A DNA stretch of 61,618 bases, taken from contig CADAZN010000028.1 in the NCBI GenBank assembly GCA_902792435.1, positions 1 to 61,618 of the forward strand, given 5' to 3'. A model generated the notes under the pieces. It did no database searches. It saw only the letters and a list, made by a program, of their open reading frames with translations, and was not told the origin of the DNA. This DNA comes from an uncultured Bacteroidales bacterium. GTDB lineage: Bacteria > Bacteroidota > Bacteroidia > Bacteroidales > Muribaculaceae. Positions within the stretch are counted from its first letter, which is position 1; the number at the start of each line of letters is the position of its first letter. Shown in pieces: positions 1 through 61,618 of the stretch. The translations under genes were made by a program, and so were the position numbers.

Positions 1-1
1 C

Positions 2-1393
2 GACCGCATGTGGATTGCTTCTGCCAATGGTTCAATTGGTGGCCGTTACGACGACTTTGAGTTCGTTTCGGGTGCTGCTTATGAGTTCGTAGTATCTCTT
101 GGTGGCCAGAACGACCAGGTTGACCTCATTATCGACGACCCAACAGCTCCAGCTATTCCTACCGACGTAACTGTTAACGCAGTTTCGGCTGACGGAACTA
201 CTGCTACTGTAGCTTGGGTTCCTGGCGAGAACAACGCTACTTGGAACCTCCGCTGGCGTCCTTGGGTAGATCCCGCTTTGATGAACAAGCTTTGGGATCT
301 CCCAATGGATGGCTATGAGGCACAGCTCGATGAGGGCTTCATGATTTATGACGCTGATGGCGACGGCAACGGCTGGGGTCTTGCTTACTCTGATGATGCT
401 CAGACCGACCTCTGCTTCACCTCTGCAAGCTATAGTGGTGGCGCACTCAGCCCCGACAACTGGCTGTTCACTCCCGCTGTAGGTTTGGGTGGCACTCTGA
501 AGTTCGACACTTGGAACTACTCTTCTAGCTATCCCGACAAGATTATGGTTTACGTTTGCGACAACCCAGATTGGGAGAGCGTAGACGAGTTCGTAGCTGT
601 TTCTGAGTTCATCCAGCCAGGCACTACTGCTCAATCAGTTGAGATTGACCTGAGCGACTATGAGGGCATGGGCGTTATCGCCTTCCGTCACTATGACTGC
701 ACCGACCAGTGGAGAATCTATGTTGACAACATCGCAGTTGAGATTCCTGGCGCTCAAGAGCCAGCTGAGTGGACACTTTGCGAGAACGTAGAGAATCCTT
801 ACACTATCGAAGGCCTGATGGAAGGAACCGTATATGAAGCACAAGTTCAGGGTGTTGGCGCTGACGCTCGCACTACTGACTGGACCGAGAGCGTACTCTT
901 CACTCCCGAGATTGGCGAAGCTCCTGTTGAGCCAGCTTACTACCTCGTTGGTACATTCAACGGCTGGAGCCAGGTTGACGGCATGTTAGAGTTCGTTAAC
1001 AACAAGGTTGAGGATGTTGAGCTCGAGGCTGACGCTGAGTTCAAGGTTATCACTCCTGCTGAGGATGGTGGCTGGATCTGGTACGGTGGCGAAGATGCTA
1101 ACCAAGTTGGCTACTTCCTGATCAACGAGGCTCTCTATGGTGTAAACATCACTCTCATGGACGGTGCAAACTTCCGCATTGCTGAGGCTGGCACTTACAC
1201 CTTCGAGTTGATTAATGAGGCTAAGGCTCCAATGCTGAAGGTTACTAAGGCTGAGGAAACTGGCATCAACACCGTTGGCGTTGACGCTAAGGCCGACAAT
1301 GCTTACTACAACCTCCTCGGTGTTAAGTTCAACAGCATGCCAACTACTCCTGGCATCTACATTCACAACGGCAAGAAGGTTGTTATCAAATAA
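2..1393 (+). CDS. Secreted multidomain adhesin-like protein, 3' part (choice-of-anchor J, FnIII, Por-type sorting tail)
   Basis: The frame is open to the left window edge, so the true start lies outside; the first ATG in view is at position 8. Visible order: a fibronectin-III-like strand region (about residues 45-85), a cleaved-adhesin/choice-of-anchor J domain (about 95-250, with the typical DNWLFTPAV and FRHYDC segments), a second FnIII-like stretch (about 255-305), a beta module beginning YYLVGTFNGW that resembles SusE/SusF or CBM-type modules (about 310-415), and a C-terminal tail with YNLLG and GIYIHNGKKVVIK. That tail is typical of Bacteroidota Por/type IX sorting signals, so the protein is inferred to be exported and surface-attached. 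The ligand is unknown; glycan or host protein binding is a guess. A strong terminator follows. Confidence 0.75.
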   Translation, partial: DRMWIASANGSIGGRYDDFEFVSGAAYEFVVSLGGQNDQVDLIIDDPTAPAIPTDVTVNAVSADGTTATVAWVPGENNATWNLRWRPWVDPALMNKLWDLPMDGYEAQLDEGFMIYDADGDGNGWGLAYSDDAQTDLCFTSASYSGGALSPDNWLFTPAVGLGGTLKFDTWNYSSSYPDKIMVYVCDNPDWESVDEFVAVSEFIQPGTTAQSVEIDLSDYEGMGVIAFRHYDCTDQWRIYVDNIAVEIPGAQEPAEWTLCENVENPYTIEGLMEGTVYEAQVQGVGADARTTDWTESVLFTPEIGEAPVEPAYYLVGTFNGWSQVDGMLEFVNNKVEDVELEADAEFKVITPAEDGGWIWYGGEDANQVGYFLINEALYGVNITLMDGANFRIAEAGTYTFELINEAKAPMLKVTKAEETGINTVGVDAKADNAYYNLLGVKFNSMPTTPGIYIHNGKKVVIK

Positions 1394-1419
1394 TCTATCT
1401 ATCCGTTAAACATTTAAAA

Positions 1420-1452
1420 GATGCGTCCCAATGCGGGGCGCATCTTTTTTTT
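1420..1452 (+). terminator. Intrinsic terminator after the adhesin-like gene
   Basis: A 10-bp stem (1420-1429 with 1435-1444, one G:U pair) closes a five-base loop and is followed directly by a run of eight T. Confidence 0.85.
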
Positions 1453-1559
1453 GACCACACACTATCCTATAGTAAATATAGAACCACTAGATAATCTAGA
1501 AAATATTGAACTTAAGAACTTGACAGTAGGTAGATGTGCTTTCTTTTCAAAAAAAGTTG

Positions 1560-1568
1560 TATCTTTGC
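1560..1568 (+). promoter_or_regulatory. lysS promoter, -7 element TATCTTTGC
   Basis: A perfect match to the Bacteroidota -7 consensus TAnnTTTGC, 34 bases before the lysS start codon. No Shine-Dalgarno sequence lies between it and the ATG. Confidence 0.8.
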
Positions 1569-1602
1569 ACTTTAAAATAGGTAAATAATTAAAATCTACT
1601 AT

Positions 1603-3336
1603 ATGAACATCTTAGAACTTAGCGAACAAGAGATTGTTAGGCGCAACAGTTTGAACCAGTTGCGTGAGTTGGGAATCGACCCTTATCCCGCTGCCGAATA
1701 TGTGGTTAACGCATGGAGCGACGATATTAAGGCCAACTTTAAAGATGACGCCGAGCCCCGCCAGGTGAGCATTGCCGGCCGCATCATGAGCCGTCGCATC
1801 ATGGGTAAGGCCTCGTTTATGGAGTTGAAGGACTCCCGCGGTCGCATTCAAGTTTACATCAGCCGCGATGACCTGTGCCCCGATGAGAACAAGGACCTCT
1901 ATAACACTGTTTTCAAGAAGTTGCTCGACATTGGCGACTTTGTGGGTATCGAGGGTTATGTGTTCCGCACTCAAACTGGCGAGATTAGTGTCCACGCTCA
2001 GTCGCTCAAGGTGCTGAGCAAGAGTCTCAAGCCACTGCCCATCGTGAAGGTTAAGGATGGTGTGACCTACGACGCTTTCGACGATCCCGAGCTTCGCTAT
2101 CGCCAGCGCTATGTTGACCTCGTTGTTAACGAGGGCGTGAAGGATACATTCTTGAAGCGCGCCACAGTGGTTCGCACCATGCGTCAGGTGCTCGACGATG
2201 CTGGTTACACCGAGGTTGAGACTCCCACCCTGCAGGCTATTGCCGGCGGTGCCAGCGCTCGTCCCTTCATCACCCACTTCAATGCGTTGAACATCGACAT
2301 GTACATGCGCATCGCCACCGAGCTTTACCTGAAGCGACTGATAGTTGGCGGTTTCGAGGGTGTTTATGAGATTGGCAAGAACTTCCGCAACGAGGGTATG
2401 GACCGCAACCACAACCCCGAGTTCACTTGCATGGAACTCTATGTTCAGTATAAGGACTACAACTGGATGATGTCGTTCACCGAGCAGTTGCTCGAGAAGA
2501 TTTGTATCGCCGTGAATGGCTGCACCGACAGCGTGATTGATGGCAAGACCATCAGCTTCAAGGCTCCTTACCGCCGCCTTCCCATCCTCGACGCCATCAA
2601 GGAGAAGACCGGTTATGACCTGAACGGCATGGACGAGGCACAGATTCGCGAGGTGGCTCAGAAGCTCAATATCGAGGTAGACGAAACCATGGGTAAGGGC
2701 AAGCTCATCGACGAGATTTTCGGAGAGACTTGCGAAGGAACCTTTATCCAACCTACATTCATCATCGACTATCCAGTTGAAATGTCGCCGCTAACCAAGA
2801 TGCACCGCAGTAAGCCCGGCCTCACCGAGCGCTTCGAGCTTATGGTCAACGGCAAGGAGGTTGCCAACGCCTATAGCGAGCTCAACGACCCAATCGACCA
2901 GGAGGAACGCTTCAAGGAGCAGATGCGCCTTGCCGACAAGGGCGACGACGAGGCAATGGTTATCGACCAAGATTTCTTGCGTGCATTGCAATATGGTATG
3001 CCTCCAACCAGCGGTATTGGCATTGGCATCGACCGCCTCACCATGCTCATGACAGGCAACAGCTACATCCAGGACGTGATGCTCTTCCCACAAATGCGTC
3101 CCGAGAAGGTTCAGCACCGCGACAAGGAAGAGGCGTTTACCGCCATTGGCGTACCTGCCGAGTGGGTGGCTCCCATCCAAAAGGCGGGCATCCTCACCGT
3201 TGAGGCCCTCGGAGCTCTTGAGAAACCAGGCAAACTCTTCCAAGACTTGCTTGAAATCAACAAGAAGTACAAGCTTGGCTACAAGAACCCCATGCCCGAC
3301 GATGTGAAGCAATGGGTAGAAGCCGCCAAAGGCTGA
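1603..3336 (+). CDS. lysS: Lysyl-tRNA synthetase, class II
   Basis: This enzyme charges tRNA-Lys with lysine in the cytoplasm. An N-terminal OB-fold anticodon-binding domain (about residues 40-165) is followed by the class II catalytic core: motif 2 near 260-280 (NFRNEGMDRNHNPEFTCMEL) and motif 3 near 470-482 (GIGIGIDRLTMLM). The 577-residue length exceeds the roughly 505 of E. coli LysRS. The extra 70 or so residues at the C terminus (after about 505) look like a small helical helix-hairpin-helix-type domain (AGILTVEALGAL), which is seen in Bacteroidota homologues. The gene stands alone, with its own promoter and a terminator shared with the convergent slyD-like gene. Confidence 0.97.
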   Translation: MNILELSEQEIVRRNSLNQLRELGIDPYPAAEYVVNAWSDDIKANFKDDAEPRQVSIAGRIMSRRIMGKASFMELKDSRGRIQVYISRDDLCPDENKDLYNTVFKKLLDIGDFVGIEGYVFRTQTGEISVHAQSLKVLSKSLKPLPIVKVKDGVTYDAFDDPELRYRQRYVDLVVNEGVKDTFLKRATVVRTMRQVLDDAGYTEVETPTLQAIAGGASARPFITHFNALNIDMYMRIATELYLKRLIVGGFEGVYEIGKNFRNEGMDRNHNPEFTCMELYVQYKDYNWMMSFTEQLLEKICIAVNGCTDSVIDGKTISFKAPYRRLPILDAIKEKTGYDLNGMDEAQIREVAQKLNIEVDETMGKGKLIDEIFGETCEGTFIQPTFIIDYPVEMSPLTKMHRSKPGLTERFELMVNGKEVANAYSELNDPIDQEERFKEQMRLADKGDDEAMVIDQDFLRALQYGMPPTSGIGIGIDRLTMLMTGNSYIQDVMLFPQMRPEKVQHRDKEEAFTAIGVPAEWVAPIQKAGILTVEALGALEKPGKLFQDLLEINKKYKLGYKNPMPDDVKQWVEAAKG

Positions 3337-3355
3337 TTGTAGTTAAACAATAAAA

Positions 3356-3400
3356 ACGCTCGCCGCTGGGATGATAACCTCCAGCGGCGAGTGTTTTTTG
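3356..3400. terminator. Bidirectional terminator between lysS and the SlyD-like gene
   Basis: A 14-bp stem (3356-3369 with 3381-3394) has A/T runs on both sides, so it can end transcription from both converging genes. Confidence 0.85.
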
Positions 3401-3430
3401 TGTGATATGTTTAGTGGGTGGCTAAGGGGA

Positions 3431-4072
3431 TTAGTTCTCTCCCTTGTGGCAGCAGCCGCCGTCACCATGGTGGTGACCTTCGCCCTTGCCACAGCATTCG
3501 CCATCGTGATGGCCTTCTTCGCAGCAACCGCCCTCGTGACAACCACCCTCGTGACAACCGCCCTCTTTGTGGCAACCGCCACAGCCATGCTGTGGATGTT
3601 TCTCCTCTTCGGTAGCCTCGCGCACGCTAACTACCGAGCCCACAAATCTCACATTCTTTCCAGCAAGCTTGTGATTGAAGTCCATAATCACGCTGTTGTC
3701 GGTGATTTCTTTTACCAAGCCGTCGATGCGGTATCCATCGGTAGTGTTCATGGGAACAATAGCTCCCACATGCACTAATTCCTCGTCGAACTCACCATTG
3801 ACAAAGAAAATTGACTTTTCGAGTTCCAGGATGTGGTCGGCTGAATATTCTCCGTAGGCATCCTCAGGAGCTAGGGTGAAGTCAAACTCGTCGCCAGCCT
3901 TAAGACCCTCGAGGTTCTTGAGAAATGCGTCAAGCATGAAATGGTCGTAACCAAAAATGAAGCGGTCGGGACGCTCTTTAGTAAATTCATAAATTGTGGT
4001 GTCGGTGTCTCCGTCAACTGCAAAAAACTTGTAGGCAACTTCCACCATTTTGCCATTGCTGATAATTTCCAT
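3431..4072 (-). CDS. slyD: SlyD-like FKBP peptidyl-prolyl isomerase with His/Cys-rich tail
   Basis: SlyD proteins are cytoplasmic prolyl isomerases and chaperones that also bind Ni or Zn. The first 150 or so residues match the FKBP fold with an IF-domain insertion (PEDAYGEYSADHILELEKS, then a GAIVPMN hinge and VIMDFNHKLAGKN). The last 45 or so residues are packed with repeats of GGCHEGGCH type plus His clusters, a metal-binding tail with unusually many Cys. The start is placed at 4072 (MEIISNGK) because the promoter -7 element lies inside the longer open frame. E. coli SlyD also has a His/Cys tail, so metallochaperone activity is plausible but not shown. The slyD symbol is by family resemblance. 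Confidence 0.85.
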   Translation of the reverse strand: MEIISNGKMVEVAYKFFAVDGDTDTTIYEFTKERPDRFIFGYDHFMLDAFLKNLEGLKAGDEFDFTLAPEDAYGEYSADHILELEKSIFFVNGEFDEELVHVGAIVPMNTTDGYRIDGLVKEITDNSVIMDFNHKLAGKNVRFVGSVVSVREATEEEKHPQHGCGGCHKEGGCHEGGCHEGGCCEEGHHDGECCGKGEGHHHGDGGCCHKGEN

Positions 4073-4102
4073 ATAATTACTAGGTGTTTTGTTTTCAATG
4101 GC

Positions 4103-4111
4103 GCAAAAGTA
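4103..4111 (-). promoter_or_regulatory. Promoter of the SlyD-like gene, -7 element TACTTTTGC
   Basis: Read on the minus strand this matches TAnnTTTGC, 31 bases upstream of the chosen ATG at 4072. It rules out the longer frame that would start at 4159. Confidence 0.75.
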
Positions 4112-4186
4112 GTGCAATAATGACCAATCTACAAGAAAAAGCCTAACAATTAATTTCAAAAAAAGATTATTTAACCAAATGTTATG

Positions 4187-4218
4187 TTGCAGGATGTGAA
4201 ATTAGTGTGTAAATTTGC
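4187..4218 (+). promoter_or_regulatory. Promoter of the AraC-family gene
   Basis: TTG at 4187-4189 and TAAATTTGC at 4210-4218 are separated by 20 bases, the standard Bacteroidota -33/-7 spacing. The element overlaps the first ATG of the open frame, so translation must begin further down, at 4302. Confidence 0.8.
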
Positions 4219-4301
4219 AGTTGATATTCATGGTGTTGAAACCCTGTGATGGGATTAGTAAAGTATATTCCACGCTGGCAATCTCAAAAATATTAGTTCG
4301 T

Positions 4302-5204
4302 ATGAGCGAAACAGGAATAAAACAGATAAATTTGACCGATGTGCCTCATCTATCAAGAAGCCTCAAGTATTTTGATGGAGAGATAGGTTTTGCCGACGAT
4401 ATCCGCTCGGTGACCTCGCTGGTTGACGCATTCAAGGTCAACTTCGTGGCAATGATTTTTTGCACTCGTGGCAGTGTGTCGATGAAGGTCAACAATGTAA
4501 AATATGACATCAATGCCAACGATGGCTTGCTCATCGACATGCTGAGCGTGGTGAGCGACATTGTTTATGACAGCGCTATGAGCTGCAAGATTATTTGCCT
4601 GTCGCTCGAAGGTGGCCTCACCTTCATGACTAAGAGTATCTTTGAGGCGTTCCTCCGCATCAAGCAGAATCCAGTAGTTCACTTCTCTCAAGATGAGATG
4701 GAGCTTATGAGCAAGTATTATGAGCTTGCAATGTTCAAGATTGATCATCCTGGAGTGGGCTCTACCAACAAAGATGTGATGCACACGATTCTCAGAGCTT
4801 ATATTATCGACATGATTGCCAATCTCACTATGCACTATGGCGAGTATGAGCATGAGATGTCGATTATGCGTCAGGGCGACAAGATATTCCACCGCTTTGT
4901 GATGTTGCTAGCCAAGAATAATGGCACACAGCGCAGTGTGAAGGAATATGCCAACGAGCTGTGTGTGTCGTCAAAGTATCTCACCAGCATCTGTCGCAAG
5001 CATGAGAACAAGACTGCCAGCGAGCTGATAGCTCTAAACACCATAGGGCACATAAAGCAGATGCTCCTCTATAGCTCATTGAGCATAAAGGAGATAGCCT
5101 TGCAGCTGGGCTTTGAGAACTTGTCGTTCTTTGGAAAATATGTAAAGAAACACCTTGGGCAGTCGCCAAATAATTTCCGCAAGCTCAACGGTTACGGCAA
5201 ATAG
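4302..5204 (+). CDS. AraC-family transcriptional regulator
   Basis: This 300-residue protein has an N-terminal cupin-like sensing domain (about 30-160) and a C-terminal double helix-turn-helix AraC/XylS domain (about 210-298), with the signature EIALQLGFENLSFFGKYVKKH near the end. Start MSETGIKQ at 4302 is chosen because the promoter sits at 4187-4218. Regulators of this form bind DNA near target promoters and respond to a small ligand or stress. No target is evident, since neighbours are a convergent DUF21/CBS gene and a divergent SlyD-like gene. Confidence 0.85.
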   Translation: MSETGIKQINLTDVPHLSRSLKYFDGEIGFADDIRSVTSLVDAFKVNFVAMIFCTRGSVSMKVNNVKYDINANDGLLIDMLSVVSDIVYDSAMSCKIICLSLEGGLTFMTKSIFEAFLRIKQNPVVHFSQDEMELMSKYYELAMFKIDHPGVGSTNKDVMHTILRAYIIDMIANLTMHYGEYEHEMSIMRQGDKIFHRFVMLLAKNNGTQRSVKEYANELCVSSKYLTSICRKHENKTASELIALNTIGHIKQMLLYSSLSIKEIALQLGFENLSFFGKYVKKHLGQSPNNFRKLNGYGK

Positions 5205-5244
5205 CCTTTTTGCTTTCAAAAACTCTTTATCACCCTAAAAATGG

Positions 5245-6543
5245 TTAGTCGTTGTCGTTGCTCGCTGTGTCGTTGACAATGACAGTGATGAGCTCTAAGC
5301 GTGCTCCGTTTTTCTTGTTAATTTTTATGGTGAAGTTGTCGATGTTGTGCTCTTCGCCCTGGTTTGGAATCACTTCCAGGCGGTTGACGATGTAACCTGC
5401 TATCGTTTGATAATCATCATTTTCGGGCAAGTCAAGGTCGAATAACTCGTTGATGCGCTCAATTTCCATACGTCCCGAGAACTCGTAGGTGTTATCGCCA
5501 GTTTTGCGAGCCACCAGCTTGCGGCGGTCGTGCTCGTCCTCAATGTCGCCAAAGATTTCCTCTACAAGGTCCTCGAGCGTTACCATACCTGCCGTTCCAC
5601 CAAACTCGTCGACCACAATCGCCATGCTCTTCTTCTCCTTTAGCAGGTTCTGCATCATTTTCTTGGCGAGCATAGTCTCGGGTGCGATGATGACAGGCTT
5701 TATCTGGTCTTTCCAGTTTACGTCGGCCGACTTGAACATCTCGCTCACCTGAATGAATCCTATTACATTGTCGATGTCGTCGTGGTAAACCACGAGCTTC
5801 GACAGGCCTGAGCGCGAGAAGATTTTTACCAGCTCTTGTCGGTCGGTCTCGGCAATGTCGACACCCACAATCTCGTTGCGAGGAATCATGCAGTCGCGCA
5901 GTCGCGTGTCGCTGAAGTCGAGTGCATTCTCAAAGAGCTTCACCTCTCGTTCCACCTCTCGGTTCTCATCCTCGCTCTTGTCGATGGTCTCCTGAAGATA
6001 GTCGTCGAGCTCACCCACCGAAATGAGGCGTATTTCATCTTTCTCGTTCTTGATGCCAAACAAGCGCATCAACACCATCGAGAGCCACGAAATGAACTTT
6101 GAGATGGGATAAAGAATAAGATAAAGCATCAACAACGGAACGGCAAAAATGCGCAGCGACGTGTTAGGATTGATTCGGAAAGTCGTTTTAGGAAGAAACT
6201 CTCCCATCACTAGCACAATGAGAGTGGAGATGATGGTTTGAACAAGAAGCACCAATGCCTCGTTGTCGCCAAGCCAACTCTCAAGAGGCTCTTTAAGCAA
6301 CCATGCGATACCAATACCATAGATTACATGCACAATATTTTGTCCCACGAGCATTGTCGAGATAAATGTCTCGCGATGAGCGTAAAAGATGTTCAGAATT
6401 TGACTCACGAGACCACCTTTCTTGATGTCAATCTCGACTTTTACTTTGTTGGATGAAATAAAAGCAATCTCCATTCCCGAGAAGAAAGCCGAGAACACGA
6501 GTGCCGTGATTGTTAGAATGAGGTATGGAATAAGACCTTCCAC
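5245..6543 (-). CDS. DUF21/CBS/CorC_HlyC membrane protein (CNNM/hemolysin family)
   Basis: The order is a DUF21 transmembrane domain with about four helices (residues 1-185), a CBS pair (about 205-325, containing [11 protein letters not shown] and [25 protein letters not shown]) and a C-terminal CorC_HlyC domain (about 345-425). Members act in the inner membrane in divalent cation (Mg) homeostasis. In Bacteroidota the gliding protein GldE has the same architecture, so the exact role is open. The gene is 28 bases downstream of lptC on the same strand and is probably co-transcribed with it. Confidence 0.85.
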
Positions 6544-6571
6544 TGTTGCTATAGTTTCTAGTTGTTATTAG

Positions 6572-7240
6572 TTACATCGATGGGAATTTAGTGTCGTTAA
6601 CGGGCACTATTGCTTGCACCTTGCGAACGGTGTAGTTGGTCATGTCGTCATTAGACACATAGCCATGACCTTCAAGAATCTTGTCGGCCTGCTGCATCCT
6701 GATGAACGAGTCGCTGTAGTATTTGTTGGCCTTTCGGTCCCAGTACATCTGGTTGGTTTCGATTTTGCTGCCATCGCTCTTGGTGATGGTAACCATGCTG
6801 TTGAGGCTCCAGAGGCGTTTCTCCTCGTCATAGTAGGCCGAGTCGCAAGTAATCTCGCCGCCATCGTTATCGTGGATGGTGATGTTTCCCACGAGATTCA
6901 ACATTCGCTCGTTGCGGCTATAGTGGGCCGAGTCGCATTTCATCGACATCTTAACATTGAAATTGGCGTCATTCTCCAGTTCTTCGGCAATTAACCCATC
7001 GGGGAAAATCCAGTGCGGATCTTCCCGATTCTCATAGGCTAGCCAAGTCTTGGTGGTGATGCGATAGCGTGTGGCCCCCGAGTCGCTTAGAAGGGTCTGG
7101 ACATTGTGGGAGACCATGGTTGGCATCTTGGCTGGGTCTAAGTCGAGGTTGGTGGTGGAGCCAACTTCGTCCTTACAGCCCGATGCAATAAGAATCACAA
7201 TAATTATCGCTATGATAAAGTAGTATCGACTTTCCTTCAT
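6572..7240 (-). CDS. lptC: LptC-like LPS export protein, lipoprotein form
   Basis: LptC anchors the LPS transport bridge at the inner membrane and passes LPS to LptA. This 222-residue protein starts with a hydrophobic segment ending in the lipobox ASGC (Cys22), so it is lipid-anchored, as in other Bacteroidota. The body is the beta-jellyroll region with repeated patterns such as CDSAHYSRNERMLNLVGNI and CDSAYYDEEKRLWSLNSMV, typical of LptC/OstA domains. It lies between an outer-membrane barrel gene and the DUF21/CBS gene on the same strand. Confidence 0.8.
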   Translation of the reverse strand: MKESRYYFIIAIIIVILIASGCKDEVGSTTNLDLDPAKMPTMVSHNVQTLLSDSGATRYRITTKTWLAYENREDPHWIFPDGLIAEELENDANFNVKMSMKCDSAHYSRNERMLNLVGNITIHDNDGGEITCDSAYYDEEKRLWSLNSMVTITKSDGSKIETNQMYWDRKANKYYSDSFIRMQQADKILEGHGYVSNDDMTNYTVRKVQAIVPVNDTKFPSM

Positions 7241-7333
7241 TACTGCGATAGTGCAATCTATATAGTTGACGCTTTAGTCGTTAAGTGTTAAGTACAGTTT
7301 GTAAATAAATCTTTTCTATTTCTCTTGATTAGA

Positions 7334-8608
7334 TTACCTAATCTTGTTCTTCCAGAACCACATCTCGTTGAAGTTCACGCTCAATGTGATGTTCAAGTAG
7401 TCCTCCTTGATAAGGTTATAGGGCACACTGTAGCGATGTTTCCACTCAATGCCCAGGTTAACAAGAGTCTTGTTGCCGGCCAGTGCTGGGAATGAGAAGC
7501 CAATTCCCACGCCATAGTCACGCACGTTGTTGCCGTTGACGTTCATGTAGTCGTTGTTGTAATAACCACCCATGCGATAAGTCATGCGGTTGAGATAACT
7601 GCCGCGAGGGTTGGGAGTGTAGCTAACACCGGCAGCAACTTTCCATCGGTCGTTCCATTTTGATTCAGGAACCTCGAAATAGTTGATGGGAGTGTATTTA
7701 GCCTTTGACCATGGCTGATAGGTGTAGTCAATCTCCATGTTGAGGCGGTTGTCGTAGGTGTAGCTCACACCGGCACCAATAGCCATTGGCAACTCATAGT
7801 TGCCTTTCATCGACATGTTTGCAATTGTGTCATACACTACCACCCTATTGCCATGGCTGTCAACTACGACATCTTGGCTAATATCGGCCTTTAGTCCTAA
7901 GGCAGTGCCATGCATCGACTTCTTGGGAGAGAAAGTGGCACCGAGGACGATTCGACTCTTGCGTGCAACATTGAAGCCATATTGAATACCGGCTCTCATG
8001 TTCCAGTCCTTGACCTCGAGTGTGCGAGTGAACTGTGTGGTGGTTACACCAGTTACCGTGGTGACATTGGTGGTATTACCAAACAGATAAGAGAAGTTGG
8101 CACCAATTGAGAATCCCTTGAAGGGCTGGTAGCCAAAACCGGCGAAGAGCTCGCTCAAGCCTCCAGAGCCTGTGCGTGAGTCAGAACCATTCTCAATGCT
8201 TCCGCCAAAGCTATAGCCCACGCTCGAGTAAGGTATCACACCAATGGCAGCACCCAAATTCTTGGCAAGTCTGAACTCCATGGTGATATAATCCAGACCT
8301 CCGCCCAGGTTGTAACCACTCTTGCCGTCTTCTTTTGACCAACTGTTGGTGACATCCATGCCCATGTCGAGCAAGAATGTGAGTGAGTCTACCCTTGAGT
8401 AGCTGGCAGGGTTCATGACGTTGATTTGACGACCATTCTGCATGGCGTAACCTACGCCTCCCATTGAGCGTTGAATTCCTGTTGCGTTGTCGTTGAGGAT
8501 ACCGAATCCCAGCTTAGAATAAGGAGTGTTAACTGTTTGCCCCATGGCAATAAAAGCCGTGCTGGCAATCAGCATTGTTGATGCTATAATGTGTTTGATA
8601 CCTTTCAT
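7334..8608 (-). CDS. Outer-membrane beta-barrel protein of unknown function
   Basis: A signal peptide (residues 1-24, MKGIKHIIAS to AMG) is followed by alternating amphipathic strands to the C terminus, with many aromatic residues and a terminal SVNFNEMWFWKNKIR. The opening segment, with PYSKLGFG, GIQRSMGG and NPASYSRVDSLTF, is a form found in Bacteroidota FadL/OmpP1-like barrels. The start is set at 8608 because a -7 element (8635-8643) overlaps the longer frame. It heads a run with lptC and the DUF21/CBS gene. A transport or envelope role is inferred only. Confidence 0.75.
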   Translation of the reverse strand: MKGIKHIIASTMLIASTAFIAMGQTVNTPYSKLGFGILNDNATGIQRSMGGVGYAMQNGRQINVMNPASYSRVDSLTFLLDMGMDVTNSWSKEDGKSGYNLGGGLDYITMEFRLAKNLGAAIGVIPYSSVGYSFGGSIENGSDSRTGSGGLSELFAGFGYQPFKGFSIGANFSYLFGNTTNVTTVTGVTTTQFTRTLEVKDWNMRAGIQYGFNVARKSRIVLGATFSPKKSMHGTALGLKADISQDVVVDSHGNRVVVYDTIANMSMKGNYELPMAIGAGVSYTYDNRLNMEIDYTYQPWSKAKYTPINYFEVPESKWNDRWKVAAGVSYTPNPRGSYLNRMTYRMGGYYNNDYMNVNGNNVRDYGVGIGFSFPALAGNKTLVNLGIEWKHRYSVPYNLIKEDYLNITLSVNFNEMWFWKNKIR

Positions 8609-8634
8609 CTTGGTTGAAAATTTTACTACAAAGT

Positions 8635-8643
8635 GCAAAGGTA
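8635..8643 (-). promoter_or_regulatory. Promoter of the barrel-lptC-DUF21 gene run, -7 element TACCTTTGC
   Basis: A perfect -7 consensus on the minus strand, 27 bases upstream of the ATG at 8608. Confidence 0.75.
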
Positions 8644-8720
8644 GTAAATAGTATTTACTTATAAATATTTAGTAAATAGTTTTTAGTTATTGGTTGGCAG
8701 TTTTTTATTTTTTTAGTAAT

Positions 8721-9083
8721 TTATTTGCCTTGTAGCTTGGAAAGCATGAGTGTAGCATAGATTTGAAGCACCGCTCCTGCAAGCAGGAAGGCTACCCAAC
8801 TCTTCTGCATCGAGGCGTCGTGAATGAACAAGCATGCTGCCGACACGCAATAGAGGATAGCCGACCACACGTTCATGCGTGCGAGTCTGCGCTCACGGAA
8901 CCCTCCGTCGGGTGCTGGAGTGAGCACTTGTGCTACAAGAGTGAAGAACGCACCTGCTGCGAATGCATATCGTAGCCAATCCCATTTAATACCCAAAATT
9001 GGCAACAATGCAGTCACCAGCAGAGTTAACATTGCCACACAAAGTAACAAGTTGACTGCCTTTTTGTTAACGTTCAATTTCAT
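8721..9083 (-). CDS. Small integral membrane protein, unknown function
   Basis: This 120-residue protein has four predicted membrane helices (about 10-30, 38-55, 70-88 and 94-115) with a basic cytoplasmic loop (GFRERRLARMN) in the middle. No catalytic motif is visible. It begins six bases after the end of the FtsB/DivIC-like gene, so the two are probably one transcript. A link to cell division is suggested only by that context. Confidence 0.65.
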   Translation of the reverse strand: MKLNVNKKAVNLLLCVAMLTLLVTALLPILGIKWDWLRYAFAAGAFFTLVAQVLTPAPDGGFRERRLARMNVWSAILYCVSAACLFIHDASMQKSWVAFLLAGAVLQIYATLMLSKLQGK

Positions 9084-9089
9084 TGCTAT

Positions 9090-9398
9090 TTATGGTATGT
9101 CGGTGATAAACACCTCTTCGTTAGTTTTTTTCATGTTATATTGCTCACGAGCAATTTTCTCAAGAGTCTCCTTGTCGGTGTTGAGCTCTTGAGTCTTATG
9201 AATGTAGTACTGCGCCGAGTCCTCTTGAACCTTGATCTCGGCCTTAATCTTGTCGATTTCCTTCTGTTGCTTTGAGATTTCCCTGTAGTTGTTCTCTCCA
9301 AAGAAGAGCAGCATCACAATAAATGCGATGAAGATGATGAATGGCAAGCTTAGCCACAAGGGAATCCATTTAGGACGCTTAATTTTTTTCAATTTCAT
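9090..9398 (-). CDS. FtsB/DivIC-like septum formation protein
   Basis: The protein has 102 residues: a basic N terminus, one membrane helix (about 14-33), then a coiled coil (about 40-75) and a C-terminal segment with the LEKIAREQYNMKK motif typical of the FtsB/DivIC family. Family members are bitopic divisome proteins that work with FtsL and FtsQ. The small membrane-protein gene follows closely. Confidence 0.85.
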   Translation of the reverse strand: MKLKKIKRPKWIPLWLSLPFIIFIAFIVMLLFFGENNYREISKQQKEIDKIKAEIKVQEDSAQYYIHKTQELNTDKETLEKIAREQYNMKKTNEEVFITDIP

Positions 9399-9545
9399 AC
9401 ACTTAAGAATGTCGTTTTACTCGTTTTATTGGGGTGCGAAGTTACTATTATTTTTTCTTTTCAGCAAGATGAATTCGCAACGTTTAACAATTTTTCTTTA
9501 TCTTGTTCATCTTGCAATCGTGTGGTGACCATAAATGGTTGGTGG

Positions 9546-10220
9546 TTATTTCAGTAGGTCGGGGCGGAGGCGCTTGGTGCGCTCGAGGGCTTGCTGCATT
9601 TTCCACTCCTCAATTTTTGCGAAATTGCCACTGAGCAGTATCTCGGGAACTTGCCATCCGTTGAACTCGGCAGGACGGGTGTAGACGGGAGCCTCGAGCA
9701 GGTTGTCCTGGAAGGAATCGTTGAGGGCGCTCTGTTCATCGCCGATGGCGCCGGGAATGAGCCTTATCACCGCGTCGGCAATTATTGCAGCAGGCAATTC
9801 GCCGCCAGTGAGCACATAGTTGCCAATTGATATCTCCCTGGTTACGAGATGCTCGCGTATGCGATAGTCCACGCCCTTGTAATGCCCGCACAGGATAATG
9901 AGATTCTCCATGAGCGACAGTTGGTTGGCTATGGGTTGGTCGAGGATTTCGCCGTCGGGCGAGGTGAAAATCACCTCGTCATAGTTGCGCTCGCTCTTGA
10001 GCTGCTCGATGCATCGGTACACAGGCTCGATTTGCATCACCATGCCGGCCTCTCCGCCAAATGGGTAGTCGTCGACCTTGCGATGCTTGCGCAGCGACCA
10101 GTCGCGCAGGTTGTGTATGTGAATCTCGACAAGTCCTTTGTCCTGGGCGCGCTGAACGATGCTGCAGTGCAGAGGCGACTCCAGGGCTTCGGGCATCACA
10201 GTGAGTATATCTATTCGCAT
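9546..10220 (-). CDS. trmD: tRNA (guanine-37-N1)-methyltransferase
   Basis: TrmD methylates G37 next to the anticodon of tRNAs reading CNN codons, using S-adenosylmethionine and preventing frameshifts. The deep-knot SPOUT motifs are clear: [12 protein letters not shown] (about 107-118) and [15 protein letters not shown] (about 131-145). The 224-residue length is normal for the family. It has its own promoter rather than lying in the rpsP-rimM-rplS operon seen in many bacteria. Confidence 0.95.
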
Positions 10221-10258
10221 GATTTTCAGATTATTTTCGTTTCACTCGTTTACGGCTT

Positions 10259-10267
10259 GCAAAGTTA
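10259..10267 (-). promoter_or_regulatory. trmD promoter, -7 element TAACTTTGC
   Basis: Perfect -7 consensus on the minus strand, 38 bases upstream of the trmD ATG. Confidence 0.75.
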
Positions 10268-10310
10268 GCAATTTTTTTCCAACCCAACAAAATCAACATT
10301 GAGATAATGG

Positions 10311-12122
10311 TCAAGGCTTTCGGGCCATTACCTCATCGTAATTGTACTTGTCGCTCACGATGCGCTTCTTGGCCTTGTAGTTGGGGTTGGAAATGTCGAG
10401 AGAAGCTTGATAGTAAGGGCTGTTGATGCCTGCAAGCCTGAGCATCATGTGGGCCGCGTCAACCACCAAACCTGGGCGCGCCGTTGCTTGTTTCAGTTCC
10501 TTGTAGAGTTGAGGATGCTTCTTGATGTAGGTGTCGCTGCACCACACCATGAATGGCACGTCAAACTGGCAGTGCAGCAGCTGCGGATTGTCGGTGGTGA
10601 CATTGCCGCGTCCGCAATGGTCACGATAGTCGTAGGCCTCATCGCCGTGGTCCGAGAAATAGAGCACCACGGTGTTCTTGTCTTTCCATATGTCGAAGAT
10701 GTGCTGTACCACTGCGTCGTTGTAATAGGTGGCATTGTCATATTGCGCAATGTAGGTGCGCTTATCCTTGTCAAGGTATTTTTCCTTGCTCTTAATCGAG
10801 TCGGCGTTAAACACGTCAAATCCCTTCTTCTTTGGGTATCGGCCCACTGGGTGCACGTGTTGCCCCATTAGGTGGAAGATGTAGAGGTTGTTTTTGGCAG
10901 CGGGCACTTTTGACTTGTTTTGGAAATTGGTGATTAGGTTATAGTCAAAAGTCATGCTGATGTTGGATGTTTCGTCATAGCTCAACGCAGCGATGGTGTC
11001 GTTGTAGATGAACGCGTTCACAGTGATGGTAAACATCTCGGTCTTAGCATAGTTGCGCTGGTTGTCCCAGAAGTAGACGTTGAAGCCGGCATGCTTGAAC
11101 ACCGCTGGGAAGATGGGCTTGTCATACCACATCTCGCCGCCAGAGTAGTCGTTAAGGGAGAAGAAGTTCTTCTCAACCTGCGATGTGGCATTATAGGGTG
11201 TTACCATGTCGGTAAAGACTATGAGGTTTCCCTTGTCACGCTCCTTGATTAAATTGGGCGTGGTGTTGAGTTCATAGCCATAGAGCGAGGCGTGCTGTTT
11301 AATATAGCTTTCGCCCATCACGACAATGACATTTAATGAGTCGGAATCGGCTAGGGTGATGGGTGATTTTTCCACCGCTTTAGCTACGCTGACTGCGTAT
11401 TTCAGGTCGGCTTCACTCACTTTCAGGCAGCACAACGAGTAGTAAGATGTGCTAAGGTGGTCGATGGCGTCGACGCCAAAGTCGCGCACCCACTGGTTCA
11501 GCTCTTTGGAGTGCTTGCACATCGCCAACTTCACATAATTGTGCGACAGGTACACTCCCCACAGCATCAGTGGCAGCACAATACAGGTGATAATGGCCTT
11601 GGGAATGCGAAGATTTACCGCTTTCTTGATAATTTTTTTAATTAGCTCGCCCGTGACTACAAGGGCGATGATAGCTATAATAGCGGCATAGGCCCACAGA
11701 CTCTTGGCACTGAGGAAATAGGTTGAGACAAACTCGCTCGCCTCTTTGCTGTTGGTCTCGGCAAGTAGCACGAGCACTCGTGGGCCGAGCATCATCTCGA
11801 AATTGAAGAAAAGGAAGATGTAGACCGCCTCGAGCGTGATGAGAATAGTGTAGCACACCGCCTTGAAGGTGATGCGTGCCCAGCGTGGCTTGAGTGCATG
11901 CAGCACAACGGTGAGCACATAGGCAATGGCAATGCCCAGTGCCAGGCATTGAACAGCATGATAAGGAGAATTGTCGGGGTACATGAAGCACCCGACAATG
12001 TATCCAAACGTGAGGCTATTGTTGATAAGCAGCACCGCTAAAAAGAAGTTGAACTCTTCGAGGACAGGCTTTAAGAGTTTCGCAACCAATGAGCGTGCTT
12101 TGTCCAAATATTTATTAGCCAT
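10311..12122 (-). CDS. EptA-like phosphoethanolamine transferase (sulfatase fold)
   Basis: Enzymes of this family move phosphoethanolamine from phosphatidylethanolamine to lipid A or other glycans on the outer face of the inner membrane. About five N-terminal membrane helices (to about 190) precede a periplasmic alkaline-phosphatase-fold domain. Visible active-site features are the probable nucleophile Thr313 in NATSQ, GESYIKQHASLYGY near 265-285, the HLMGQHVHP segment, and the metal-binding SDHGDEAYD near 489. Phosphatidylethanolamine would come from the psd/pssA genes of this window. The exact acceptor is not readable from sequence; lipid A modification would affect cationic peptide resistance. 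Confidence 0.85.
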   Translation of the reverse strand: MANKYLDKARSLVAKLLKPVLEEFNFFLAVLLINNSLTFGYIVGCFMYPDNSPYHAVQCLALGIAIAYVLTVVLHALKPRWARITFKAVCYTILITLEAVYIFLFFNFEMMLGPRVLVLLAETNSKEASEFVSTYFLSAKSLWAYAAIIAIIALVVTGELIKKIIKKAVNLRIPKAIITCIVLPLMLWGVYLSHNYVKLAMCKHSKELNQWVRDFGVDAIDHLSTSYYSLCCLKVSEADLKYAVSVAKAVEKSPITLADSDSLNVIVVMGESYIKQHASLYGYELNTTPNLIKERDKGNLIVFTDMVTPYNATSQVEKNFFSLNDYSGGEMWYDKPIFPAVFKHAGFNVYFWDNQRNYAKTEMFTITVNAFIYNDTIAALSYDETSNISMTFDYNLITNFQNKSKVPAAKNNLYIFHLMGQHVHPVGRYPKKKGFDVFNADSIKSKEKYLDKDKRTYIAQYDNATYYNDAVVQHIFDIWKDKNTVVLYFSDHGDEAYDYRDHCGRGNVTTDNPQLLHCQFDVPFMVWCSDTYIKKHPQLYKELKQATARPGLVVDAAHMMLRLAGINSPYYQASLDISNPNYKAKKRIVSDKYNYDEVMARKP

Positions 12123-12174
12123 ATAAACGACTATCAGTCACTCAAGCAACGATGGTTTGAGTTATTGACTACCT

Positions 12175-13254
12175 TTACATAAACTTGTCGCCAAAGTGGG
12201 TCTTGGCCTCGTTCACGTAGTTCTTAACCTTCTGCTCGTCTTTCTTGGGCATTATGAGAAGTGCGTCGGGCGTGTCGGCAACGATAAATCCGTTAAGGCC
12301 AGAGACTACCACGAGTTTGTCGCTTTGAGCTGCAATCACGTTGTTGTTGCTCTCAAAGGCGAGGACGCGGGTGTTGGGGGTCACGTTTCCGTCGCGGTTC
12401 TTGGGCGAGTTGTCATAAATCGAGCCCCATGTTCCCAAATCGCTCCATCCAAAGTCCACCTTCTCGACTGTCACGTCGGTCGACTTTTCTAGGAAAGCAT
12501 AGTCGATGGAGATGTTGGGACATGCCGAATAGTGCTCATTGATGAATTCCTGCTCCTGAGGGGTGCCATAGAACATGTTGGCATGGTCAAAGACATCGGC
12601 AATCTCGGGAGCGTGTTCCCTAATGCCCGAAATGATGGTGTCGACATCCCAGAAAAACATGCCTGAGTTCCAGTAGAAATCACCGCTCTCAAGGAACAGA
12701 TTGGCAAGCTCCTTCGAGGGTTTCTCGGTAAAGGTCTTTACTTTAGAGAAATATTCATCGATTTTCTCGCCTTCCTGGATGTAGCCATATCCCGTCTCGG
12801 GTCTATTGGGCTTGACGCCAAATGTCACAATAGATTGGTGCTTGTCGATATAGTCAAAAGCTCGAAGCACGCTATCCTTGAATTCTTCGTGCTTGAGGAT
12901 GAGATGATCGCTAGGAGCTACCATTATCTTGGCATTGGGATTGAGAGCCTTGATGTGCCATGCTGCCCATGCGTTACAAGGAGCGGTGTTGCGACGTGCT
13001 GGCTCTAATAGTATTTGCGACGGGTCGATGTCAGGCAGTTGCTCACGAATTATGTCGGCATATAGTTCGTTGGTAATAAGTATGATGTTTTCTTTGGGAA
13101 CCACACCTTCAAGGCGGTCGGCAGTGAGCTGCAGCAAGCTGCGTCCAGTTCCCAAGAAATCAATGAATTGCTTTGGCATTGCTTTGCGGCTATAGGGCCA
13201 AAAACGGCTACCCACACCACCGCACATAATTACACAAAAACGATTGTTATCCAT
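12175..13254 (-). CDS. manC: Mannose-1-phosphate guanylyltransferase
   Basis: It makes GDP-mannose from mannose-1-phosphate and GTP, feeding surface glycan synthesis. The nucleotidyltransferase signature GGVGSRFWPYSRKAMPKQF sits at residues 12-30, with the APSDHLI segment near 113-119 and the TFEKP-like motif (FTEKPS) near 175. At 359 residues it has only the transferase domain and lacks the C-terminal phosphomannose isomerase half found in long ManC/AlgA proteins. It lies 52 bases upstream of the EptA-like gene, so they may be co-transcribed. A weak -7 element (TATCTTTAC) is present at 13328-13336. Confidence 0.92.
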   Translation of the reverse strand: MDNNRFCVIMCGGVGSRFWPYSRKAMPKQFIDFLGTGRSLLQLTADRLEGVVPKENIILITNELYADIIREQLPDIDPSQILLEPARRNTAPCNAWAAWHIKALNPNAKIMVAPSDHLILKHEEFKDSVLRAFDYIDKHQSIVTFGVKPNRPETGYGYIQEGEKIDEYFSKVKTFTEKPSKELANLFLESGDFYWNSGMFFWDVDTIISGIREHAPEIADVFDHANMFYGTPQEQEFINEHYSACPNISIDYAFLEKSTDVTVEKVDFGWSDLGTWGSIYDNSPKNRDGNVTPNTRVLAFESNNNVIAAQSDKLVVVSGLNGFIVADTPDALLIMPKKDEQKVKNYVNEAKTHFGDKFM

Positions 13255-13387
13255 ATGTGATATTAAAAGATTATTATTGATTAAAATACACTAATTTTAA
13301 AGAACAATTACTACAATGTATTATTGTGTAAAGATAGTTATAAAATCATAACTGAGCAAGAAAATGTGGCAAAATGTTGCTTGTTAT

Positions 13388-13419
13388 TGTTGCTTTTGGG
13401 TTTTTATTATTAATTTTGC
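13388..13419 (+). promoter_or_regulatory. ruvB promoter
   Basis: TTG near 13387-13389 and TAATTTTGC at 13411-13419 have the usual spacing. The element lies inside the longer open frame and fixes the ruvB start at 13446. Confidence 0.7.
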
Positions 13420-13445
13420 ACGTTGAGTTTTACACACAAGATGAA

Positions 13446-14474
13446 ATGAACGACGAATTCGACATAAGAGAGGAGCAAAGCTCGACCGATCGCGACTTTG
13501 AAAAAGCGTTGAGACCAGCGCGTTTTACCGACTTTGCAGGGCAAGAGCCTATAATCAATAACCTCAAGGTCTTTGTGGCTGCTGCCCGCAAACGTGGAGA
13601 GGCTCTGGACCACACGTTATTCTATGGCCCTCCGGGTTTGGGAAAGACCACACTCTCGAGCATCATAGCCAACGAGATGGGAGTGGGCTTCAAGGTCACT
13701 AGCGGCCCAGTTCTTGATAAGCCTGGCGACCTGGCGGGTCTATTGACGTCGCTCGAGGAGAACGATGTACTCTTTATCGACGAGATTCATCGCCTGAGCC
13801 CAATTGTGGAGGAATACCTCTACTCGGCTATGGAGGACTATCGCATCGACATCATGATTGACAAGGGACCTGGCGCACGTTCGGTTCAGCTCACGCTAGC
13901 ACCTTTCACTTTGATTGGTGCAACCACGCGAAGCGGCCTTCTCACAGCTCCACTCAGAGCGCGATTCGGCATTAACTGTCACTTGGAGTACTACAACCAC
14001 GATGTGCTTCAAGGAATCGTCAAGAGGTCGGCAAGATTGCTCAAAGTGCCCATCGACGATGATGCCGCTCGTGAGATAGCGCTCAGAAGTCGTGGCACTC
14101 CTCGTGTGGCCAATTCGTTGCTTCGTCGAGTGCGTGACTTTGCCCAGGTGATGGGCAGTGGTAACATCGACACCGAAATAGCTCAATATGCCCTCGGTGC
14201 ACTTAACATCGACACTTGCGGACTCGATGAGGTGGACCACAAACTATTGCGCACCATTATCGACAAGTTTGGTGGCGGCCCTGTGGGTCTCACCACCCTG
14301 GCTGCTGCACTCAACGAGGACGCAGGCACCATTGAGGAGGTGTATGAGCCATTCCTCATCAAGGAGGGCTTCATCAAGCGCACTCCTCGAGGCCGTGTTG
14401 CTACCGACCACGCCTTCACCCACCTGAAAATCGACAGGCCACAACGGCCAGGTGAACAAGGCAGCCTGTTTTAA
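13446..14474 (+). CDS. ruvB: Holliday junction branch migration helicase RuvB
   Basis: RuvB is the hexameric AAA+ motor that, with RuvA, drives branch migration of Holliday junctions in recombination repair. Walker A (GPPGLGKTT, about 60-68), Walker B (LFIDEIHRL, about 109-117), sensor 1 (GATTR) and the C-terminal winged-helix DNA-binding domain ([10 protein letters not shown] onward) are all present. Start MNDEFDIR at 13446 is preferred over the upstream ATG because the promoter overlaps the longer frame. It is followed 47 bases later by a flippase gene on the same strand. Confidence 0.97.
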
Positions 14475-14521
14475 GGACAGGAAGAAAATAAACAAGTAAA
14501 CGAGAAAAACGAGAGAATGAA

Positions 14522-16018
14522 ATGGCAAATTTAAAATCGCTGGCAAAAGATACAGTTATCTATGGTTTCAGCAGCATCGTTGGGCGCTTCCTCAACTATC
14601 TGCTCGTTCCACTCTACACTCAGAGCCTTAGCGCCGCTTCGGGCGGATATGGTGTTATTACCAATGTGTATGGCTATGTGGCTCTGTTGCTTGTGATACT
14701 CACCTTTGGTATGGAGACAACGTTCTTCCGCTTTGCCAACAAGAGCGAGGAGAACCCAAATACCGTTTACTCCACCACTCTTATCGCCGTGGGCACTGTG
14801 GCATTGGCTTTTGTCGCTGCCGTGCTAGGTTTCTTGCCCTGGATAGCGCCAGCTATGGGCTATGCTGATCACCCGAGCTATATAGGTGTGATGGCGATTG
14901 TTGTGGCACTCGACGCCTTCCAGGCAATTCCATTTGCCTACTTGCGATATAAGCACAAACCAATCAAGTTTGCCGCCCTCAAGCTGCTGTTCATCGTTCT
15001 GAATATCATTCTGAACTTATTCTATTTCCTGTGGCTGCCAGCGCTTTACAAGAGCTATCCCGACGTTATAGGTAAGATTTACGACCCATCGGTGGGCGCA
15101 GGCTACGCTTTCTACCTCAACCTGGTGTGCACAGGCACCATCACTTTCTTCTTCTGGAAAGAGCTCACTGGCGTGAAATATGTGCTCGACCGCAAGCTCC
15201 TCAAGCGCATGTTGGGCTATAGCTGGCCTTTGCTGGTGCTAGGCATTGCAGGTATCCTTAACCAAACTGCCGACAAGATATTGTATCCCATGATCGACAA
15301 GACTCCAAATGGCCGTGTTCAGTTGGGTATTTATGGAGCCGCCTGCAAGATTGCGATGATCATGGCACTCATCACACAGGCGTTCCGCTACGCCTATGAG
15401 CCGTTTGTCTTTGGCAAGAGCAGCGACAAAGATAATAAGGAAACCTATGCCACGGCAATGAAGTATTTCATCATTTTCACATTGCTGGCGTTCCTTGTTG
15501 TGATAGCTTGGCTCGACGTGCTCAAGTATTTCATCGCCAGCGACTACTGGGAAGGCCTCAAGGTTGTGCCCATAGTCATGGCTGCCGAGATCATGATGGG
15601 CATCTACTTCAACCTGTCGTTCTGGTACAAACTCATCGACAAAACCATTTGGGGTGCCTATTTCTCGGGAATAGGCTGCACGGTACTGATATTGATAAAC
15701 ATTTTGCTGGTGCCCAAGATTGGATACATGGCTTGTGCATGGGGAGGTTTTGCAGGCTATGGAATATCGATGATTCTGAGCTATTTCTTTGGGCAAAAGT
15801 ATTATCCCATTAACTATCCGCTAAAGGATATTGGCATTTACACGGCTGTGGCAGCTGCGATATTTGCCGCGTGCGTGCTGGTGAAGTTCGATGCCACTTG
15901 GCTCAACATCACTTATCGCACAGCCTTGATGCTTGTGTTTGTAGCTGTAATCTACAAGCGCGAGCACCTGGGCGAGATTCTCAAGAAAGCACCAGTTGTA
16001 GGACGATTCTTTAGATAG
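14522..16018 (+). CDS. Polysaccharide/lipid-linked sugar flippase (MOP superfamily, Wzx-like)
   Basis: The protein has 498 residues and about 12-14 membrane helices over its full length. It begins with KDTVIYGFSSIVGRFLNYLLVPLYTQ, the usual N terminus of polysaccharide-biosynthesis flippases. Such proteins move undecaprenol-linked oligosaccharides across the inner membrane. The substrate is unknown because no glycosyltransferase cluster surrounds it; the pairing with ruvB suggests a conserved housekeeping copy. Confidence 0.85.
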   Translation: MANLKSLAKDTVIYGFSSIVGRFLNYLLVPLYTQSLSAASGGYGVITNVYGYVALLLVILTFGMETTFFRFANKSEENPNTVYSTTLIAVGTVALAFVAAVLGFLPWIAPAMGYADHPSYIGVMAIVVALDAFQAIPFAYLRYKHKPIKFAALKLLFIVLNIILNLFYFLWLPALYKSYPDVIGKIYDPSVGAGYAFYLNLVCTGTITFFFWKELTGVKYVLDRKLLKRMLGYSWPLLVLGIAGILNQTADKILYPMIDKTPNGRVQLGIYGAACKIAMIMALITQAFRYAYEPFVFGKSSDKDNKETYATAMKYFIIFTLLAFLVVIAWLDVLKYFIASDYWEGLKVVPIVMAAEIMMGIYFNLSFWYKLIDKTIWGAYFSGIGCTVLILINILLVPKIGYMACAWGGFAGYGISMILSYFFGQKYYPINYPLKDIGIYTAVAAAIFAACVLVKFDATWLNITYRTALMLVFVAVIYKREHLGEILKKAPVVGRFFR

Positions 16019-16107
16019 TCAATTGCAGGACATAGTCAAATTTTTCCGCTCCTGATGGAGTGGAAATCCTAAAAAAAATATTTGTTAGGGTAGTGGAAAT
16101 GACGTGA

Positions 16108-16443
16108 TTACGGTATTTCCTCAAACTCAGCGTCGCTGATGGCTTCTTGTTGGTAGCGGGTAGATTGCTCGGTGCCAGGATTGGTGTCGGGTGTGTCTTC
16201 CATGGGGCCGTCTAGCTCTTCAAAGTCGACGTTCTCGGCTGTTGAGTCGCTGTACTTGCGATATTTCTCGGCCATGGTTTCGTCTTTGCCTTCTTGTGAT
16301 TGGTTGGGATTTTGTTGCTGAGTCTGGTTCATTGTGCGCGTATATTCATTCTGAAACTGACGCACCTTTCGCCACACCCTAATAATGGGCGAGGCAATCC
16401 AGATGACAATCAAAATGAATAATATGAGCAAAAAAGTTCCCAT
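16108..16443 (-). CDS. DUF4834 family membrane protein
   Basis: The protein has 111 residues: one N-terminal membrane helix (about 3-22), a basic stretch (RVWRKVRQFQNEY) and a polar acidic Gln/Asn-rich tail. It matches the Bacteroidota-restricted DUF4834 form and sits in its usual place downstream of psd and pssA. Function is unknown; the fixed neighbourhood suggests a role connected to phospholipid synthesis or the inner membrane. Confidence 0.75.
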   Translation of the reverse strand: MGTFLLILFILIVIWIASPIIRVWRKVRQFQNEYTRTMNQTQQQNPNQSQEGKDETMAEKYRKYSDSTAENVDFEELDGPMEDTPDTNPGTEQSTRYQQEAISDAEFEEIP

Positions 16444-16495
16444 AAAAGTAATTACGATGTAATATCAGTAGCAAAAAATGTGCCAAGTTGCCGTG

Positions 16496-17212
16496 TTAGG
16501 CTTCCTTTTCCTTAAAGATAAGCGACAGCACGACATAGAAAACTATGATACAGGCAAGTCCTGAAACGCCAGCAATAACAAGGAAAACCACTGAGCCGGC
16601 GAGCAAAATGTACTGACGATAACTCTCTTTCAAGCTGAATCCGTGAACCTTGAGAGAGAAGATGCGCAGGTTGCACACCATCAACAGCGACATGACAACA
16701 ATGAGTGCCAGCACAATCCAAACAGGAATGGTGTGGTGAGTTGCCAAGTAGTTGATGAAGCCAATCCAGAAGATGGCGTTGGCAGGTATGGGCAGTCCGG
16801 TGAATGTGGTGGTTTGGTTGGTGTCGACATTAAACCGGGCAAGCCTCAATGCGCCAAAGATAGGTATCAACAAAGTGCAGTAGCACATCCATTGTGGGTG
16901 CCCTGCTTCGGCCATGACGTTGTATAAGATTAGAGCAGGTGCCAAGCCAAAGCTCACGCAGTCGCTGAGCGAGTCGAGCTCAGCTCCAAGAGGGGAGACG
17001 GCATGAAGCAGGCGTGCCACAAGGCCGTCGCAAAAGTCGGCCACTGCAGCTGCGGCAATAAATATAAACGCCCACTGATAGCCAAGCAATCCGCAACCAA
17101 GGGTCTCGAATGGCTTGAACGCCACTATCACCGCCATCGATCCAAAAAGCAGGTTGAGGCATGTGATGGCGTTAGGGATGTTGTTCTTTATTTTAGTTAA
17201 GATGCTCATCAA
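16496..17212 (-). CDS. pssA: CDP-diacylglycerol-serine O-phosphatidyltransferase
   Basis: PssA makes phosphatidylserine from CDP-diacylglycerol and serine in the inner membrane. The complete CDP-alcohol phosphotransferase motif is visible: Asp59, Asp62, Gly63, Ala66, Arg67, Gly76, Asp80 and Asp84, within a multi-helix membrane protein of 238 residues. Its start overlaps the psd stop by four bases (ATGA), so translation is coupled and the product of PssA is the substrate of Psd. Confidence 0.95.
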   Translation of the reverse strand: MMSILTKIKNNIPNAITCLNLLFGSMAVIVAFKPFETLGCGLLGYQWAFIFIAAAAVADFCDGLVARLLHAVSPLGAELDSLSDCVSFGLAPALILYNVMAEAGHPQWMCYCTLLIPIFGALRLARFNVDTNQTTTFTGLPIPANAIFWIGFINYLATHHTIPVWIVLALIVVMSLLMVCNLRIFSLKVHGFSLKESYRQYILLAGSVVFLVIAGVSGLACIIVFYVVLSLIFKEKEA

Positions 17213-17889
17213 TTCTTGCGTGGTGTGAGTCGTGCTATTGGGGTTATGCCGCCAGTTGTGGTGTCGCCAAGTTTCACGAGAATCTCGCTGTCAAGTGGTA
17301 AAAAGATGTCAACACGTGAACCGAATTTTATGAAACCGATGAAGTCGCTGATGTCGACATCATCACCTGCGTCAACATAGGTGACTATGCGACGAGCTAT
17401 GGCACCGGCAATTTGACGCACAAGTACGTCCTCACCGTTCTTTTCGCTCTCAATAACGATGGCCGAGCGCTCATTGTCGGTGCTGGACTTTGGAAGGTAG
17501 GCAGCAAGGAAGCGGCCGGCATGGTGCTTCACATATTTCACCTTGCCCTTCAAGGGCACCCAGTTGGCGTGAACATTGAAGACCGACATAAACACCGATA
17601 GCTGAATCACGTTCTTGTGCAGATATTCTCCCTCATACACCTCTTCGAGTGCAACAACCTTGCCGTCAACGCTCGACACCACAACGCCGTCGGCGTCGCC
17701 CTTGAAGTGGCGTTGTGGGAGCCTGAAGAAGTTGATCACCAAGGCAAAGGTAATCACGCTCAAGGCTATCAGCAAGATAGGAATCCACTTTAGCTCTATG
17801 AACAGATAGGCAGGAATGTTGATTGCCAGCAATATAAGCAATAACACAAAGATTATGTTCTGGCCTTCCCTATGTATTTTAACTTTCAT
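17209..17889 (-). CDS. psd: Phosphatidylserine decarboxylase
   Basis: Psd converts phosphatidylserine to phosphatidylethanolamine. It is a self-cleaving proenzyme with a pyruvoyl group. The short form of 226 residues has two N-terminal membrane helices (about 11-55), the catalytic Asp74 in SVDG and His107 in FNVHANW, and a cleavage site FGS at Gly190-Ser191, which replaces the LGST of E. coli and is usual for this subfamily. It is first in the psd-pssA-DUF4834 run. Confidence 0.95.
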   Translation of the reverse strand: MKVKIHREGQNIIFVLLLILLAINIPAYLFIELKWIPILLIALSVITFALVINFFRLPQRHFKGDADGVVVSSVDGKVVALEEVYEGEYLHKNVIQLSVFMSVFNVHANWVPLKGKVKYVKHHAGRFLAAYLPKSSTDNERSAIVIESEKNGEDVLVRQIAGAIARRIVTYVDAGDDVDISDFIGFIKFGSRVDIFLPLDSEILVKLGDTTTGGITPIARLTPRKN

Positions 17890-17916
17890 TTATTTAAGAT
17901 AAATCTATATTAATCG

Positions 17917-17925
17917 GCAAAGATA
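17917..17925 (-). promoter_or_regulatory. Promoter of the psd-pssA-DUF4834 run, -7 element TATCTTTGC
   Basis: Perfect -7 consensus on the minus strand, 27 bases before the psd start codon. Confidence 0.75.
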
Positions 17926-18093
17926 ATAATTTTACTTTAATTTGCCACATTTACCGCAAAAAATCTTACAAATAAACTATTTATACATCGTTTTCAGGGG
18001 AGAGGTAAGAGGGGAGAAGGGAGAGAGTGGCTGCGACTTGATTTATGTGAAAAGGCTCTTGATGATGTTGGAGCAATTTTTGGGGTGCAATAT

Positions 18094-18124
18094 TTTGTGA
18101 ATCAAAAATTTTTACTACCTTTGC
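18094..18124 (+). promoter_or_regulatory. rpsU promoter
   Basis: TTTG at 18094-18097 and TACCTTTGC at 18116-18124 give a standard promoter with an expected start of transcription near 18130. That leaves a leader of about 285 bases before rpsU. Confidence 0.75.
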
Positions 18125-18129
18125 AGGCA

Positions 18130-18414
18130 TTAAAATTGAAAGGAGGTTTGATTTAACCACCAGAAACATCTGAAAAACAGACATATAGACCACAGATTAA
18201 GGCAGCTCCGCACTGCCAAGTTGCGGGTGCAATCGCATGAGGATTGTGCCGCAATACAACCTATAAAGCGGAAATCAACAATATTTTTTTAAAAAAACTT
18301 TAGGTGAGTGGACATTTTAGGTCCGCAGCCATAGTGTCGCCCGCGCAATGTTGAAGTGGCACTAGAATAAACTGAAAACCAATTTAATAACAATTTAATA
18401 AAAAATTTTACATT
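18130..18414 (+). promoter_or_regulatory. Long structured 5' leader of rpsU carrying an anti-SD complement
   Basis: This 285-base stretch holds no gene. Near its 5' end, AAAGGAGGT (18139-18147) is a perfect complement of the 3' tail of Bacteroidota 16S rRNA, and most of it is paired in a local hairpin (18142-18148 with 18155-18161, one A-A mismatch). Further hairpins: 18201-18205 with 18213-18217; 18221-18226 with 18249-18254, enclosing 18230-18234 with 18242-18246; and 18308-18313 with 18321-18326. The bases just before the rpsU ATG are A/T-rich with no Shine-Dalgarno. In Flavobacterium, bS21 helps hide the anti-SD and rpsU is known to be SD-dependent. Here an autoregulatory leader is inferred. 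Confidence 0.5.
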
Positions 18415-18609
18415 ATGATTATCGTTCCAGTAAAAGACGGCGAGAACATTGAGCGCGCCTTGAAGAAATTTAAGAGAAAATCAGAGCGTACTGGCATTAT
18501 CAAACAATTGCGCCAGCGTCAGCAGTTTGAGAAACCTAGCGTAATCAACCGCAAGAAAATGATGAAGGCTGTTTACGTTCAGCACCTCCACACTGCCGAG
18601 GAGATCTAA
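18415..18609 (+). CDS. rpsU: 30S ribosomal protein S21 (bS21)
   Basis: This basic 64-residue protein begins MIIVPVKDGENIERALKKF, the standard bS21 N terminus, and has the RRK-type basic region. It binds the 30S platform next to the 16S rRNA 3' end. In Bacteroidota bS21, bS18 and bS6 together occlude the anti-SD tail, which explains the lack of SD sequences in this genome. A terminator follows at once, so the gene is monocistronic. Confidence 0.96.
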   Translation: MIIVPVKDGENIERALKKFKRKSERTGIIKQLRQRQQFEKPSVINRKKMMKAVYVQHLHTAEEI

Positions 18610-18638
18610 GAATCACCCATAGAGTTTCTCTTAACTAT

Positions 18639-18680
18639 CAAGCCGAGATCGACAAAACATCGACCTCGGCTTGTTTTATT
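18639..18680 (+). terminator. rpsU terminator
   Basis: A 9-bp stem (18639-18647 with 18665-18673), extended by a 4-bp inner stem, is followed by TTTTATT. Confidence 0.85.
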
Positions 18681-18709
18681 ATAATTATATTGATTATTCT
18701 GGGCATTAT

Positions 18710-18752
18710 AAAAACACCGAGCCACGATATGCAATGGCGTCGTGGCTCGGTG
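18710..18752 (-). terminator. Terminator of the amylase gene
   Basis: A perfect 13-bp stem (18715-18727 with 18740-18752) is followed on the minus strand by a T run. It lies 42 bases past the amylase stop codon. Confidence 0.85.
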
Positions 18753-18794
18753 TTTGTCTTGATAACGGGAACTAATGCATTAATCAGTTCTGCA

Positions 18795-21728
18795 TTATTT
18801 GTTCCCGAGGAGGATGTCGTAGATGGCGGTGATGTCGGCTGCGGTGATGTTTCCGTCGCCGGTGATGTCGGCATTCTCCTCATAGTCGTGGCTGTTGCCG
18901 AGGAGGATGTTGTAAAGGGCAGTGATGTCGTAGGCAGTAACTACTCCATCGCCATTCACGTCGCCATGCACTGCTGGCTTGGCCTCGATGATTCCCAAGA
19001 GTCCGCCTTCGGTGTAGTATCCACCGTTTACAAATTCGAGGTCACTGGTCTGTGGCCATCCGAAGTTGCTGAAGATGATGCCTGTGGGCACATCTTGGCT
19101 GCTGGTGGTCCATCGGTAAATGTTCTTGCCGCTAGGCGCTACGCCAACCACGTCGATAAGTGCAGCTCCTGGCCATGCGCCACCAGTGAAGTTGGCACCG
19201 CCATTGTTCCAAATCCAGGTGTAGGGCTCGTAGTAGTTGTTGGCCTCGAAGTAAACGAACTGCTGTCCGTCGATCCATGTTGCACACGATGGAATGTCGG
19301 CATCGGTGAGGTCAACGTGCTGTGAAGTGACATTGGTGGCAGTGTTGGTGCCGTTATACTCAAAGTAGCTGTCGCTATTGAGCCCCACGATGTTACCTGT
19401 TTGGTTGCCATTGCCGTCGTTGAAGATGATGTTGATGGGCTTCACGTCGTAGGTGTAGGTCCACCACTTCACGCCGTCGATGGTAGTGCTACTTGTCATC
19501 TTAGTGCCGGGCCAGTCACCGTTGTGCTGTGTGCCACTGTCTTCCCACGAGTAGATGTAGGGAGCATTGGTAGCCTTGCAGTAGATTGTGATGCTGTTGC
19601 TTGAGCCAGTGCCACTGCCGCCACTTGTAGCCTCGGTAACCTTGTAGTCGCGAGTCACTATGTTCTTCACATTGTCGTTAATGAGCAGGCCAGCCTTCAC
19701 GGTAACCTCTTGTCCAACTGTTGTGAACTGGAGCTCCTTCTTTCCTGTAGCTTGTGGGCTCGAAGCTGTGGGCTCGCTGCCGTCGGTTGTGTAAACAATC
19801 TTGGCGTCGCCATAGCTAGCGTTGATGTAAACCTTCTTGTTGGCTGGCAGATTGCCGCTGGGCTTGTCGATGCACACAAATGGGTTGTAGAGCTCGGCAA
19901 GGTAGATGTTGCTCAGGTCGCGTGCGTCGCCATCGCTGAAGGTGTAGAACACGTCGCCCGAAACGTCGGTCACGTCTTGAGTCTTGCTGTCGTCGCCATC
20001 GCCCTTGTTGAGCAGGAAGTTGATGCTGTACTCAGGGCTGCTCTTGGCGAAGGTCTTGTAGAAGAACTCTACACCGCCAATAGTGCGTTTCTGAGTCATC
20101 TTAGTGCCTGGCCACTCGCCGTTGAGAGCATTGCCACCGTCGTCCCAAGCATAGAGGAACGCAGTGTCGGCTTTCACATAAACTGTGATGCTGGTGGCAT
20201 CGGCATCGCTAATGATGTAGTTGCGTGTCACGATGTCGCTCACCTTGCCGTCCATGAGCACACCCACCTTGAGAGTGGTGTTCTCGGTGAAGGTGAAGGT
20301 GGTTGCACTGGTGATTTGCTGGCTGTCGGGAGTAGGATTAGTGCCATCGGTGGTGTATACCAGAGTGGTGCTTGCCATCGAGGGTTTCACAGTTACGGTC
20401 ACCGAGTTGGCATACACGCCACTAGGCTTGCTGATAACGGGATAACCCACAATCTTGCCAATCTTCTCGCTGTTCACCCAGTCGATGCCCTTGGTGATGT
20501 AGAAGGAGTAGTTGGTACCGTTTTGCACGAGCTGCCAGTCGGAGCCTGGATTGCCCGAAGCTGCAGCACCCAGACGTACCATCACGCTGCCCACCGAGCC
20601 AGTGGTAGTGAAGATGATACCTCCACTCACTTGAGAGCTGGTGCAGCTGCTCATGTTGGTCACACCGCAAGCGCGGCGACCCTTGATCATGTTGGTGATA
20701 GCGGTCTTGTACTCCTCGTAGTGCTTGCTGAAGACGCATGGAGTGCCAGGCATGGCGAGGATGAAGGCATTGGCTGCCTCGATGTTGCCGCCACACTTGT
20801 TGTGGTCCTCGTTGGTGTCGTGGTTGTCGACGAAGGTCACAGCATAGCGCTTGTAGTTGTCGTCGGCAATAAGTCCGGCGAGGTTCAAGGCTCCCCAGTT
20901 GCCACCACCGAAAGCGTCGTTGATGGCGAACTTAAGAGCGAAATCGAAGGTGCCGCTCTGGATTACACCGTTAACCGCTGTGCCGTTAATCCACTGCTTC
21001 AAGAGGTCGGTGTTGCCGTCGAAGTACTCACCCACCGAGAAGATGGGGTTGGTAGCAGCGTTGTATTTGCCAGTGTACTGAGGCGCATAACCCTTGGTCA
21101 TGTCGAGGCGGAAGCCCACATAGCCCAGCGAGTCGAGCAGGAATCGCTGATAGGTGATGCAGTTTTGCTGCACGCGGGTGTTGGTGTGGTCAAGGTCGCG
21201 AGCGCCGGCAAATCCTTCGCCGGTGTCGTAGTTGCCACCACCGCCTTCCACGTCATCGTTGCACACGATGCCGGTGTAGTTCACGTTGTCCCAGGTCACG
21301 CTGTAGGTGCCAGCAGTTTCATCTTGGAACGCGAGATAGCCATCGCCTTCGGCAGCTTTGGCATCCTTGTGGTTGAGGACCACGTCCTCGATGATGCCGG
21401 TGCCCATAGCGCCGTAGGTCTGAATCATTCTCACGAGCTTGCTCTGACCGCCAAATACTGTGGTGTGCCTGAGCCACAAGTAGGGCATATAGCCCATGGT
21501 CTGATAGGTGTTACCACCACGTGTCATAGCTGAGTTGGGCACCCAAATCAGGTCGAAGATGGATCCCAGCTCCTCGCTGCGTGCTGTGAGGTTGTCCCAC
21601 TTGGTGTAGTCGTAGCTGTCCCAGTAGAATCCTTGCAGCATTATGCCGCCATAGTTGGCAGGCCATCCTTGTGCCATTGCGCTTATGGCAATGACTAACG
21701 ATGCTAATGATAGATAGAATTTTTTCAT
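18795..21728 (-). CDS. Secreted GH13 alpha-amylase with starch-binding modules and C-terminal dockerin
   Basis: This enzyme breaks alpha-1,4 links in starch. In order: a signal peptide (1-19), a GH13 catalytic barrel (about 22-420) with region I EDVVLNH (114-120), nucleophile Asp209 in GFRLDM, acid/base Glu234 in VGEYF and Asp304 in FVDNHD, then two alternating pairs of a chitobiase-C-terminal-like beta domain (YTTDGTNPT and YTTDGSEPT) and a CBM26-type starch-binding module (YAWDDGG/WPGTKM and YSWEDSG/WPGTKM), a further carbohydrate module with WIWNNGGANF, and finally two dockerin loops (DVNGDGVVTAYDITALYNIL and DITGDGNITAADITAIYDIL). The start at 21728 gives a proper signal peptide; the longer frame adds 15 residues with none. 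A LacI-type palindrome lies upstream. Confidence 0.93.
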   Translation of the reverse strand: MKKFYLSLASLVIAISAMAQGWPANYGGIMLQGFYWDSYDYTKWDNLTARSEELGSIFDLIWVPNSAMTRGGNTYQTMGYMPYLWLRHTTVFGGQSKLVRMIQTYGAMGTGIIEDVVLNHKDAKAAEGDGYLAFQDETAGTYSVTWDNVNYTGIVCNDDVEGGGGNYDTGEGFAGARDLDHTNTRVQQNCITYQRFLLDSLGYVGFRLDMTKGYAPQYTGKYNAATNPIFSVGEYFDGNTDLLKQWINGTAVNGVIQSGTFDFALKFAINDAFGGGNWGALNLAGLIADDNYKRYAVTFVDNHDTNEDHNKCGGNIEAANAFILAMPGTPCVFSKHYEEYKTAITNMIKGRRACGVTNMSSCTSSQVSGGIIFTTTGSVGSVMVRLGAAASGNPGSDWQLVQNGTNYSFYITKGIDWVNSEKIGKIVGYPVISKPSGVYANSVTVTVKPSMASTTLVYTTDGTNPTPDSQQITSATTFTFTENTTLKVGVLMDGKVSDIVTRNYIISDADATSITVYVKADTAFLYAWDDGGNALNGEWPGTKMTQKRTIGGVEFFYKTFAKSSPEYSINFLLNKGDGDDSKTQDVTDVSGDVFYTFSDGDARDLSNIYLAELYNPFVCIDKPSGNLPANKKVYINASYGDAKIVYTTDGSEPTASSPQATGKKELQFTTVGQEVTVKAGLLINDNVKNIVTRDYKVTEATSGGSGTGSSNSITIYCKATNAPYIYSWEDSGTQHNGDWPGTKMTSSTTIDGVKWWTYTYDVKPINIIFNDGNGNQTGNIVGLNSDSYFEYNGTNTATNVTSQHVDLTDADIPSCATWIDGQQFVYFEANNYYEPYTWIWNNGGANFTGGAWPGAALIDVVGVAPSGKNIYRWTTSSQDVPTGIIFSNFGWPQTSDLEFVNGGYYTEGGLLGIIEAKPAVHGDVNGDGVVTAYDITALYNILLGNSHDYEENADITGDGNITAADITAIYDILLGNK

Positions 21729-21769
21729 TGATTTATTGATTTTGTTTTGAATATGGTCTAAAAATGCAA

Positions 21770-21778
21770 GCAAATTTA
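21770..21778 (-). promoter_or_regulatory. Amylase promoter, -7 element TAAATTTGC
   Basis: Perfect -7 consensus on the minus strand, 41 bases before the amylase ATG, with a TTG (minus strand, 21801-21803) 22 bases further upstream. Confidence 0.65.
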
Positions 21779-21834
21779 TTAATTATAGAGGTATTTATCA
21801 CAATAGGTAAGGTGTAATGTTCTCAAAATAAGGT

Positions 21835-21846
21835 GCAAACGTTTGC
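21835..21846. promoter_or_regulatory. Perfect palindrome GCAAACGTTTGC, LacI/GalR-type operator
   Basis: A 12-bp perfect palindrome with the central CG typical of LacI/GalR-family sites lies 32 bases upstream of the presumed amylase -33 element and about 60 bases before the divergent retropepsin-like gene's promoter. A sugar-responsive regulator acting on the amylase is the simplest reading. Confidence 0.5.
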
Positions 21847-21932
21847 GTTTTTTAGCACTGAATCAAGTTTTGTTTGCACTTCTTGCTAGAAAGAAAAAAA
21901 ATAGATAATTTTGTGGCTTAAAATAACTAATT

Positions 21933-22805
21933 ATGGCCTTATATCAACGACTATTTACACACATGTGGCGAGCTATGTTAGTCATGGCTCTGGTGTTTGG
22001 TGTTTTTACGAGCGCAGTAGCTTCCGACTATGTGGTGAAAATGAAGCGCAGGAGTGGCGTGTATGTTTTGCCGTGCGAGGTGAATGGCGTGAAGCGCGAC
22101 TTCATCTTCGATACAGGAGCTGCCAACACCAGCCTGTCGCAGGAGTTTGTCAACGAACTGCTTGCGAAGAAACGTCTGCTCCAGACCGACTTCACTGGTG
22201 CCATCCAAACTCGTAACGCTAGTGGCACGGTCGACAACAATACCACTGTTAACATACGTTCGCTAAAGGTGGGTAACCGCATGATTTATAACTTGCGGGC
22301 GATAATAGCAGTGGGGCAGAAGGCACCCTTGCTGCTTGGCCTGAATGCTATTGACCTGCTTGGGGAATGGACCATGAAAAAGGACTTGCTGGTGCTTCAC
22401 GACTACAACAACCCAGTGATTGAGCAGCCCGTCATCACTGAGCCAAGCAATGAGATACTCTTTGAGGACATGGAGCAAGAGGTGGGCAATAGCCAAGTGG
22501 CGGCTCCCTCGACCGACGAGGTGACAGGCAACGCCACCCATCCTGGCATAAGGCTTAAGGCCTACAAGGGCGACCCCGAGGCGCAGTTCTTGATGGGAAT
22601 GTATTACATCAAGGGTGAAGGCGTTGACAGCAACCCCGAGATTGGAGTGCACTGGCTGCGTCTGTCGGCAATGCAGGATTTCCGCCCTGCACAGCGCCAG
22701 CTCGCCGAGTGCTACTCGCAGGGAATAGGTGTGGACGTCAACGAGAAAGCCGCCGAATACTGGTACCAAAAGGCCGAGGAAAACGCTGTGCAATCTGACT
22801 TCTAA
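21933..22805 (+). CDS. Retropepsin-like aspartic protease with Sel1-like repeats
   Basis: A signal peptide (to about residue 30) leads into a single retroviral-type aspartic protease domain with the active-site FDTGAANTSLS at 58-68 and the second conserved segment LLGLNAIDLL near 130. A linker follows, then two Sel1-like repeats (PEAQFLMGMYYIKGEGV and PAQRQLAECYSQGIGVDV). A periplasmic dimeric peptidase with a protein-interaction tail is inferred. A TAATTTTG -7 element lies at 21906-21913, just upstream. The substrate is unknown. Confidence 0.75.
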   Translation: MALYQRLFTHMWRAMLVMALVFGVFTSAVASDYVVKMKRRSGVYVLPCEVNGVKRDFIFDTGAANTSLSQEFVNELLAKKRLLQTDFTGAIQTRNASGTVDNNTTVNIRSLKVGNRMIYNLRAIIAVGQKAPLLLGLNAIDLLGEWTMKKDLLVLHDYNNPVIEQPVITEPSNEILFEDMEQEVGNSQVAAPSTDEVTGNATHPGIRLKAYKGDPEAQFLMGMYYIKGEGVDSNPEIGVHWLRLSAMQDFRPAQRQLAECYSQGIGVDVNEKAAEYWYQKAEENAVQSDF

Positions 22806-23005
22806 TTTCGCTGGGCTATATTTGCCCGAGAATAACAGGTGAGAGGGAAAAGCCGCCATTGTCCCCACGCAGAATTTTAGACATTAGAACATATTTTGTT
22901 TGTCTGTTTATTTAAACATATAGACAAACAGATATTCCATTATGTCTTGCTTATATAAATTATTTTTTTTCGGTAATTTTTTTTCGGTAATTGAAAAAGA
23001 ATAAT

Positions 23006-23014
23006 TATCTTTGC
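23006..23014 (+). promoter_or_regulatory. Promoter of the AAA ATPase gene, -7 element TATCTTTGC
   Basis: Perfect -7 consensus 18 bases before the ATG at 23032. Just upstream, a 14-base unit (T-run plus CGGTAA) is repeated twice in tandem (about 22966-22993). Confidence 0.75.
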
Positions 23015-23031
23015 AAAAAATACAGAGCAAT

Positions 23032-24165
23032 ATGAACAAAATATTAAATCCGTTTATCGTCTCGGGAAAGATTCCACATGTCTATTTTTGCGATAGAGAG
23101 AAGGAAGCTGCCGCATTAGAAAAGGCCCTTACCAACGAATTGAATGTGGTGCTCACATCATCGCGCCGCATGGGAAAAACCTCGCTCGTTGATTATGTCT
23201 TTGACAAGTCATCGATAAAAAAAGAATATATAACCATTACAGTTGACATCCTGCACACCACTACTTTTCGCGAGTTTATCTTAGCTTTTGGAAATGCAGT
23301 TTTCGACTGTGTGGCTACTCGTAGCAAGAAACTGCGCAAGCAATTTGTCACTTTGCTTAAATCGCTGAGCGCTAGTTTTGGATATGACCCATTGCAAAAC
23401 ACTCCCACATTTGATGTCAAAATAGGTGACATTATTCGACCTGAATATACTCTTGGAGAAATCTTCGAATACCTTGAGAAAGTAGACAAGCGATGTCTTG
23501 TGGTTATCGACGAATTCCAGCAGATTACTCGTTATCCTGAGAAAAACGTAGAGGCTCTTCTAAGAACTCACATACAGAAACTCTCAAATGCCAATTTTGT
23601 CTTCTCAGGGAGTAGGCGCCGTTTGATGGAAGAGATGTTTTTCTCGTCTAAGCGACCTTTTTACCAGAGCGCCAAAGCCATCAGGCTTGAACCTATTGAT
23701 CGGGATATATATCTTGAATTTGCCACTCGTCTTTTCAATGAGGCAGGGAAAAATATCGCTCCCGATGCTTTTCGCCACGCATACGACACGTTTTGGGGAG
23801 TCACATTCTATGTGCAACGCATCATGAAAGATGCTTTTGCCGAGACACCAGCTGGCGCAACTTGCGATGTCGACACCATTAAGCAATTAATCGAAGATTT
23901 CATCGACGAGACCGATTCGCACCAGCGCGAGCAGTTGTCGTTTATTACCGAGGCACAAAAGGAGCTGCTTTATGCTATTCACGCCGAAGGACAGGCGCAA
24001 GCCATCACATCAATGGCATTCAACAAGAAACATCGACTGCGCTCCCCAAGTTCAACACAGTCGGCAGCGCTCAAACTTCTGGAGTACGACCTGATCACCT
24101 GCAAAGAAAAAATCTATTCCCTCTCCGACCCTCTGCTTAGCCTCTGGCTCTCGAGGAAAAGGTGA
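23032..24165 (+). CDS. AAA family ATPase (archaeal ATPase type)
   Basis: This 377-residue STAND/MNS-like ATPase has Walker A SSRRMGKTS (about 43-51), Walker B CLVVIDEFQQ (about 154-164), the FSGSRR sensor segment and a C-terminal winged-helix-like region. Start MNKILNPF at 23032 is chosen because the promoter overlaps an upstream TTG alternative. Proteins of this kind are common, variable accessory genes in Bacteroidota, and their role is not established. Base composition is more A/T-rich than its core neighbours, which fits acquisition by transfer. Confidence 0.8.
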   Translation: MNKILNPFIVSGKIPHVYFCDREKEAAALEKALTNELNVVLTSSRRMGKTSLVDYVFDKSSIKKEYITITVDILHTTTFREFILAFGNAVFDCVATRSKKLRKQFVTLLKSLSASFGYDPLQNTPTFDVKIGDIIRPEYTLGEIFEYLEKVDKRCLVVIDEFQQITRYPEKNVEALLRTHIQKLSNANFVFSGSRRRLMEEMFFSSKRPFYQSAKAIRLEPIDRDIYLEFATRLFNEAGKNIAPDAFRHAYDTFWGVTFYVQRIMKDAFAETPAGATCDVDTIKQLIEDFIDETDSHQREQLSFITEAQKELLYAIHAEGQAQAITSMAFNKKHRLRSPSSTQSAALKLLEYDLITCKEKIYSLSDPLLSLWLSRKR

Positions 24166-24198
24166 TTGAACAAATTTAATATAAATTGATGAATTATT

Positions 24199-24629
24199 AT
24201 GAACTTTTTCCAATGGTTTTTATCAACCACCAATTGGGCTGCGTTATCAGCCGTTGCCACTGCAATAATGGCCTTTTTTACATATAAGGCATTGTTGCAG
24301 AGTAAAGAACAGGAGAAAAGGCGTTTAAGAATTGTTCTTTTTTAGAAAATCTTGTTGCTTTGAGAGAACGCCCCATAAATATTAATAGCAATGTATTTGA
24401 AGGTATTCTAAAAGCCAGTTGTGATTTACATGTTAGAAAAGGTTCCAAGATACGTTATGAAAATCAAGATGTCTGGAAAGATTTTTTGATAATCGTTGAA
24501 GATGCTGAGGAATGGGCCGATGTTAGCAGTGGAGGTTCTAGCGGCGTTTATGGCGACGTGAACGGTGATGGCGTAGTAACAGCAGCTGATGTCACTGCTG
24601 TATATGATGTTCTTTTAGGAAAACAATAA
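24199..24629 (+). pseudogene. Frameshifted small membrane protein with C-terminal dockerin motif
   Basis: The first frame (24199-24345) encodes 48 residues with one membrane helix (LSAVATAIMAFFTYKALL) and stops at a TAG right after six T. Reading on in the neighbouring frame from that T run, the protein continues without stop to 24629 (FLENLVALRERPININSNVF...), and ends with a short linker and one dockerin-like repeat (GDVNGDGVVTAADVTAVYDV). One extra T would restore a single frame of about 144 residues. It is thus a homopolymer frameshift: a pseudogene, a phase-variable gene or a sequencing error. The dockerin tail is closely similar to that of the amylase. Function unknown. Confidence 0.6.
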
Positions 24630-24645
24630 CTTTTTACTTCTTATG

Positions 24646-24679
24646 TCCAAAAATGTCCTCAAAAGCCTTTGAGGGCATT
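24646..24679 (-). terminator. Terminator of the DUF6377 regulator gene
   Basis: A 12-bp stem (24652-24663 with 24668-24679, one G:U) is followed on the minus strand by five T. It also serves the end of the converging frameshifted gene. Confidence 0.7.
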
Positions 24680-24709
24680 AATTGTGCATTATGCATTATG
24701 AATTGTGCA

Positions 24710-26344
24710 TTAGGAGAGGGCTTGGATGTGCTTGATGTCGTCTTCGAAGGAGTCCTTGCTGATAGCGCGTGCTTTGAGTCGTGAGCGATAGGTATAGATT
24801 GTGGCAATTGAAGCTCGCAGGATGCTTGCTATCTCCTTGTTGTCGGTGATGCCGAGGCGTATTAGCGCTAGGATGCGGAGTTCGCGTGTGAGCTGTTCGC
24901 CATCTTTCGGTTCGATGTGCTGATCTTGCTCCAGCAAGCTGTTTACCGCTTGGATGAAATTAGGATAGATGTTAAGGAATGCCGAGTCGAAGTTCTGGTA
25001 AAAGAGTGTGGCATTCTCATAGTCGAGATGCGGACTCTTGAGTTGAGCTTTCAGTTCCTTGAGTCGGTCTTCCATGGCGAGTCGGTTCAGCGCTTTGCGC
25101 TGTGTCTCATTCTTGTCGATGAGGTTGCTGCTGAAAGTGAGGAATCGGCCCAAGTACTGCTCCTTGATTTTGTCACGCTCCTGCAGCTGCTGGTTGGTGC
25201 TCTCGAGCTCATTGACGGTGTCGTTGAGCTGGTCATTGATAAGCTTTCTGCTCTCGCTCAGGCGGCGATATCGACGGTAGAGCAGGGTGGTGCCGATGAT
25301 TCCCGCCACGAGCATCAATGCCAGGATGCTCAAGGCAATGAGGAAGTTGCGCATGTTGCGCTGGTTCTTCTCCTGCTTGTCTTGATAGGCCTTGATGATG
25401 CGCGGCACCAGCTGCGACGCTTGCACGTTGCGCAGTCGCGTGCCATAGAAATTGGCATCGGCAACGCTGATGTTGATGTAGCGGTAGGCTCGGTCGATGT
25501 CGCCCTCGTCGAAGAGCAGGTCGGCGAGCTGCCTGAGTGCCGAGTTCTCCATGATGCACCCCTCGATGTCGCTCGCTGCGCTCATTGCCAGCAGCTGTTT
25601 TTGCTTGTCGTGGTCGTTGAGCAGGCTATAGTAGAACGCCAGGGTGCTGGTGACCACTGAGAATGTGCGGTCGCCGCTGCGATAGTCTTTGAGCATCTCC
25701 TCGAGCAGCTCAATTGCCTCTTGTGTCTTTCCGGTGTCGTTCAGGTAGCTGGCTTGATAGAGCCTGTTGCGCTCAGAGCCTGGCTCCGAGAGCTTTGCAA
25801 TCTTGAGACGGTAGTTGGTGAGTTGCTGCTGGTAAAGCTTCTCGTAGCTGCTTCCCGCGTTGAACTCAAGCCTGAACAGGCACATGTCGGACAAGTTCTT
25901 GTAGTAAACTTGACGTTGATCTTTGCTCAGCGTTGTGGTGTCGATGGTTTGTGACAACTGCTCGGCCTCATCAAGGAGGTAGGACTTGTTGAGCAGATGG
26001 ATGAGGTTAAGCTTACTGTTGATTACTTTAGCGCTATCGCCCAAAGCTCTGGCGATGTCGATGTTACGCCGCATGTAATGTTGCGCCGAGTCGTTTTGAA
26101 ACTCAGCGTACTCGTTGTAGAGCGCATTGTTGATGTCATATTCCTTGGCAAGCACAGCCGGGTCGCTGATGGGTGCAGGCAGTGTGTTTTTGATTTTGTC
26201 GATAGCCCTTTTCTTATTGGCAATGCGCGTGTCGTGCTCCTTGATTAGCTTGTCGAGGTGGTCAAAATAGTGTGTGGCTCCCGCCATCAAGCAAGTGCCC
26301 CAAAAAGCTGTTATCACAATAATTATGACCCTAAATCTCATCAT
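24710..26344 (-). CDS. DUF6377 membrane-bound transcriptional regulator with TPR region
   Basis: This 544-residue protein has an N-terminal hydrophobic segment (about 5-22), TPR-like helices (about 60-310), a membrane helix (about 325-350, LIALSILALMLVAGIIGTTLLY), a coiled coil, and a C-terminal LuxR-like helix-turn-helix (about 480-535, with LIRLGITDNKEIASILRAS and IYTYRSRLKAR). The form is the Bacteroidota DUF6377 family of membrane-anchored regulators, with the sensing part outside and the DNA-binding part inside. Its start codon overlaps the stop of the DUF559 gene (ATGA), so that gene is now translationally upstream of it. It may control the neighbouring amylase, but that is only proximity. 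Confidence 0.8.
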   Translation of the reverse strand: MMRFRVIIIVITAFWGTCLMAGATHYFDHLDKLIKEHDTRIANKKRAIDKIKNTLPAPISDPAVLAKEYDINNALYNEYAEFQNDSAQHYMRRNIDIARALGDSAKVINSKLNLIHLLNKSYLLDEAEQLSQTIDTTTLSKDQRQVYYKNLSDMCLFRLEFNAGSSYEKLYQQQLTNYRLKIAKLSEPGSERNRLYQASYLNDTGKTQEAIELLEEMLKDYRSGDRTFSVVTSTLAFYYSLLNDHDKQKQLLAMSAASDIEGCIMENSALRQLADLLFDEGDIDRAYRYINISVADANFYGTRLRNVQASQLVPRIIKAYQDKQEKNQRNMRNFLIALSILALMLVAGIIGTTLLYRRYRRLSESRKLINDQLNDTVNELESTNQQLQERDKIKEQYLGRFLTFSSNLIDKNETQRKALNRLAMEDRLKELKAQLKSPHLDYENATLFYQNFDSAFLNIYPNFIQAVNSLLEQDQHIEPKDGEQLTRELRILALIRLGITDNKEIASILRASIATIYTYRSRLKARAISKDSFEDDIKHIQALS

Positions 26345-26871
26345 AAACTAAAATGGGTGTTAAGCTCCCCCTCTAAGATAGAGGGGGATACAGGGGGAGT
26401 ATGAACACTTGCAATAGACTTATCTCTTTCATTTTTGAAATTGATTATTGCGTTTATTATGGTTTGTGGCTGTTCAAACACTATCTTATTCTCAAAATGC
26501 AAAGTGTGAATACCAAATTTTTCACGAAGGAATTCATCCCTCTTGAAATCATTTAATGGTTGATTGACGTGAAAATGATAGTCCCCATCAAGTTCTATGC
26601 ATAGCTTGAGTTTTGGACAATAAAAGTCTAAAATGAATTGGTCTATGCTGAATTGTCGGCGAAAACGCAGTCCCTCTACTTGGTTGCATCTTAACCAGTT
26701 CCAAAGGCTTTTTTCGGCCATTGTAGAGTTGTTTCGCAATTCTCGACGCAGGTATTTTAATTTAGGAGTATTTTTGAGATGGTCAAGACTCGGTGCGATC
26801 ATACTCCCCCTGGCCCCCTCTATCTTAGAGGGGGAGCTAGCCGCGCTATATTTTGCACTTTGTGAGGCCAT
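26341..26871 (-). CDS. DUF559 endonuclease-domain protein encoded inside an inverted-repeat-bounded unit
   Basis: The core (about residues 35-150) is the DUF559 fold related to very-short-patch and PD-(D/E)xK nucleases, with FILDFYCPKLKLCIELDG as the probable active-site region and HTLHFEN further on. Two starts are possible: 26871, or an ATG at 26802 that lies within the right inverted repeat. The residues SSPSKIEGARGS near the N terminus and PPVSPSILEGE near the C terminus are simply translations of the two repeats. The stop overlaps the DUF6377 start. The biological role of DUF559 proteins is unknown; the repeat structure suggests a mobile or selfish unit. Confidence 0.8.
   Translation of the reverse strand: MASQSAKYSAASSPSKIEGARGSMIAPSLDHLKNTPKLKYLRRELRNNSTMAEKSLWNWLRCNQVEGLRFRRQFSIDQFILDFYCPKLKLCIELDGDYHFHVNQPLNDFKRDEFLREKFGIHTLHFENKIVFEQPQTIINAIINFKNERDKSIASVHTPPVSPSILEGELNTHFSL
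26363..26404. repeat. Left inverted repeat of the DUF559 unit
   Basis: This is a 42-base repeat with an inner palindrome (CCCCCTCTA, three-base loop, TAGAGGGGG) followed by a second G run and AGTATGA. It is the reverse complement of 26799-26838 except for a short central difference (ATAC against CC). Confidence 0.85.
26799..26838. repeat. Right inverted repeat of the DUF559 unit
   Basis: This 40-base repeat is in opposite orientation to 26363-26404, identical apart from a 2-base size difference in the centre. It contains the same inner palindrome, and its inner edge includes the candidate ATG at 26802. Confidence 0.85.
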
Positions 26872-27096
26872 TAATTAGAATGAAGACTGAAGTTCTGAAT
26901 AAAGGAATTTAGTCATAATGCAAAAATATACATAATGTGGGGAAATGGGCAAAATATTCACTTTTTTTATGATTTAAATGTTATGCCAAGTGACCATTTT
27001 TTTGTAATTTTGTATGTTTTTAGCGCAATGCCTCAAACGGGTAAGACTTTGTTTTAAATAAGCTATTGTAAGTGTTTGTTAGTCAGGTTGTTTTGA

Positions 27097-29112
<2,016 letters not shown>

Positions 29113-29139
29113 AAGGTTGTCGACACTATTCACAACGAA

Positions 29140-29175
29140 AAAGCCAGCTTCCACTTTGGGGAGCTGGCTTTATTA
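29140..29175. terminator. Terminator after gyrB
   Basis: A perfect 10-bp stem (29140-29149 with 29162-29171) has A and T runs on its two sides, so it can act for gyrB and for the converging lipoprotein gene. Confidence 0.8.
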
Positions 29176-29199
29176 TATTATGCGACCTAATGAACGGGA

Positions 29200-31206
29200 T
29201 TAGACACCCGTTTGTGCTCTTTCCTGTGCGTTATCTGGTGCGTTGACAGGAGCTGCATTGTTCTGTGGCTTGCTCTTTGAGCCTTTCTTTGTGGTTTTAG
29301 TGCTGGCTTGAGGCTCAGTGGGAGCAGCTGCGGCACCAGGAGTTCCTGCAGTGGCGCCAGCGGGAGTGGCAGCCATTGCTCCAGTGCGGTTGAGCATGCC
29401 ATTCTTGGGTGGACGTGGAGGAGTTGGCAACGAGTAGTCGTTATAGTTCTTGTTGAACGTGTGCTTAGCAACAACCACCTTGTTGTCGGCTGTTCCACCT
29501 ATCGACAGTCCATGGAACGTGTGCTTTGGGTTGGAGATGGTGGCTCTTCGGCAGAAGTCGTAAGAAACATTCTGCTTGAACTGAGGAACGCTCAGGAGCA
29601 CTTTGTAATTGGCGTCGGAATACCTGAACTTGGGTTTCTGATAGCTAACGATGTTGTCATTACTTCCTGTAGTTGAGAGGCAGAACTCGGCATCGTTAAT
29701 TGAGTGAGTTACAAGACAGGCTGGGTGCTCTAGCAGGCTGGCAGTGGGTGGTGATGTTATTTCACCAAGACTCACGATAGTTGCATTAGGACCTATTTTG
29801 AATTCCTTTTGGTCGCAGTCGAAACCTCTACACAAGTGGGTTTGAGCAATAACAAATATCACTCCACCGTCGATATGCAGAGTTCCGTTAGAATCGATGG
29901 CGTCCATGCCTGAATAGGCAAAAACGTGAGAGTTGTTGATTTCAATATCGGCAGTCTCGGGGTCACCTGCGCTGATGGCATCGTCGCGTGTCTTCAATTC
30001 TACAAGGCTGTTGTTAATTAAGACCTTGCGATGAGTTGAGAGGCCCTCGTTCCATCCATTCTCGGTGCGGACGCGCACTCGCGAGCTGTCGATTCTTATC
30101 TCATCGGCACCTTTAATACCACGGTTCTTGCTACCTGTAATCTTGTCGTCCTCGCCAAATGTGAGAACGTCGATAATACAGTTTTTGGCAAGGAACTTGT
30201 TGGCACGAATGCCCTTGCCGCCAATTGATGATTCCTTGATGCGCACAATGCCGCCGGTGATAGCAACAATGCTGTCACTCTTTATGCCGCGTGAGTTCTT
30301 GCCATCCTTGCCAGCACCTGCATTGCTGATAATGGTGGTTCGTCCTCCCGCTATTTCTACCTTCTGCTTAGCGGCGATGCCGTGTCCGCCGTGTCCTGTT
30401 GAGTTGATGTTGATCAATCCACCCTCAACCATCACTTTGTTTTTGGCCTTGATGGCGCTACCTGCTCGGGAGTCGATGTCGAGGTTGCTGCCGCGTCGCA
30501 CAAAGATAGCCTCGCTGGAATGTATGGCGTTGGCACCTTTGGCAATAACCTTTAATGGGGCTTTACCGCTTATTGCGAGATAACCATTGCTGCAAATGCA
30601 CCCCTTTTGCTTCTCGTCATCGCTTGGTTCGGCATAAGTGCTGTCGTCGCACAAGGTAGATGCAGCATCGGTAACGATGAAGCAAATGTTGCTAGACTGG
30701 CTATTGATGGCTGGTCCGTTTGCGCTTTTAAGATTGACACCGTTGAGATTTACACGCACCTTGTTGTTGCCCAGGATTTTGAGCGAACCACTCTCGGACT
30801 TTCCAGTAAGTGTGCAAGCCACATCCTTGGTGGTTTTAATGGTAACGTTGGCGCCATCGGTTTTAACTGTGCATGCAGCATCCTTGTCGCAATTAACGAT
30901 AGCCTTGTTACCATTATATTTGATGCTTACTGAATCCTTGAAATTAGAGTTCTCAACATACATTTGTTTAGATGGGTCGGTATACACGGTTTCATTCAAA
31001 CTTGAGTAGTCGGGCTGGATGTCAAAGGTGAAGAAATCATCAGTTCCCAGCTCTACGTCATCGTCATTGAGAACCCACACAGGAGGATCGGGTTTGTTAA
31101 ATACAGTTGTATTGCTCGCTACACTTTTGCTCTGCCTATTGCAGGAGGAAAAGCATACCGCTGTAACAGAAACTACTAAAAAGCATAAAACAAATTTCGT
31201 TTTCAT
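29200..31206 (-). CDS. Cthe_2159-type carbohydrate-binding lipoprotein (DUF4353)
   Basis: This lipoprotein starts at 31206 (MKTKFVLCF) with a signal peptide ending in FSSC. Residues from about 110 to 470 form a right-handed beta-helix with repeated short strands such as GGLININSTGHGGHGIAAKQKVEIAGG, the fold of the Cthe_2159 polygalacturonate-binding family. The C-terminal 90 residues are Ala/Pro/Thr/Gly-rich and end in a low-complexity tail. A surface polysaccharide-binding role is likely by family. It is followed upstream on the same strand by the phosphatase gene, with which it may share a transcript. Confidence 0.75.
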   Translation of the reverse strand: MKTKFVLCFLVVSVTAVCFSSCNRQSKSVASNTTVFNKPDPPVWVLNDDDVELGTDDFFTFDIQPDYSSLNETVYTDPSKQMYVENSNFKDSVSIKYNGNKAIVNCDKDAACTVKTDGANVTIKTTKDVACTLTGKSESGSLKILGNNKVRVNLNGVNLKSANGPAINSQSSNICFIVTDAASTLCDDSTYAEPSDDEKQKGCICSNGYLAISGKAPLKVIAKGANAIHSSEAIFVRRGSNLDIDSRAGSAIKAKNKVMVEGGLININSTGHGGHGIAAKQKVEIAGGRTTIISNAGAGKDGKNSRGIKSDSIVAITGGIVRIKESSIGGKGIRANKFLAKNCIIDVLTFGEDDKITGSKNRGIKGADEIRIDSSRVRVRTENGWNEGLSTHRKVLINNSLVELKTRDDAISAGDPETADIEINNSHVFAYSGMDAIDSNGTLHIDGGVIFVIAQTHLCRGFDCDQKEFKIGPNATIVSLGEITSPPTASLLEHPACLVTHSINDAEFCLSTTGSNDNIVSYQKPKFRYSDANYKVLLSVPQFKQNVSYDFCRRATISNPKHTFHGLSIGGTADNKVVVAKHTFNKNYNDYSLPTPPRPPKNGMLNRTGAMAATPAGATAGTPGAAAAPTEPQASTKTTKKGSKSKPQNNAAPVNAPDNAQERAQTGV

Positions 31207-31259
31207 AGGTCGCAATATCTTATATTTTTTTAGTTGTTTTATTCAAATAGGACTATATC

Positions 31260-32441
31260 TTACCTGTGAGCATCAAGTATTCTTGGATCGTCAGGTGGGA
31301 GATCGAGCATGATGCTGCGAATGGTGTCGAGGTTTTTCTCCGAGACGCCTATGCTGCGTGCGTAGTTATAGAAGCATTGCGCCAGGTCATCATCTTCTTC
31401 GCCATAGGACCGAATTTCGGGCAGCATGTCGCCATAGGTTTTTGAACGTGAGATGCTGCTATAGGCAAACGCCGATAGTTCGTAGTCGCGGCTTAGGTCG
31501 GCCTCACTAAGGCCGAGAATTCCTGAAATAACAAACGATAGCGTTCCGGCTCTGTTGGCGCCATGGTTGCAATGCAAGAACACGCTTCCTCCTTTGCGCA
31601 GCACGCTGGCGATGAAGTTGAGGTCCTTGGCCAGCGCCGTCTTGGAACTGATGAGGCCGTACTTATATCGCTGGTTGTTGGTGCAGAAGTATTCCACTTT
31701 ATCAAGTGGTCCCAGAGGCGACCTGCCCAGGTCTTTGCCTCTCAGGTCGAGGTCGGCTGTGATGTGTTCGTTTTTCACAAAATCGTTCTTGCCAGTAGAG
31801 GTGATGCCCTCAGGTCGGTTTCCTCGGAATATTCTTCCGTAGACAACAGCTCGGTCAAAAGATGTGTCCCATCCGCCAAAGTCTCTCACGTTGGCCATAC
31901 CGTCGACACGCAGCATCCTGATTTGTCCATCGGCATAGAACTTGCCTTTCAATAGAGTGTTTTTGTGCCCATTATATAGAACTTCTTCTACTTTATAATA
32001 GTAATACTTGTGCGGACACATGTTACACAGTAAATACTCGTGGCTACTTTTATCGGGATAATAGCGCTTTAAATTTTTTTCTTTATAGAAGCCTCTGTCA
32101 ATAGCCGACCCCTTTAATTCTTTGTCAGACTCCAGAAGAGTGACTACTATCGACGATATGTCCTCGGTGGGCGTGATAGAATCCCATTGGAGCGTGATGC
32201 CCGCAGGCTTTGAAGGATATCCCTTGCTATATTTTTTTACGATGCTGTAGCTGTATTTACTGGTCAAATCAGGCTTGTCGTAGGAACGGTCGTCGAGGAA
32301 GTTCTTCACACCTTCATTTTCTACAATAACTACGTCGAATCCTTTCTTAAAGAGACTCTCGTAGAAATGATCCTGTGCAAAGGCCGCCATTGACGAAAAC
32401 ATGAGAATGGCGGTAAATATATATAGGAGTTGCTTCCTCAT
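31260..32441 (-). CDS. Secreted tyrosine-protein phosphatase (Y_phosphatase3 type)
   Basis: A signal peptide (1-22, ending AFA) precedes an N-terminal fibronectin-like region (about 60-165) and a protein phosphatase domain (about 175-385). The active-site signature CX5R is complete: Cys291 to Arg297 in HCNHGANRAGT, with the general-acid loop probably near LDLRGKDLG (231-239). Such enzymes remove phosphate from phosphotyrosine or phosphoinositides. Export to the periplasm or outside is unusual for this activity and suggests host or surface substrates. Own promoter at 32472-32480. Confidence 0.8.
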   Translation of the reverse strand: MRKQLLYIFTAILMFSSMAAFAQDHFYESLFKKGFDVVIVENEGVKNFLDDRSYDKPDLTSKYSYSIVKKYSKGYPSKPAGITLQWDSITPTEDISSIVVTLLESDKELKGSAIDRGFYKEKNLKRYYPDKSSHEYLLCNMCPHKYYYYKVEEVLYNGHKNTLLKGKFYADGQIRMLRVDGMANVRDFGGWDTSFDRAVVYGRIFRGNRPEGITSTGKNDFVKNEHITADLDLRGKDLGRSPLGPLDKVEYFCTNNQRYKYGLISSKTALAKDLNFIASVLRKGGSVFLHCNHGANRAGTLSFVISGILGLSEADLSRDYELSAFAYSSISRSKTYGDMLPEIRSYGEEDDDLAQCFYNYARSIGVSEKNLDTIRSIMLDLPPDDPRILDAHR

Positions 32442-32936
32442 AAAAAAAATACCAGTGTGCTGAAAAAACGTGCAAAGTTACAAAAAATATTGGTTTTAAA
32501 GATGTTATTTAGGTGTTTTTGGCTTTTTTCAGTTTACTTTACAGACTATTTTCTGGCAGTTCATTGTCTAATAATCAACGGTTTAACTTGTGTCATTCTT
32601 GTACGTTTGACAAACACATTATTTCGTGCTCGAATCTCATTTTAACAAAGTTGATTGATTCATTTTGATTCAAGTTTTTTGTTCCCAACATTGGGGATTA
32701 TGAAGCTTTTGTTGGTGTTTTTCTTAACAAAAACACAATTTCCTATCTTTTTAGGGGATGTTTTATATATAACAAATGGTAGTTAATCGGTGTAATTGTG
32801 GTGAAAGTCTATTACTGGTAGGGTGGTGTTGAACTTTTGTCTTTTTATGTTGTCTATATTACAAAGAGAATCGTTAACATGTTTCACTAGTCAAGGAAGC
32901 CAGATTATATGACTCCTGACACAAAACCCAAAAATT
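32442..32936. other. 495-base A/T-rich intergenic region
   Basis: Apart from the phosphatase promoter at its left end, this stretch shows no convincing gene. It contains a small palindrome (CCCAA/TTGGG, about 32684-32696) and several GTTAAC/TTAAC-like words. A promoter for the small secreted protein must lie here, but no clear TAnnTTTG is seen close to its start. Confidence 0.5.
32472..32480 (-). promoter_or_regulatory. Promoter of the phosphatase gene, -7 element TAACTTTGC
   Basis: Perfect -7 consensus on the minus strand, 30 bases before the ATG at 32441. Confidence 0.75.
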
Positions 32937-33290
32937 ATGAAAACAAAATTACTTATCACAGCATTTGCGGCAGCTGCAATGCTAATGGGTGGCACAAGCA
33001 CGGCCACCGCACAGGGAGTTCGTCATCGTGATATGGGTGGCATAAAGCACAAAATGGAGCGTCGCTTTGACAATCGTCACTTCGACCACCGTCATCCAGG
33101 TCCACGCCACTTTGACCAAAGATTTGCGATGGCTCATCGCCCAGCAATGGGGGCACGTTTCTTTAAGCGTCCGAGCTATGGTCGTTTCATATCCCACAAC
33201 CGTGAGCGCTTGTTGCTTGCCGATGGAGTACTCTACCGCGAGGTTCGCACACCTAAAGGATTTGTTTACATCGTAGTTGGTTACATCTAA
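32937..33290 (+). CDS. Small secreted Arg/His-rich protein, unknown function
   Basis: The protein has 117 residues, with a clear signal peptide (1-26, ending TATAQ). The middle (27-80) is very rich in His, Arg and Phe (FDNRHFDHRHPGPRHFDQRF), and the last 25 residues form a short hydrophobic beta-like tail (EVRTPKGFVYIVVGYI). Metal or nucleic-acid binding in the periplasm is possible from composition, but no family is recognised. A terminator follows. Confidence 0.7.
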   Translation: MKTKLLITAFAAAAMLMGGTSTATAQGVRHRDMGGIKHKMERRFDNRHFDHRHPGPRHFDQRFAMAHRPAMGARFFKRPSYGRFISHNRERLLLADGVLYREVRTPKGFVYIVVGYI

Positions 33291-33325
33291 AATAATAAAT
33301 CAAATATGGAAACTCCTAAAATATC

Positions 33326-33362
33326 AGGGTGTGTCATTGATGATACACCCTATTGTTTTTTT
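33326..33362 (+). terminator. Terminator after the small secreted protein
   Basis: A stem of about 12 bp (33326-33337 with 33340-33351) is followed by a T-rich run. Confidence 0.75.
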
Positions 33363-33376
33363 GTGCATTACAGTGA

Positions 33377-34456
33377 TTATATTAAGTAAGTTAAGTAGTT
33401 CTCGGGCGTAATGATAGCACTTTCAGCTATAGGATAAGCGTTTATGAAACTTGATGGGAACTTCACATCCGATTTCTTTGGATTCCATTTCATCTCAAAA
33501 ATGCTAAATTTACCATCTCTTTCTTCAATATAGTCTATTTCTTGTTGAGATTTTGTTCTCCAAAAGATGAAGAAATTTTCCCATAGCGCTCCAATGTCAT
33601 TGCGCATATTTAGTGGCGCAAATTGCTGAATAACAGCATTTCTAACCCCATTATCATAGAAATAAATCTTCTTAGCTTTCTTTAGTTCATTTCGTAGGTT
33701 TCGACTCAAACCGTTGAGACGGAAGATAATGAAACACTTTTCCAACAACTCAATGTATCGTTCTACTGTTTTGGCATCACTTCCTATTGTTGTTGCCAAT
33801 TCACTGTAAGAAACCTCTGAACCTACTTGAAAAGCTATGGCCTGTAATAGTTTGTTGAGTAATTCGGGTTTGCGAAGTTCACCCATAGCAAGAACATCTT
33901 TGTATAGATAACTGTCGGTAAGCGCATTCAGCAGTTCATGCACTTCTTGGCTTTGAGTAAGAATGTCGGGGTAAGATCCATAAATGAGTCTTGATTCCAA
34001 CAGTCTCTCCACTTCAATAAATCCATTAGATTTGTAAATCTCATTGGTAGATATAGGAAAAAGCTGATACTCATATTTGCGGCCAGTTAAAGGTTCATTT
34101 AGCCTATTTCTTAATTCAAAGGCCGATGAACCCGTTGCTATTACTTGTACATCGGGAAAATTGTCCACAATAATTTTAATGGTAAGCCCTATATTGTCAA
34201 CCTTTTGAGCTTCATCAATGACAACTAATTTGGCCTCACCAATTAATAACTTCAGTTGCTGGATGTTTCGGTTAGTGAGATTGGAAACAACTACCAAATC
34301 ATCACAATTGAGATAAAGGACATCATCATTAGGCTGCTCTTTTATAAACTCCTTGAGAAGCGTTGTCTTGCCTACTTGTCGCGCCCCTAAAAGCAGAATC
34401 GCTTTATGCCGAAAACACTTATCGGCTATTATTGGCTTTAAATCTCTGTGGTACAT
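33377..34456 (-). CDS. AAA ATPase with DUF4143 domain
   Basis: This 359-residue protein has an AAA_14 ATPase domain (Walker A GARQVGKTT at 24-32, Walker B KLVVIDEAQK near 75-84, ATGSSAFEL sensor) and a C-terminal DUF4143 domain (about 185-330) with a restriction-endonuclease-like core. This family is abundant in Bacteroidota accessory regions, and its physiological role is unknown. The upstream region has a good promoter and repeated operator-like words, suggesting regulation. Confidence 0.85.
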   Translation of the reverse strand: MYHRDLKPIIADKCFRHKAILLLGARQVGKTTLLKEFIKEQPNDDVLYLNCDDLVVVSNLTNRNIQQLKLLIGEAKLVVIDEAQKVDNIGLTIKIIVDNFPDVQVIATGSSAFELRNRLNEPLTGRKYEYQLFPISTNEIYKSNGFIEVERLLESRLIYGSYPDILTQSQEVHELLNALTDSYLYKDVLAMGELRKPELLNKLLQAIAFQVGSEVSYSELATTIGSDAKTVERYIELLEKCFIIFRLNGLSRNLRNELKKAKKIYFYDNGVRNAVIQQFAPLNMRNDIGALWENFFIFWRTKSQQEIDYIEERDGKFSIFEMKWNPKKSDVKFPSSFINAYPIAESAIITPENYLTYLI

Positions 34457-34469
34457 ATATTTTTTTGTT

Positions 34470-34501
34470 GCAAATATATGTTATTCATTTGAATTTTGCA
34501 A
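34470..34501 (-). promoter_or_regulatory. Promoter of the DUF4143 ATPase gene
   Basis: On the minus strand TTG (34501-34499) and TATATTTGC (34478-34470) are separated by 20 bases, 14 bases upstream of the start codon. Confidence 0.8.
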
Positions 34502-34509
34502 CTTTTTTA

Positions 34510-34563
34510 GATTATAATCCCGAAAAGTCATGCTTTTTCGGGATTATAATCCTGAAAAGTCAT
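34510..34563. repeat. Direct and inverted repeats just upstream of the ATPase promoter
   Basis: A 22-base word occurs twice in direct orientation (34510-34531 and 34542-34563, one mismatch), and the space between forms an imperfect inverted repeat with the first copy (GATTATAATCCCGAAAAG against its complement with one extra T). The block starts 9 bases upstream of the -33 element, as expected for an operator. Confidence 0.7.
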
Positions 34564-34713
34564 AAATTTTCTGGATTACGCTACTGATGCAGCCATTGCA
34601 AACAGCAACATCACTGACAAAAAATTAAATATAAGTTTTATAATGGTTGGTATTATTAAATGTATTATTTTTTTATTTTGGGTGCGGCGAACTTTGATGC
34701 ATCGATGCTGGTG

Positions 34714-35922
34714 CTAGAACATCTTGGCGACTCGGGCCACGGCCTGGGTGAAGGCTGTGACTTCCTCGAGGGTGTTGTAGAGTGCGAACGATGCACGCAC
34801 GGTGCCAGTGACTCCCAGTCGCTTCATCAACGGTTGAGCGCAGTGGTGACCTGTGCGAACGGCAATGCCCAGCTTGTCGAGCAGCAGCCCCATGTCGTAG
34901 CTGTTGATGTCGTTGACAAGAAATGAGATTACACCTTCCTTAGTAGCGCTAGTGCCGAAGATGCGCATTCCCTCAATCTCCATGAGCTGGCTTGTGGCAG
35001 CGTCGAGCAGCAGTTGCTCGTGGCTGGCAATGTTCTCAATTCCCAGCGAGTTGATATAGTCGATAGCGGCTCCAAAGGCGGCAATTCCCACAAAGTCGGG
35101 CGTTCCAGCCTCAAACTTGAAGGGCAGTTCGGCAAACGTGGTCTTCTCAAACGTGACATTGCCAATCATCTCGCCTCCACCTTGATAAGGCACCATTCGG
35201 CTCAATTGTTTCTCCTTGCCGTAGAGCACGCCAATGCCAGCAGGACCATACATTTTGTGGCTCGAGAAGCAGTAAAAGTCGGCGTCGATGTCTTGCACGT
35301 CAATCTTCATGTGGGGTGCGGCTTGAGCTCCGTCGATGAGCACTGGCACACCATAGCGGTGAGCAATTTCCACCATCTTTTTCACAGGGTTGACGGTTCC
35401 GAGCACATTCGACACATGAGTGAGAGCTACAAAGCGAATGTTCTCGGTGAACAGGTCTTCATAGGCGTTGAGGTCGAGGTCGCCATTCTTGTCGATGGGA
35501 ACCACATGGATTTTGAGGCGCTTGTTGCGCTGCAGCAGTTGCCAGGGCACGATGTTGCTGTGGTGCTCCATCACGGTGAGCACTATCTCGTCGCCGGTGT
35601 AGAGACTGTCGCCAAACGAAGATGCCACGAGGTTGATGGCCTCGGTAGTGCCGCGTGTGAAAACAATCTCGCTAGTCGACTTTGCATTGATGAACTGACG
35701 TACCTTCTCGCGCGTAGCCTCCATGATGTTGGTGGCCTCTTGTGAGATGGTGTGTACGCCACGATGCACGTTCGACTTGTGGTTATAATACATGTCATTA
35801 ATAGTTTCCACCACGCAGCGCGGTGTCTGCGACGTGGCGGCATTGTCGAGGTAAATCAAAGGCTTGCCCTCGATTTTCCTGTTCAGGATTGGATATTGGT
35901 CACGTATTTCGTAAACGTTCAT
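34714..35922 (-). CDS. sufS: Cysteine desulfurase SufS
   Basis: SufS is the PLP enzyme that takes sulfur from cysteine for Fe-S cluster assembly. PLP lysine Lys223 in SSHKMYGP and catalytic Cys361 in RTGHHCAQP are visible, and the 402-residue length matches group II desulfurases. It is last in the sufBCDS run. No sufE or sufU gene follows here, so the sulfur acceptor must be encoded elsewhere. Confidence 0.96.
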   Translation of the reverse strand: MNVYEIRDQYPILNRKIEGKPLIYLDNAATSQTPRCVVETINDMYYNHKSNVHRGVHTISQEATNIMEATREKVRQFINAKSTSEIVFTRGTTEAINLVASSFGDSLYTGDEIVLTVMEHHSNIVPWQLLQRNKRLKIHVVPIDKNGDLDLNAYEDLFTENIRFVALTHVSNVLGTVNPVKKMVEIAHRYGVPVLIDGAQAAPHMKIDVQDIDADFYCFSSHKMYGPAGIGVLYGKEKQLSRMVPYQGGGEMIGNVTFEKTTFAELPFKFEAGTPDFVGIAAFGAAIDYINSLGIENIASHEQLLLDAATSQLMEIEGMRIFGTSATKEGVISFLVNDINSYDMGLLLDKLGIAVRTGHHCAQPLMKRLGVTGTVRASFALYNTLEEVTAFTQAVARVAKMF

Positions 35923-35966
35923 TGTTTGTATGGTAGGGTAGTAGTGTAGTGTTGAAGATCAAAAAA

Positions 35967-37301
35967 TTATTTCTTGAGTTCACAGGTTTCGCAAATCATC
36001 GCGTCGCCGCTCAAACGCATCTCCACCAGGTGGCGCAGTCGGTCGCGAAGGCTGTCGAGACGCACCCCGTCGATCACGTCGCTCATGAAGGCCTGCATCA
36101 GCAGCTTTTGGGCTACGGGTAACGATATGCCGCGAGTTTGCATGTAGAACAAAGCCTCTTGATCGAGCTGTCCCACGGTAGAGCCATGCGAACATTTCAC
36201 GTCGTCGGTGTAGATTTCGAGCTGTGGCTTGGTGTACATGCGTGCTGTGGGCGATGCCACGATATTGCGGTTTCCCTGATAGGCGTCAATCTTGGGGCAG
36301 TTGGGCTTAACGAGAATCTTTCCTGCAAATGCACCCACGGCATTGTCGTTGAGCACATATTTAAACATCTCGTTGCTCTGACAACGCGGAGCGTTGTGGT
36401 TGATGAGCGTGTGGTTATCGACGTGCTGGTCGCTAGTGGCGATTGCCATTCCTAGCAGCTGGGTGTCGCAGTGTGCGCCATCAACGTCAATCTGGTAGTC
36501 ATTGCGAGTGTAACCGTTGGTGAGTGTTATGCCGTCGATTAGCACATTGCTACCTTCTTGCTGGCTTACCCACAACTGCGACAGGCGTGTAGTGTGCTCG
36601 TCGCTCTCCTCCATGTGGTAGTAGTCGAGGCGTGAGTTGCGACCTGCTATCACTTCCACCGTCTCAAGGCTCAAATATTGCTTGTCGCCCTTGGTGTGGT
36701 CGCACACGAGCACCTTGGCCTGGGCGTCGTCCTCAAGGACAATGAGCACGCGACGAACAGCCATCAAGCGCGCGTTGGCATCAAACACGTTGATGAGCTG
36801 GATGGGCTTAGTAGTTGCCGACCCTTTGGGCACGTAGATGAGCACGCCGTCCTGTGCAAGCATGGTGTTGAGTGCTGTGCAGGGATTGGTTAGATTGGCG
36901 ACGCTGCCGTAGTGCTTGGCAAGAACCTCGGGGTGCTTGGTGTTCTGGAACGACTCCACGCTGGCTTTGTCTCCACTCTGCCCAGCTGTTGCGCTTGGGC
37001 GGAAAGTGTCGTTAAACACGTAGTAGAGGCAGGTGCTCAAGTTGGGCACTTCACAACGGAACTTGGTGGTTGACTCGCGTGAAAGATCCACATGGTTGAT
37101 GTTCACGCCATAGTCGGGTGCGAGCGCAGCGTTGAGGTCGGTTGCCTCATAGTCGTCGCTACCCTTGCGTGGCAACACTGCTCCTTCAAGAACCTTGCGT
37201 GCCTCTTTCCTGAGTGCGTTGAGCTGTGGCGCCGAGTGGCTCTCAATCGCTTCTAGGTTGCTGTCGTGTAGGTCGATATATTGTTTCAGCGAGTTGTTCA
37301 T
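35967..37301 (-). CDS. sufD: Fe-S assembly scaffold protein SufD
   Basis: SufD partners SufB and SufC in the cluster scaffold. The 444-residue protein has the C-terminal parallel beta-helix with HGSTVGQLDQEALFYMQTRG (about 370-390), in which the conserved His is present. Its start overlaps the sufC stop by four bases, indicating coupled translation. Confidence 0.95.
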   Translation of the reverse strand: MNNSLKQYIDLHDSNLEAIESHSAPQLNALRKEARKVLEGAVLPRKGSDDYEATDLNAALAPDYGVNINHVDLSRESTTKFRCEVPNLSTCLYYVFNDTFRPSATAGQSGDKASVESFQNTKHPEVLAKHYGSVANLTNPCTALNTMLAQDGVLIYVPKGSATTKPIQLINVFDANARLMAVRRVLIVLEDDAQAKVLVCDHTKGDKQYLSLETVEVIAGRNSRLDYYHMEESDEHTTRLSQLWVSQQEGSNVLIDGITLTNGYTRNDYQIDVDGAHCDTQLLGMAIATSDQHVDNHTLINHNAPRCQSNEMFKYVLNDNAVGAFAGKILVKPNCPKIDAYQGNRNIVASPTARMYTKPQLEIYTDDVKCSHGSTVGQLDQEALFYMQTRGISLPVAQKLLMQAFMSDVIDGVRLDSLRDRLRHLVEMRLSGDAMICETCELKK

Positions 37302-38059
37302 AGCTGATTGTTGTCAACTTGTTCCTTAATCCAGTCGTAACCTTTCTCTTCGAGCTCCAGAGCGAGTTCTGGACCACCAGTCATCACTATGCGTCCCTTG
37401 TAGAGCACGTGCACCTGGTCGGGCTTGATGTAGTCGAGCAAACGCTGATAGTGGGTGATAACGATAGTGGCGTTATCGTCGCTCTTGAGGCGGTTCACAC
37501 CGTTGGCAACGGTGCGCAACGCGTCGATGTCGAGGCCACTGTCGGTCTCATCAAGAATCGAGAGGCGTGGCTCGAGCATCGCCATCTGGAAAATCTCGTT
37601 GCGTTTCTTCTCACCGCCACTGAAACCCTCGTTCACGGCACGTGAGGCGAGCTTGTTGTCGAGGTCGACCACGGCGCGTTTCTCTCGCATGAGTTTGAGG
37701 AAGTCGGTGGCGCTCATAGGTTCCAAACCTTGATATTTGCGCTTCTCGTTGATGGCGGTGCGCATGAAGTTGCTCATGAGCACGCCTGGAATCTCAACGG
37801 GATACTGGAAACTCAGGAAGATGCCCTCGTGGGCGCGGTCTTCGGGGCTGAGCTCCAGCAGATTCTTGCCGTAGAATTCCACCTCGCCACCAGTGACGGT
37901 GTAGGCTGGGTTACCGGTGAGCACCGAGCTAAGAGTGCTTTTTCCGCTGCCGTTAGGTCCCATGATAGCGTGCACCTCGCCTGGCTTGACGGTGAGGTTT
38001 ACCCCTTTTAATATCTCCTTGCCCTCGATAGAGGCATGTAAATCTTTGATAACTAACAT
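37298..38059 (-). CDS. sufC: Fe-S assembly ATPase SufC
   Basis: SufC is the ABC-type ATPase of the SufBCD complex. Walker A GPNGSGKST is at 34-42, the signature FSGGEKKRNEI near 147, and Walker B with LSILDETDSGLDIDAL near 168. The length of 253 is standard. The 94 bases between sufB and sufC hold TCTAGA-type palindromes and a GCATTATGAATTATGCATT low-complexity tail, but sufC shows no clear -7 element of its own. Confidence 0.96.
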   Translation of the reverse strand: MLVIKDLHASIEGKEILKGVNLTVKPGEVHAIMGPNGSGKSTLSSVLTGNPAYTVTGGEVEFYGKNLLELSPEDRAHEGIFLSFQYPVEIPGVLMSNFMRTAINEKRKYQGLEPMSATDFLKLMREKRAVVDLDNKLASRAVNEGFSGGEKKRNEIFQMAMLEPRLSILDETDSGLDIDALRTVANGVNRLKSDDNATIVITHYQRLLDYIKPDQVHVLYKGRIVMTGGPELALELEEKGYDWIKEQVDNNQL

Positions 38060-38153
38060 TGTCGTTTTTTATATTTCTTTTCTAGATTTTCTAGAAGTTC
38101 TAGATAACTAGATTTTAATTGTGCATTATGAATTATGAATTATGCATTAACCA

Positions 38154-39623
38154 TTATCCCACGCTGCCTTCAAGCGAGACGCTGAGCAGGCGCTGTGCCT
38201 CGACAGCAAACTCCATGGGCAACTTCTTCATTACATCGCGGGCGTAGCCGTTGACGATGAGCCCCACGGCGTCCTCGGTGCTTATTCCGCGCTGGTTGCA
38301 GTAGAAAATCTGGTCCTCGTTAATCTTACTTGTGGTAGCCTCATGCTCGACGATGCTTGAGTCATTGCCAACCTCAATCACGGGGAAGGTGTGGGCTCCG
38401 CTGGTGTCGCTCAGCAGCAAACTATCGCACTGGGTGTAGTTGCGGCAGTTGGTGGCATCGGGAGCCACCTTGACCATACCTCGGTAGCTGTTCTCGCTGT
38501 GTCCTGCACTGATACCTTTGCTCACGATGGTAGAACGGGAATTCTTGCCTAGGTGTATCATCTTAGTGCCGGTGTCGGCCATCTGGTAGTTGCGTGTGAG
38601 AGCCACACTGTAGAACTCGCCCACGGTGTTGTTGCCCTTGAGGATGGTGCTTGGGTATTTCCAGGTGATAGCACTGCCAGTCTCAACCTGTGTCCACGAC
38701 AGTTTCGAGTGATCGCCACGGCAAATTCCGCGCTTGGTCACAAGGTTGTAGATGCCACCCTTGCCGTCTTTATCACCAGGGTACCAGTTCTGCACGGTGC
38801 TGTATTTCACCTCGGCACGCTCCTCGACGATAATCTCTACGATGGCGGCATGCAGCTGATTCTCGTCGCGCATTGGCGCCGTGCAGCCCTCAAGGTAGCT
38901 CACGTAGCTGTCGTCGTCGGCCACGATGAGAGTGCGCTCAAACTGACCCGTCTGCGCCGCGTTGATGCGGAAGTAGCTCGACAATTCCATTGGGCAACGC
39001 ACGCCCTTGGGAATGTAGACAAATGATCCGTCGCTGAACACAGCCGAGTTGAGGGCAGCAAAGAAGTTGTCGGTGTAAGGTACCACGGTTCCCATGTATT
39101 TCTTAACTAGGTCGGGGTAGTCCTTCACAGCCTCACTTATCGAGCAGAAAATCACACCTAGTTCAGCCAGGCGCTCACGGTAGCTAGTGTGAACGCTCAC
39201 ACTGTCGACTACTGCGTCGACAGCCATGCCGCTCAGTCGCTTCTGCTCCTCGAGGGGAATGCCCAGCTTGTCGAAAGTCTTCTTCAACTCGGGGTCTATC
39301 TCTTTCTTGTCACCAGTCTTGGTTTGTGGTGCGGCATAGTAGCTTATGGCCTGGAAGTCGATGTCGGGCATGTTCACCTTGCCCCATTTTGGCAGCTTGA
39401 GGGTCTGCCAGTGGCGGAACGCCTTAAGCCTGAACTCCAGTAGCCATTCGGGCTCGTTCTTAAGCTGGCTGATGCGGCGCACCACGTCCTCGTTAAGTCC
39501 CTTGGGGATAACATCGGTCTCAAAGTCGCTCACAAAGCCGTAGCGGTATTCTTCGCTCGCCGCTTGCTCAATAATCGACTCGTCGTCTTGTTTCTTATTA
39601 TTCTTGATATTTTCTTCGCTCAT
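38154..39623 (-). CDS. sufB: Fe-S assembly scaffold protein SufB
   Basis: SufB is the main cluster-building scaffold. The 489-residue protein contains the C-terminal beta-helix with the conserved [10 protein letters not shown] and [21 protein letters not shown] segments (about 425-460). It is first in the sufBCDS order read on the minus strand. Its promoter is about 150 bases upstream. Confidence 0.96.
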
Positions 39624-39773
39624 ATTAGTTTTTTATAACATTACTTTGCCTTGGTTGTGGCAAGCTGTGGGTATGTCATGAGAATGTGATATAACATGAG
39701 GACTCTCACACTTCCCCGCCCACTCCATCTGATAGCGGGAGCATTGACACAACGTCGCCCGGCGAAATAATCT

Positions 39774-39782
39774 GCAAAGATA
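39774..39782 (-). promoter_or_regulatory. suf operon promoter, -7 element TATCTTTGC
   Basis: Perfect -7 consensus on the minus strand, leaving a leader of about 145 bases before sufB. The leader contains a GC-rich patch (CGCCGGGCGACG) that could fold, but no known riboswitch was recognised. Confidence 0.65.
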
Positions 39783-40044
39783 CTGCTTTTCGGTTCAACG
39801 GCACTAATAATGGTGGCAAAAAATGTTATTTAATAAAAAATAATATTTTCAATATGATATATATTGATAGAGCAAGAACACCCACAACATCCCACCATTG
39901 CCATCTCACCTGAGAGTTCAAATCGACAAACTCTTTGAAAAGGACAAATGATAATTTGCGGGCGGATAGCGCTCACTATTAAGCGAATTGGTGATGCTTT
40001 GAGAAAAAAATTACAAAAACTATTGCCAGTTAAAAAAATATCAC

Positions 40045-40053
40045 TACCTTTGC
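40045..40053 (+). promoter_or_regulatory. tRNA-Leu promoter, -7 element TACCTTTGC
   Basis: Perfect -7 consensus 17 bases before the mature tRNA. Confidence 0.8.
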
Positions 40054-40069
40054 AACCGCAATTTAAAAA

Positions 40070-40151
40070 GCCCAAGTGGCGGAATTGGTAGACGCGCACG
40101 TTTCAGGTGCGTGTGCCGCAAGGCGTGAAGGTTCGAGTCCTTTCTTGGGCA
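40070..40151 (+). tRNA. tRNA-Leu, anticodon CAG
   Basis: The acceptor stem GCCCAAG pairs with CTTGGGC, with a D arm (GCGGAATTGGTAGACGC), an anticodon stem CACGT/GCGTG around the loop TTCAGGT, a long class II variable arm, and a T arm AGGTTCGAGTCCT. The CCA end is not encoded. A terminator-like hairpin follows at about 40162-40200. Confidence 0.93.
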
Positions 40152-40161
40152 CTGCAAAGTC

Positions 40162-40200
40162 CGATAATCGGTTGAAAATCAACGGTTGTCGGGCTTTTGT
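40162..40200 (+). terminator. Terminator after tRNA-Leu
   Basis: An imperfect stem of about 13 bp (CCGATAATCGGTTGA against TCAACGGTTGTCGG) is followed by GCTTTTGT. Confidence 0.6.
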
Positions 40201-40262
40201 ATTATGGGTTTTTGACGTATATTTGACGATATGGCTAATAAACCTAAATCAGTCATTGGGCT

Positions 40263-41435
40263 TTAATGCTCTTTTGTGGTTAATGCTAAATCCAAATCCT
40301 TGTAACTGATGTGCCCGACGAAAGAATCATTTACGCTTATTGCCCCAGTGTTGATGACTTGGGTAATTTTAGTCTCTTTCTCAAATAATGACTTGAAATA
40401 ATTGAGATTCTTATAGAAATCAGGATGAACAATTGGTGACAATTTGATCTCATAAGCTTTTAATTCTTGCAAGCCATCATCGATGATAACGTCAACTTCG
40501 TGCTGGCCTTTATCACGATAAAAGAACAAATTATTATCCATTCCATGATTGAACTGATGCTTTACTAATTCACCGATAACCATGTTCTCAAAGATTTGGC
40601 CTCGTAGCGGATGTGTTTTTAATTGATGAGCATTTTTAATTCCCAATAGATAACAAACTAAGCCTACATCATAAAAATAGAATTTAGGAGTTTTAACAAG
40701 ACGTTTTCCAATGTTGCGGTAAAATGGATTGAGACGGAAAGCTACATAAGTTGCCTCAAGCAAATTTGTCCATTCCTGAATAGTAGGCAAAGAAACCCCC
40801 AATTCATTTGCAATGCTTTGTGCATTAAATTCACATCCAATGCGTGAGGCCGATATAACAAGAAACTTACGGAACTCATTTAACCGCCTTATGTTCATCA
40901 CTTGAAAGACATCTCGCTGGATGTAAGTGTTATAATACTGACGATATACATCGGTAGCTGGTTTGTTTTGTGCCCACACTACAGGGTAAAAACCTTTGAA
41001 CATCATCTCAAATTCATCAACCGTTTTGTCTTTATCGGAGAGTTCACTGATAGAAAAAGGTAACAACGTAATGACTGCTGTTCGACCTGCAAGCGATTGA
41101 GAAACCTTTTGTGATAAAAGCAAATTGTTGCTACCTGTAAGCACAATGCTTGATTGTGGATTATCATCAACCACCACCTGAACAGCACTCAAAATCTCAG
41201 GCATTCGTTGCACTTCATCAATAATTAGCCCATTGCTATATTTTTCAATAAAAGCCTTCTTGTTTAGCTCAAGTTCACTAATTGTTGTCTCATCTTCAAG
41301 GTTGATATAATGATAGTTAGGGAATGCCATTTTGCATAAAGTGGTCTTGCCTGATTGCCGAGGTCCAGTCACGGTGACAACATTAAAAATGCTTTTCAAT
41401 CTTAAAAGTTCGCTTTCTAATATCCTTGTATACAT
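40263..41435 (-). CDS. AAA ATPase with DUF4143 domain (second copy)
   Basis: This 390-residue protein has Walker A GPRQSGKTT (24-32), Walker B GLIIDEVQRMPEI (about 69-81), LTGSNNLLL sensor and the C-terminal DUF4143 domain (about 205-340). It is related in form but not closely in sequence to 33377-34456. It lies right beside tRNA-Leu, a common insertion spot, and is more A/T-rich than the suf genes, both of which suggest acquisition. Role unknown. Confidence 0.85.
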   Translation of the reverse strand: MYTRILESELLRLKSIFNVVTVTGPRQSGKTTLCKMAFPNYHYINLEDETTISELELNKKAFIEKYSNGLIIDEVQRMPEILSAVQVVVDDNPQSSIVLTGSNNLLLSQKVSQSLAGRTAVITLLPFSISELSDKDKTVDEFEMMFKGFYPVVWAQNKPATDVYRQYYNTYIQRDVFQVMNIRRLNEFRKFLVISASRIGCEFNAQSIANELGVSLPTIQEWTNLLEATYVAFRLNPFYRNIGKRLVKTPKFYFYDVGLVCYLLGIKNAHQLKTHPLRGQIFENMVIGELVKHQFNHGMDNNLFFYRDKGQHEVDVIIDDGLQELKAYEIKLSPIVHPDFYKNLNYFKSLFEKETKITQVINTGAISVNDSFVGHISYKDLDLALTTKEH

Positions 41436-41665
41436 AGTGTTAAATTGTTATTGGACAAATATAAGGTTGTATTTTAGATTTGGCAAAGATAGAGATTTTC
41501 TTTTACTCAAACAATATTTTATTGTATTTTTTTATTTTATTTCTTTTGAAAAACACCGAATGCTGCGTCGTTTATTCATGAAATCAGCACTGATTAGTTG
41601 TAGGTTTTAATAGTTTTTCTTAATTTTGCTATCTAATTATTATAACCCCTAAACCATTATAGACG

Positions 41666-42112
41666 ATGAAAACTTGCATGAAACAATTATTGTTGCTGGC
41701 TATGATTTTTGCAACAATCACTGCCACAGGCTCCAACACTCCTCAACAGCAGTCAAAATCGGGAGCAACCCAGGAATTTAAAGCTGCGGTAAAAGCCTTG
41801 CTCGATGCCACGGAATATGAGAAGACAATGAAAGAGAGAATGGTCTCTGCCTATAAGCAATTAGGGCAAGAAGATAATCCATATATTGATGATTTTATGA
41901 ATCAGTTAATAGAAAAGATGCCCGATAAGATGGTGGATATTTACTCCAAGTATTTCACCCTTGATGAGATAAAGCAATTGACAGAAATCAATAAGACCGA
42001 AATCCAAACAAACGAAATCAAGCAGGCCATAGCTTTGGCTAAGACGCCATGCTTAAAGAAATTCAACGAAAAAACCATTGCAATTACTCAGGACATCTTG
42101 GAAGTAACATAA
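41666..42112 (+). CDS. Small exported DUF2059-like protein
   Basis: The protein has 148 residues. A signal peptide is present from either Met1 or Met5 (cleavage near residue 24). The body is helical and contains IYSKYFTLDEIKQLTEI, similar to the YxxxFTxxEL segment of DUF2059 proteins. The fit to that family is moderate. Function unknown; a periplasmic helical protein is all that can be said. Confidence 0.6.
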   Translation: MKTCMKQLLLLAMIFATITATGSNTPQQQSKSGATQEFKAAVKALLDATEYEKTMKERMVSAYKQLGQEDNPYIDDFMNQLIEKMPDKMVDIYSKYFTLDEIKQLTEINKTEIQTNEIKQAIALAKTPCLKKFNEKTIAITQDILEVT

Positions 42113-42130
42113 CAATTATCAATTGAACTT

Positions 42131-42232
42131 ATGGAAAAAATACTGGCAGACGAAACTCAAAAAAATGACAAAACGCAAGCAGAAAAGTCTAAAGGATGGT
42201 TTTTGGAAAAAATGCGTTCACTTAATAAATAA
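42131..42232 (+). CDS. Possible 33-residue peptide
   Basis: An ATG frame 18 bases after the DUF2059-like gene encodes a highly charged 33-residue peptide (MEKILADETQKNDKTQ...), ending just before a strong terminator. It would share the upstream transcript. No family is recognised and it may be chance. Confidence 0.3.
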   Translation: MEKILADETQKNDKTQAEKSKGWFLEKMRSLNK

Positions 42233-42308
42233 GTGATTGCCCCTGCAATTATTAATGGACTATTTCAAAAATCCTTATTAAGCAGTTTTTTTAATTATAA
42301 ATAAATTG

Positions 42309-42346
42309 CATGGCGAGTATCAATGATGATGCTCGCCATGTTTATG
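42309..42346. terminator. Bidirectional terminator
   Basis: A 13-bp stem (42309-42321 with 42328-42340, one G:U) lies between the DUF2059-like gene and the converging barrel gene. Confidence 0.75.
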
Positions 42347-42376
42347 TGGTTGTTTTTTAGCTGTTTATAAACAAGA

Positions 42377-43156
42377 TTAGAATTCTACTCCGACCTTTAG
42401 GAAGAAGTTGTGGAACATGGCACTCTTGTCAAGGTAGGAGCTGCCGCTCTTGTCGGGGATGGCGCCAGGAGTGTCGCCGGTGCACCACAGTTTGTAGTGC
42501 GCAGTGTGCAGAGCATATCCCATGCCCACGTTAAACGAGAAGTACTGGTTACTCTTGAAGTGGTAGCCTATGCTTGGCGAGGTGTAAAAACCCTTGTGGT
42601 TGATGAAAGTGGCGCCCACCTTGAGGCTCAACCATGGGGTGTTTTGGCTCTCGTTTTTGAAACTGTAACGTCCCTCGGCATAGATGGGGATGAACGGGTA
42701 GCGCCAGTTGGGGTCGTTCTCTTCGGGCTGGGCCTTTTCGGTGCGCAGAGGATAGGACTTGAGTATAGGTTTGAAACTGTGCAGACCAATACCTGCTCCA
42801 ATGTAAGCTCTAGGTGTTATGGCATATCCAAAAGAGGTCTCGATGAGCCAAAAATCGTTGCGTGGCTCTCCCACGCCAAGTGAGTAGCCCACGTCAATGA
42901 ATCCACGGAACTTGGCGGTGTCGTAGTTCTTCTTGCGTGTAGCGTGGTCGATATGGTCAATATCACTCATGGCAATGGTGTAGTCAATGCCATCGAGCGT
43001 GGATAGTAGTACTTGCTGCTCGGTCCGCGACATGATAACGCCTTCCAGCGTCTTACCGTTGCGCAGGTGAATGGTGGCCTTTGGCACTATGTCGTCGGCC
43101 ATCAGTTGTGTTGTCATGGCAAAAGCCATCATTAAGATTAAAAATATTTTTTTCAT
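42377..43156 (-). CDS. Small outer-membrane barrel protein with N-terminal SH3-like segment
   Basis: A signal peptide (1-20, ending LMA) is followed by a short beta segment (about 25-72, LRNGKTLEGVIMSRTEQQVLLSTLDG) that looks like the periplasmic module often found before small barrels, and by about eight amphipathic strands to the terminal FFLKVGVEF. A C-terminal Phe is typical of outer-membrane insertion. Function unknown. Confidence 0.65.
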   Translation of the reverse strand: MKKIFLILMMAFAMTTQLMADDIVPKATIHLRNGKTLEGVIMSRTEQQVLLSTLDGIDYTIAMSDIDHIDHATRKKNYDTAKFRGFIDVGYSLGVGEPRNDFWLIETSFGYAITPRAYIGAGIGLHSFKPILKSYPLRTEKAQPEENDPNWRYPFIPIYAEGRYSFKNESQNTPWLSLKVGATFINHKGFYTSPSIGYHFKSNQYFSFNVGMGYALHTAHYKLWCTGDTPGAIPDKSGSSYLDKSAMFHNFFLKVGVEF

Positions 43157-43258
43157 GTCTGTATTCTATAGATAAAAGAGTTAAAGGAAATAAAGGAATT
43201 ATATTGGAATTATATTGTTAAACCAATTATGCATTGTGCATTGAGCATTTTGCATTGA

Positions 43259-45085
43259 TTAGAACGTCTGCATGTCGACCAGGTGCTTGTAGGTGCCGCC
43301 CAGGGCTATAAGCTCGTCGTGACAGCCTTGTTCCACAATCTTGCCCTCGTGCATGACCACGATGAGGTCGGCATTCTTGATGGTTGAGAGGCGGTGGGCG
43401 ATTACCAGCGTGGTGCGGCCGTGCATGAGTTTGTCGAGGGCCTCCTGCACTAGGTGCTCGCTCTCGGTATCGAGCGCCGAGGTTGCCTCATCGAGGATGA
43501 GGATGGGTGGATTCTTGAGAATGGCGCGGGCAATGCTGATGCGTTGACGCTGACCGCCCGAAAGTTTGCAGCCACGGTCTCCGATGTTGGTGTCAAAGCC
43601 TTGCTCACTTGCCATGATGAAGTCGTAGGCATTGGCAATCTTGGCAGCTTTCTCCACCTCTTCTTGGGTGGCGTTCTCCACACCGAAGGCGATGTTGTTG
43701 AAGAACGAGTCGTTAAAGAGAATTGCCTCCTGGTTAACGTTACCCATCAGCCCACGCAGGTCGGCTACGCGATAGTTGCGGATATCTACACCATCGATGG
43801 TAATAGAACCCTCATTCACGTCGTAGAAACGTGGCAACAGGTCGGCAATGGTTGTTTTTCCCGAGCCGCTCTGTCCCACGAGTGCCACCGTCTTGCCGCA
43901 TGGAATGTCGAGGCTCACACCGTTAATCACCCAAGCATCTTGATATTTGAATTTCACGTTCTCGTAACTGATGCCTTGCTTAAACGAGTCGAGTTTCACA
44001 GGTTCAGCGGGGTCGGTAATGGGATTGGTGGCGCTCAGAATCTTGTCGATGCGCTGCATCGAGGCAAGTCCGCGCTGAATGTTGTAGCTCGCTTTTGAAA
44101 AATCCTTAGCGGGGTTGATGATGCTATAGAAAATCACCATGTAGTAGATGAACTTGGGCGCTGTGATGGCATTGGTGCCACCAAGAATGAGCTTGCCTCC
44201 AAACCACAGCACGATGGCGATGGTGGCGGTGCCCAAGAACTCGCTCATGGGGTGTGCCAGCTCGTAGCGGCGGTTCATGCGTCGCGAGATGTTGCGGTAT
44301 TTTTCGTTCTCGGCCCCAAAACGGTTCATCACCTTGTCCTCGGCGTTGAAGGCCTTGATGATGCGCAGTCCACTGATTGTCTCCTCAATATTCGACATAA
44401 TGGTGCCTAGCTGATTTTGCTGCTCAAGCGAAGCGCGCTTGAGGTACTTGCCCACGCGGCCCATGATAAAGCCAGCGATGGGGAGCAGGATGAACACAAA
44501 CAGCGTCAGCTGCCAGCTCACGAAGAGCATCATCGCCAAGCACACCACTATCATGATGGGATTCTTGAACATCATGTCGAGCGACATCATCACCGAGTTC
44601 TCCACCTCGGTCACATCGCCACTCATGCGTGCCATCACGTCGCCCTTGCGCTCGCTAGAGAAAAAGCCGATGGGCAACGACACCATCTTGTTGTAGATCA
44701 TTGCACGCAGGTCACGCACCACGCCGGTGCGCAATGATATCATGAAGAAGGCAGCCATATAGGCGGCGCCAGTCTTCAGGCCAGTCATCACCACCAGTGC
44801 AGCAGCGATGCATGCCAGCGCCACACTCTTGCCGCTGCTGGCTATTATGCTTTGTACATAGTAGTAGAAGTTGTTGACAATCACCTTGTCTATGCTTGCC
44901 GAGCCCCAAGGGGTGTAGCTGTAGGTGGCGGTGTTAATCCCGAACAGCATCTCAAGAATGGGGATGATGAGTGCAAACGAGAACAACGTGAGCAACGCAG
45001 CTAGGATGTTGAACAAGATGTTCAGTGCCAGTTGCTTTTTATAGGGAGGCACAAAGCGCCTTAATATTTTGAAAAAACCTTTCAT
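43259..45085 (-). CDS. MsbA-like ABC exporter (permease fused to ATPase)
   Basis: This 608-residue half-transporter has six membrane helices (about 15-310) and one ATPase domain (about 350-605) with Walker A GQSGSGKTT, signature LSGGQRQRISIARAI and Walker B ILILDEATSALD. The form fits MsbA, which flips lipid A core, or a related multidrug exporter. No other subunit is nearby. Start MKGFFKIL at 45085 is used because the -7 element (45155-45163) overlaps the longer frame. Confidence 0.85.
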   Translation of the reverse strand: MKGFFKILRRFVPPYKKQLALNILFNILAALLTLFSFALIIPILEMLFGINTATYSYTPWGSASIDKVIVNNFYYYVQSIIASSGKSVALACIAAALVVMTGLKTGAAYMAAFFMISLRTGVVRDLRAMIYNKMVSLPIGFFSSERKGDVMARMSGDVTEVENSVMMSLDMMFKNPIMIVVCLAMMLFVSWQLTLFVFILLPIAGFIMGRVGKYLKRASLEQQNQLGTIMSNIEETISGLRIIKAFNAEDKVMNRFGAENEKYRNISRRMNRRYELAHPMSEFLGTATIAIVLWFGGKLILGGTNAITAPKFIYYMVIFYSIINPAKDFSKASYNIQRGLASMQRIDKILSATNPITDPAEPVKLDSFKQGISYENVKFKYQDAWVINGVSLDIPCGKTVALVGQSGSGKTTIADLLPRFYDVNEGSITIDGVDIRNYRVADLRGLMGNVNQEAILFNDSFFNNIAFGVENATQEEVEKAAKIANAYDFIMASEQGFDTNIGDRGCKLSGGQRQRISIARAILKNPPILILDEATSALDTESEHLVQEALDKLMHGRTTLVIAHRLSTIKNADLIVVMHEGKIVEQGCHDELIALGGTYKHLVDMQTF

Positions 45086-45154
45086 TAGCTGATATGTGAA
45101 GCAGTAAAATAGTGAAGTAGTTGAGCCGTAGAGAGATTTTTTATACTTCACGAT

Positions 45155-45163
45155 GCAAAGATA
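45155..45163 (-). promoter_or_regulatory. Promoter of the MsbA-like gene, -7 element TATCTTTGC
   Basis: Perfect -7 consensus on the minus strand, leaving a leader of about 65 bases. Confidence 0.75.
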
Positions 45164-45374
45164 CAATTTTTTTCTAAACCGAAACTATTAAAAAGGTTGT
45201 TCATGTTACTATCAAGTTAATATGATTGTGTTGGCAGGCTTCTAACAAATAAGCGTCAGAGTATTCTTTTTTACTTCAAACAAAAATATTAGTATAAAAA
45301 TTGTTCTTATTTAAATAAAAAGCATTACTTTTACAACAAAAATAAAATAATCATTAATTTAATACATCAAAATT

Positions 45375-46142
45375 ATGAGTTTAAACACTAACAACACTCA
45401 AGAGCCACAAGTGAACAATGGTGGCGTTAACAACAATCAGAATCCCATGAACGCAGCTTTGGGCGGCAATGCTGGCAAGGGATGCTTTGGACTGGGCAAG
45501 TTGGGTTGCGCAGGTATCGCTATTCTTGCAGCCTTGGCAATGTGGGTTTACAGTGGCTACAATGACCTGGTAACCCAGGAAGAGGGAGTTAAGACTGCTT
45601 GGTCACAGGTTGAGAACCAATATCAGCGTCGCATCGACCTGATTAAGAACGTTGCAGCTAGTGCCAAGAAATATGCCAACACCGAGAAAGAGATTCAACT
45701 TGGAACTGCCAATGCTCGCGCTCACAACAACACAGCTGCTAATGCCGATCAGCAAATGCAAGCCGTAGCTGCTACTGCCGACTCACTAGCTAACGTTAAG
45801 ATGGATCCCAACGATGCTAAGTCGATGCAGTCCTATGCTGCTGCACAGGACAAGATGCTCGAGCAGGCTCGCTTGGCCATCAATGTTGTGCATGAGGCTT
45901 ATCCCGAACTGAAGAGTGACAAGCTCTTTGAGAACTTGCAAGTACAACTCGAGGGCACCGAGAACCGCATCGCTACCGAGCGCAAGAAATTCAACGAGAC
46001 CGCTCAGGGTTACAACACCAACATCCGCAAGTTCCCAGGCAACATCCTTGCTAAGTTCTTCGGCTTCAACGAGCGTCCCTACTTCGCTGCTCAAGAAGGC
46101 GCTGACAAGGCTCCCGATGTTGACTCAATGCTCAACGACTAA
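45375..46142 (+). CDS. lemA: LemA family protein
   Basis: This 255-residue protein has an Asn-rich N-terminal tail, one membrane helix (about 38-58), and the LemA helical domain (YNDLVTQEEGVKTAWSQVENQYQRRIDLIKN and further helices). LemA proteins are inner-membrane proteins with a long periplasmic helix bundle and are repeatedly found next to TPM-domain genes, as here. Their exact role is not settled. Confidence 0.9.
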   Translation: MSLNTNNTQEPQVNNGGVNNNQNPMNAALGGNAGKGCFGLGKLGCAGIAILAALAMWVYSGYNDLVTQEEGVKTAWSQVENQYQRRIDLIKNVAASAKKYANTEKEIQLGTANARAHNNTAANADQQMQAVAATADSLANVKMDPNDAKSMQSYAAAQDKMLEQARLAINVVHEAYPELKSDKLFENLQVQLEGTENRIATERKKFNETAQGYNTNIRKFPGNILAKFFGFNERPYFAAQEGADKAPDVDSMLND

Positions 46143-46205
46143 TTTAACTAATGCACAATGTGCTGTATTGTGCATAGAATATTTTTAACGAAAGCATAAT
46201 TATTT

Positions 46206-46251
46206 CATTAGAGTGTGCAAGGGCGAGGTGACTTGTCCTGCCACTCTAATG
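46206..46251. other. Long hairpin between lemA and the first TPM gene
   Basis: A perfect 10-bp stem (46206-46215 with 46242-46251) closes a 26-base loop containing a further possible stem, just 16 bases before the next start codon. No T run follows, so it is more likely an mRNA stability or processing element than a terminator. Confidence 0.5.
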
Positions 46252-46267
46252 TAAAAATAAAAAGGCT

Positions 46268-46705
46268 ATGCGACTTGACGATTTTATTAGTATCCCCGAT
46301 CAGGGGCGAGTAGTGGATGCCATTGGCGATGCCGAGAAGATGACCTCGGGCGAGATTCGCGTTCATGTGACGCCCAAGTGCGGCAAAGACGTGATGAAAG
46401 CAGCCGCCAAGACTTTCAACCACCTGAAAATGTTCAAAACTCGCCACCGCAATGGTGTGCTCATCTATGTGGCATTTGAGAGCCGCAAGTTTGCCATTTT
46501 GGGTGATGCTGGCATCAACGCCGTTGTCCCCGAGAACTACTGGGAAGATGAGAAAAACACTTTGTTGGAATATCTCAAAAAGGGAGACCCTGCAACTGGC
46601 ATGTGCAAGGTGATTGCTAGCGTGGGTGAGAAACTGAAAACCTACTTCCCTTGTGAGGAAGACGATGAGAACGAACTTAGCAACGAGATATCTTATGAGG
46701 ACTAA
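46268..46705 (+). CDS. TPM-domain protein without signal peptide
   Basis: This 145-residue protein matches the second half of the TPM (YgcG) fold: SGEIRVHVTPKCGKDVMKAA, HRNGVLIYVAFESRKFAILGDAGIN. It has no signal peptide and no membrane helix. It is the first of four consecutive TPM genes after lemA, and its end overlaps the next gene by 11 bases. Function unknown. Confidence 0.75.
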   Translation: MRLDDFISIPDQGRVVDAIGDAEKMTSGEIRVHVTPKCGKDVMKAAAKTFNHLKMFKTRHRNGVLIYVAFESRKFAILGDAGINAVVPENYWEDEKNTLLEYLKKGDPATGMCKVIASVGEKLKTYFPCEEDDENELSNEISYED

Positions 46706-47270
46706 ATCGCTATTGACATTTGCAATGGCAGCTGTGCTGCTGTTGACAATCTCGGCATGTCGCGATACTAGCAAGAGTGCTGAGCAAAGTGCACAAGTAT
46801 CGCAGAGCGAGGCAGTAGCCAAGCAAATCAATGAGGATTTATTGCCCGATGCACCATCGTCGCCAATTCTTGACATGGCAAGTTTGCTGAGTGAGAAAGA
46901 CGTGAAGGAGATAACCGAGAAGATAATAGAGCTTGACAGCCTTAAGCTGGCGCAGGTGGCAGTGGTTATCGTCGATGATCTGAAGGGCATGAAAGCTCTT
47001 GATTATGCTACAGCACTTGGCAACAAGTGGGGTGTGGGCCATAAGGAGACCAACGACGGCATCACTATCGTTGTAAAGCCCAAAACAGGTGATGCCAAAG
47101 GCGAAGCAGCCATAGCCACTGGCTTAGGAACAGAGAAAAAGTTCCCTGACCAAATGTGTACCGATGTTATTGATATGATAATGGTTCCTAAGTTCAAGGA
47201 GAACAAATATGGCGAAGGAATTGAGGATGCTCTCGACAAGATTAAAGATATCCTTTTAGTAGAAGATTAA
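46695..47270 (+). CDS. TPM-domain lipoprotein
   Basis: Start MRTKSLLTF at 46695 gives a lipoprotein signal with Cys22 (TISAC); the longer upstream frame adds no signal. Residues about 55-185 form one TPM domain (LNSK-like ILDMASLLSEKDVKEI, VAVVIVDDLKGMKALDYATALGNKWGVG, DGITIVVKPK). No C-terminal membrane helix. It overlaps the preceding TPM gene and is followed 5 bases later by the next. Confidence 0.8.
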   Translation: MRTKSLLTFAMAAVLLLTISACRDTSKSAEQSAQVSQSEAVAKQINEDLLPDAPSSPILDMASLLSEKDVKEITEKIIELDSLKLAQVAVVIVDDLKGMKALDYATALGNKWGVGHKETNDGITIVVKPKTGDAKGEAAIATGLGTEKKFPDQMCTDVIDMIMVPKFKENKYGEGIEDALDKIKDILLVED

Positions 47271-47275
47271 GAACA

Positions 47276-48076
47276 ATGATAACACGCCGCAATATACTAC
47301 TCACTACAATGCTCATGCTCTTGATGACATTGAGCATGAGTGCCGCAATACCCGAAAAGCCCACGCAGAAGCTTCTTGTTTGGGACTATGCCGGGATTAT
47401 TGAGCCTTATCAAGTTCAACTGCTTGAGGACTCCCTCGAAGCTTTCTCGCGCACCACCAGCAACCAAATTGTGGTGATGACTGTTACCAATGAAATTCTT
47501 GAAGGGTATGAACTTGCCGAGTTTGGCCAGGAGGTTGGTCAAAAATGGGGAGTGGGTCACAAGGGTTCTGACAATGGTGTTATAATCCTTATCAAGCCCA
47601 AGACAGGTGACGATGCCAAGGGTAAGGGACGAGCCTTCATCACTACAGGCTATGGTGCCGAGGGCCCGTTGCCCGACGTGCTGTGTAGCAATATAGTAGA
47701 TGAGAAAATGATACCCCATTTCAGGGAGAATGACTATGCCGGTGGCATATGGGATGCTCTTGAGGTTATCAAGCCGGCCCTGCAAGGCGACTTCAACGAA
47801 GCTGAGGAGTTGATGGGTAATGATGCCTCGGATGCCGTGCTTTCGATTATTGTGCTGATAATGATAATATGTTTCATCTTTGTTGTAAAGAGCAGTAACA
47901 ATAACGGCGGCAACGGCAACAATACCCGCACCTACACTGGCGGTCCCATTATCTTCCCGGGCGGCTTCGGCTCTGGCAGTTCTAGCAGCGGCAGCAGCTG
48001 GAGCGGCGGTGGCGGCGGCTGGGGCGGCTTTGGCGGCGGCTCGTTTGGCGGCGGCGGTGGCGGCGGAAGCTGGTGA
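47276..48076 (+). CDS. TPM-domain membrane protein with Gly/Ser-rich tail
   Basis: This protein has a signal peptide (1-24), one TPM domain (about 35-180; LLVWDYAGIIEPYQ, NQIVVMTVTNEI, GQKWGVGHKGSDNGVIILIKPK), a membrane helix (about 190-207) and an extreme Gly/Ser/Trp-rich C terminus, which is the classic YgcG layout. The TPM domain faces the periplasm and the Gly tail the cytoplasm. Confidence 0.85.
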   Translation: MITRRNILLTTMLMLLMTLSMSAAIPEKPTQKLLVWDYAGIIEPYQVQLLEDSLEAFSRTTSNQIVVMTVTNEILEGYELAEFGQEVGQKWGVGHKGSDNGVIILIKPKTGDDAKGKGRAFITTGYGAEGPLPDVLCSNIVDEKMIPHFRENDYAGGIWDALEVIKPALQGDFNEAEELMGNDASDAVLSIIVLIMIICFIFVVKSSNNNGGNGNNTRTYTGGPIIFPGGFGSGSSSSGSSWSGGGGGWGGFGGGSFGGGGGGGSW

Positions 48077-48190
48077 TAGAGTTTTCAGTAATCAGTTCTC
48101 AGTTCTCAGTAGAATAGTGGATGTACCTGTTTCGTCCATTCACAATCACGTTTAATTTTAATTTCTTTCTCTCAGTTTGTAGAAATAATA

Positions 48191-49051
48191 ATGAAGTTAT
48201 TAAATAGAATAGTATTGATTGCTCTCTTTGCATTGGTGTGCAAAGGGAGCTTGGCTCAAGTCCCAGAGCGTCCAGCCAACGCGTCGCCCGTGGTGGACTT
48301 GGCACACATTATTAACAACGATTCGCTGGTTAATGCACTCAATGCTGAGCTCGACACATTGTCGAAACAGACCCAGAACCAGATAGTGGTAGTCACCGTT
48401 GACGACTTGGGAGGAATGGATGCCAAGGAGTTTGCTACACAATTGGGCCAAAAGTGGGGTGTTGGTGGCAAAGCGCTCAACAATGGTTTTGTAATGCTCG
48501 TGAAGCCCAGGAACGATAAGGGCGACGGCGAGATAGGGTTTGCAACCGGTTACGGCCTTGAGGGTGTGTTGCCCGATGTGTTCTGCAAGCGCCTTCAAAC
48601 CGAATATATGATTCCACACTTCAAAGATGGTGACTACGCAGCAGGCATAAAAGCTGCCATTGCCGAGATAGTTCCCGTGGTACTTGATGAATATAGCAAA
48701 AGCCAGGCGCAGGCACTGGCCAGCGAAGGCAGCAAGAAGAAAGGTGGCACAGGCAACGGATGGCTATATCTCGCGGGGATTTTGGGATTGGGCGCCCTAT
48801 TTGTGGCACTACGCCGTCGCAGCAAGGGCGCTGTAGGAGTCCAATCGCCACAAGCGTCGCAACTGGCAAGCGATGATAAACCCAAAACCGAAGAGCCCGA
48901 AAAGAAAGAAGAACTTGAATCGGACGACACCGACAACACTGATGACGACACCACCGATGATGAGTCAAAACCCGACGAAGAGGAGAAACCTTACAAATAT
49001 GAGTATGGTGGCGGTGAATTTGGCGGTGGTGGAGCCAGCACTAAATTTTAA
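48191..49051 (+). CDS. TPM-domain membrane protein with acidic tail
   Basis: A signal peptide (1-23), a TPM domain (about 32-175; VVDLAHIINNDSLVN, NQIVVVTVDDLGGMD, GQKWGVGGKALNNGFVMLVKPR), a membrane helix (about 193-208), a basic stop-transfer stretch and a long acidic tail ending in a short Gly-rich FGGGGAS motif. It is a diverged paralogue of the preceding gene, from which it is separated by 114 bases containing a CAGTTTTCAGTAATCAG-type tail. Confidence 0.85.
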   Translation: MKLLNRIVLIALFALVCKGSLAQVPERPANASPVVDLAHIINNDSLVNALNAELDTLSKQTQNQIVVVTVDDLGGMDAKEFATQLGQKWGVGGKALNNGFVMLVKPRNDKGDGEIGFATGYGLEGVLPDVFCKRLQTEYMIPHFKDGDYAAGIKAAIAEIVPVVLDEYSKSQAQALASEGSKKKGGTGNGWLYLAGILGLGALFVALRRRSKGAVGVQSPQASQLASDDKPKTEEPEKKEELESDDTDNTDDDTTDDESKPDEEEKPYKYEYGGGEFGGGGASTKF

Positions 49052-49119
49052 TTATTTCAAAGTCTGATCCTCAATCTCCAAACAACAAAAATCGAACAAC
49101 GAAAAAACGATAAATATAT

Positions 49120-50505
49120 ATGAGTGATTTTTTAACTAAAATTGGTGATGCGATTATCGCTACAGCCGATGCCCTGTGTGAGTATCCAGAATTTCTTCTG
49201 CTCATTGGTGGTGGACTATTCTTATTTATCTATTCAGGAGCCATTTCCATTAGACGACTACCACAGGCAATAGGCGTTTTACGACAGAAACAGGCCAGCG
49301 ACAGCGGAAAAGAGACAGGACAAATCAGCTCATTTCAAGCTTTGATGAGTGCTATTGCCGCTACTGTGGGAATGGGCAACATCGCCGGTGTGGCGGTGGC
49401 ACTGACCGTGGGCAATGGTAATCCTGGCGTTATATTCTGGATGTGGGTTAGCGCCCTTGTGGGAATGACTACCAAATTCTTTGAGGGCACACTTGCCATC
49501 ATGTATAAAGGAAAAGACAGTGCTGGAGAGGTGCAAGGTGGTCCTATGTACATTATCACCAAGGGCTTGGGCGAGAAATGGAAACCGCTGGCCAAGGCAT
49601 TTGCCATCTTTGGCCTAGTGGGCACCTTGTGTGTGTGGCAAGCCAACCAGCTCGTGGAGTCGGTGACCACTGTATTCACCACCCCAATGGGCATTGAGAA
49701 CACTTGGGTGTTGCGACTCATCATGGGAGTTATCATGGTGGTGATTGTTGCAGCGGTGATTTTGAGAGGTATCAAGAGCATTGCTGCCATCGCATCTAAG
49801 ATGGTGCCCTTGATGGTGGCCCTCTATCTTATCATGGTGCTGGTGATTATGGCAATTAATTATGAGGCTATTCCTGGCGTTTTTGGCTCGATTTTTAAGG
49901 GAGCTTTCACGTTTGAGGCTGGATTAGGCGGGTTTGCCTATGTGGCACTTATAGGAGCCCGCAGGGCTGCCTATGTCAACGAGGCCGGTGTGGGTACCGC
50001 CTCGATGATGCACGGTGCAAGTAAGAACACCGAACCCGTGCGCGAGGGCCTTATCGCCATGCTTGGTCCTGCCATCGACTCGGGTTTGATATGCACACTC
50101 ACAGCTATTCCTATCATCATTGCAGGTAACTATGTGGGAGTAAATGAGCCAAAAGGTTTGGCTATAGCACTTGGCGCATGGGGGCAGTTGCTGCCTAACA
50201 TTGGCCACTATCTGCTCATGATCATCGTGTTCTTCTTTGCCTTCTCGACCATGTTCACCTATAGTTATTATGGCTTGAAGTGTACAAACTTCCTCTTTGG
50301 CGCTCACAACGCAAAATATTACAACTACTATTATCTGGCAATGATTGTGGTGGCTGCAGTAGTGCCATTGAAGGTTGTGGTGGGATTTATGGACATCGCT
50401 TTCTTCCTGATGGCATGCTGCACGATGACGGCATTGCTCCTTCTTTCTCCTAAAGTGAAAGCGGCAGCCAAGGAGTATTTTGGCAAAAATAAAAAGATAA
50501 AGTAA
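49120..50505 (+). CDS. Sodium:alanine/glycine symporter (AGCS family)
   Basis: This 461-residue inner-membrane transporter has about 11 helices and the AGCS motifs GNIAGVAVALTVGNGNPGVI FW-type segment (about 85-110) and AAYVNEAGVGTASMMHGASK (about 286-305). It takes up alanine or glycine with Na+. It starts 68 bases after the last TPM gene and may be part of that transcript. Confidence 0.92.
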   Translation: MSDFLTKIGDAIIATADALCEYPEFLLLIGGGLFLFIYSGAISIRRLPQAIGVLRQKQASDSGKETGQISSFQALMSAIAATVGMGNIAGVAVALTVGNGNPGVIFWMWVSALVGMTTKFFEGTLAIMYKGKDSAGEVQGGPMYIITKGLGEKWKPLAKAFAIFGLVGTLCVWQANQLVESVTTVFTTPMGIENTWVLRLIMGVIMVVIVAAVILRGIKSIAAIASKMVPLMVALYLIMVLVIMAINYEAIPGVFGSIFKGAFTFEAGLGGFAYVALIGARRAAYVNEAGVGTASMMHGASKNTEPVREGLIAMLGPAIDSGLICTLTAIPIIIAGNYVGVNEPKGLAIALGAWGQLLPNIGHYLLMIIVFFFAFSTMFTYSYYGLKCTNFLFGAHNAKYYNYYYLAMIVVAAVVPLKVVVGFMDIAFFLMACCTMTALLLLSPKVKAAAKEYFGKNKKIK

Positions 50506-50554
50506 AAAAATGTATCAAAAAATGATATGTTTGTGAAAAAATGTCACTTTTTTC

Positions 50555-50586
50555 TTGTTTTTTTGAATTAAATCAGTTATATTTGC
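50555..50586 (+). promoter_or_regulatory. Promoter of a candidate small RNA
   Basis: TTG at 50555-50557 and TATATTTGC at 50578-50586 are separated by 20 bases, an ideal Bacteroidota promoter with no gene directly behind it. Confidence 0.75.
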
Positions 50587-50592
50587 GACCAG

Positions 50593-50716
50593 AAAAAGAA
50601 AATTCGCACTAATTCTTGATTTAATATCAAAGAAAAGAAAACACAAAAGTAAATTTTCTCATACTCTAAAATCTTGCGGGAGCGACTTTGGGAAAAATCG
50701 CTCTCGCATTTTTTTT
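50593..50716 (+). ncRNA. Candidate small RNA between the symporter and the coiled-coil gene
   Basis: An ideal promoter is followed by about 120 bases without any ATG, and then by an 11-bp terminator stem (50675-50685 with 50698-50708) with eight T. The first 80 bases are A-rich and unstructured, as in many trans-acting small RNAs. The next gene lies 140 bases beyond the terminator and has its own -7-like element (TAACTTTGT, 50772-50780). Confidence 0.5.
50675..50716 (+). terminator. Terminator of the candidate small RNA
   Basis: An 11-bp stem with one G:U pair and a T8 run. Confidence 0.85.
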
Positions 50717-50856
50717 GAAATATTAATACATAAAATAGGGACTTTGTCGTTATTTTTTGTGAAAAGTTTCATAACTTTGTAGCTGTTTAAGATGGCTAAA
50801 GTTAATAGTGAGCTATTTTAGACTAATATAATTTACACATAGTCAACACCTAAAAT

Positions 50857-51537
50857 ATGAAACAGGACAACGATAATCAATTGTCAACATCCACACCCAA
50901 GCGAGGGCGCGGGGCTAAAAGGCTTGCTGCTGTATTGGCATTGCTGCTGATAGCGAGCCTCGCTGGTGCGTATTTTCTGTTTCAAGATTCCGATACAGTT
51001 AAGGCAGGATTAAAAGATGCCAACGATCAAATAAAGGAGCTCCAAAAACAGAATGCGCAGCTCAAGATAGAACTCGACACCACTAAGGTAAACCTGCGTC
51101 GTGAGAAGGAGATTAGAGAACGCATAGAGCTTGAGAATGATACCCTCAAGACCATGTTCCCGCTCTACGTTACCAAGATGGAGGTGGGCAATGCCGACGC
51201 TGGTGGCCACGTCATAGGAGGATATGGCAGTGACATATCGGCTGCCAACTCAATGTACCTCATGCCTCGCATCACCTACGTTGGTCTAAAGGGTGGTCTA
51301 AAGGCTGAGCTAATGGTTAGGCTCTATGACAACGAGGGAAAACTTGTAACAGGTAACACTTCGCCCAATGGATATTCCTACTCCTATCAACTAAACCCAA
51401 TAGAACTCAATGAGAACACGGTTTCGCTGAGCGGTTGGGGCGGAGGAGACAAGGGGCACTTCCAGCCTGGTGTTTATCGCTATGAAGTGTGGCTAGGCGA
51501 CAGGTGCTTAAGTCAGAAATTCTTCAGGTTGAAATAA
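50857..51537 (+). CDS. Membrane-anchored coiled-coil protein, unknown function
   Basis: This 226-residue protein has a basic cytoplasmic N terminus, one membrane helix (about 23-43), a coiled coil (about 50-95) and a periplasmic C-terminal beta domain (about 105-226; MPRITYVGLKGGLKAELMVRLYDNEGKLV, GVYRYEVWLGDRCL). The last part resembles immunoglobulin-like signalling modules, but no family is claimed. Confidence 0.65.
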   Translation: MKQDNDNQLSTSTPKRGRGAKRLAAVLALLLIASLAGAYFLFQDSDTVKAGLKDANDQIKELQKQNAQLKIELDTTKVNLRREKEIRERIELENDTLKTMFPLYVTKMEVGNADAGGHVIGGYGSDISAANSMYLMPRITYVGLKGGLKAELMVRLYDNEGKLVTGNTSPNGYSYSYQLNPIELNENTVSLSGWGGGDKGHFQPGVYRYEVWLGDRCLSQKFFRLK

Positions 51538-51542
51538 ATCAC

Positions 51543-51588
51543 AACACACTCATCACTACAGTTATGTGAGATGAGTGTGTTCTTTTTA
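51543..51588 (+). terminator. Strong terminator between the coiled-coil gene and the M48 peptidase
   Basis: A perfect 12-bp stem (51543-51554 with 51570-51581) is followed by CTTTTTAT. Only seven bases then separate it from the M48 start codon. Confidence 0.85.
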
Positions 51589-51594
51589 TAAGAA

Positions 51595-52374
51595 ATGATA
51601 AAGAAAATTGCATTACTATTGATATTGTCGCTGTCGATTCTTCCTGCTCACAGCACCGACTGGGGAAGGCTCCTGCAAGGGGCTTTGAAGGCAGGGGCGG
51701 CGATGAAAATCACCGACGAGGATCTTGCCGAGGCCGTGCGTAGTGAGGTCAAGCAAATGGATGCCAAAAACACTGTGTGCGGAGCCTCAAGTCCATATAC
51801 TAAGCGCTTGAAACGCCTCACTCAAGGCATGACCAATGCCAATGGCATAAAGCTCAATTTCAAGGTGTATAAGACTACCGATGTCAATGCGTTTGCTTGC
51901 CCCGATGGAAGCGTGAGATTGTTTAGCGCTCTAATGGACATTCTCGATGATAACGAGCTCCTGGGTGTGATTGGGCATGAGATAGGGCATGTGGCACTCA
52001 GGCATTCCAAGAAGGCGTGGCGCAGTGCTCTGCTGCGCAGTGCTGCAAGCGATGTCATTGGCTCTAGGAGCGAAACATGGGCAGCATTGAGCGACTCCTA
52101 TCTGGGAGCCTTGAGTAGTGTAGCACTTAGCGCGAAACATTCTAGGCAACATGAGACCGAGGCCGACGATTATGGATATGACTTCCTTAAAAAGTCGGGA
52201 AAGAACCCTTGGGCAATGGGATTGGCGTTTAAGAAAATGAAACAGCTGTCGGAAGGTAAGAACAAGTCGCGATATGACAAGTGGCTTCAAGCTTTCTCGT
52301 CGCATCCCGACTTTGACAAGCGCATCGAGCACATACGCCAGCGCGCTAAGAGAGATGGATATGGGGTCAAGTAG
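51595..52374 (+). CDS. Exported M48-family zinc metallopeptidase
   Basis: A signal peptide (1-20) precedes a Ste24/BepA-like peptidase domain with the zinc motif HEIGH at 128-132 and the downstream ligand in HETEADDYGYD (about 184-194). BepA-type enzymes degrade or assist misfolded outer-membrane proteins in the periplasm. At 259 residues it has the peptidase domain only, without the TPR tail of BepA. The odd point is the strong terminator just before it. Confidence 0.88.
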   Translation: MIKKIALLLILSLSILPAHSTDWGRLLQGALKAGAAMKITDEDLAEAVRSEVKQMDAKNTVCGASSPYTKRLKRLTQGMTNANGIKLNFKVYKTTDVNAFACPDGSVRLFSALMDILDDNELLGVIGHEIGHVALRHSKKAWRSALLRSAASDVIGSRSETWAALSDSYLGALSSVALSAKHSRQHETEADDYGYDFLKKSGKNPWAMGLAFKKMKQLSEGKNKSRYDKWLQAFSSHPDFDKRIEHIRQRAKRDGYGVK

Positions 52375-52423
52375 CAACTTGTCAGTTTTCAGTAATTAAT
52401 AATAGATAATGAGTAATAAGATT

Positions 52424-52873
52424 ATGAAGAGATATTTTACATTATTGGTTGTTGCAATAGCAATGATTATGGCGGCATGTAATGGCGATAGCAGTGAGAG
52501 CCGCCTGCGTGAGACAGTAGAGCAGAGCAACAAAGAGTGCCCGGCGATTATTGATCATGTTACAGTGCTCAAGGAGATAAAGCTTGACGACAAGTTGGTG
52601 ACCTATGTTTGCGAGATAGATGAGACAAAACTCCCTATGGACTCCATGTTGTCGCAGCGAGCAGTGTACACACAAAACATCCAAACCTTGATAAAGACCC
52701 AGCTCACCAATTCGCAGAGCTCCAATGCTCCGTTCCTGCAATTGGTGATGGAAGCTGGCAGAGGTGTGCGTCATCATTATGTGGGAAATCGCAGTGGAAA
52801 ATCAATGGATGTTGACATCACTAATGAGCAAATGCAGCAGCTATCAGTGCCATTTGAAAAACAACCCAAATAG
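52424..52873 (+). CDS. Lipoprotein of unknown function
   Basis: Start at 52424 (MKRYFTLLVV) gives a clean lipoprotein signal with Cys19 (IMAAC); an ATG 15 bases upstream is possible. The remaining 130 residues are mixed and have no recognised domain. It follows the M48 gene by 49 bases (which hold a TTTTCAGTAATTAATAA tail) and is probably co-transcribed. Confidence 0.65.
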   Translation: MKRYFTLLVVAIAMIMAACNGDSSESRLRETVEQSNKECPAIIDHVTVLKEIKLDDKLVTYVCEIDETKLPMDSMLSQRAVYTQNIQTLIKTQLTNSQSSNAPFLQLVMEAGRGVRHHYVGNRSGKSMDVDITNEQMQQLSVPFEKQPK

Positions 52874-52966
52874 GTAGGAATGGGGCTTAAAATGGAAGAA
52901 AAAGCTAATTTAGGGGCCTAAAGTGTAAAAAAAAGTTAAAGCATAGCAAAGATTAGGTCATAATAA

Positions 52967-52997
52967 TTGCGGTATTACCCAAAATGACTATCTTTGC
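52967..52997 (+). promoter_or_regulatory. Promoter of a second candidate small RNA
   Basis: TTG at 52967-52969 and TATCTTTGC at 52989-52997 are separated by 19 bases. Confidence 0.75.
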
Positions 52998-53003
52998 ACC
53001 GTG

Positions 53004-53067
53004 TTTTTCATGGTATTAGATTTAAGGTTAATTAAGATTGGTTGTCGTGAGACAATCAATTTTTTTT
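53004..53067 (+). ncRNA. Candidate 64-base small RNA upstream of the island tRNA
   Basis: A perfect promoter is followed within about 30 bases by a 10-bp terminator stem (53037-53046 with 53051-53060) and eight T. An ATG at 53010 opens a frame of only 26 codons that runs through the terminator. This may be a short RNA, a leader peptide with attenuation, or a remnant. It ends 170 bases before the tRNA. Confidence 0.4.
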
Positions 53068-53174
53068 GTGCCATATCAAAAACACACTAACGTGGTTATT
53101 TCATGCTCCACCCAAAATGATAAGTCATCAATGTTGACATAGTAGGCAAAAACGATAAAAAATAGACCAAGGTT

Positions 53175-53206
53175 TTGGTGGTTTCATTTTTTTGATGTAA
53201 TTTTGC
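53175..53206 (+). promoter_or_regulatory. tRNA promoter
   Basis: TTG at 53175-53177 and TAATTTTGC at 53198-53206 are separated by 20 bases; the tRNA starts 31 bases later. Confidence 0.8.
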
Positions 53207-53237
53207 AGTCGCTTTTCGGCACAACACAGCCGTGAGC

Positions 53238-53311
53238 GGTCCCATAGCTCAGTTGGTTAGAGCACCTGACTCATAATCAGGGAGTCCTTGGTTCAAGCCC
53301 AAGTGGGACCA
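53238..53311 (+). tRNA. tRNA with anticodon CAU (elongator tRNA-Met most likely)
   Basis: The acceptor stem GGTCCCA pairs with the 3' TGGGACC, the D arm is GCTCAGTTGGTTAGAGC, the anticodon stem CCTGA/TCAGG encloses CTCATAA, and the T arm is CTTGGTTCAAGCCCAAG. CAU can also be the lysidine-modified tRNA-Ile2, which sequence alone does not exclude. The CCA end is not encoded. A weak hairpin terminator (53328-53354) follows. Confidence 0.92.
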
Positions 53312-53390
53312 CTAATAATTGATAATCAGGCACTTAATAAGTCAAAAAGTGCTTGATTTTTCTATTAAATATCCACTAAAAATAGTATCA

Positions 53391-53414
53391 ACTGACCCCA
53401 AAACTGACCCCAAA
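53391..53414. repeat. Tandem 12-base repeat downstream of the tRNA
   Basis: ACTGACCCCAAA occurs twice head to tail. Short direct repeats of this kind just behind a tRNA often are integrase arm-binding sites; here that is inference. Confidence 0.5.
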
Positions 53415-53439
53415 ATAATCCTAATGAAGAAAAGAATGA

Positions 53440-54126
53440 TTATTTTTTGCTCTCTATCCACCGAATAATTTCGCTTCGATAATAATAGACTTTAGCACGA
53501 AATCCGGCCTGTTTGTAAGGAAAATGGTTGTCGTCACGCCATTTTTTGCTCTTGATATTGTTATATGCTACACCGGCTATCCGACTAGCCTCTTTTCCGT
53601 CAACAACCTCCTCTTCATTTTGGGTCTGAGTCTCTACTTCCCTGGGAACTGGCTCTACATCCACACTGTCAACAACATTATCCCAATCCTTCTCCTTTAA
53701 GAACCCATCCAAAAATAGGATAGCCTCCTTCTGGTATCCTCTCTGTTTTTGGTGCATATCACGTTCAAACTTCAGAATTTCAATATCATGTTTGATGCTT
53801 ACATCGTGCATTGTATTGTGCCTTATAAGTACGTCAATATCCTTGACAGTAGGATAGAACCCTTTGTTGTCTGGTATTTCATTGAATGCCGCTATAAGAT
53901 TCTCAATGAATTCTCGTTTATTGCCAGTGACCATGGTTGACACAGCAGTAATAACCTCCATCTTAAAGCCAAGGAAGAGGTCGTTCAGTTTTTTTTCGTA
54001 AGTTTCCACACCTTGTTCTAGTGTTATACCGGCATAGCAATGCTCCATCCAGTTGTCTAATCTAGTAAGAGGAGAAGTAGTATCACACCGTCCCAATTCT
54101 CGTATTAACTCAGTCGTCTTATCCAT
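53440..54126 (-). CDS. Excisionase-like helix-turn-helix protein
   Basis: This 228-residue protein has a helical N-terminal part (1-170) of no known family and a C-terminal MerR/excisionase-like HTH (about 175-228: EASRIAGVAYNNIKSKKW, YYYRSEIIRWIESKK). Excisionases of this type help integrases cut mobile elements out of tRNA sites, which fits its place beside the tRNA and repeats. Promoter -7 TAACTTTGT on the minus strand at 54149-54157. Confidence 0.6.
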   Translation of the reverse strand: MDKTTELIRELGRCDTTSPLTRLDNWMEHCYAGITLEQGVETYEKKLNDLFLGFKMEVITAVSTMVTGNKREFIENLIAAFNEIPDNKGFYPTVKDIDVLIRHNTMHDVSIKHDIEILKFERDMHQKQRGYQKEAILFLDGFLKEKDWDNVVDSVDVEPVPREVETQTQNEEEVVDGKEASRIAGVAYNNIKSKKWRDDNHFPYKQAGFRAKVYYYRSEIIRWIESKK

Positions 54127-54319
54127 TTGAGAGAATTATATTTGACGCACAAAGTTACATATTCTACTCGATATGCTAAAAAATATGGCAACATTTTCTA
54201 AAAAATGGAAAATATCATTATTCGTTGCCTAAAAGCCCCATTGCTCAGCCCCTCATCGAAGCCATATTATAATGGAAATTTTTTTTAAAAAAATGATGTG
54301 AAAACTGTTGCCACCATGT

Positions 54320-54404
54320 CCCCTCCCCCCAACAGGGGGAAGGAGGCGGGGTTACCTAGATGACCCTCCCCCCCTAGGTTAAGGTGTGAGGAAGGGAGGG
54401 GGGG
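54320..54404. repeat. C/G-run palindromic repeats
   Basis: An 11-bp perfect inverted repeat (CCCTCCCCCCC at 54364-54374 with GGGAGGGGGGG at 54394-54404) follows a similar C-run/G-run pair at about 54320-54350. They resemble in style, though not in exact sequence, the repeats around the DUF559 gene. Confidence 0.6.
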
Positions 54405-54413
54405 CAACTTGGG

Positions 54414-55010
54414 TCATGTTGTAGCCACGGTGAGTCCAAGAATAACATCCGCACCTGCGCCCCTTAGAGTTTCTACTGCATTCTTAAATGTTCGACCAGT
54501 ATTTACAAGGTCGTCAATCAACACAACTCGCTTTCCATCAAAATAATCTTCATCCACATCCAACTCTCTTGGCACTCCTCTCCCACCAATATAGTGGCGG
54601 GGTACAGAATCTTGTTTAGGACGCATGTGCTCATAACCATTAATACAACCTATTTCGTCGGCCATTATAGAAGATAATATTCCCCATCGCCTATTTGTTG
54701 TTGCCAAATCGGAGGCCGGAATGAAGGCGAGAACAACGTTGTGCGTATCATTGCCAAGCATTTTACGAATAACCTTGGCGAATGAATCAACAACAGCCCA
54801 CATAATATCATCATCTTCTCCATCCTTAAAATGCCAGAGTGCCTCTCGGTTGTGTTGTCGAACAGCGTCGTTGCTATCATCAAGGCTCTTGGGTACGTAT
54901 TGGAATAAAGACACCACGGGAAGATTTTCAATAACACGATAAATAACAGTCTGTTCACTGTCTTCTATCATCTGATTAATGGCATCCTCAACAATATCTC
55001 TCACAATCAT
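54414..55010 (-). CDS. Phosphoribosyltransferase-domain protein
   Basis: The PRPP-binding loop VVLIDDLVNTGRTF (about 165-178 in this frame) and the following TLRGAGADVILGLTVA are diagnostic of type I phosphoribosyltransferases. The N-terminal half is unlike purine or pyrimidine salvage enzymes. Start MIVRDIVEDA at 55010 is preferred; a frame from 55034 adds eight residues. In islands such orphan PRTase genes often accompany DNA-processing or defence genes; the substrate is unknown. Confidence 0.7.
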   Translation of the reverse strand: MIVRDIVEDAINQMIEDSEQTVIYRVIENLPVVSLFQYVPKSLDDSNDAVRQHNREALWHFKDGEDDDIMWAVVDSFAKVIRKMLGNDTHNVVLAFIPASDLATTNRRWGILSSIMADEIGCINGYEHMRPKQDSVPRHYIGGRGVPRELDVDEDYFDGKRVVLIDDLVNTGRTFKNAVETLRGAGADVILGLTVATT

Positions 55011-55125
55011 TTTTATAAAACATAATAGTTTCATCTCATATCCTTTTTATAATAAATAGTATAACAATGCTTTCCCACTGTCATGGCATGTTCACTTTTG
55101 TAGACTGAATGACATATAATAATAA

Positions 55126-55155
55126 GAAAGGGGAGGTTACTCTCCCCTTTTCCAA
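55126..55155. terminator. Terminator-like hairpin
   Basis: A 9-bp stem (55127-55135 with 55142-55150) with A and T runs lies between the PRTase gene and the upstream unknown gene. Confidence 0.65.
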
Positions 55156-55286
55156 CATTCACACTACAATCTCACTATTCTGGTTCTGATGCCATTCTCT
55201 CCGAGATTCTTAAAACAGATATAACTTATGCACAAAAGCGACCGACACCAGGTCTGTTACGTCACACCCGCAAGAATTATTCTTTC

Positions 55287-55847
55287 TCATTTTTTATTTT
55301 TTAATTTATCATGTAAAGTAACTCTCACTTCATAATAGCCTGCGTTGTTTTTAGTAAAATCAAGACGGACATCCCCACCGAACTCTTTTCTGAGGTCTGA
55401 AAGAATAGCCAAGACTTTTTCTCTGTTTATATCTGCGATAGATTTAAGAATGGTTTTCTGGTTTTCCCTAATCCAATCACAATCGTTGAATAATTGACAT
55501 AGAATCTCAGTTGTGTATATGCTCTTATCTAATTCATCAACATTCTTCAGACGAGCCACAAACAAATCGGAGTGCCTAATTAATGTGTCTGTAAATTCAT
55601 TCTTTTGAGGAACTATTTTTAATAAGACATTATCATCTTCAGTCTCTACTCTTGAAATTTTCAGTTCCCTTCCAAGAAACTCTCCTGCTTCCAACAATGC
55701 AATTTCGACATCGTCCTTAAACTTTTCAAGGTACATATCAAGAAGATATGAACTACCATCTATACGGCTATCATAAACCGTAGCACCAGTTGCCGCACAA
55801 TTTTTAATGTTGTATATGATTTTTTTAATCATTTGATAATTGCACAT
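55287..55847 (-). CDS. Unknown island protein
   Basis: This 186-residue mixed alpha/beta protein is rich in Lys, Asp and Glu, and has no signal peptide or membrane helix. A start at 55832 (MIKKIIYN) is also possible. It shares its upstream region with the divergent 467-residue gene and is A/T-rich like the rest of the island. No family recognised. Confidence 0.6.
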   Translation of the reverse strand: MCNYQMIKKIIYNIKNCAATGATVYDSRIDGSSYLLDMYLEKFKDDVEIALLEAGEFLGRELKISRVETEDDNVLLKIVPQKNEFTDTLIRHSDLFVARLKNVDELDKSIYTTEILCQLFNDCDWIRENQKTILKSIADINREKVLAILSDLRKEFGGDVRLDFTKNNAGYYEVRVTLHDKLKNKK

Positions 55848-55989
55848 TCACACCCTATTTTAATACATACAATGACGTTGCATCGGGCCGAATGTGCTGC
55901 AAGATTACATGCAATGCCATTGTTTTTGTCGGTGCAAAGTTGTGCGTTTATAATGGATTGGTAAAATTTTTAAGAATGGACTAAATACC

Positions 55990-56091
55990 ACTAAATCCCT
56001 TCGTTGTTTTTCACTAAATCCCTTAATTTTTTGGTTGAAATTAGGGATTATTTTAAATAATGATTATCTTTGCAACTTCATTAATCCCTAA
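55990..56091. promoter_or_regulatory. Operator cluster and promoter of the 467-residue island gene
   Basis: TTAGGGATTA (56041-56050) and its exact reverse complement TAATCCCTAA (56082-56091) flank the -7 element TATCTTTGC (56065-56073). Upstream, CACTAAATCCCTT-type half-sites occur twice (about 55989-56001 and 56012-56024). Binding of a dimeric repressor here would cover both the -33 and the start of transcription. Confidence 0.6.
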
Positions 56092-56102
56092 TAATACTCA
56101 AT

Positions 56103-57506
56103 ATGGAGCATATCGAAATAAAAATAGTCACCGACACTGATGTCATTCCGCGTGGTTATATAGCATCAGAACCCAATGACGTATATCAATTGATATATGG
56201 AATAATGGTATATTCTAACGATACTGCCACTTACAATCTCCTCATTGAATTGTGTAATGATTACCCTCTAGATATAATAAAGAAGGCAAGATTAAAGGTA
56301 TGGGAACGAGTTGTGAAGGAAACGATAGAACGCATTCACGACATATTAAAACCAATTGACCAGAATATGGCGTGCCAGTTAGTTGTTCCATTTATGGGCA
56401 TTGATGATAACATCAACAACATTCTGTCCCATTATGAGGTCGCATTAAGCATGATACGTGATTTGCTGAGTCGAGTATTAATTCCACTTGACTATGTCAA
56501 GAAGGTGGAAAATCGAAGTGTTTTTTTGCGATTACCCGAATTAGATTATAAAACTAACACTATTTTGGCAAAAGATATGCAAAGTAGTGGACAGTATAAA
56601 ATTGCGGGACTTAAATATTATTTTATAAATTATTTGTTTAAATCACTTTACCCAGTATCCTGGTCAGGAAACAGATTGGGACATTATAAGGAACTGCGTG
56701 CTCATGTAGGCAAAGATGCTATTGACTATGAATACAAGGATAAGGGGCAGTTTGTGTATTCGCTGTTTTTGAATACACAAAATCCTACCAGCATAACAGA
56801 CAATGAGGATGAAAACACAGATACTATAGAGGAAGAAGCCAAAGAGAGCGAGGACACAGATGATATTAACATAGACGATAGTGCTGATAAGGAGCATCAA
56901 CTCACAACTCAATTCAAGGATTCTCTTTCACGTGCGTTGGTAAATGAAATGAGCATAAGGGGCATCCTGCCCGATAAGGAAATTGAGCGGTATTTTAATA
57001 CATTGAGAGTCGATTATTCCAACAAAGACGACCTAGACGACAACTATGATTTCTTTGTTAATCGCTCAACTAAGTTATACGCCAAGGACAAGCAACAATT
57101 TATTGAAGACTTCCAATCGTATCTCTCTCGAATTGAGGTCGAGAGAGAGAAACGAGAGGCTAAAGAATCAAAACTAAGGGAAGAAAAGATGACGACAGAA
57201 TGGAATCCAGGTGGCATTAACATGAATAGATTGGTGGGCGCATTGTTTTTCTTGCTTGAAGGCGACACAAGAGATTTCAATGCGAAGTATGTTGAAAGAA
57301 TTGTTAACTATTTCCTATACGGTGATAGTCCTAGAGATATGGGCAATAGCACTACTATAAACAAGTATGCAACCCGCCTTTGCACAGCACGAAGGCAGAA
57401 AAAAAACATTTCTTCTTTTCAAGGCTTTGAGAAGTTTGACACACAAGAGTATTTGAGGGAGATTCTCAAGTCATATGGCATGGAAATCCCCCCAATGCTT
57501 CAATGA
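56103..57506 (+). CDS. Large unknown island protein
   Basis: This 467-residue soluble protein has no signal peptide. Residues 1-225 are mixed alpha/beta, about 235-265 are a highly acidic linker (ENTDTIEEEAKESEDTDD), and 270-467 are helical with a coiled coil (about 345-375). The last part (INKYATRLCTARRQKKNISSF) is basic. No catalytic motif is seen. Its start is fixed by a promoter with operator-like repeats, so its expression seems tightly controlled. It may be a regulator or defence protein of the island, but this is inference. Confidence 0.65.
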   Translation: MEHIEIKIVTDTDVIPRGYIASEPNDVYQLIYGIMVYSNDTATYNLLIELCNDYPLDIIKKARLKVWERVVKETIERIHDILKPIDQNMACQLVVPFMGIDDNINNILSHYEVALSMIRDLLSRVLIPLDYVKKVENRSVFLRLPELDYKTNTILAKDMQSSGQYKIAGLKYYFINYLFKSLYPVSWSGNRLGHYKELRAHVGKDAIDYEYKDKGQFVYSLFLNTQNPTSITDNEDENTDTIEEEAKESEDTDDINIDDSADKEHQLTTQFKDSLSRALVNEMSIRGILPDKEIERYFNTLRVDYSNKDDLDDNYDFFVNRSTKLYAKDKQQFIEDFQSYLSRIEVEREKREAKESKLREEKMTTEWNPGGINMNRLVGALFFLLEGDTRDFNAKYVERIVNYFLYGDSPRDMGNSTTINKYATRLCTARRQKKNISSFQGFEKFDTQEYLREILKSYGMEIPPMLQ

Positions 57507-57569
57507 CGGAATTATCTCTTTGCTTTTGGGAAAAGGTACGAGAAATAGTATCTATTAATGCTATTCTTG

Positions 57570-59063
57570 CTATTTCTTATATTCCGTGTAGGGTTCTGCC
57601 GCTAGGTTTATCTCCTGCTGGGATAAATCGGCATCGATGATGTAGCCCTTTGGCTCGTCATCGTAGTCACCATCGTAATCAGCCCACTGCTCGCATTGTG
57701 CCATCACAATCTCCATTGCTTCTTGAGCCTTCTCAGGGGGATAGTGATATTTCTTGAGCAGTCGCTTCACCATCTTTCTCATTCCAGCACGAGCCGACTC
57801 TTTCTGTTGCCAATCTATTGTGCGGTTTTTGCGTAGTTGCTCTGTGAGTTCCTTGGTCATTGCTACCAGTTCATCATTCTCGTAGGCATCTTTCACTGCT
57901 TGCGGTTTGGTCAAGGCATCGTAGAACGCTTTCTCCTCGTTGTTGAGTCCTAACTCGTTGCCCTCTTCCTCTTGTGCCTTGATTTGCTTCGCCATTTCGA
58001 TAAGTTCCTGAATGACCTCCTCGTTGGTGAGCATACCTTTTAAGTAATTTGAAAGGCTCTGGTTGAGCATTTCCGAGAATTTCTGACTTTGCACGACATT
58101 GGTGCGCTTGAATTGCTTCACTTTGCCTTCAAGCAGATTTTTCAAAATCTCGATAGCGACATTCTTCTCCTTCATCCTGGTAATTTCCTCTATGAAGGCT
58201 GGGTCACTCAACGAGAAATCCTTGTTTGTGTCTTGGAAAAGGTTGATGACCCCTTCGCTCTTAACGCTCTGCTTTAGCAATTCGGTGATTTGGGCATTGA
58301 TTTGCTTGATGGTCATCTTACTTTTGAATGACAAGCGATTAATCAAGGTACGCACCGTGTCGAAATATGCCGATTCCCATTGCTGACTCTCATCGAGAAT
58401 GCTGCGGCATAGTGATTTAGCGTCACGCAACAGCGAGGTTTCTTTCATAAAATTGTCTTTCTCCTTGGCCTTGCTGGGCTGCAATAGGAAGTTCACACCA
58501 CCCTTGATAATCTGCGCCCTCATTCCGTCGCTTGCAGTGTGGAACTGTGAGTAATCGTAGCCGTGCATCATGTCTCGGCACGCCTCCAGATGCTTTTGGA
58601 ATTCCACCAATGCTGTCTTCTTGATATCGGGGTCACCATACTTCTGCTGGTCACGCTTGGTATAGTCGTGCATCGCCTGCTTGAGTGCCGACGCAATGCC
58701 TATATAGTCAACCACCAGTCCACCTGCCTTGCCCTTATACACACGGTTCACACGGCTGATGGCCTGGATGAGGTTTGCTCCGTTCATCGGCTTGAAGACA
58801 TACATCGTGGCAAGGCTCGGCACGTCGAATCCCGTGAGCCACATATCAACCACGATGGCAATTTTCATCTCGTCATTATCAGCCTTGAATCGCTTGCCCA
58901 GTTCTTTCTTGTAGAACTTATTTCCAATGATGTCACGCCATTCTTCGGGGTCGTTGTTGCCACTGGTCATTATCACTTTTACCTTCTCGTTCCAGTCGGG
59001 GTGAATCTCTAGTATCTTCTTGTATATTTTGATTGCAATGGGGCGGCTGTATGCGACTATCAT
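57570..59063 (-). CDS. hsdR: Type I restriction enzyme R subunit, C-terminal part (split hsdR)
   Basis: This 497-residue frame covers the second helicase half (MTSGNNDPEEW, GFDVPSLATMYV, ANLIQAISRVNRVYKGK at about 98-112) and the C-terminal helical part of HsdR (DUF3387-like). It begins at an ATG that coincides with the conserved GKAMIVAYSRP segment and overlaps the stop of the upstream part by four bases. Alone it lacks the nuclease and Walker A; together with 59060-60643 it would be a nearly complete HsdR. Confidence 0.85.
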   Translation of the reverse strand: MIVAYSRPIAIKIYKKILEIHPDWNEKVKVIMTSGNNDPEEWRDIIGNKFYKKELGKRFKADNDEMKIAIVVDMWLTGFDVPSLATMYVFKPMNGANLIQAISRVNRVYKGKAGGLVVDYIGIASALKQAMHDYTKRDQQKYGDPDIKKTALVEFQKHLEACRDMMHGYDYSQFHTASDGMRAQIIKGGVNFLLQPSKAKEKDNFMKETSLLRDAKSLCRSILDESQQWESAYFDTVRTLINRLSFKSKMTIKQINAQITELLKQSVKSEGVINLFQDTNKDFSLSDPAFIEEITRMKEKNVAIEILKNLLEGKVKQFKRTNVVQSQKFSEMLNQSLSNYLKGMLTNEEVIQELIEMAKQIKAQEEEGNELGLNNEEKAFYDALTKPQAVKDAYENDELVAMTKELTEQLRKNRTIDWQQKESARAGMRKMVKRLLKKYHYPPEKAQEAMEIVMAQCEQWADYDGDYDDEPKGYIIDADLSQQEINLAAEPYTEYKK

Positions 59064-60643
59064 CGCCTTGCCCGTGAGTTCGTATTGGTAGAGTCGGCAG
59101 CGAGTATTCCCTCCATGCGTGAGAACTTGTGCTTGCTCTTACTGATTTGCTCCTCGGTTGCACCTTGCTCAGCAAGGTAATCATATTGCTCGTCAATCTG
59201 TCTCAATATGTCCTCGTCGAGGTTTAGGTTTACCACTCGGCTCTCGTAATAAACTGGCACAGTAGCCTTGTCGAGCACACTCTGGGTCATGTCGTAGATG
59301 TTAATGTAGTCGCCAAACACCTCCATTGTGTTGCGGTCACGCTTGGCGATGGGAGTGCCTGTAAAACCAATGAACGACGCATGGGGAAGACTCTTATGGA
59401 TGATACCAGCCGTACCAAGTCGTGCTTCGCCAGTCTCAACATTGATTTTCTCATCGAAGCCATAATGCCCACGGTGCGCCTCGTCGCACATCACGATGAT
59501 GTTGCTGCGCTCGCTCAACGGCTCCTCGCTCTCCTCAAACTTTTGCATCGTAGTGAAGATGATGCCGTTTGCTACACGTTGCGACAGCCATTCTTTAAGA
59601 TGCTGGCGGCTCTGAGCCTGCACTGGAGTCTGACGCAGGAAATCCTTGCAACGAGAGAACTGACCGTAGAGTTGGTCATCGAGGTCGTTACGGTCGGTGA
59701 TGACAATGATGGTGGGTTGCTTCACCCTCGACTGTAGCAGATGGGCATAAAACACCATCGACAGCGACTTGCCACTGCCAGTAGTATGCCAGAACACACC
59801 TATCTTTCCGTCACCTTTCACAGCACGCTCGGTATTGCTGATTGCTGCGCTAACGGCAAAATACTGGTGATAGCCAGCAAGGATTTTACCTGTACGCCCC
59901 TCGTCCTTGTCAAAGCAGATAAAGTTGTGGATAAGGTCGAGCAAACGCTCTTTCTTGAACATACCCTCGAAGAAGGTGTCGTAATCCACCACCTCTGTAG
60001 CCTCGAACTGCCCGTCCTTTGACTTCCACTGCATGAAGCGGTCTTCATTGGCGGTTATGGTGCCTGCCTTGCTCTCGGCCATGTCGCTCATCACGCAGAT
60101 GGCGTTATACACAAACATCTGGGGAATCTCCTTCATGTAGTTGCGGAGTTGACGGTAGGCCTCGCTCACGTCGGTCTCGTCTCTTGAAGGGGATTTCAAC
60201 TCAATGAGCACCAATGGCAGACCATTGATGAAGAGTACCACATCGGCTCGTTTCTCGCTTTTCTCCACATAAGTCCACTGGTTCACCACCTGGAAGGTGT
60301 TGACGTGTGGGTTGTCATAGTCGATAAGGCTGATAATGTCGTGTTTTTCCTTCTTGTCAAAATAGGAGACTGGCAGCCCGTTCTGCAACCAATCCATAAA
60401 CAGTTCATTGCTTTGGAGCATAGAGCCCGCATCGATGTCTCGCAGTTTCTTCATCGCCTCATCAAGGGCGGCTAAAGGTTTGCCGTGGTTGATGGTGGCA
60501 AGGCTGTCACGCAACTGTGCCTCGTGGTAAGGCACGTGGTAATCACGCTCGATGTCGGGACCGTGCAAATATTCATAGCCCAGACTATCTCGTAGCAACT
60601 CTATCAATGCTTGCTCGTAACTGTTTTCGGTGAAGGGTGCCAT
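59060..60643 (-). CDS. hsdR: Type I restriction enzyme R subunit, N-terminal part (split hsdR)
   Basis: This 527-residue frame has the PD-(D/E)xK nuclease (Asp134, Glu148, Lys150 in ADVVLF and LIELKSP), Walker A TGSGKS (288-293), DEAH at 387-390 and GFTGTP at 426-431. After MEGILAADS (510-518) the frame leaves the family sequence, and it stops 9 residues later. The family has about 20 more residues here before ELTGKAM, so an out-of-frame deletion of roughly 50 bases is likely. HsdR cuts unmodified DNA with HsdM/HsdS, which are not in view. Confidence 0.88.
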   Translation of the reverse strand: MAPFTENSYEQALIELLRDSLGYEYLHGPDIERDYHVPYHEAQLRDSLATINHGKPLAALDEAMKKLRDIDAGSMLQSNELFMDWLQNGLPVSYFDKKEKHDIISLIDYDNPHVNTFQVVNQWTYVEKSEKRADVVLFINGLPLVLIELKSPSRDETDVSEAYRQLRNYMKEIPQMFVYNAICVMSDMAESKAGTITANEDRFMQWKSKDGQFEATEVVDYDTFFEGMFKKERLLDLIHNFICFDKDEGRTGKILAGYHQYFAVSAAISNTERAVKGDGKIGVFWHTTGSGKSLSMVFYAHLLQSRVKQPTIIVITDRNDLDDQLYGQFSRCKDFLRQTPVQAQSRQHLKEWLSQRVANGIIFTTMQKFEESEEPLSERSNIIVMCDEAHRGHYGFDEKINVETGEARLGTAGIIHKSLPHASFIGFTGTPIAKRDRNTMEVFGDYINIYDMTQSVLDKATVPVYYESRVVNLNLDEDILRQIDEQYDYLAEQGATEEQISKSKHKFSRMEGILAADSTNTNSRARR

Positions 60644-60658
60644 AACTGTTATAGAGTA

Positions 60659-61618
60659 TTAATTGTTTAAAGATTTATTTGAAATGACCCATATGCATGG
60701 CCATCCTTTTATCTCGTCATCTTCGGCCAGTACGATTTTGTGTCTGTTATTTGCCCACAATATAACGGGAGATGGTCTTTTCTCTTCTAGTAATGGACTA
60801 ATGAAATTAGAAGATAAAAACTGCTGACATTCTTCATTCAATAGGGCATTAATGAAAACGAAAAAACGTTCTCTCTCAGTATAGTAAACAAAGGAATGGT
60901 TATCGTTATTACGCATTAATCTAAACATGTAGTTAATGTAACCTTTGTTTACATTATAAGCCATCATCCCACTGTGAAAGAAACCATATGCGGGGCATGA
61001 AAACTGGACATTGTTAACGTGTACTTGCCCATCATCGTAATGTTCTTTGAAATGCAGATTTGACGTTAATCTTCTGAAGTATGGAATTATCGCAAATTCT
61101 TTTTCTAATTCTTCATGAATGTAACTAGTCAAATCTGTTTTGGTAATAACTTTTGTACCAATGTCCAAATGATGATAAACGGCTTGAGCCTTACATTGCA
61201 TTTTGAAATCATTGGTAACTAACACATCACAGCAAGTAGCATAATAACAGTGTTTAGCGTCTGCGACGAGATTGGATAGCGATTTATCCTTGTGATAGTT
61301 GTGATAATTTAAGGCTAAATAATTCCCAACAAAACGCAACATCTGACCGTTCATGTTCGGCATCTGATTAATGAATTTATTAAAATCAAAATCAGGATTT
61401 ACAATCTTTAAATGGTTCTCCAATGTGTCAAATGCTTCATCTGGATTGGTTCCATGAAAGTTCCTGTAGAACTTTTTTTCATCATCCGATAGCAGTTCAA
61501 ATTGATTCTTATAGTATTCTGAATTTAATAATCCAGATATTTGTTTGGAAAAAAGTCCTAAAGCGTCTTTTAACATTTCCATTGACAAATCAACCAATGG
61601 TGATTCTCCTTCAGTCAC
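60659..61618 (-). CDS. PIN-like domain protein, partial at the window edge
   Basis: The frame begins with GTG at the last base of the window, so the true start may lie outside. Residues about 100-165 show a PIN-like pattern (LVADAKHCYYATCCDVLVTNDFKMQCKAQ, then TKVITKTDL), with Asp residues spaced as in RNA-cutting PIN domains. The rest is unrecognised. It lies 15 bases upstream of hsdR on the same strand, so the two are likely co-transcribed within the restriction locus. Confidence 0.6.
   Translation of the reverse strand: MTEGESPLVDLSMEMLKDALGLFSKQISGLLNSEYYKNQFELLSDDEKKFYRNFHGTNPDEAFDTLENHLKIVNPDFDFNKFINQMPNMNGQMLRFVGNYLALNYHNYHKDKSLSNLVADAKHCYYATCCDVLVTNDFKMQCKAQAVYHHLDIGTKVITKTDLTSYIHEELEKEFAIIPYFRRLTSNLHFKEHYDDGQVHVNNVQFSCPAYGFFHSGMMAYNVNKGYINYMFRLMRNNDNHSFVYYTERERFFVFINALLNEECQQFLSSNFISPLLEEKRPSPVILWANNRHKIVLAEDDEIKGWPCIWVISNKSLNN

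Follow-up and report, generated by a model that had tools for sequence, protein, structure and literature searches.

The DUF559 locus and its flanking repeats

The locus described here lies in a window of 61,618 nt, the whole stretch of DNA that was analysed, where a gene encoding a DUF559 nuclease is situated between a DUF6377 gene and gyrB and is accompanied by an inverted pair of short repeats. Related genomes of the genus are referred to by number, the window genome being G000. The features are as follows.

10223..10330, no strand assigned: approximate empty site matching the location of the unit in G039 (from blastn of locus L035 against the window plus alignment, the intergenic stretch itself having diverged)
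24710..26344, minus strand: neighbouring DUF6377 gene (PF19904, E 3.3e-78), the insertion standing directly before its start codon
26341..26346, no strand assigned: possible target-site duplication TCATAA, left copy (suggestive)
26341..26871, minus strand: DUF559 (Vsr-like, PD-(D/E)XK-type) nuclease ORF, 176 aa from ATG 26871, with an alternative ATG at 26802
26347..26912 (about), no strand assigned: inserted segment as inferred from comparison with 11 empty-site species
26363..26404, plus strand: repeat copy 1, on the 3' side of the gene, made up of the hairpin CCCCCTCT-AAGAT-AGAGGGGG, a spacer and the tail GGGGGAGTATGA, which points inward
26440..26757, minus strand: DUF559 domain (profile search of the genome contigs, 6.3e-26)
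26799..26838, minus strand: repeat copy 2, on the 5' side of the gene, inverted relative to copy 1 and read in frame by the DUF559 ORF
26913..26918, no strand assigned: possible target-site duplication TCATAA, right copy (suggestive)
27142..29112, plus strand: gyrB, the other neighbour, used for finding the orthologous site

The part of the ORF that begins at ATG 26802 matches PF04480 (DUF559) with an E value of 4.8e-26 and 91.2 bits, the curated cut-off being 20.6, and this is the sole Pfam match of the ORF, with neither a transposase domain nor Y1 (PF01797) present. It is also the single DUF559 match found by profile search in the 2.96-Mb genome. D44, E55, D57, G58 and H61 are among the invariant residues in an alignment of 22 DUF559 sequences, taken from the 30 DUF559 matches of the genus. 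When an AlphaFold model of the domain (pLDDT 87) was used for a fold search, the best match was 3hrl (E 2.5e-7) and the second was the catalytic domain of the homing endonuclease I-Bth0305I (3r3p; TM 0.66, E 3e-3), with PvuRts1I and Vsr matching more weakly; a profile search against PDB sequences returned 3hrl at E 1.5e-28 and I-Bth0305I at E 4.3e-5. The Vsr-like I-Bth0305I is the nearest functionally named solved relative by both profile and fold, although, judging by its layout, the present locus bears no sign of an intron or intein, and its DUF559 gene is flanked by repeats that also live alone. YcjD of Escherichia coli was placed among the PD-(D/E)XK nucleases in 2005 (PMC1189080), and the window protein scores 52.3 bits against its equivalog model, NCBIfam PRK09767, below the curated cut-off of 218; by this comparison it is a relative of YcjD and not an equivalog. 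PADLOC gave weak matches at most. A search of plasmid and phage records with the window protein found matches in 36 of 72,556 of the former (some being chromosomes deposited as plasmids) and 2 of 50,697 of the latter, all at <60% identity, and for this query plasmids and phages are unlikely to be the chief carriers.

The first-pass annotation had set the gene exactly between two oppositely oriented repeats of 40–42 nt, each with an inner palindrome, and both observations are confirmed. The two copies have 25 nt that are perfectly complementary and an identical 14-nt tail, CAGGGGGAGTATGA, their spacers being 3 and 1 nt long, respectively, and the window contains 2 sites of the hairpin pattern (4 strand matches), 0.03 being expected by chance. 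Each copy consists of a pyrimidine/purine hairpin and a G-rich tail that mirrors the purine arm, with mirror scores of 0.90 for copy 1 and 0.89 for copy 2. The DNA hairpin of copy 1 is predicted at −9.9 kcal/mol (z −2.8 against shuffles) and that of copy 2 at −9.1 kcal/mol (z −1.5, with 22 of 200 shuffles folding equally well). The overlap of the stop codon (26343–26341) with the ATG of the DUF6377 gene (26344–26342) was likewise correctly noted.

The repeats were also proposed to supply both ends of the protein, and here the positions stand but the reading needs correction. ATG 26802 does lie inside a repeat, but the orthologous ORFs of G031 and G039 also open upstream of the repeat and read through it in frame (SSPSKIEGAxGSM); because the N-terminus is shared in this way, the start codon is probably ATG 26871, which lies outside the repeat, and ATG 26802 was ruled out as the likely start. 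The C-terminal residues of the window ORF are indeed translated from the other repeat, but both orthologues checked end before the 3'-side repeat and lack this tail, so that it is probably peculiar to the window's ORF and was dismissed as a conserved feature.

Occupied sites, empty sites and repeats within genes

The start of gyrB was located in 88 of the 101 genomes of the genus, and 17 loci were inspected among the 30 listed. The unit stands before gyrB in G000 and G031, G097 has a relic of degenerate repeats with no alignable nuclease body, and the loci of G049, G086 and G090 were uninformative. The remaining 11 of 17 (G077, G063, G039, G019, G083, G010, G026, G046, G071, G030 and G051) lack a unit in the interval from the DUF6377 gene to the gyrB leader, and in G039, G071 and G030 the alignments of the two flanks meet without a gap and overlap by 5 to 12 nt. 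Judged against these empty sites, the inserted segment covers the unit from repeat to repeat and extends 16 nt and 74 nt further out. The hexamer TCATAA flanks the insertion on both sides in the window, as a target duplication would, but is degenerate in G031, and for this reason a 6-bp target duplication is only suggested.

G039, which is empty at the gyrB site, has the same unit elsewhere, at 84% identity over 518 nt, and the flanks of that unit match the window at 9573–10223 and from 10330 on, a place without a unit in the window. When eight units (L020, L030, L031, L033, L035, L036, L038 and L042) were compared by blastn over 1,150 nt at each locus end, detectable shared flanks were found for those of G000 and G031 alone. 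Past mobility of the unit is well supported by the empty sites and by the second location in G039, and the suggestion of a mobile or selfish element is supported, as is the occurrence of empty sites; the inserted segment exceeds the distance from repeat to repeat.

The repeat also occurs apart from the nuclease gene. Its 25-mer core matches at 19 places (at most 3 mismatches, the two flanking copies counted) spread over 13 contigs of the window genome (2.96 Mb, 56 contigs), against 0 for the reversed 25-mer in the same genome, and at 12 of the 19 cores the tail is exactly GGGGGAGTATGA. Within conserved genes, single repeats are present in some relatives and absent from others. One such gene, G000:C8:27667-28458, for which 13 of 30 loci were aligned, holds the repeat in one orientation in G000, G030, G077 and G083 and in the opposite orientation in G046, while G049 has four tandem copies and G097 a degenerate trace; there is no repeat in G071, G039, G031, G090 or G063 and none clear in G051. 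A second gene, G000:C14:106322-107074, whose product we guess by eye to be a TonB-dependent receptor, carries an in-frame repeat in G000 that is missing in 13 relatives, with a trace in G046 (17 of 30 loci aligned, the misaligned rows of G031 and G086 not being counted).

Pyrimidine/purine repeats beside DUF559 genes

The pairing of nuclease and repeats extends well beyond this locus. A scan of species genomes provided 80 named DUF559 loci, of which 79 were usable and 1 was truncated, and the best inverted repeat between their 250-nt flanks was compared with 3,810 in-locus control placements: 48 of the 79 loci beat 99% of the control placements and 56 beat 95%, leaving 31 that fail at the 99% level. 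The 48 loci include some from Bacteroidota, Acidobacteria, Nitrospirae, Nitrospinae, Cyanobacteria, Kiritimatiellae, Akkermansiaceae, an Anaerolineae, Patescibacteria and Alphaproteobacteria, according to record titles that belong in many cases to metagenome assemblies and may err. A second set consisted of 40 loci from genomes with several DUF559 matches, picked among the matches listed before their flanks were seen; with 1 truncated locus excluded, 21 of the 39 usable loci beat 99% of controls. In this second set the two repeats of one gene are more alike than repeats taken from two DUF559 genes of one genome (Mann-Whitney p 4e-9), which is the mark of a mobile unit.

The hairpin itself is equally concentrated at these genes. 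Pyrimidine/purine hairpins with a stem of at least 7 number 214 beside 120 DUF559 matches (at 110 of the 120 loci), compared to 11 at 600 control placements, and with ORFs as controls DUF559 genes have a hairpin in 113 of 120 cases and the other genes of their loci in 59 of 670, in a sample from many phyla. Within the genus, 25 of the 30 DUF559 matches (fragments included) have such a hairpin within 260 nt and for 22 the inverted pair scores higher than 99% of controls, and the question raised by the first-pass annotation, of whether other DUF559 genes in related genomes are flanked by such repeats, is answered in the affirmative. We regard the repeat/nuclease link as well supported.

The sequence past the purine arm often mirrors the arm, with A or T opposite A, as in AAGGAGGGG followed by GGGGTGGTT, or AGAGGGGG followed by GGGGGAGT. 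Over all 214 hairpins, unselected, the tail–arm match is 0.789, compared to 0.687 when tails were redistributed among hairpins (sd 0.006, maximum 0.706 in 500 permutations), and 107 hairpins reach a score of 0.85. A repeat with this third strand is present on both sides at 31 of 120 DUF559 loci versus 0 of 120 control placements, and on at least one side at 60 of 120 versus 2 of 120. Since 8 of the 11 hairpins at control placements also show the third-strand grammar, as dispersed copies would, it is a feature of the repeat class, not of DUF559 flanks in particular.

That class has been described before. The window repeats fit, by their sequence grammar, the published BoxC/PIT/intrastrand-triplex class, so that the earlier statement that no named element with this layout is known does not hold for the repeats. 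BoxC repeats were already known in E. coli in the 1990s (PMC4666352), and the available text of Holder et al. (2015) reports a G/C-rich motif in >260 genomes, with 23 in E. coli K-12 and high local variability (PMC4666352). As described there, the BoxC/PIT/TM(ECO) repeats share with those of the window a pyrimidine arm, a purine arm and a mirrored purine (or G/T) tail, as well as many copies that vary between strains; they differ in that no nuclease partner is reported in that text, which mentions no mobility-providing activities beside the motifs and leaves mechanism and origin open (PMC4666352), whereas the motif here is tied to DUF559/YcjD. The CGTC-type REPs of Di Nocera (2013) were considered as members of this class and set aside, their stems and tags differing according to the portion of that description available (PMC3733652).

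Considering repeat number against nuclease presence, the 5-nt-loop core occurs in 17 of 27 DUF559 genomes of the genus versus 18 of 74 others (p 4e-4, kinship ignored) and is missing in 10 of the 27, some of which have the other loop variant. At least three matches of either variant, where one site can match on both strands, were found in 21 of 27 versus 19 of 74 (p 3e-6, kinship ignored). Eight genomes whose nuclease belongs to the clade nearest the window's have mainly the 5-nt-loop repeat and six with another clade have the 6-nt-loop repeat, G081 having both. The nuclease clades tied to a loop variant also track species descent. In a sample of the phylum, DUF559 is present in 171 of 296 genomes, and a generic pattern that captured one repeat type only, the CCCCTCCT/AGGAGGGG hairpin, is present in 22 of 296, 20 of which have DUF559; among genomes with at least two copies of the hairpin the figure is 14 of 14 (p 4e-4, kinship ignored). 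Some genomes of the genus are repeat-rich and DUF559-less, among them G068 and G061, with 72 and 59 sites of the 6-nt-loop core, and G008 (59), G066 (58) and G056 (44), where strand matches of the 5-nt-loop core were counted; no DUF559 match up to E 10 was found in any of these five, and the relaxed search (E up to 10) over 11 genomes gave 1 weak match, in G077. Because repeats abound in such genomes, either repeats and nuclease need not occur together or the nuclease is often lost.

A candidate repeat-mobilising nuclease and the alternatives

The reading we favour, and hold to be rather probable, is that of a REP-like mobile system in which a DUF559/YcjD nuclease gene stands between inverted BoxC-type repeats and the further repeat copies are non-autonomous passengers. 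The nuclease may recognise the hairpin or triplex once a strand is exposed, for example behind the replication fork, and would cut at or beside it, after which host repair would copy the repeat, and rarely the whole unit, to a new place. The spread of the present repeats would resemble what has been proposed for homing endonucleases and for REP/RAYT pairs. Cutting of the repeat by the DUF559 protein is a step that we infer. The likeness to REP/RAYT (the REPtron, or TnpA-REP with REP elements) lies in a nuclease gene bracketed by inverted palindromic repeats, in the presence of more copies elsewhere, and in repeats that are directional with a tail motif. The locus works like REP/RAYT, yet is no member of it, because the enzyme is unrelated, being a Vsr-like PD-(D/E)XK-type nuclease where REP/RAYT has an HUH Y1 transposase; the window repeat also differs, its hairpin having a pyrimidine and a purine arm and being followed by a mirrored third strand, and the RAYT-type genes of the genus carry other repeats. 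No published link between DUF559 and these repeats was found in the titles and abstract openings of the open-licence papers listed.

The strongest alternative is a caretaker or domesticated role, in which the nuclease trims or cuts hairpin/triplex repeats, for example at stalled forks, to the benefit of the cell or of the repeats, which would themselves spread by replication slippage and recombination. The four tandem copies in G049 fit slippage, repeats persist in genomes without a detectable nuclease, and a single nuclease gene is found alongside 19 repeat cores in G000. Such a role sits poorly with the same unit being at two different sites in related species, with single repeats that are present or absent at sites within genes, and with repeat pairs that match better within a gene than between genes, and we judge it unlikely, though it deserves to be weighed.

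A second possibility, which we find improbable, is that another enzyme, such as a RAYT (Y1) transposase, moves the repeats and that DUF559 genes are merely favoured landing places. Y1 matches are present in 14 of 16 genomes tested, including that of the window with 4, one of which lies ~1 kb from a repeat copy. From 48 Y1 matches, 40 from 13 genomes were scored (26 of 28 strong and 14 of 20 weak): the strong genes have terminal inverted repeats in 23 of 24 usable cases, of another kind, and a pyrimidine/purine hairpin within 260 nt in 1 of 26, and the 14 weak matches have neither terminal inverted repeats nor the hairpin. With 1 of 26 set against 25 of 30 for DUF559 in the genus, each enzyme family keeps its own repeats, and RAYTs were rejected as owners of the pyrimidine/purine class; moreover, G025 and G013 have DUF559 and repeats without a Y1 match.

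We give slightly less credence still to a minimal classical transposon, with the nuclease as a cut-and-paste transposase acting on terminal inverted repeats. It would account for those repeats, the empty sites and the possible 6-bp duplication, but the inserted segment reaches past the terminal repeats on both sides, one DUF559 gene faces 19 repeat cores in the window genome, and Pfam shows DUF559 only. Least probable of all is a role in mismatch repair as a nuclease of the Vsr type, coupled to a cytosine methyltransferase in the way argued for Caulobacter VsrA, which shares the fold family and has a DUF559 domain and for which the available text does not mention repeats as part of the system (PMC12907096), with the repeats as incidental terminators: the fold similarity to Vsr is in its favour, but terminators leave unexplained the inverted pairs, the third-strand mirror and a 17-fold excess of hairpins over other genes.

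The recurrence of the pairing in many bacteria, laboratory E. coli among them, suggests that the DUF559 nuclease family is the missing partner of the BoxC-type repeat class. We would give about even odds to a general form of this proposal, in which DUF559/YcjD proteins constitute a non-HUH superfamily of repeat-mobilising nucleases that recognise hairpin/triplex DNA, each with its cognate repeat, in many phyla, and supply the missing origin of BoxC/PIT/triplex repeats as well as of the genome instability that has been described near them, E. coli K-12 included. If true, the nuclease family would gain a function and the repeat family an origin, each accounting for the other, and a REP/RAYT-like life style would have arisen a second time, from an unrelated nuclease fold.

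In E. coli, ycjD is a DUF559 gene between sapF and fabI with BoxC-like repeats directly downstream. Repeats are on one side only of ycjD in K-12, and no inverted pair was found around the gene in two locus copies tested, the score being 9.0 for the locus near-identical to that of K-12. A ycjD–BoxC query found a place covering 80% of it in 3,363 of 5,426 E. coli genomes. In a sample of 60 evenly spaced rows, 1 plasmid row being dropped, the 37 genomes with ycjD have 14–31 BoxC places (median 21) and the 22 without it have 1–21 (median 6; p 5e-9, kinship ignored), which is a correlation and no proof, because the lineages are few and related. One MG1655 record has 20 BoxC places, so that K-12 possesses ycjD together with about 20 BoxC copies.

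Repeat copies within coding sequence

Two of the repeat copies in the window's own genome (G000), L006 (G000:C23:581-667) and L009 (G000:C4:29402), lie in frame within long open reading frames, where their predicted translation is SSPSKIEGAGGSM or SSPSKIEGVGGSM. The repeat may contribute peptide to other proteins in this way, as the Rickettsia palindromic elements do. In the related genome G049, a unit of about 60 nt containing the repeat stands four times in tandem within an open reading frame (L255), the orthologue of G000:C8:27667-28458; here the repeat is amplified locally within coding sequence.

After several G000 copies (L004, L005, L010 and L016) come degenerate AACTGA-like tandem repeats and, judging from these trailing sequences, the amplified segment may extend past the repeat itself.

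A second REP-like system, and an ATPase gene near the DUF559 unit

G000 is home to two REP-like systems, the DUF559 unit with its repeats and the first of the genes listed here.

G000:C8:26457-26801, RAYT-type Y1 transposase gene (L313)
Window 23011-24165, archaeal-type ATPase (PF01637) gene, close to the DUF559 unit

The Y1 gene has long GC-rich inverted repeats of its own and lies about 1 kb from a copy of the repeat that flanks the DUF559 gene. For the ATPase gene, candidate defence families matched weakly and no more strongly than that.

A plasmid-borne DUF559 gene

The Picosynechococcus plasmid pAQ6 (NC_010480.1) carries a DUF559 gene (L212) in the order DUF499, two hypothetical genes, PIN, DUF559 and DUF1156, and G/C-tract repeats are numerous around it.
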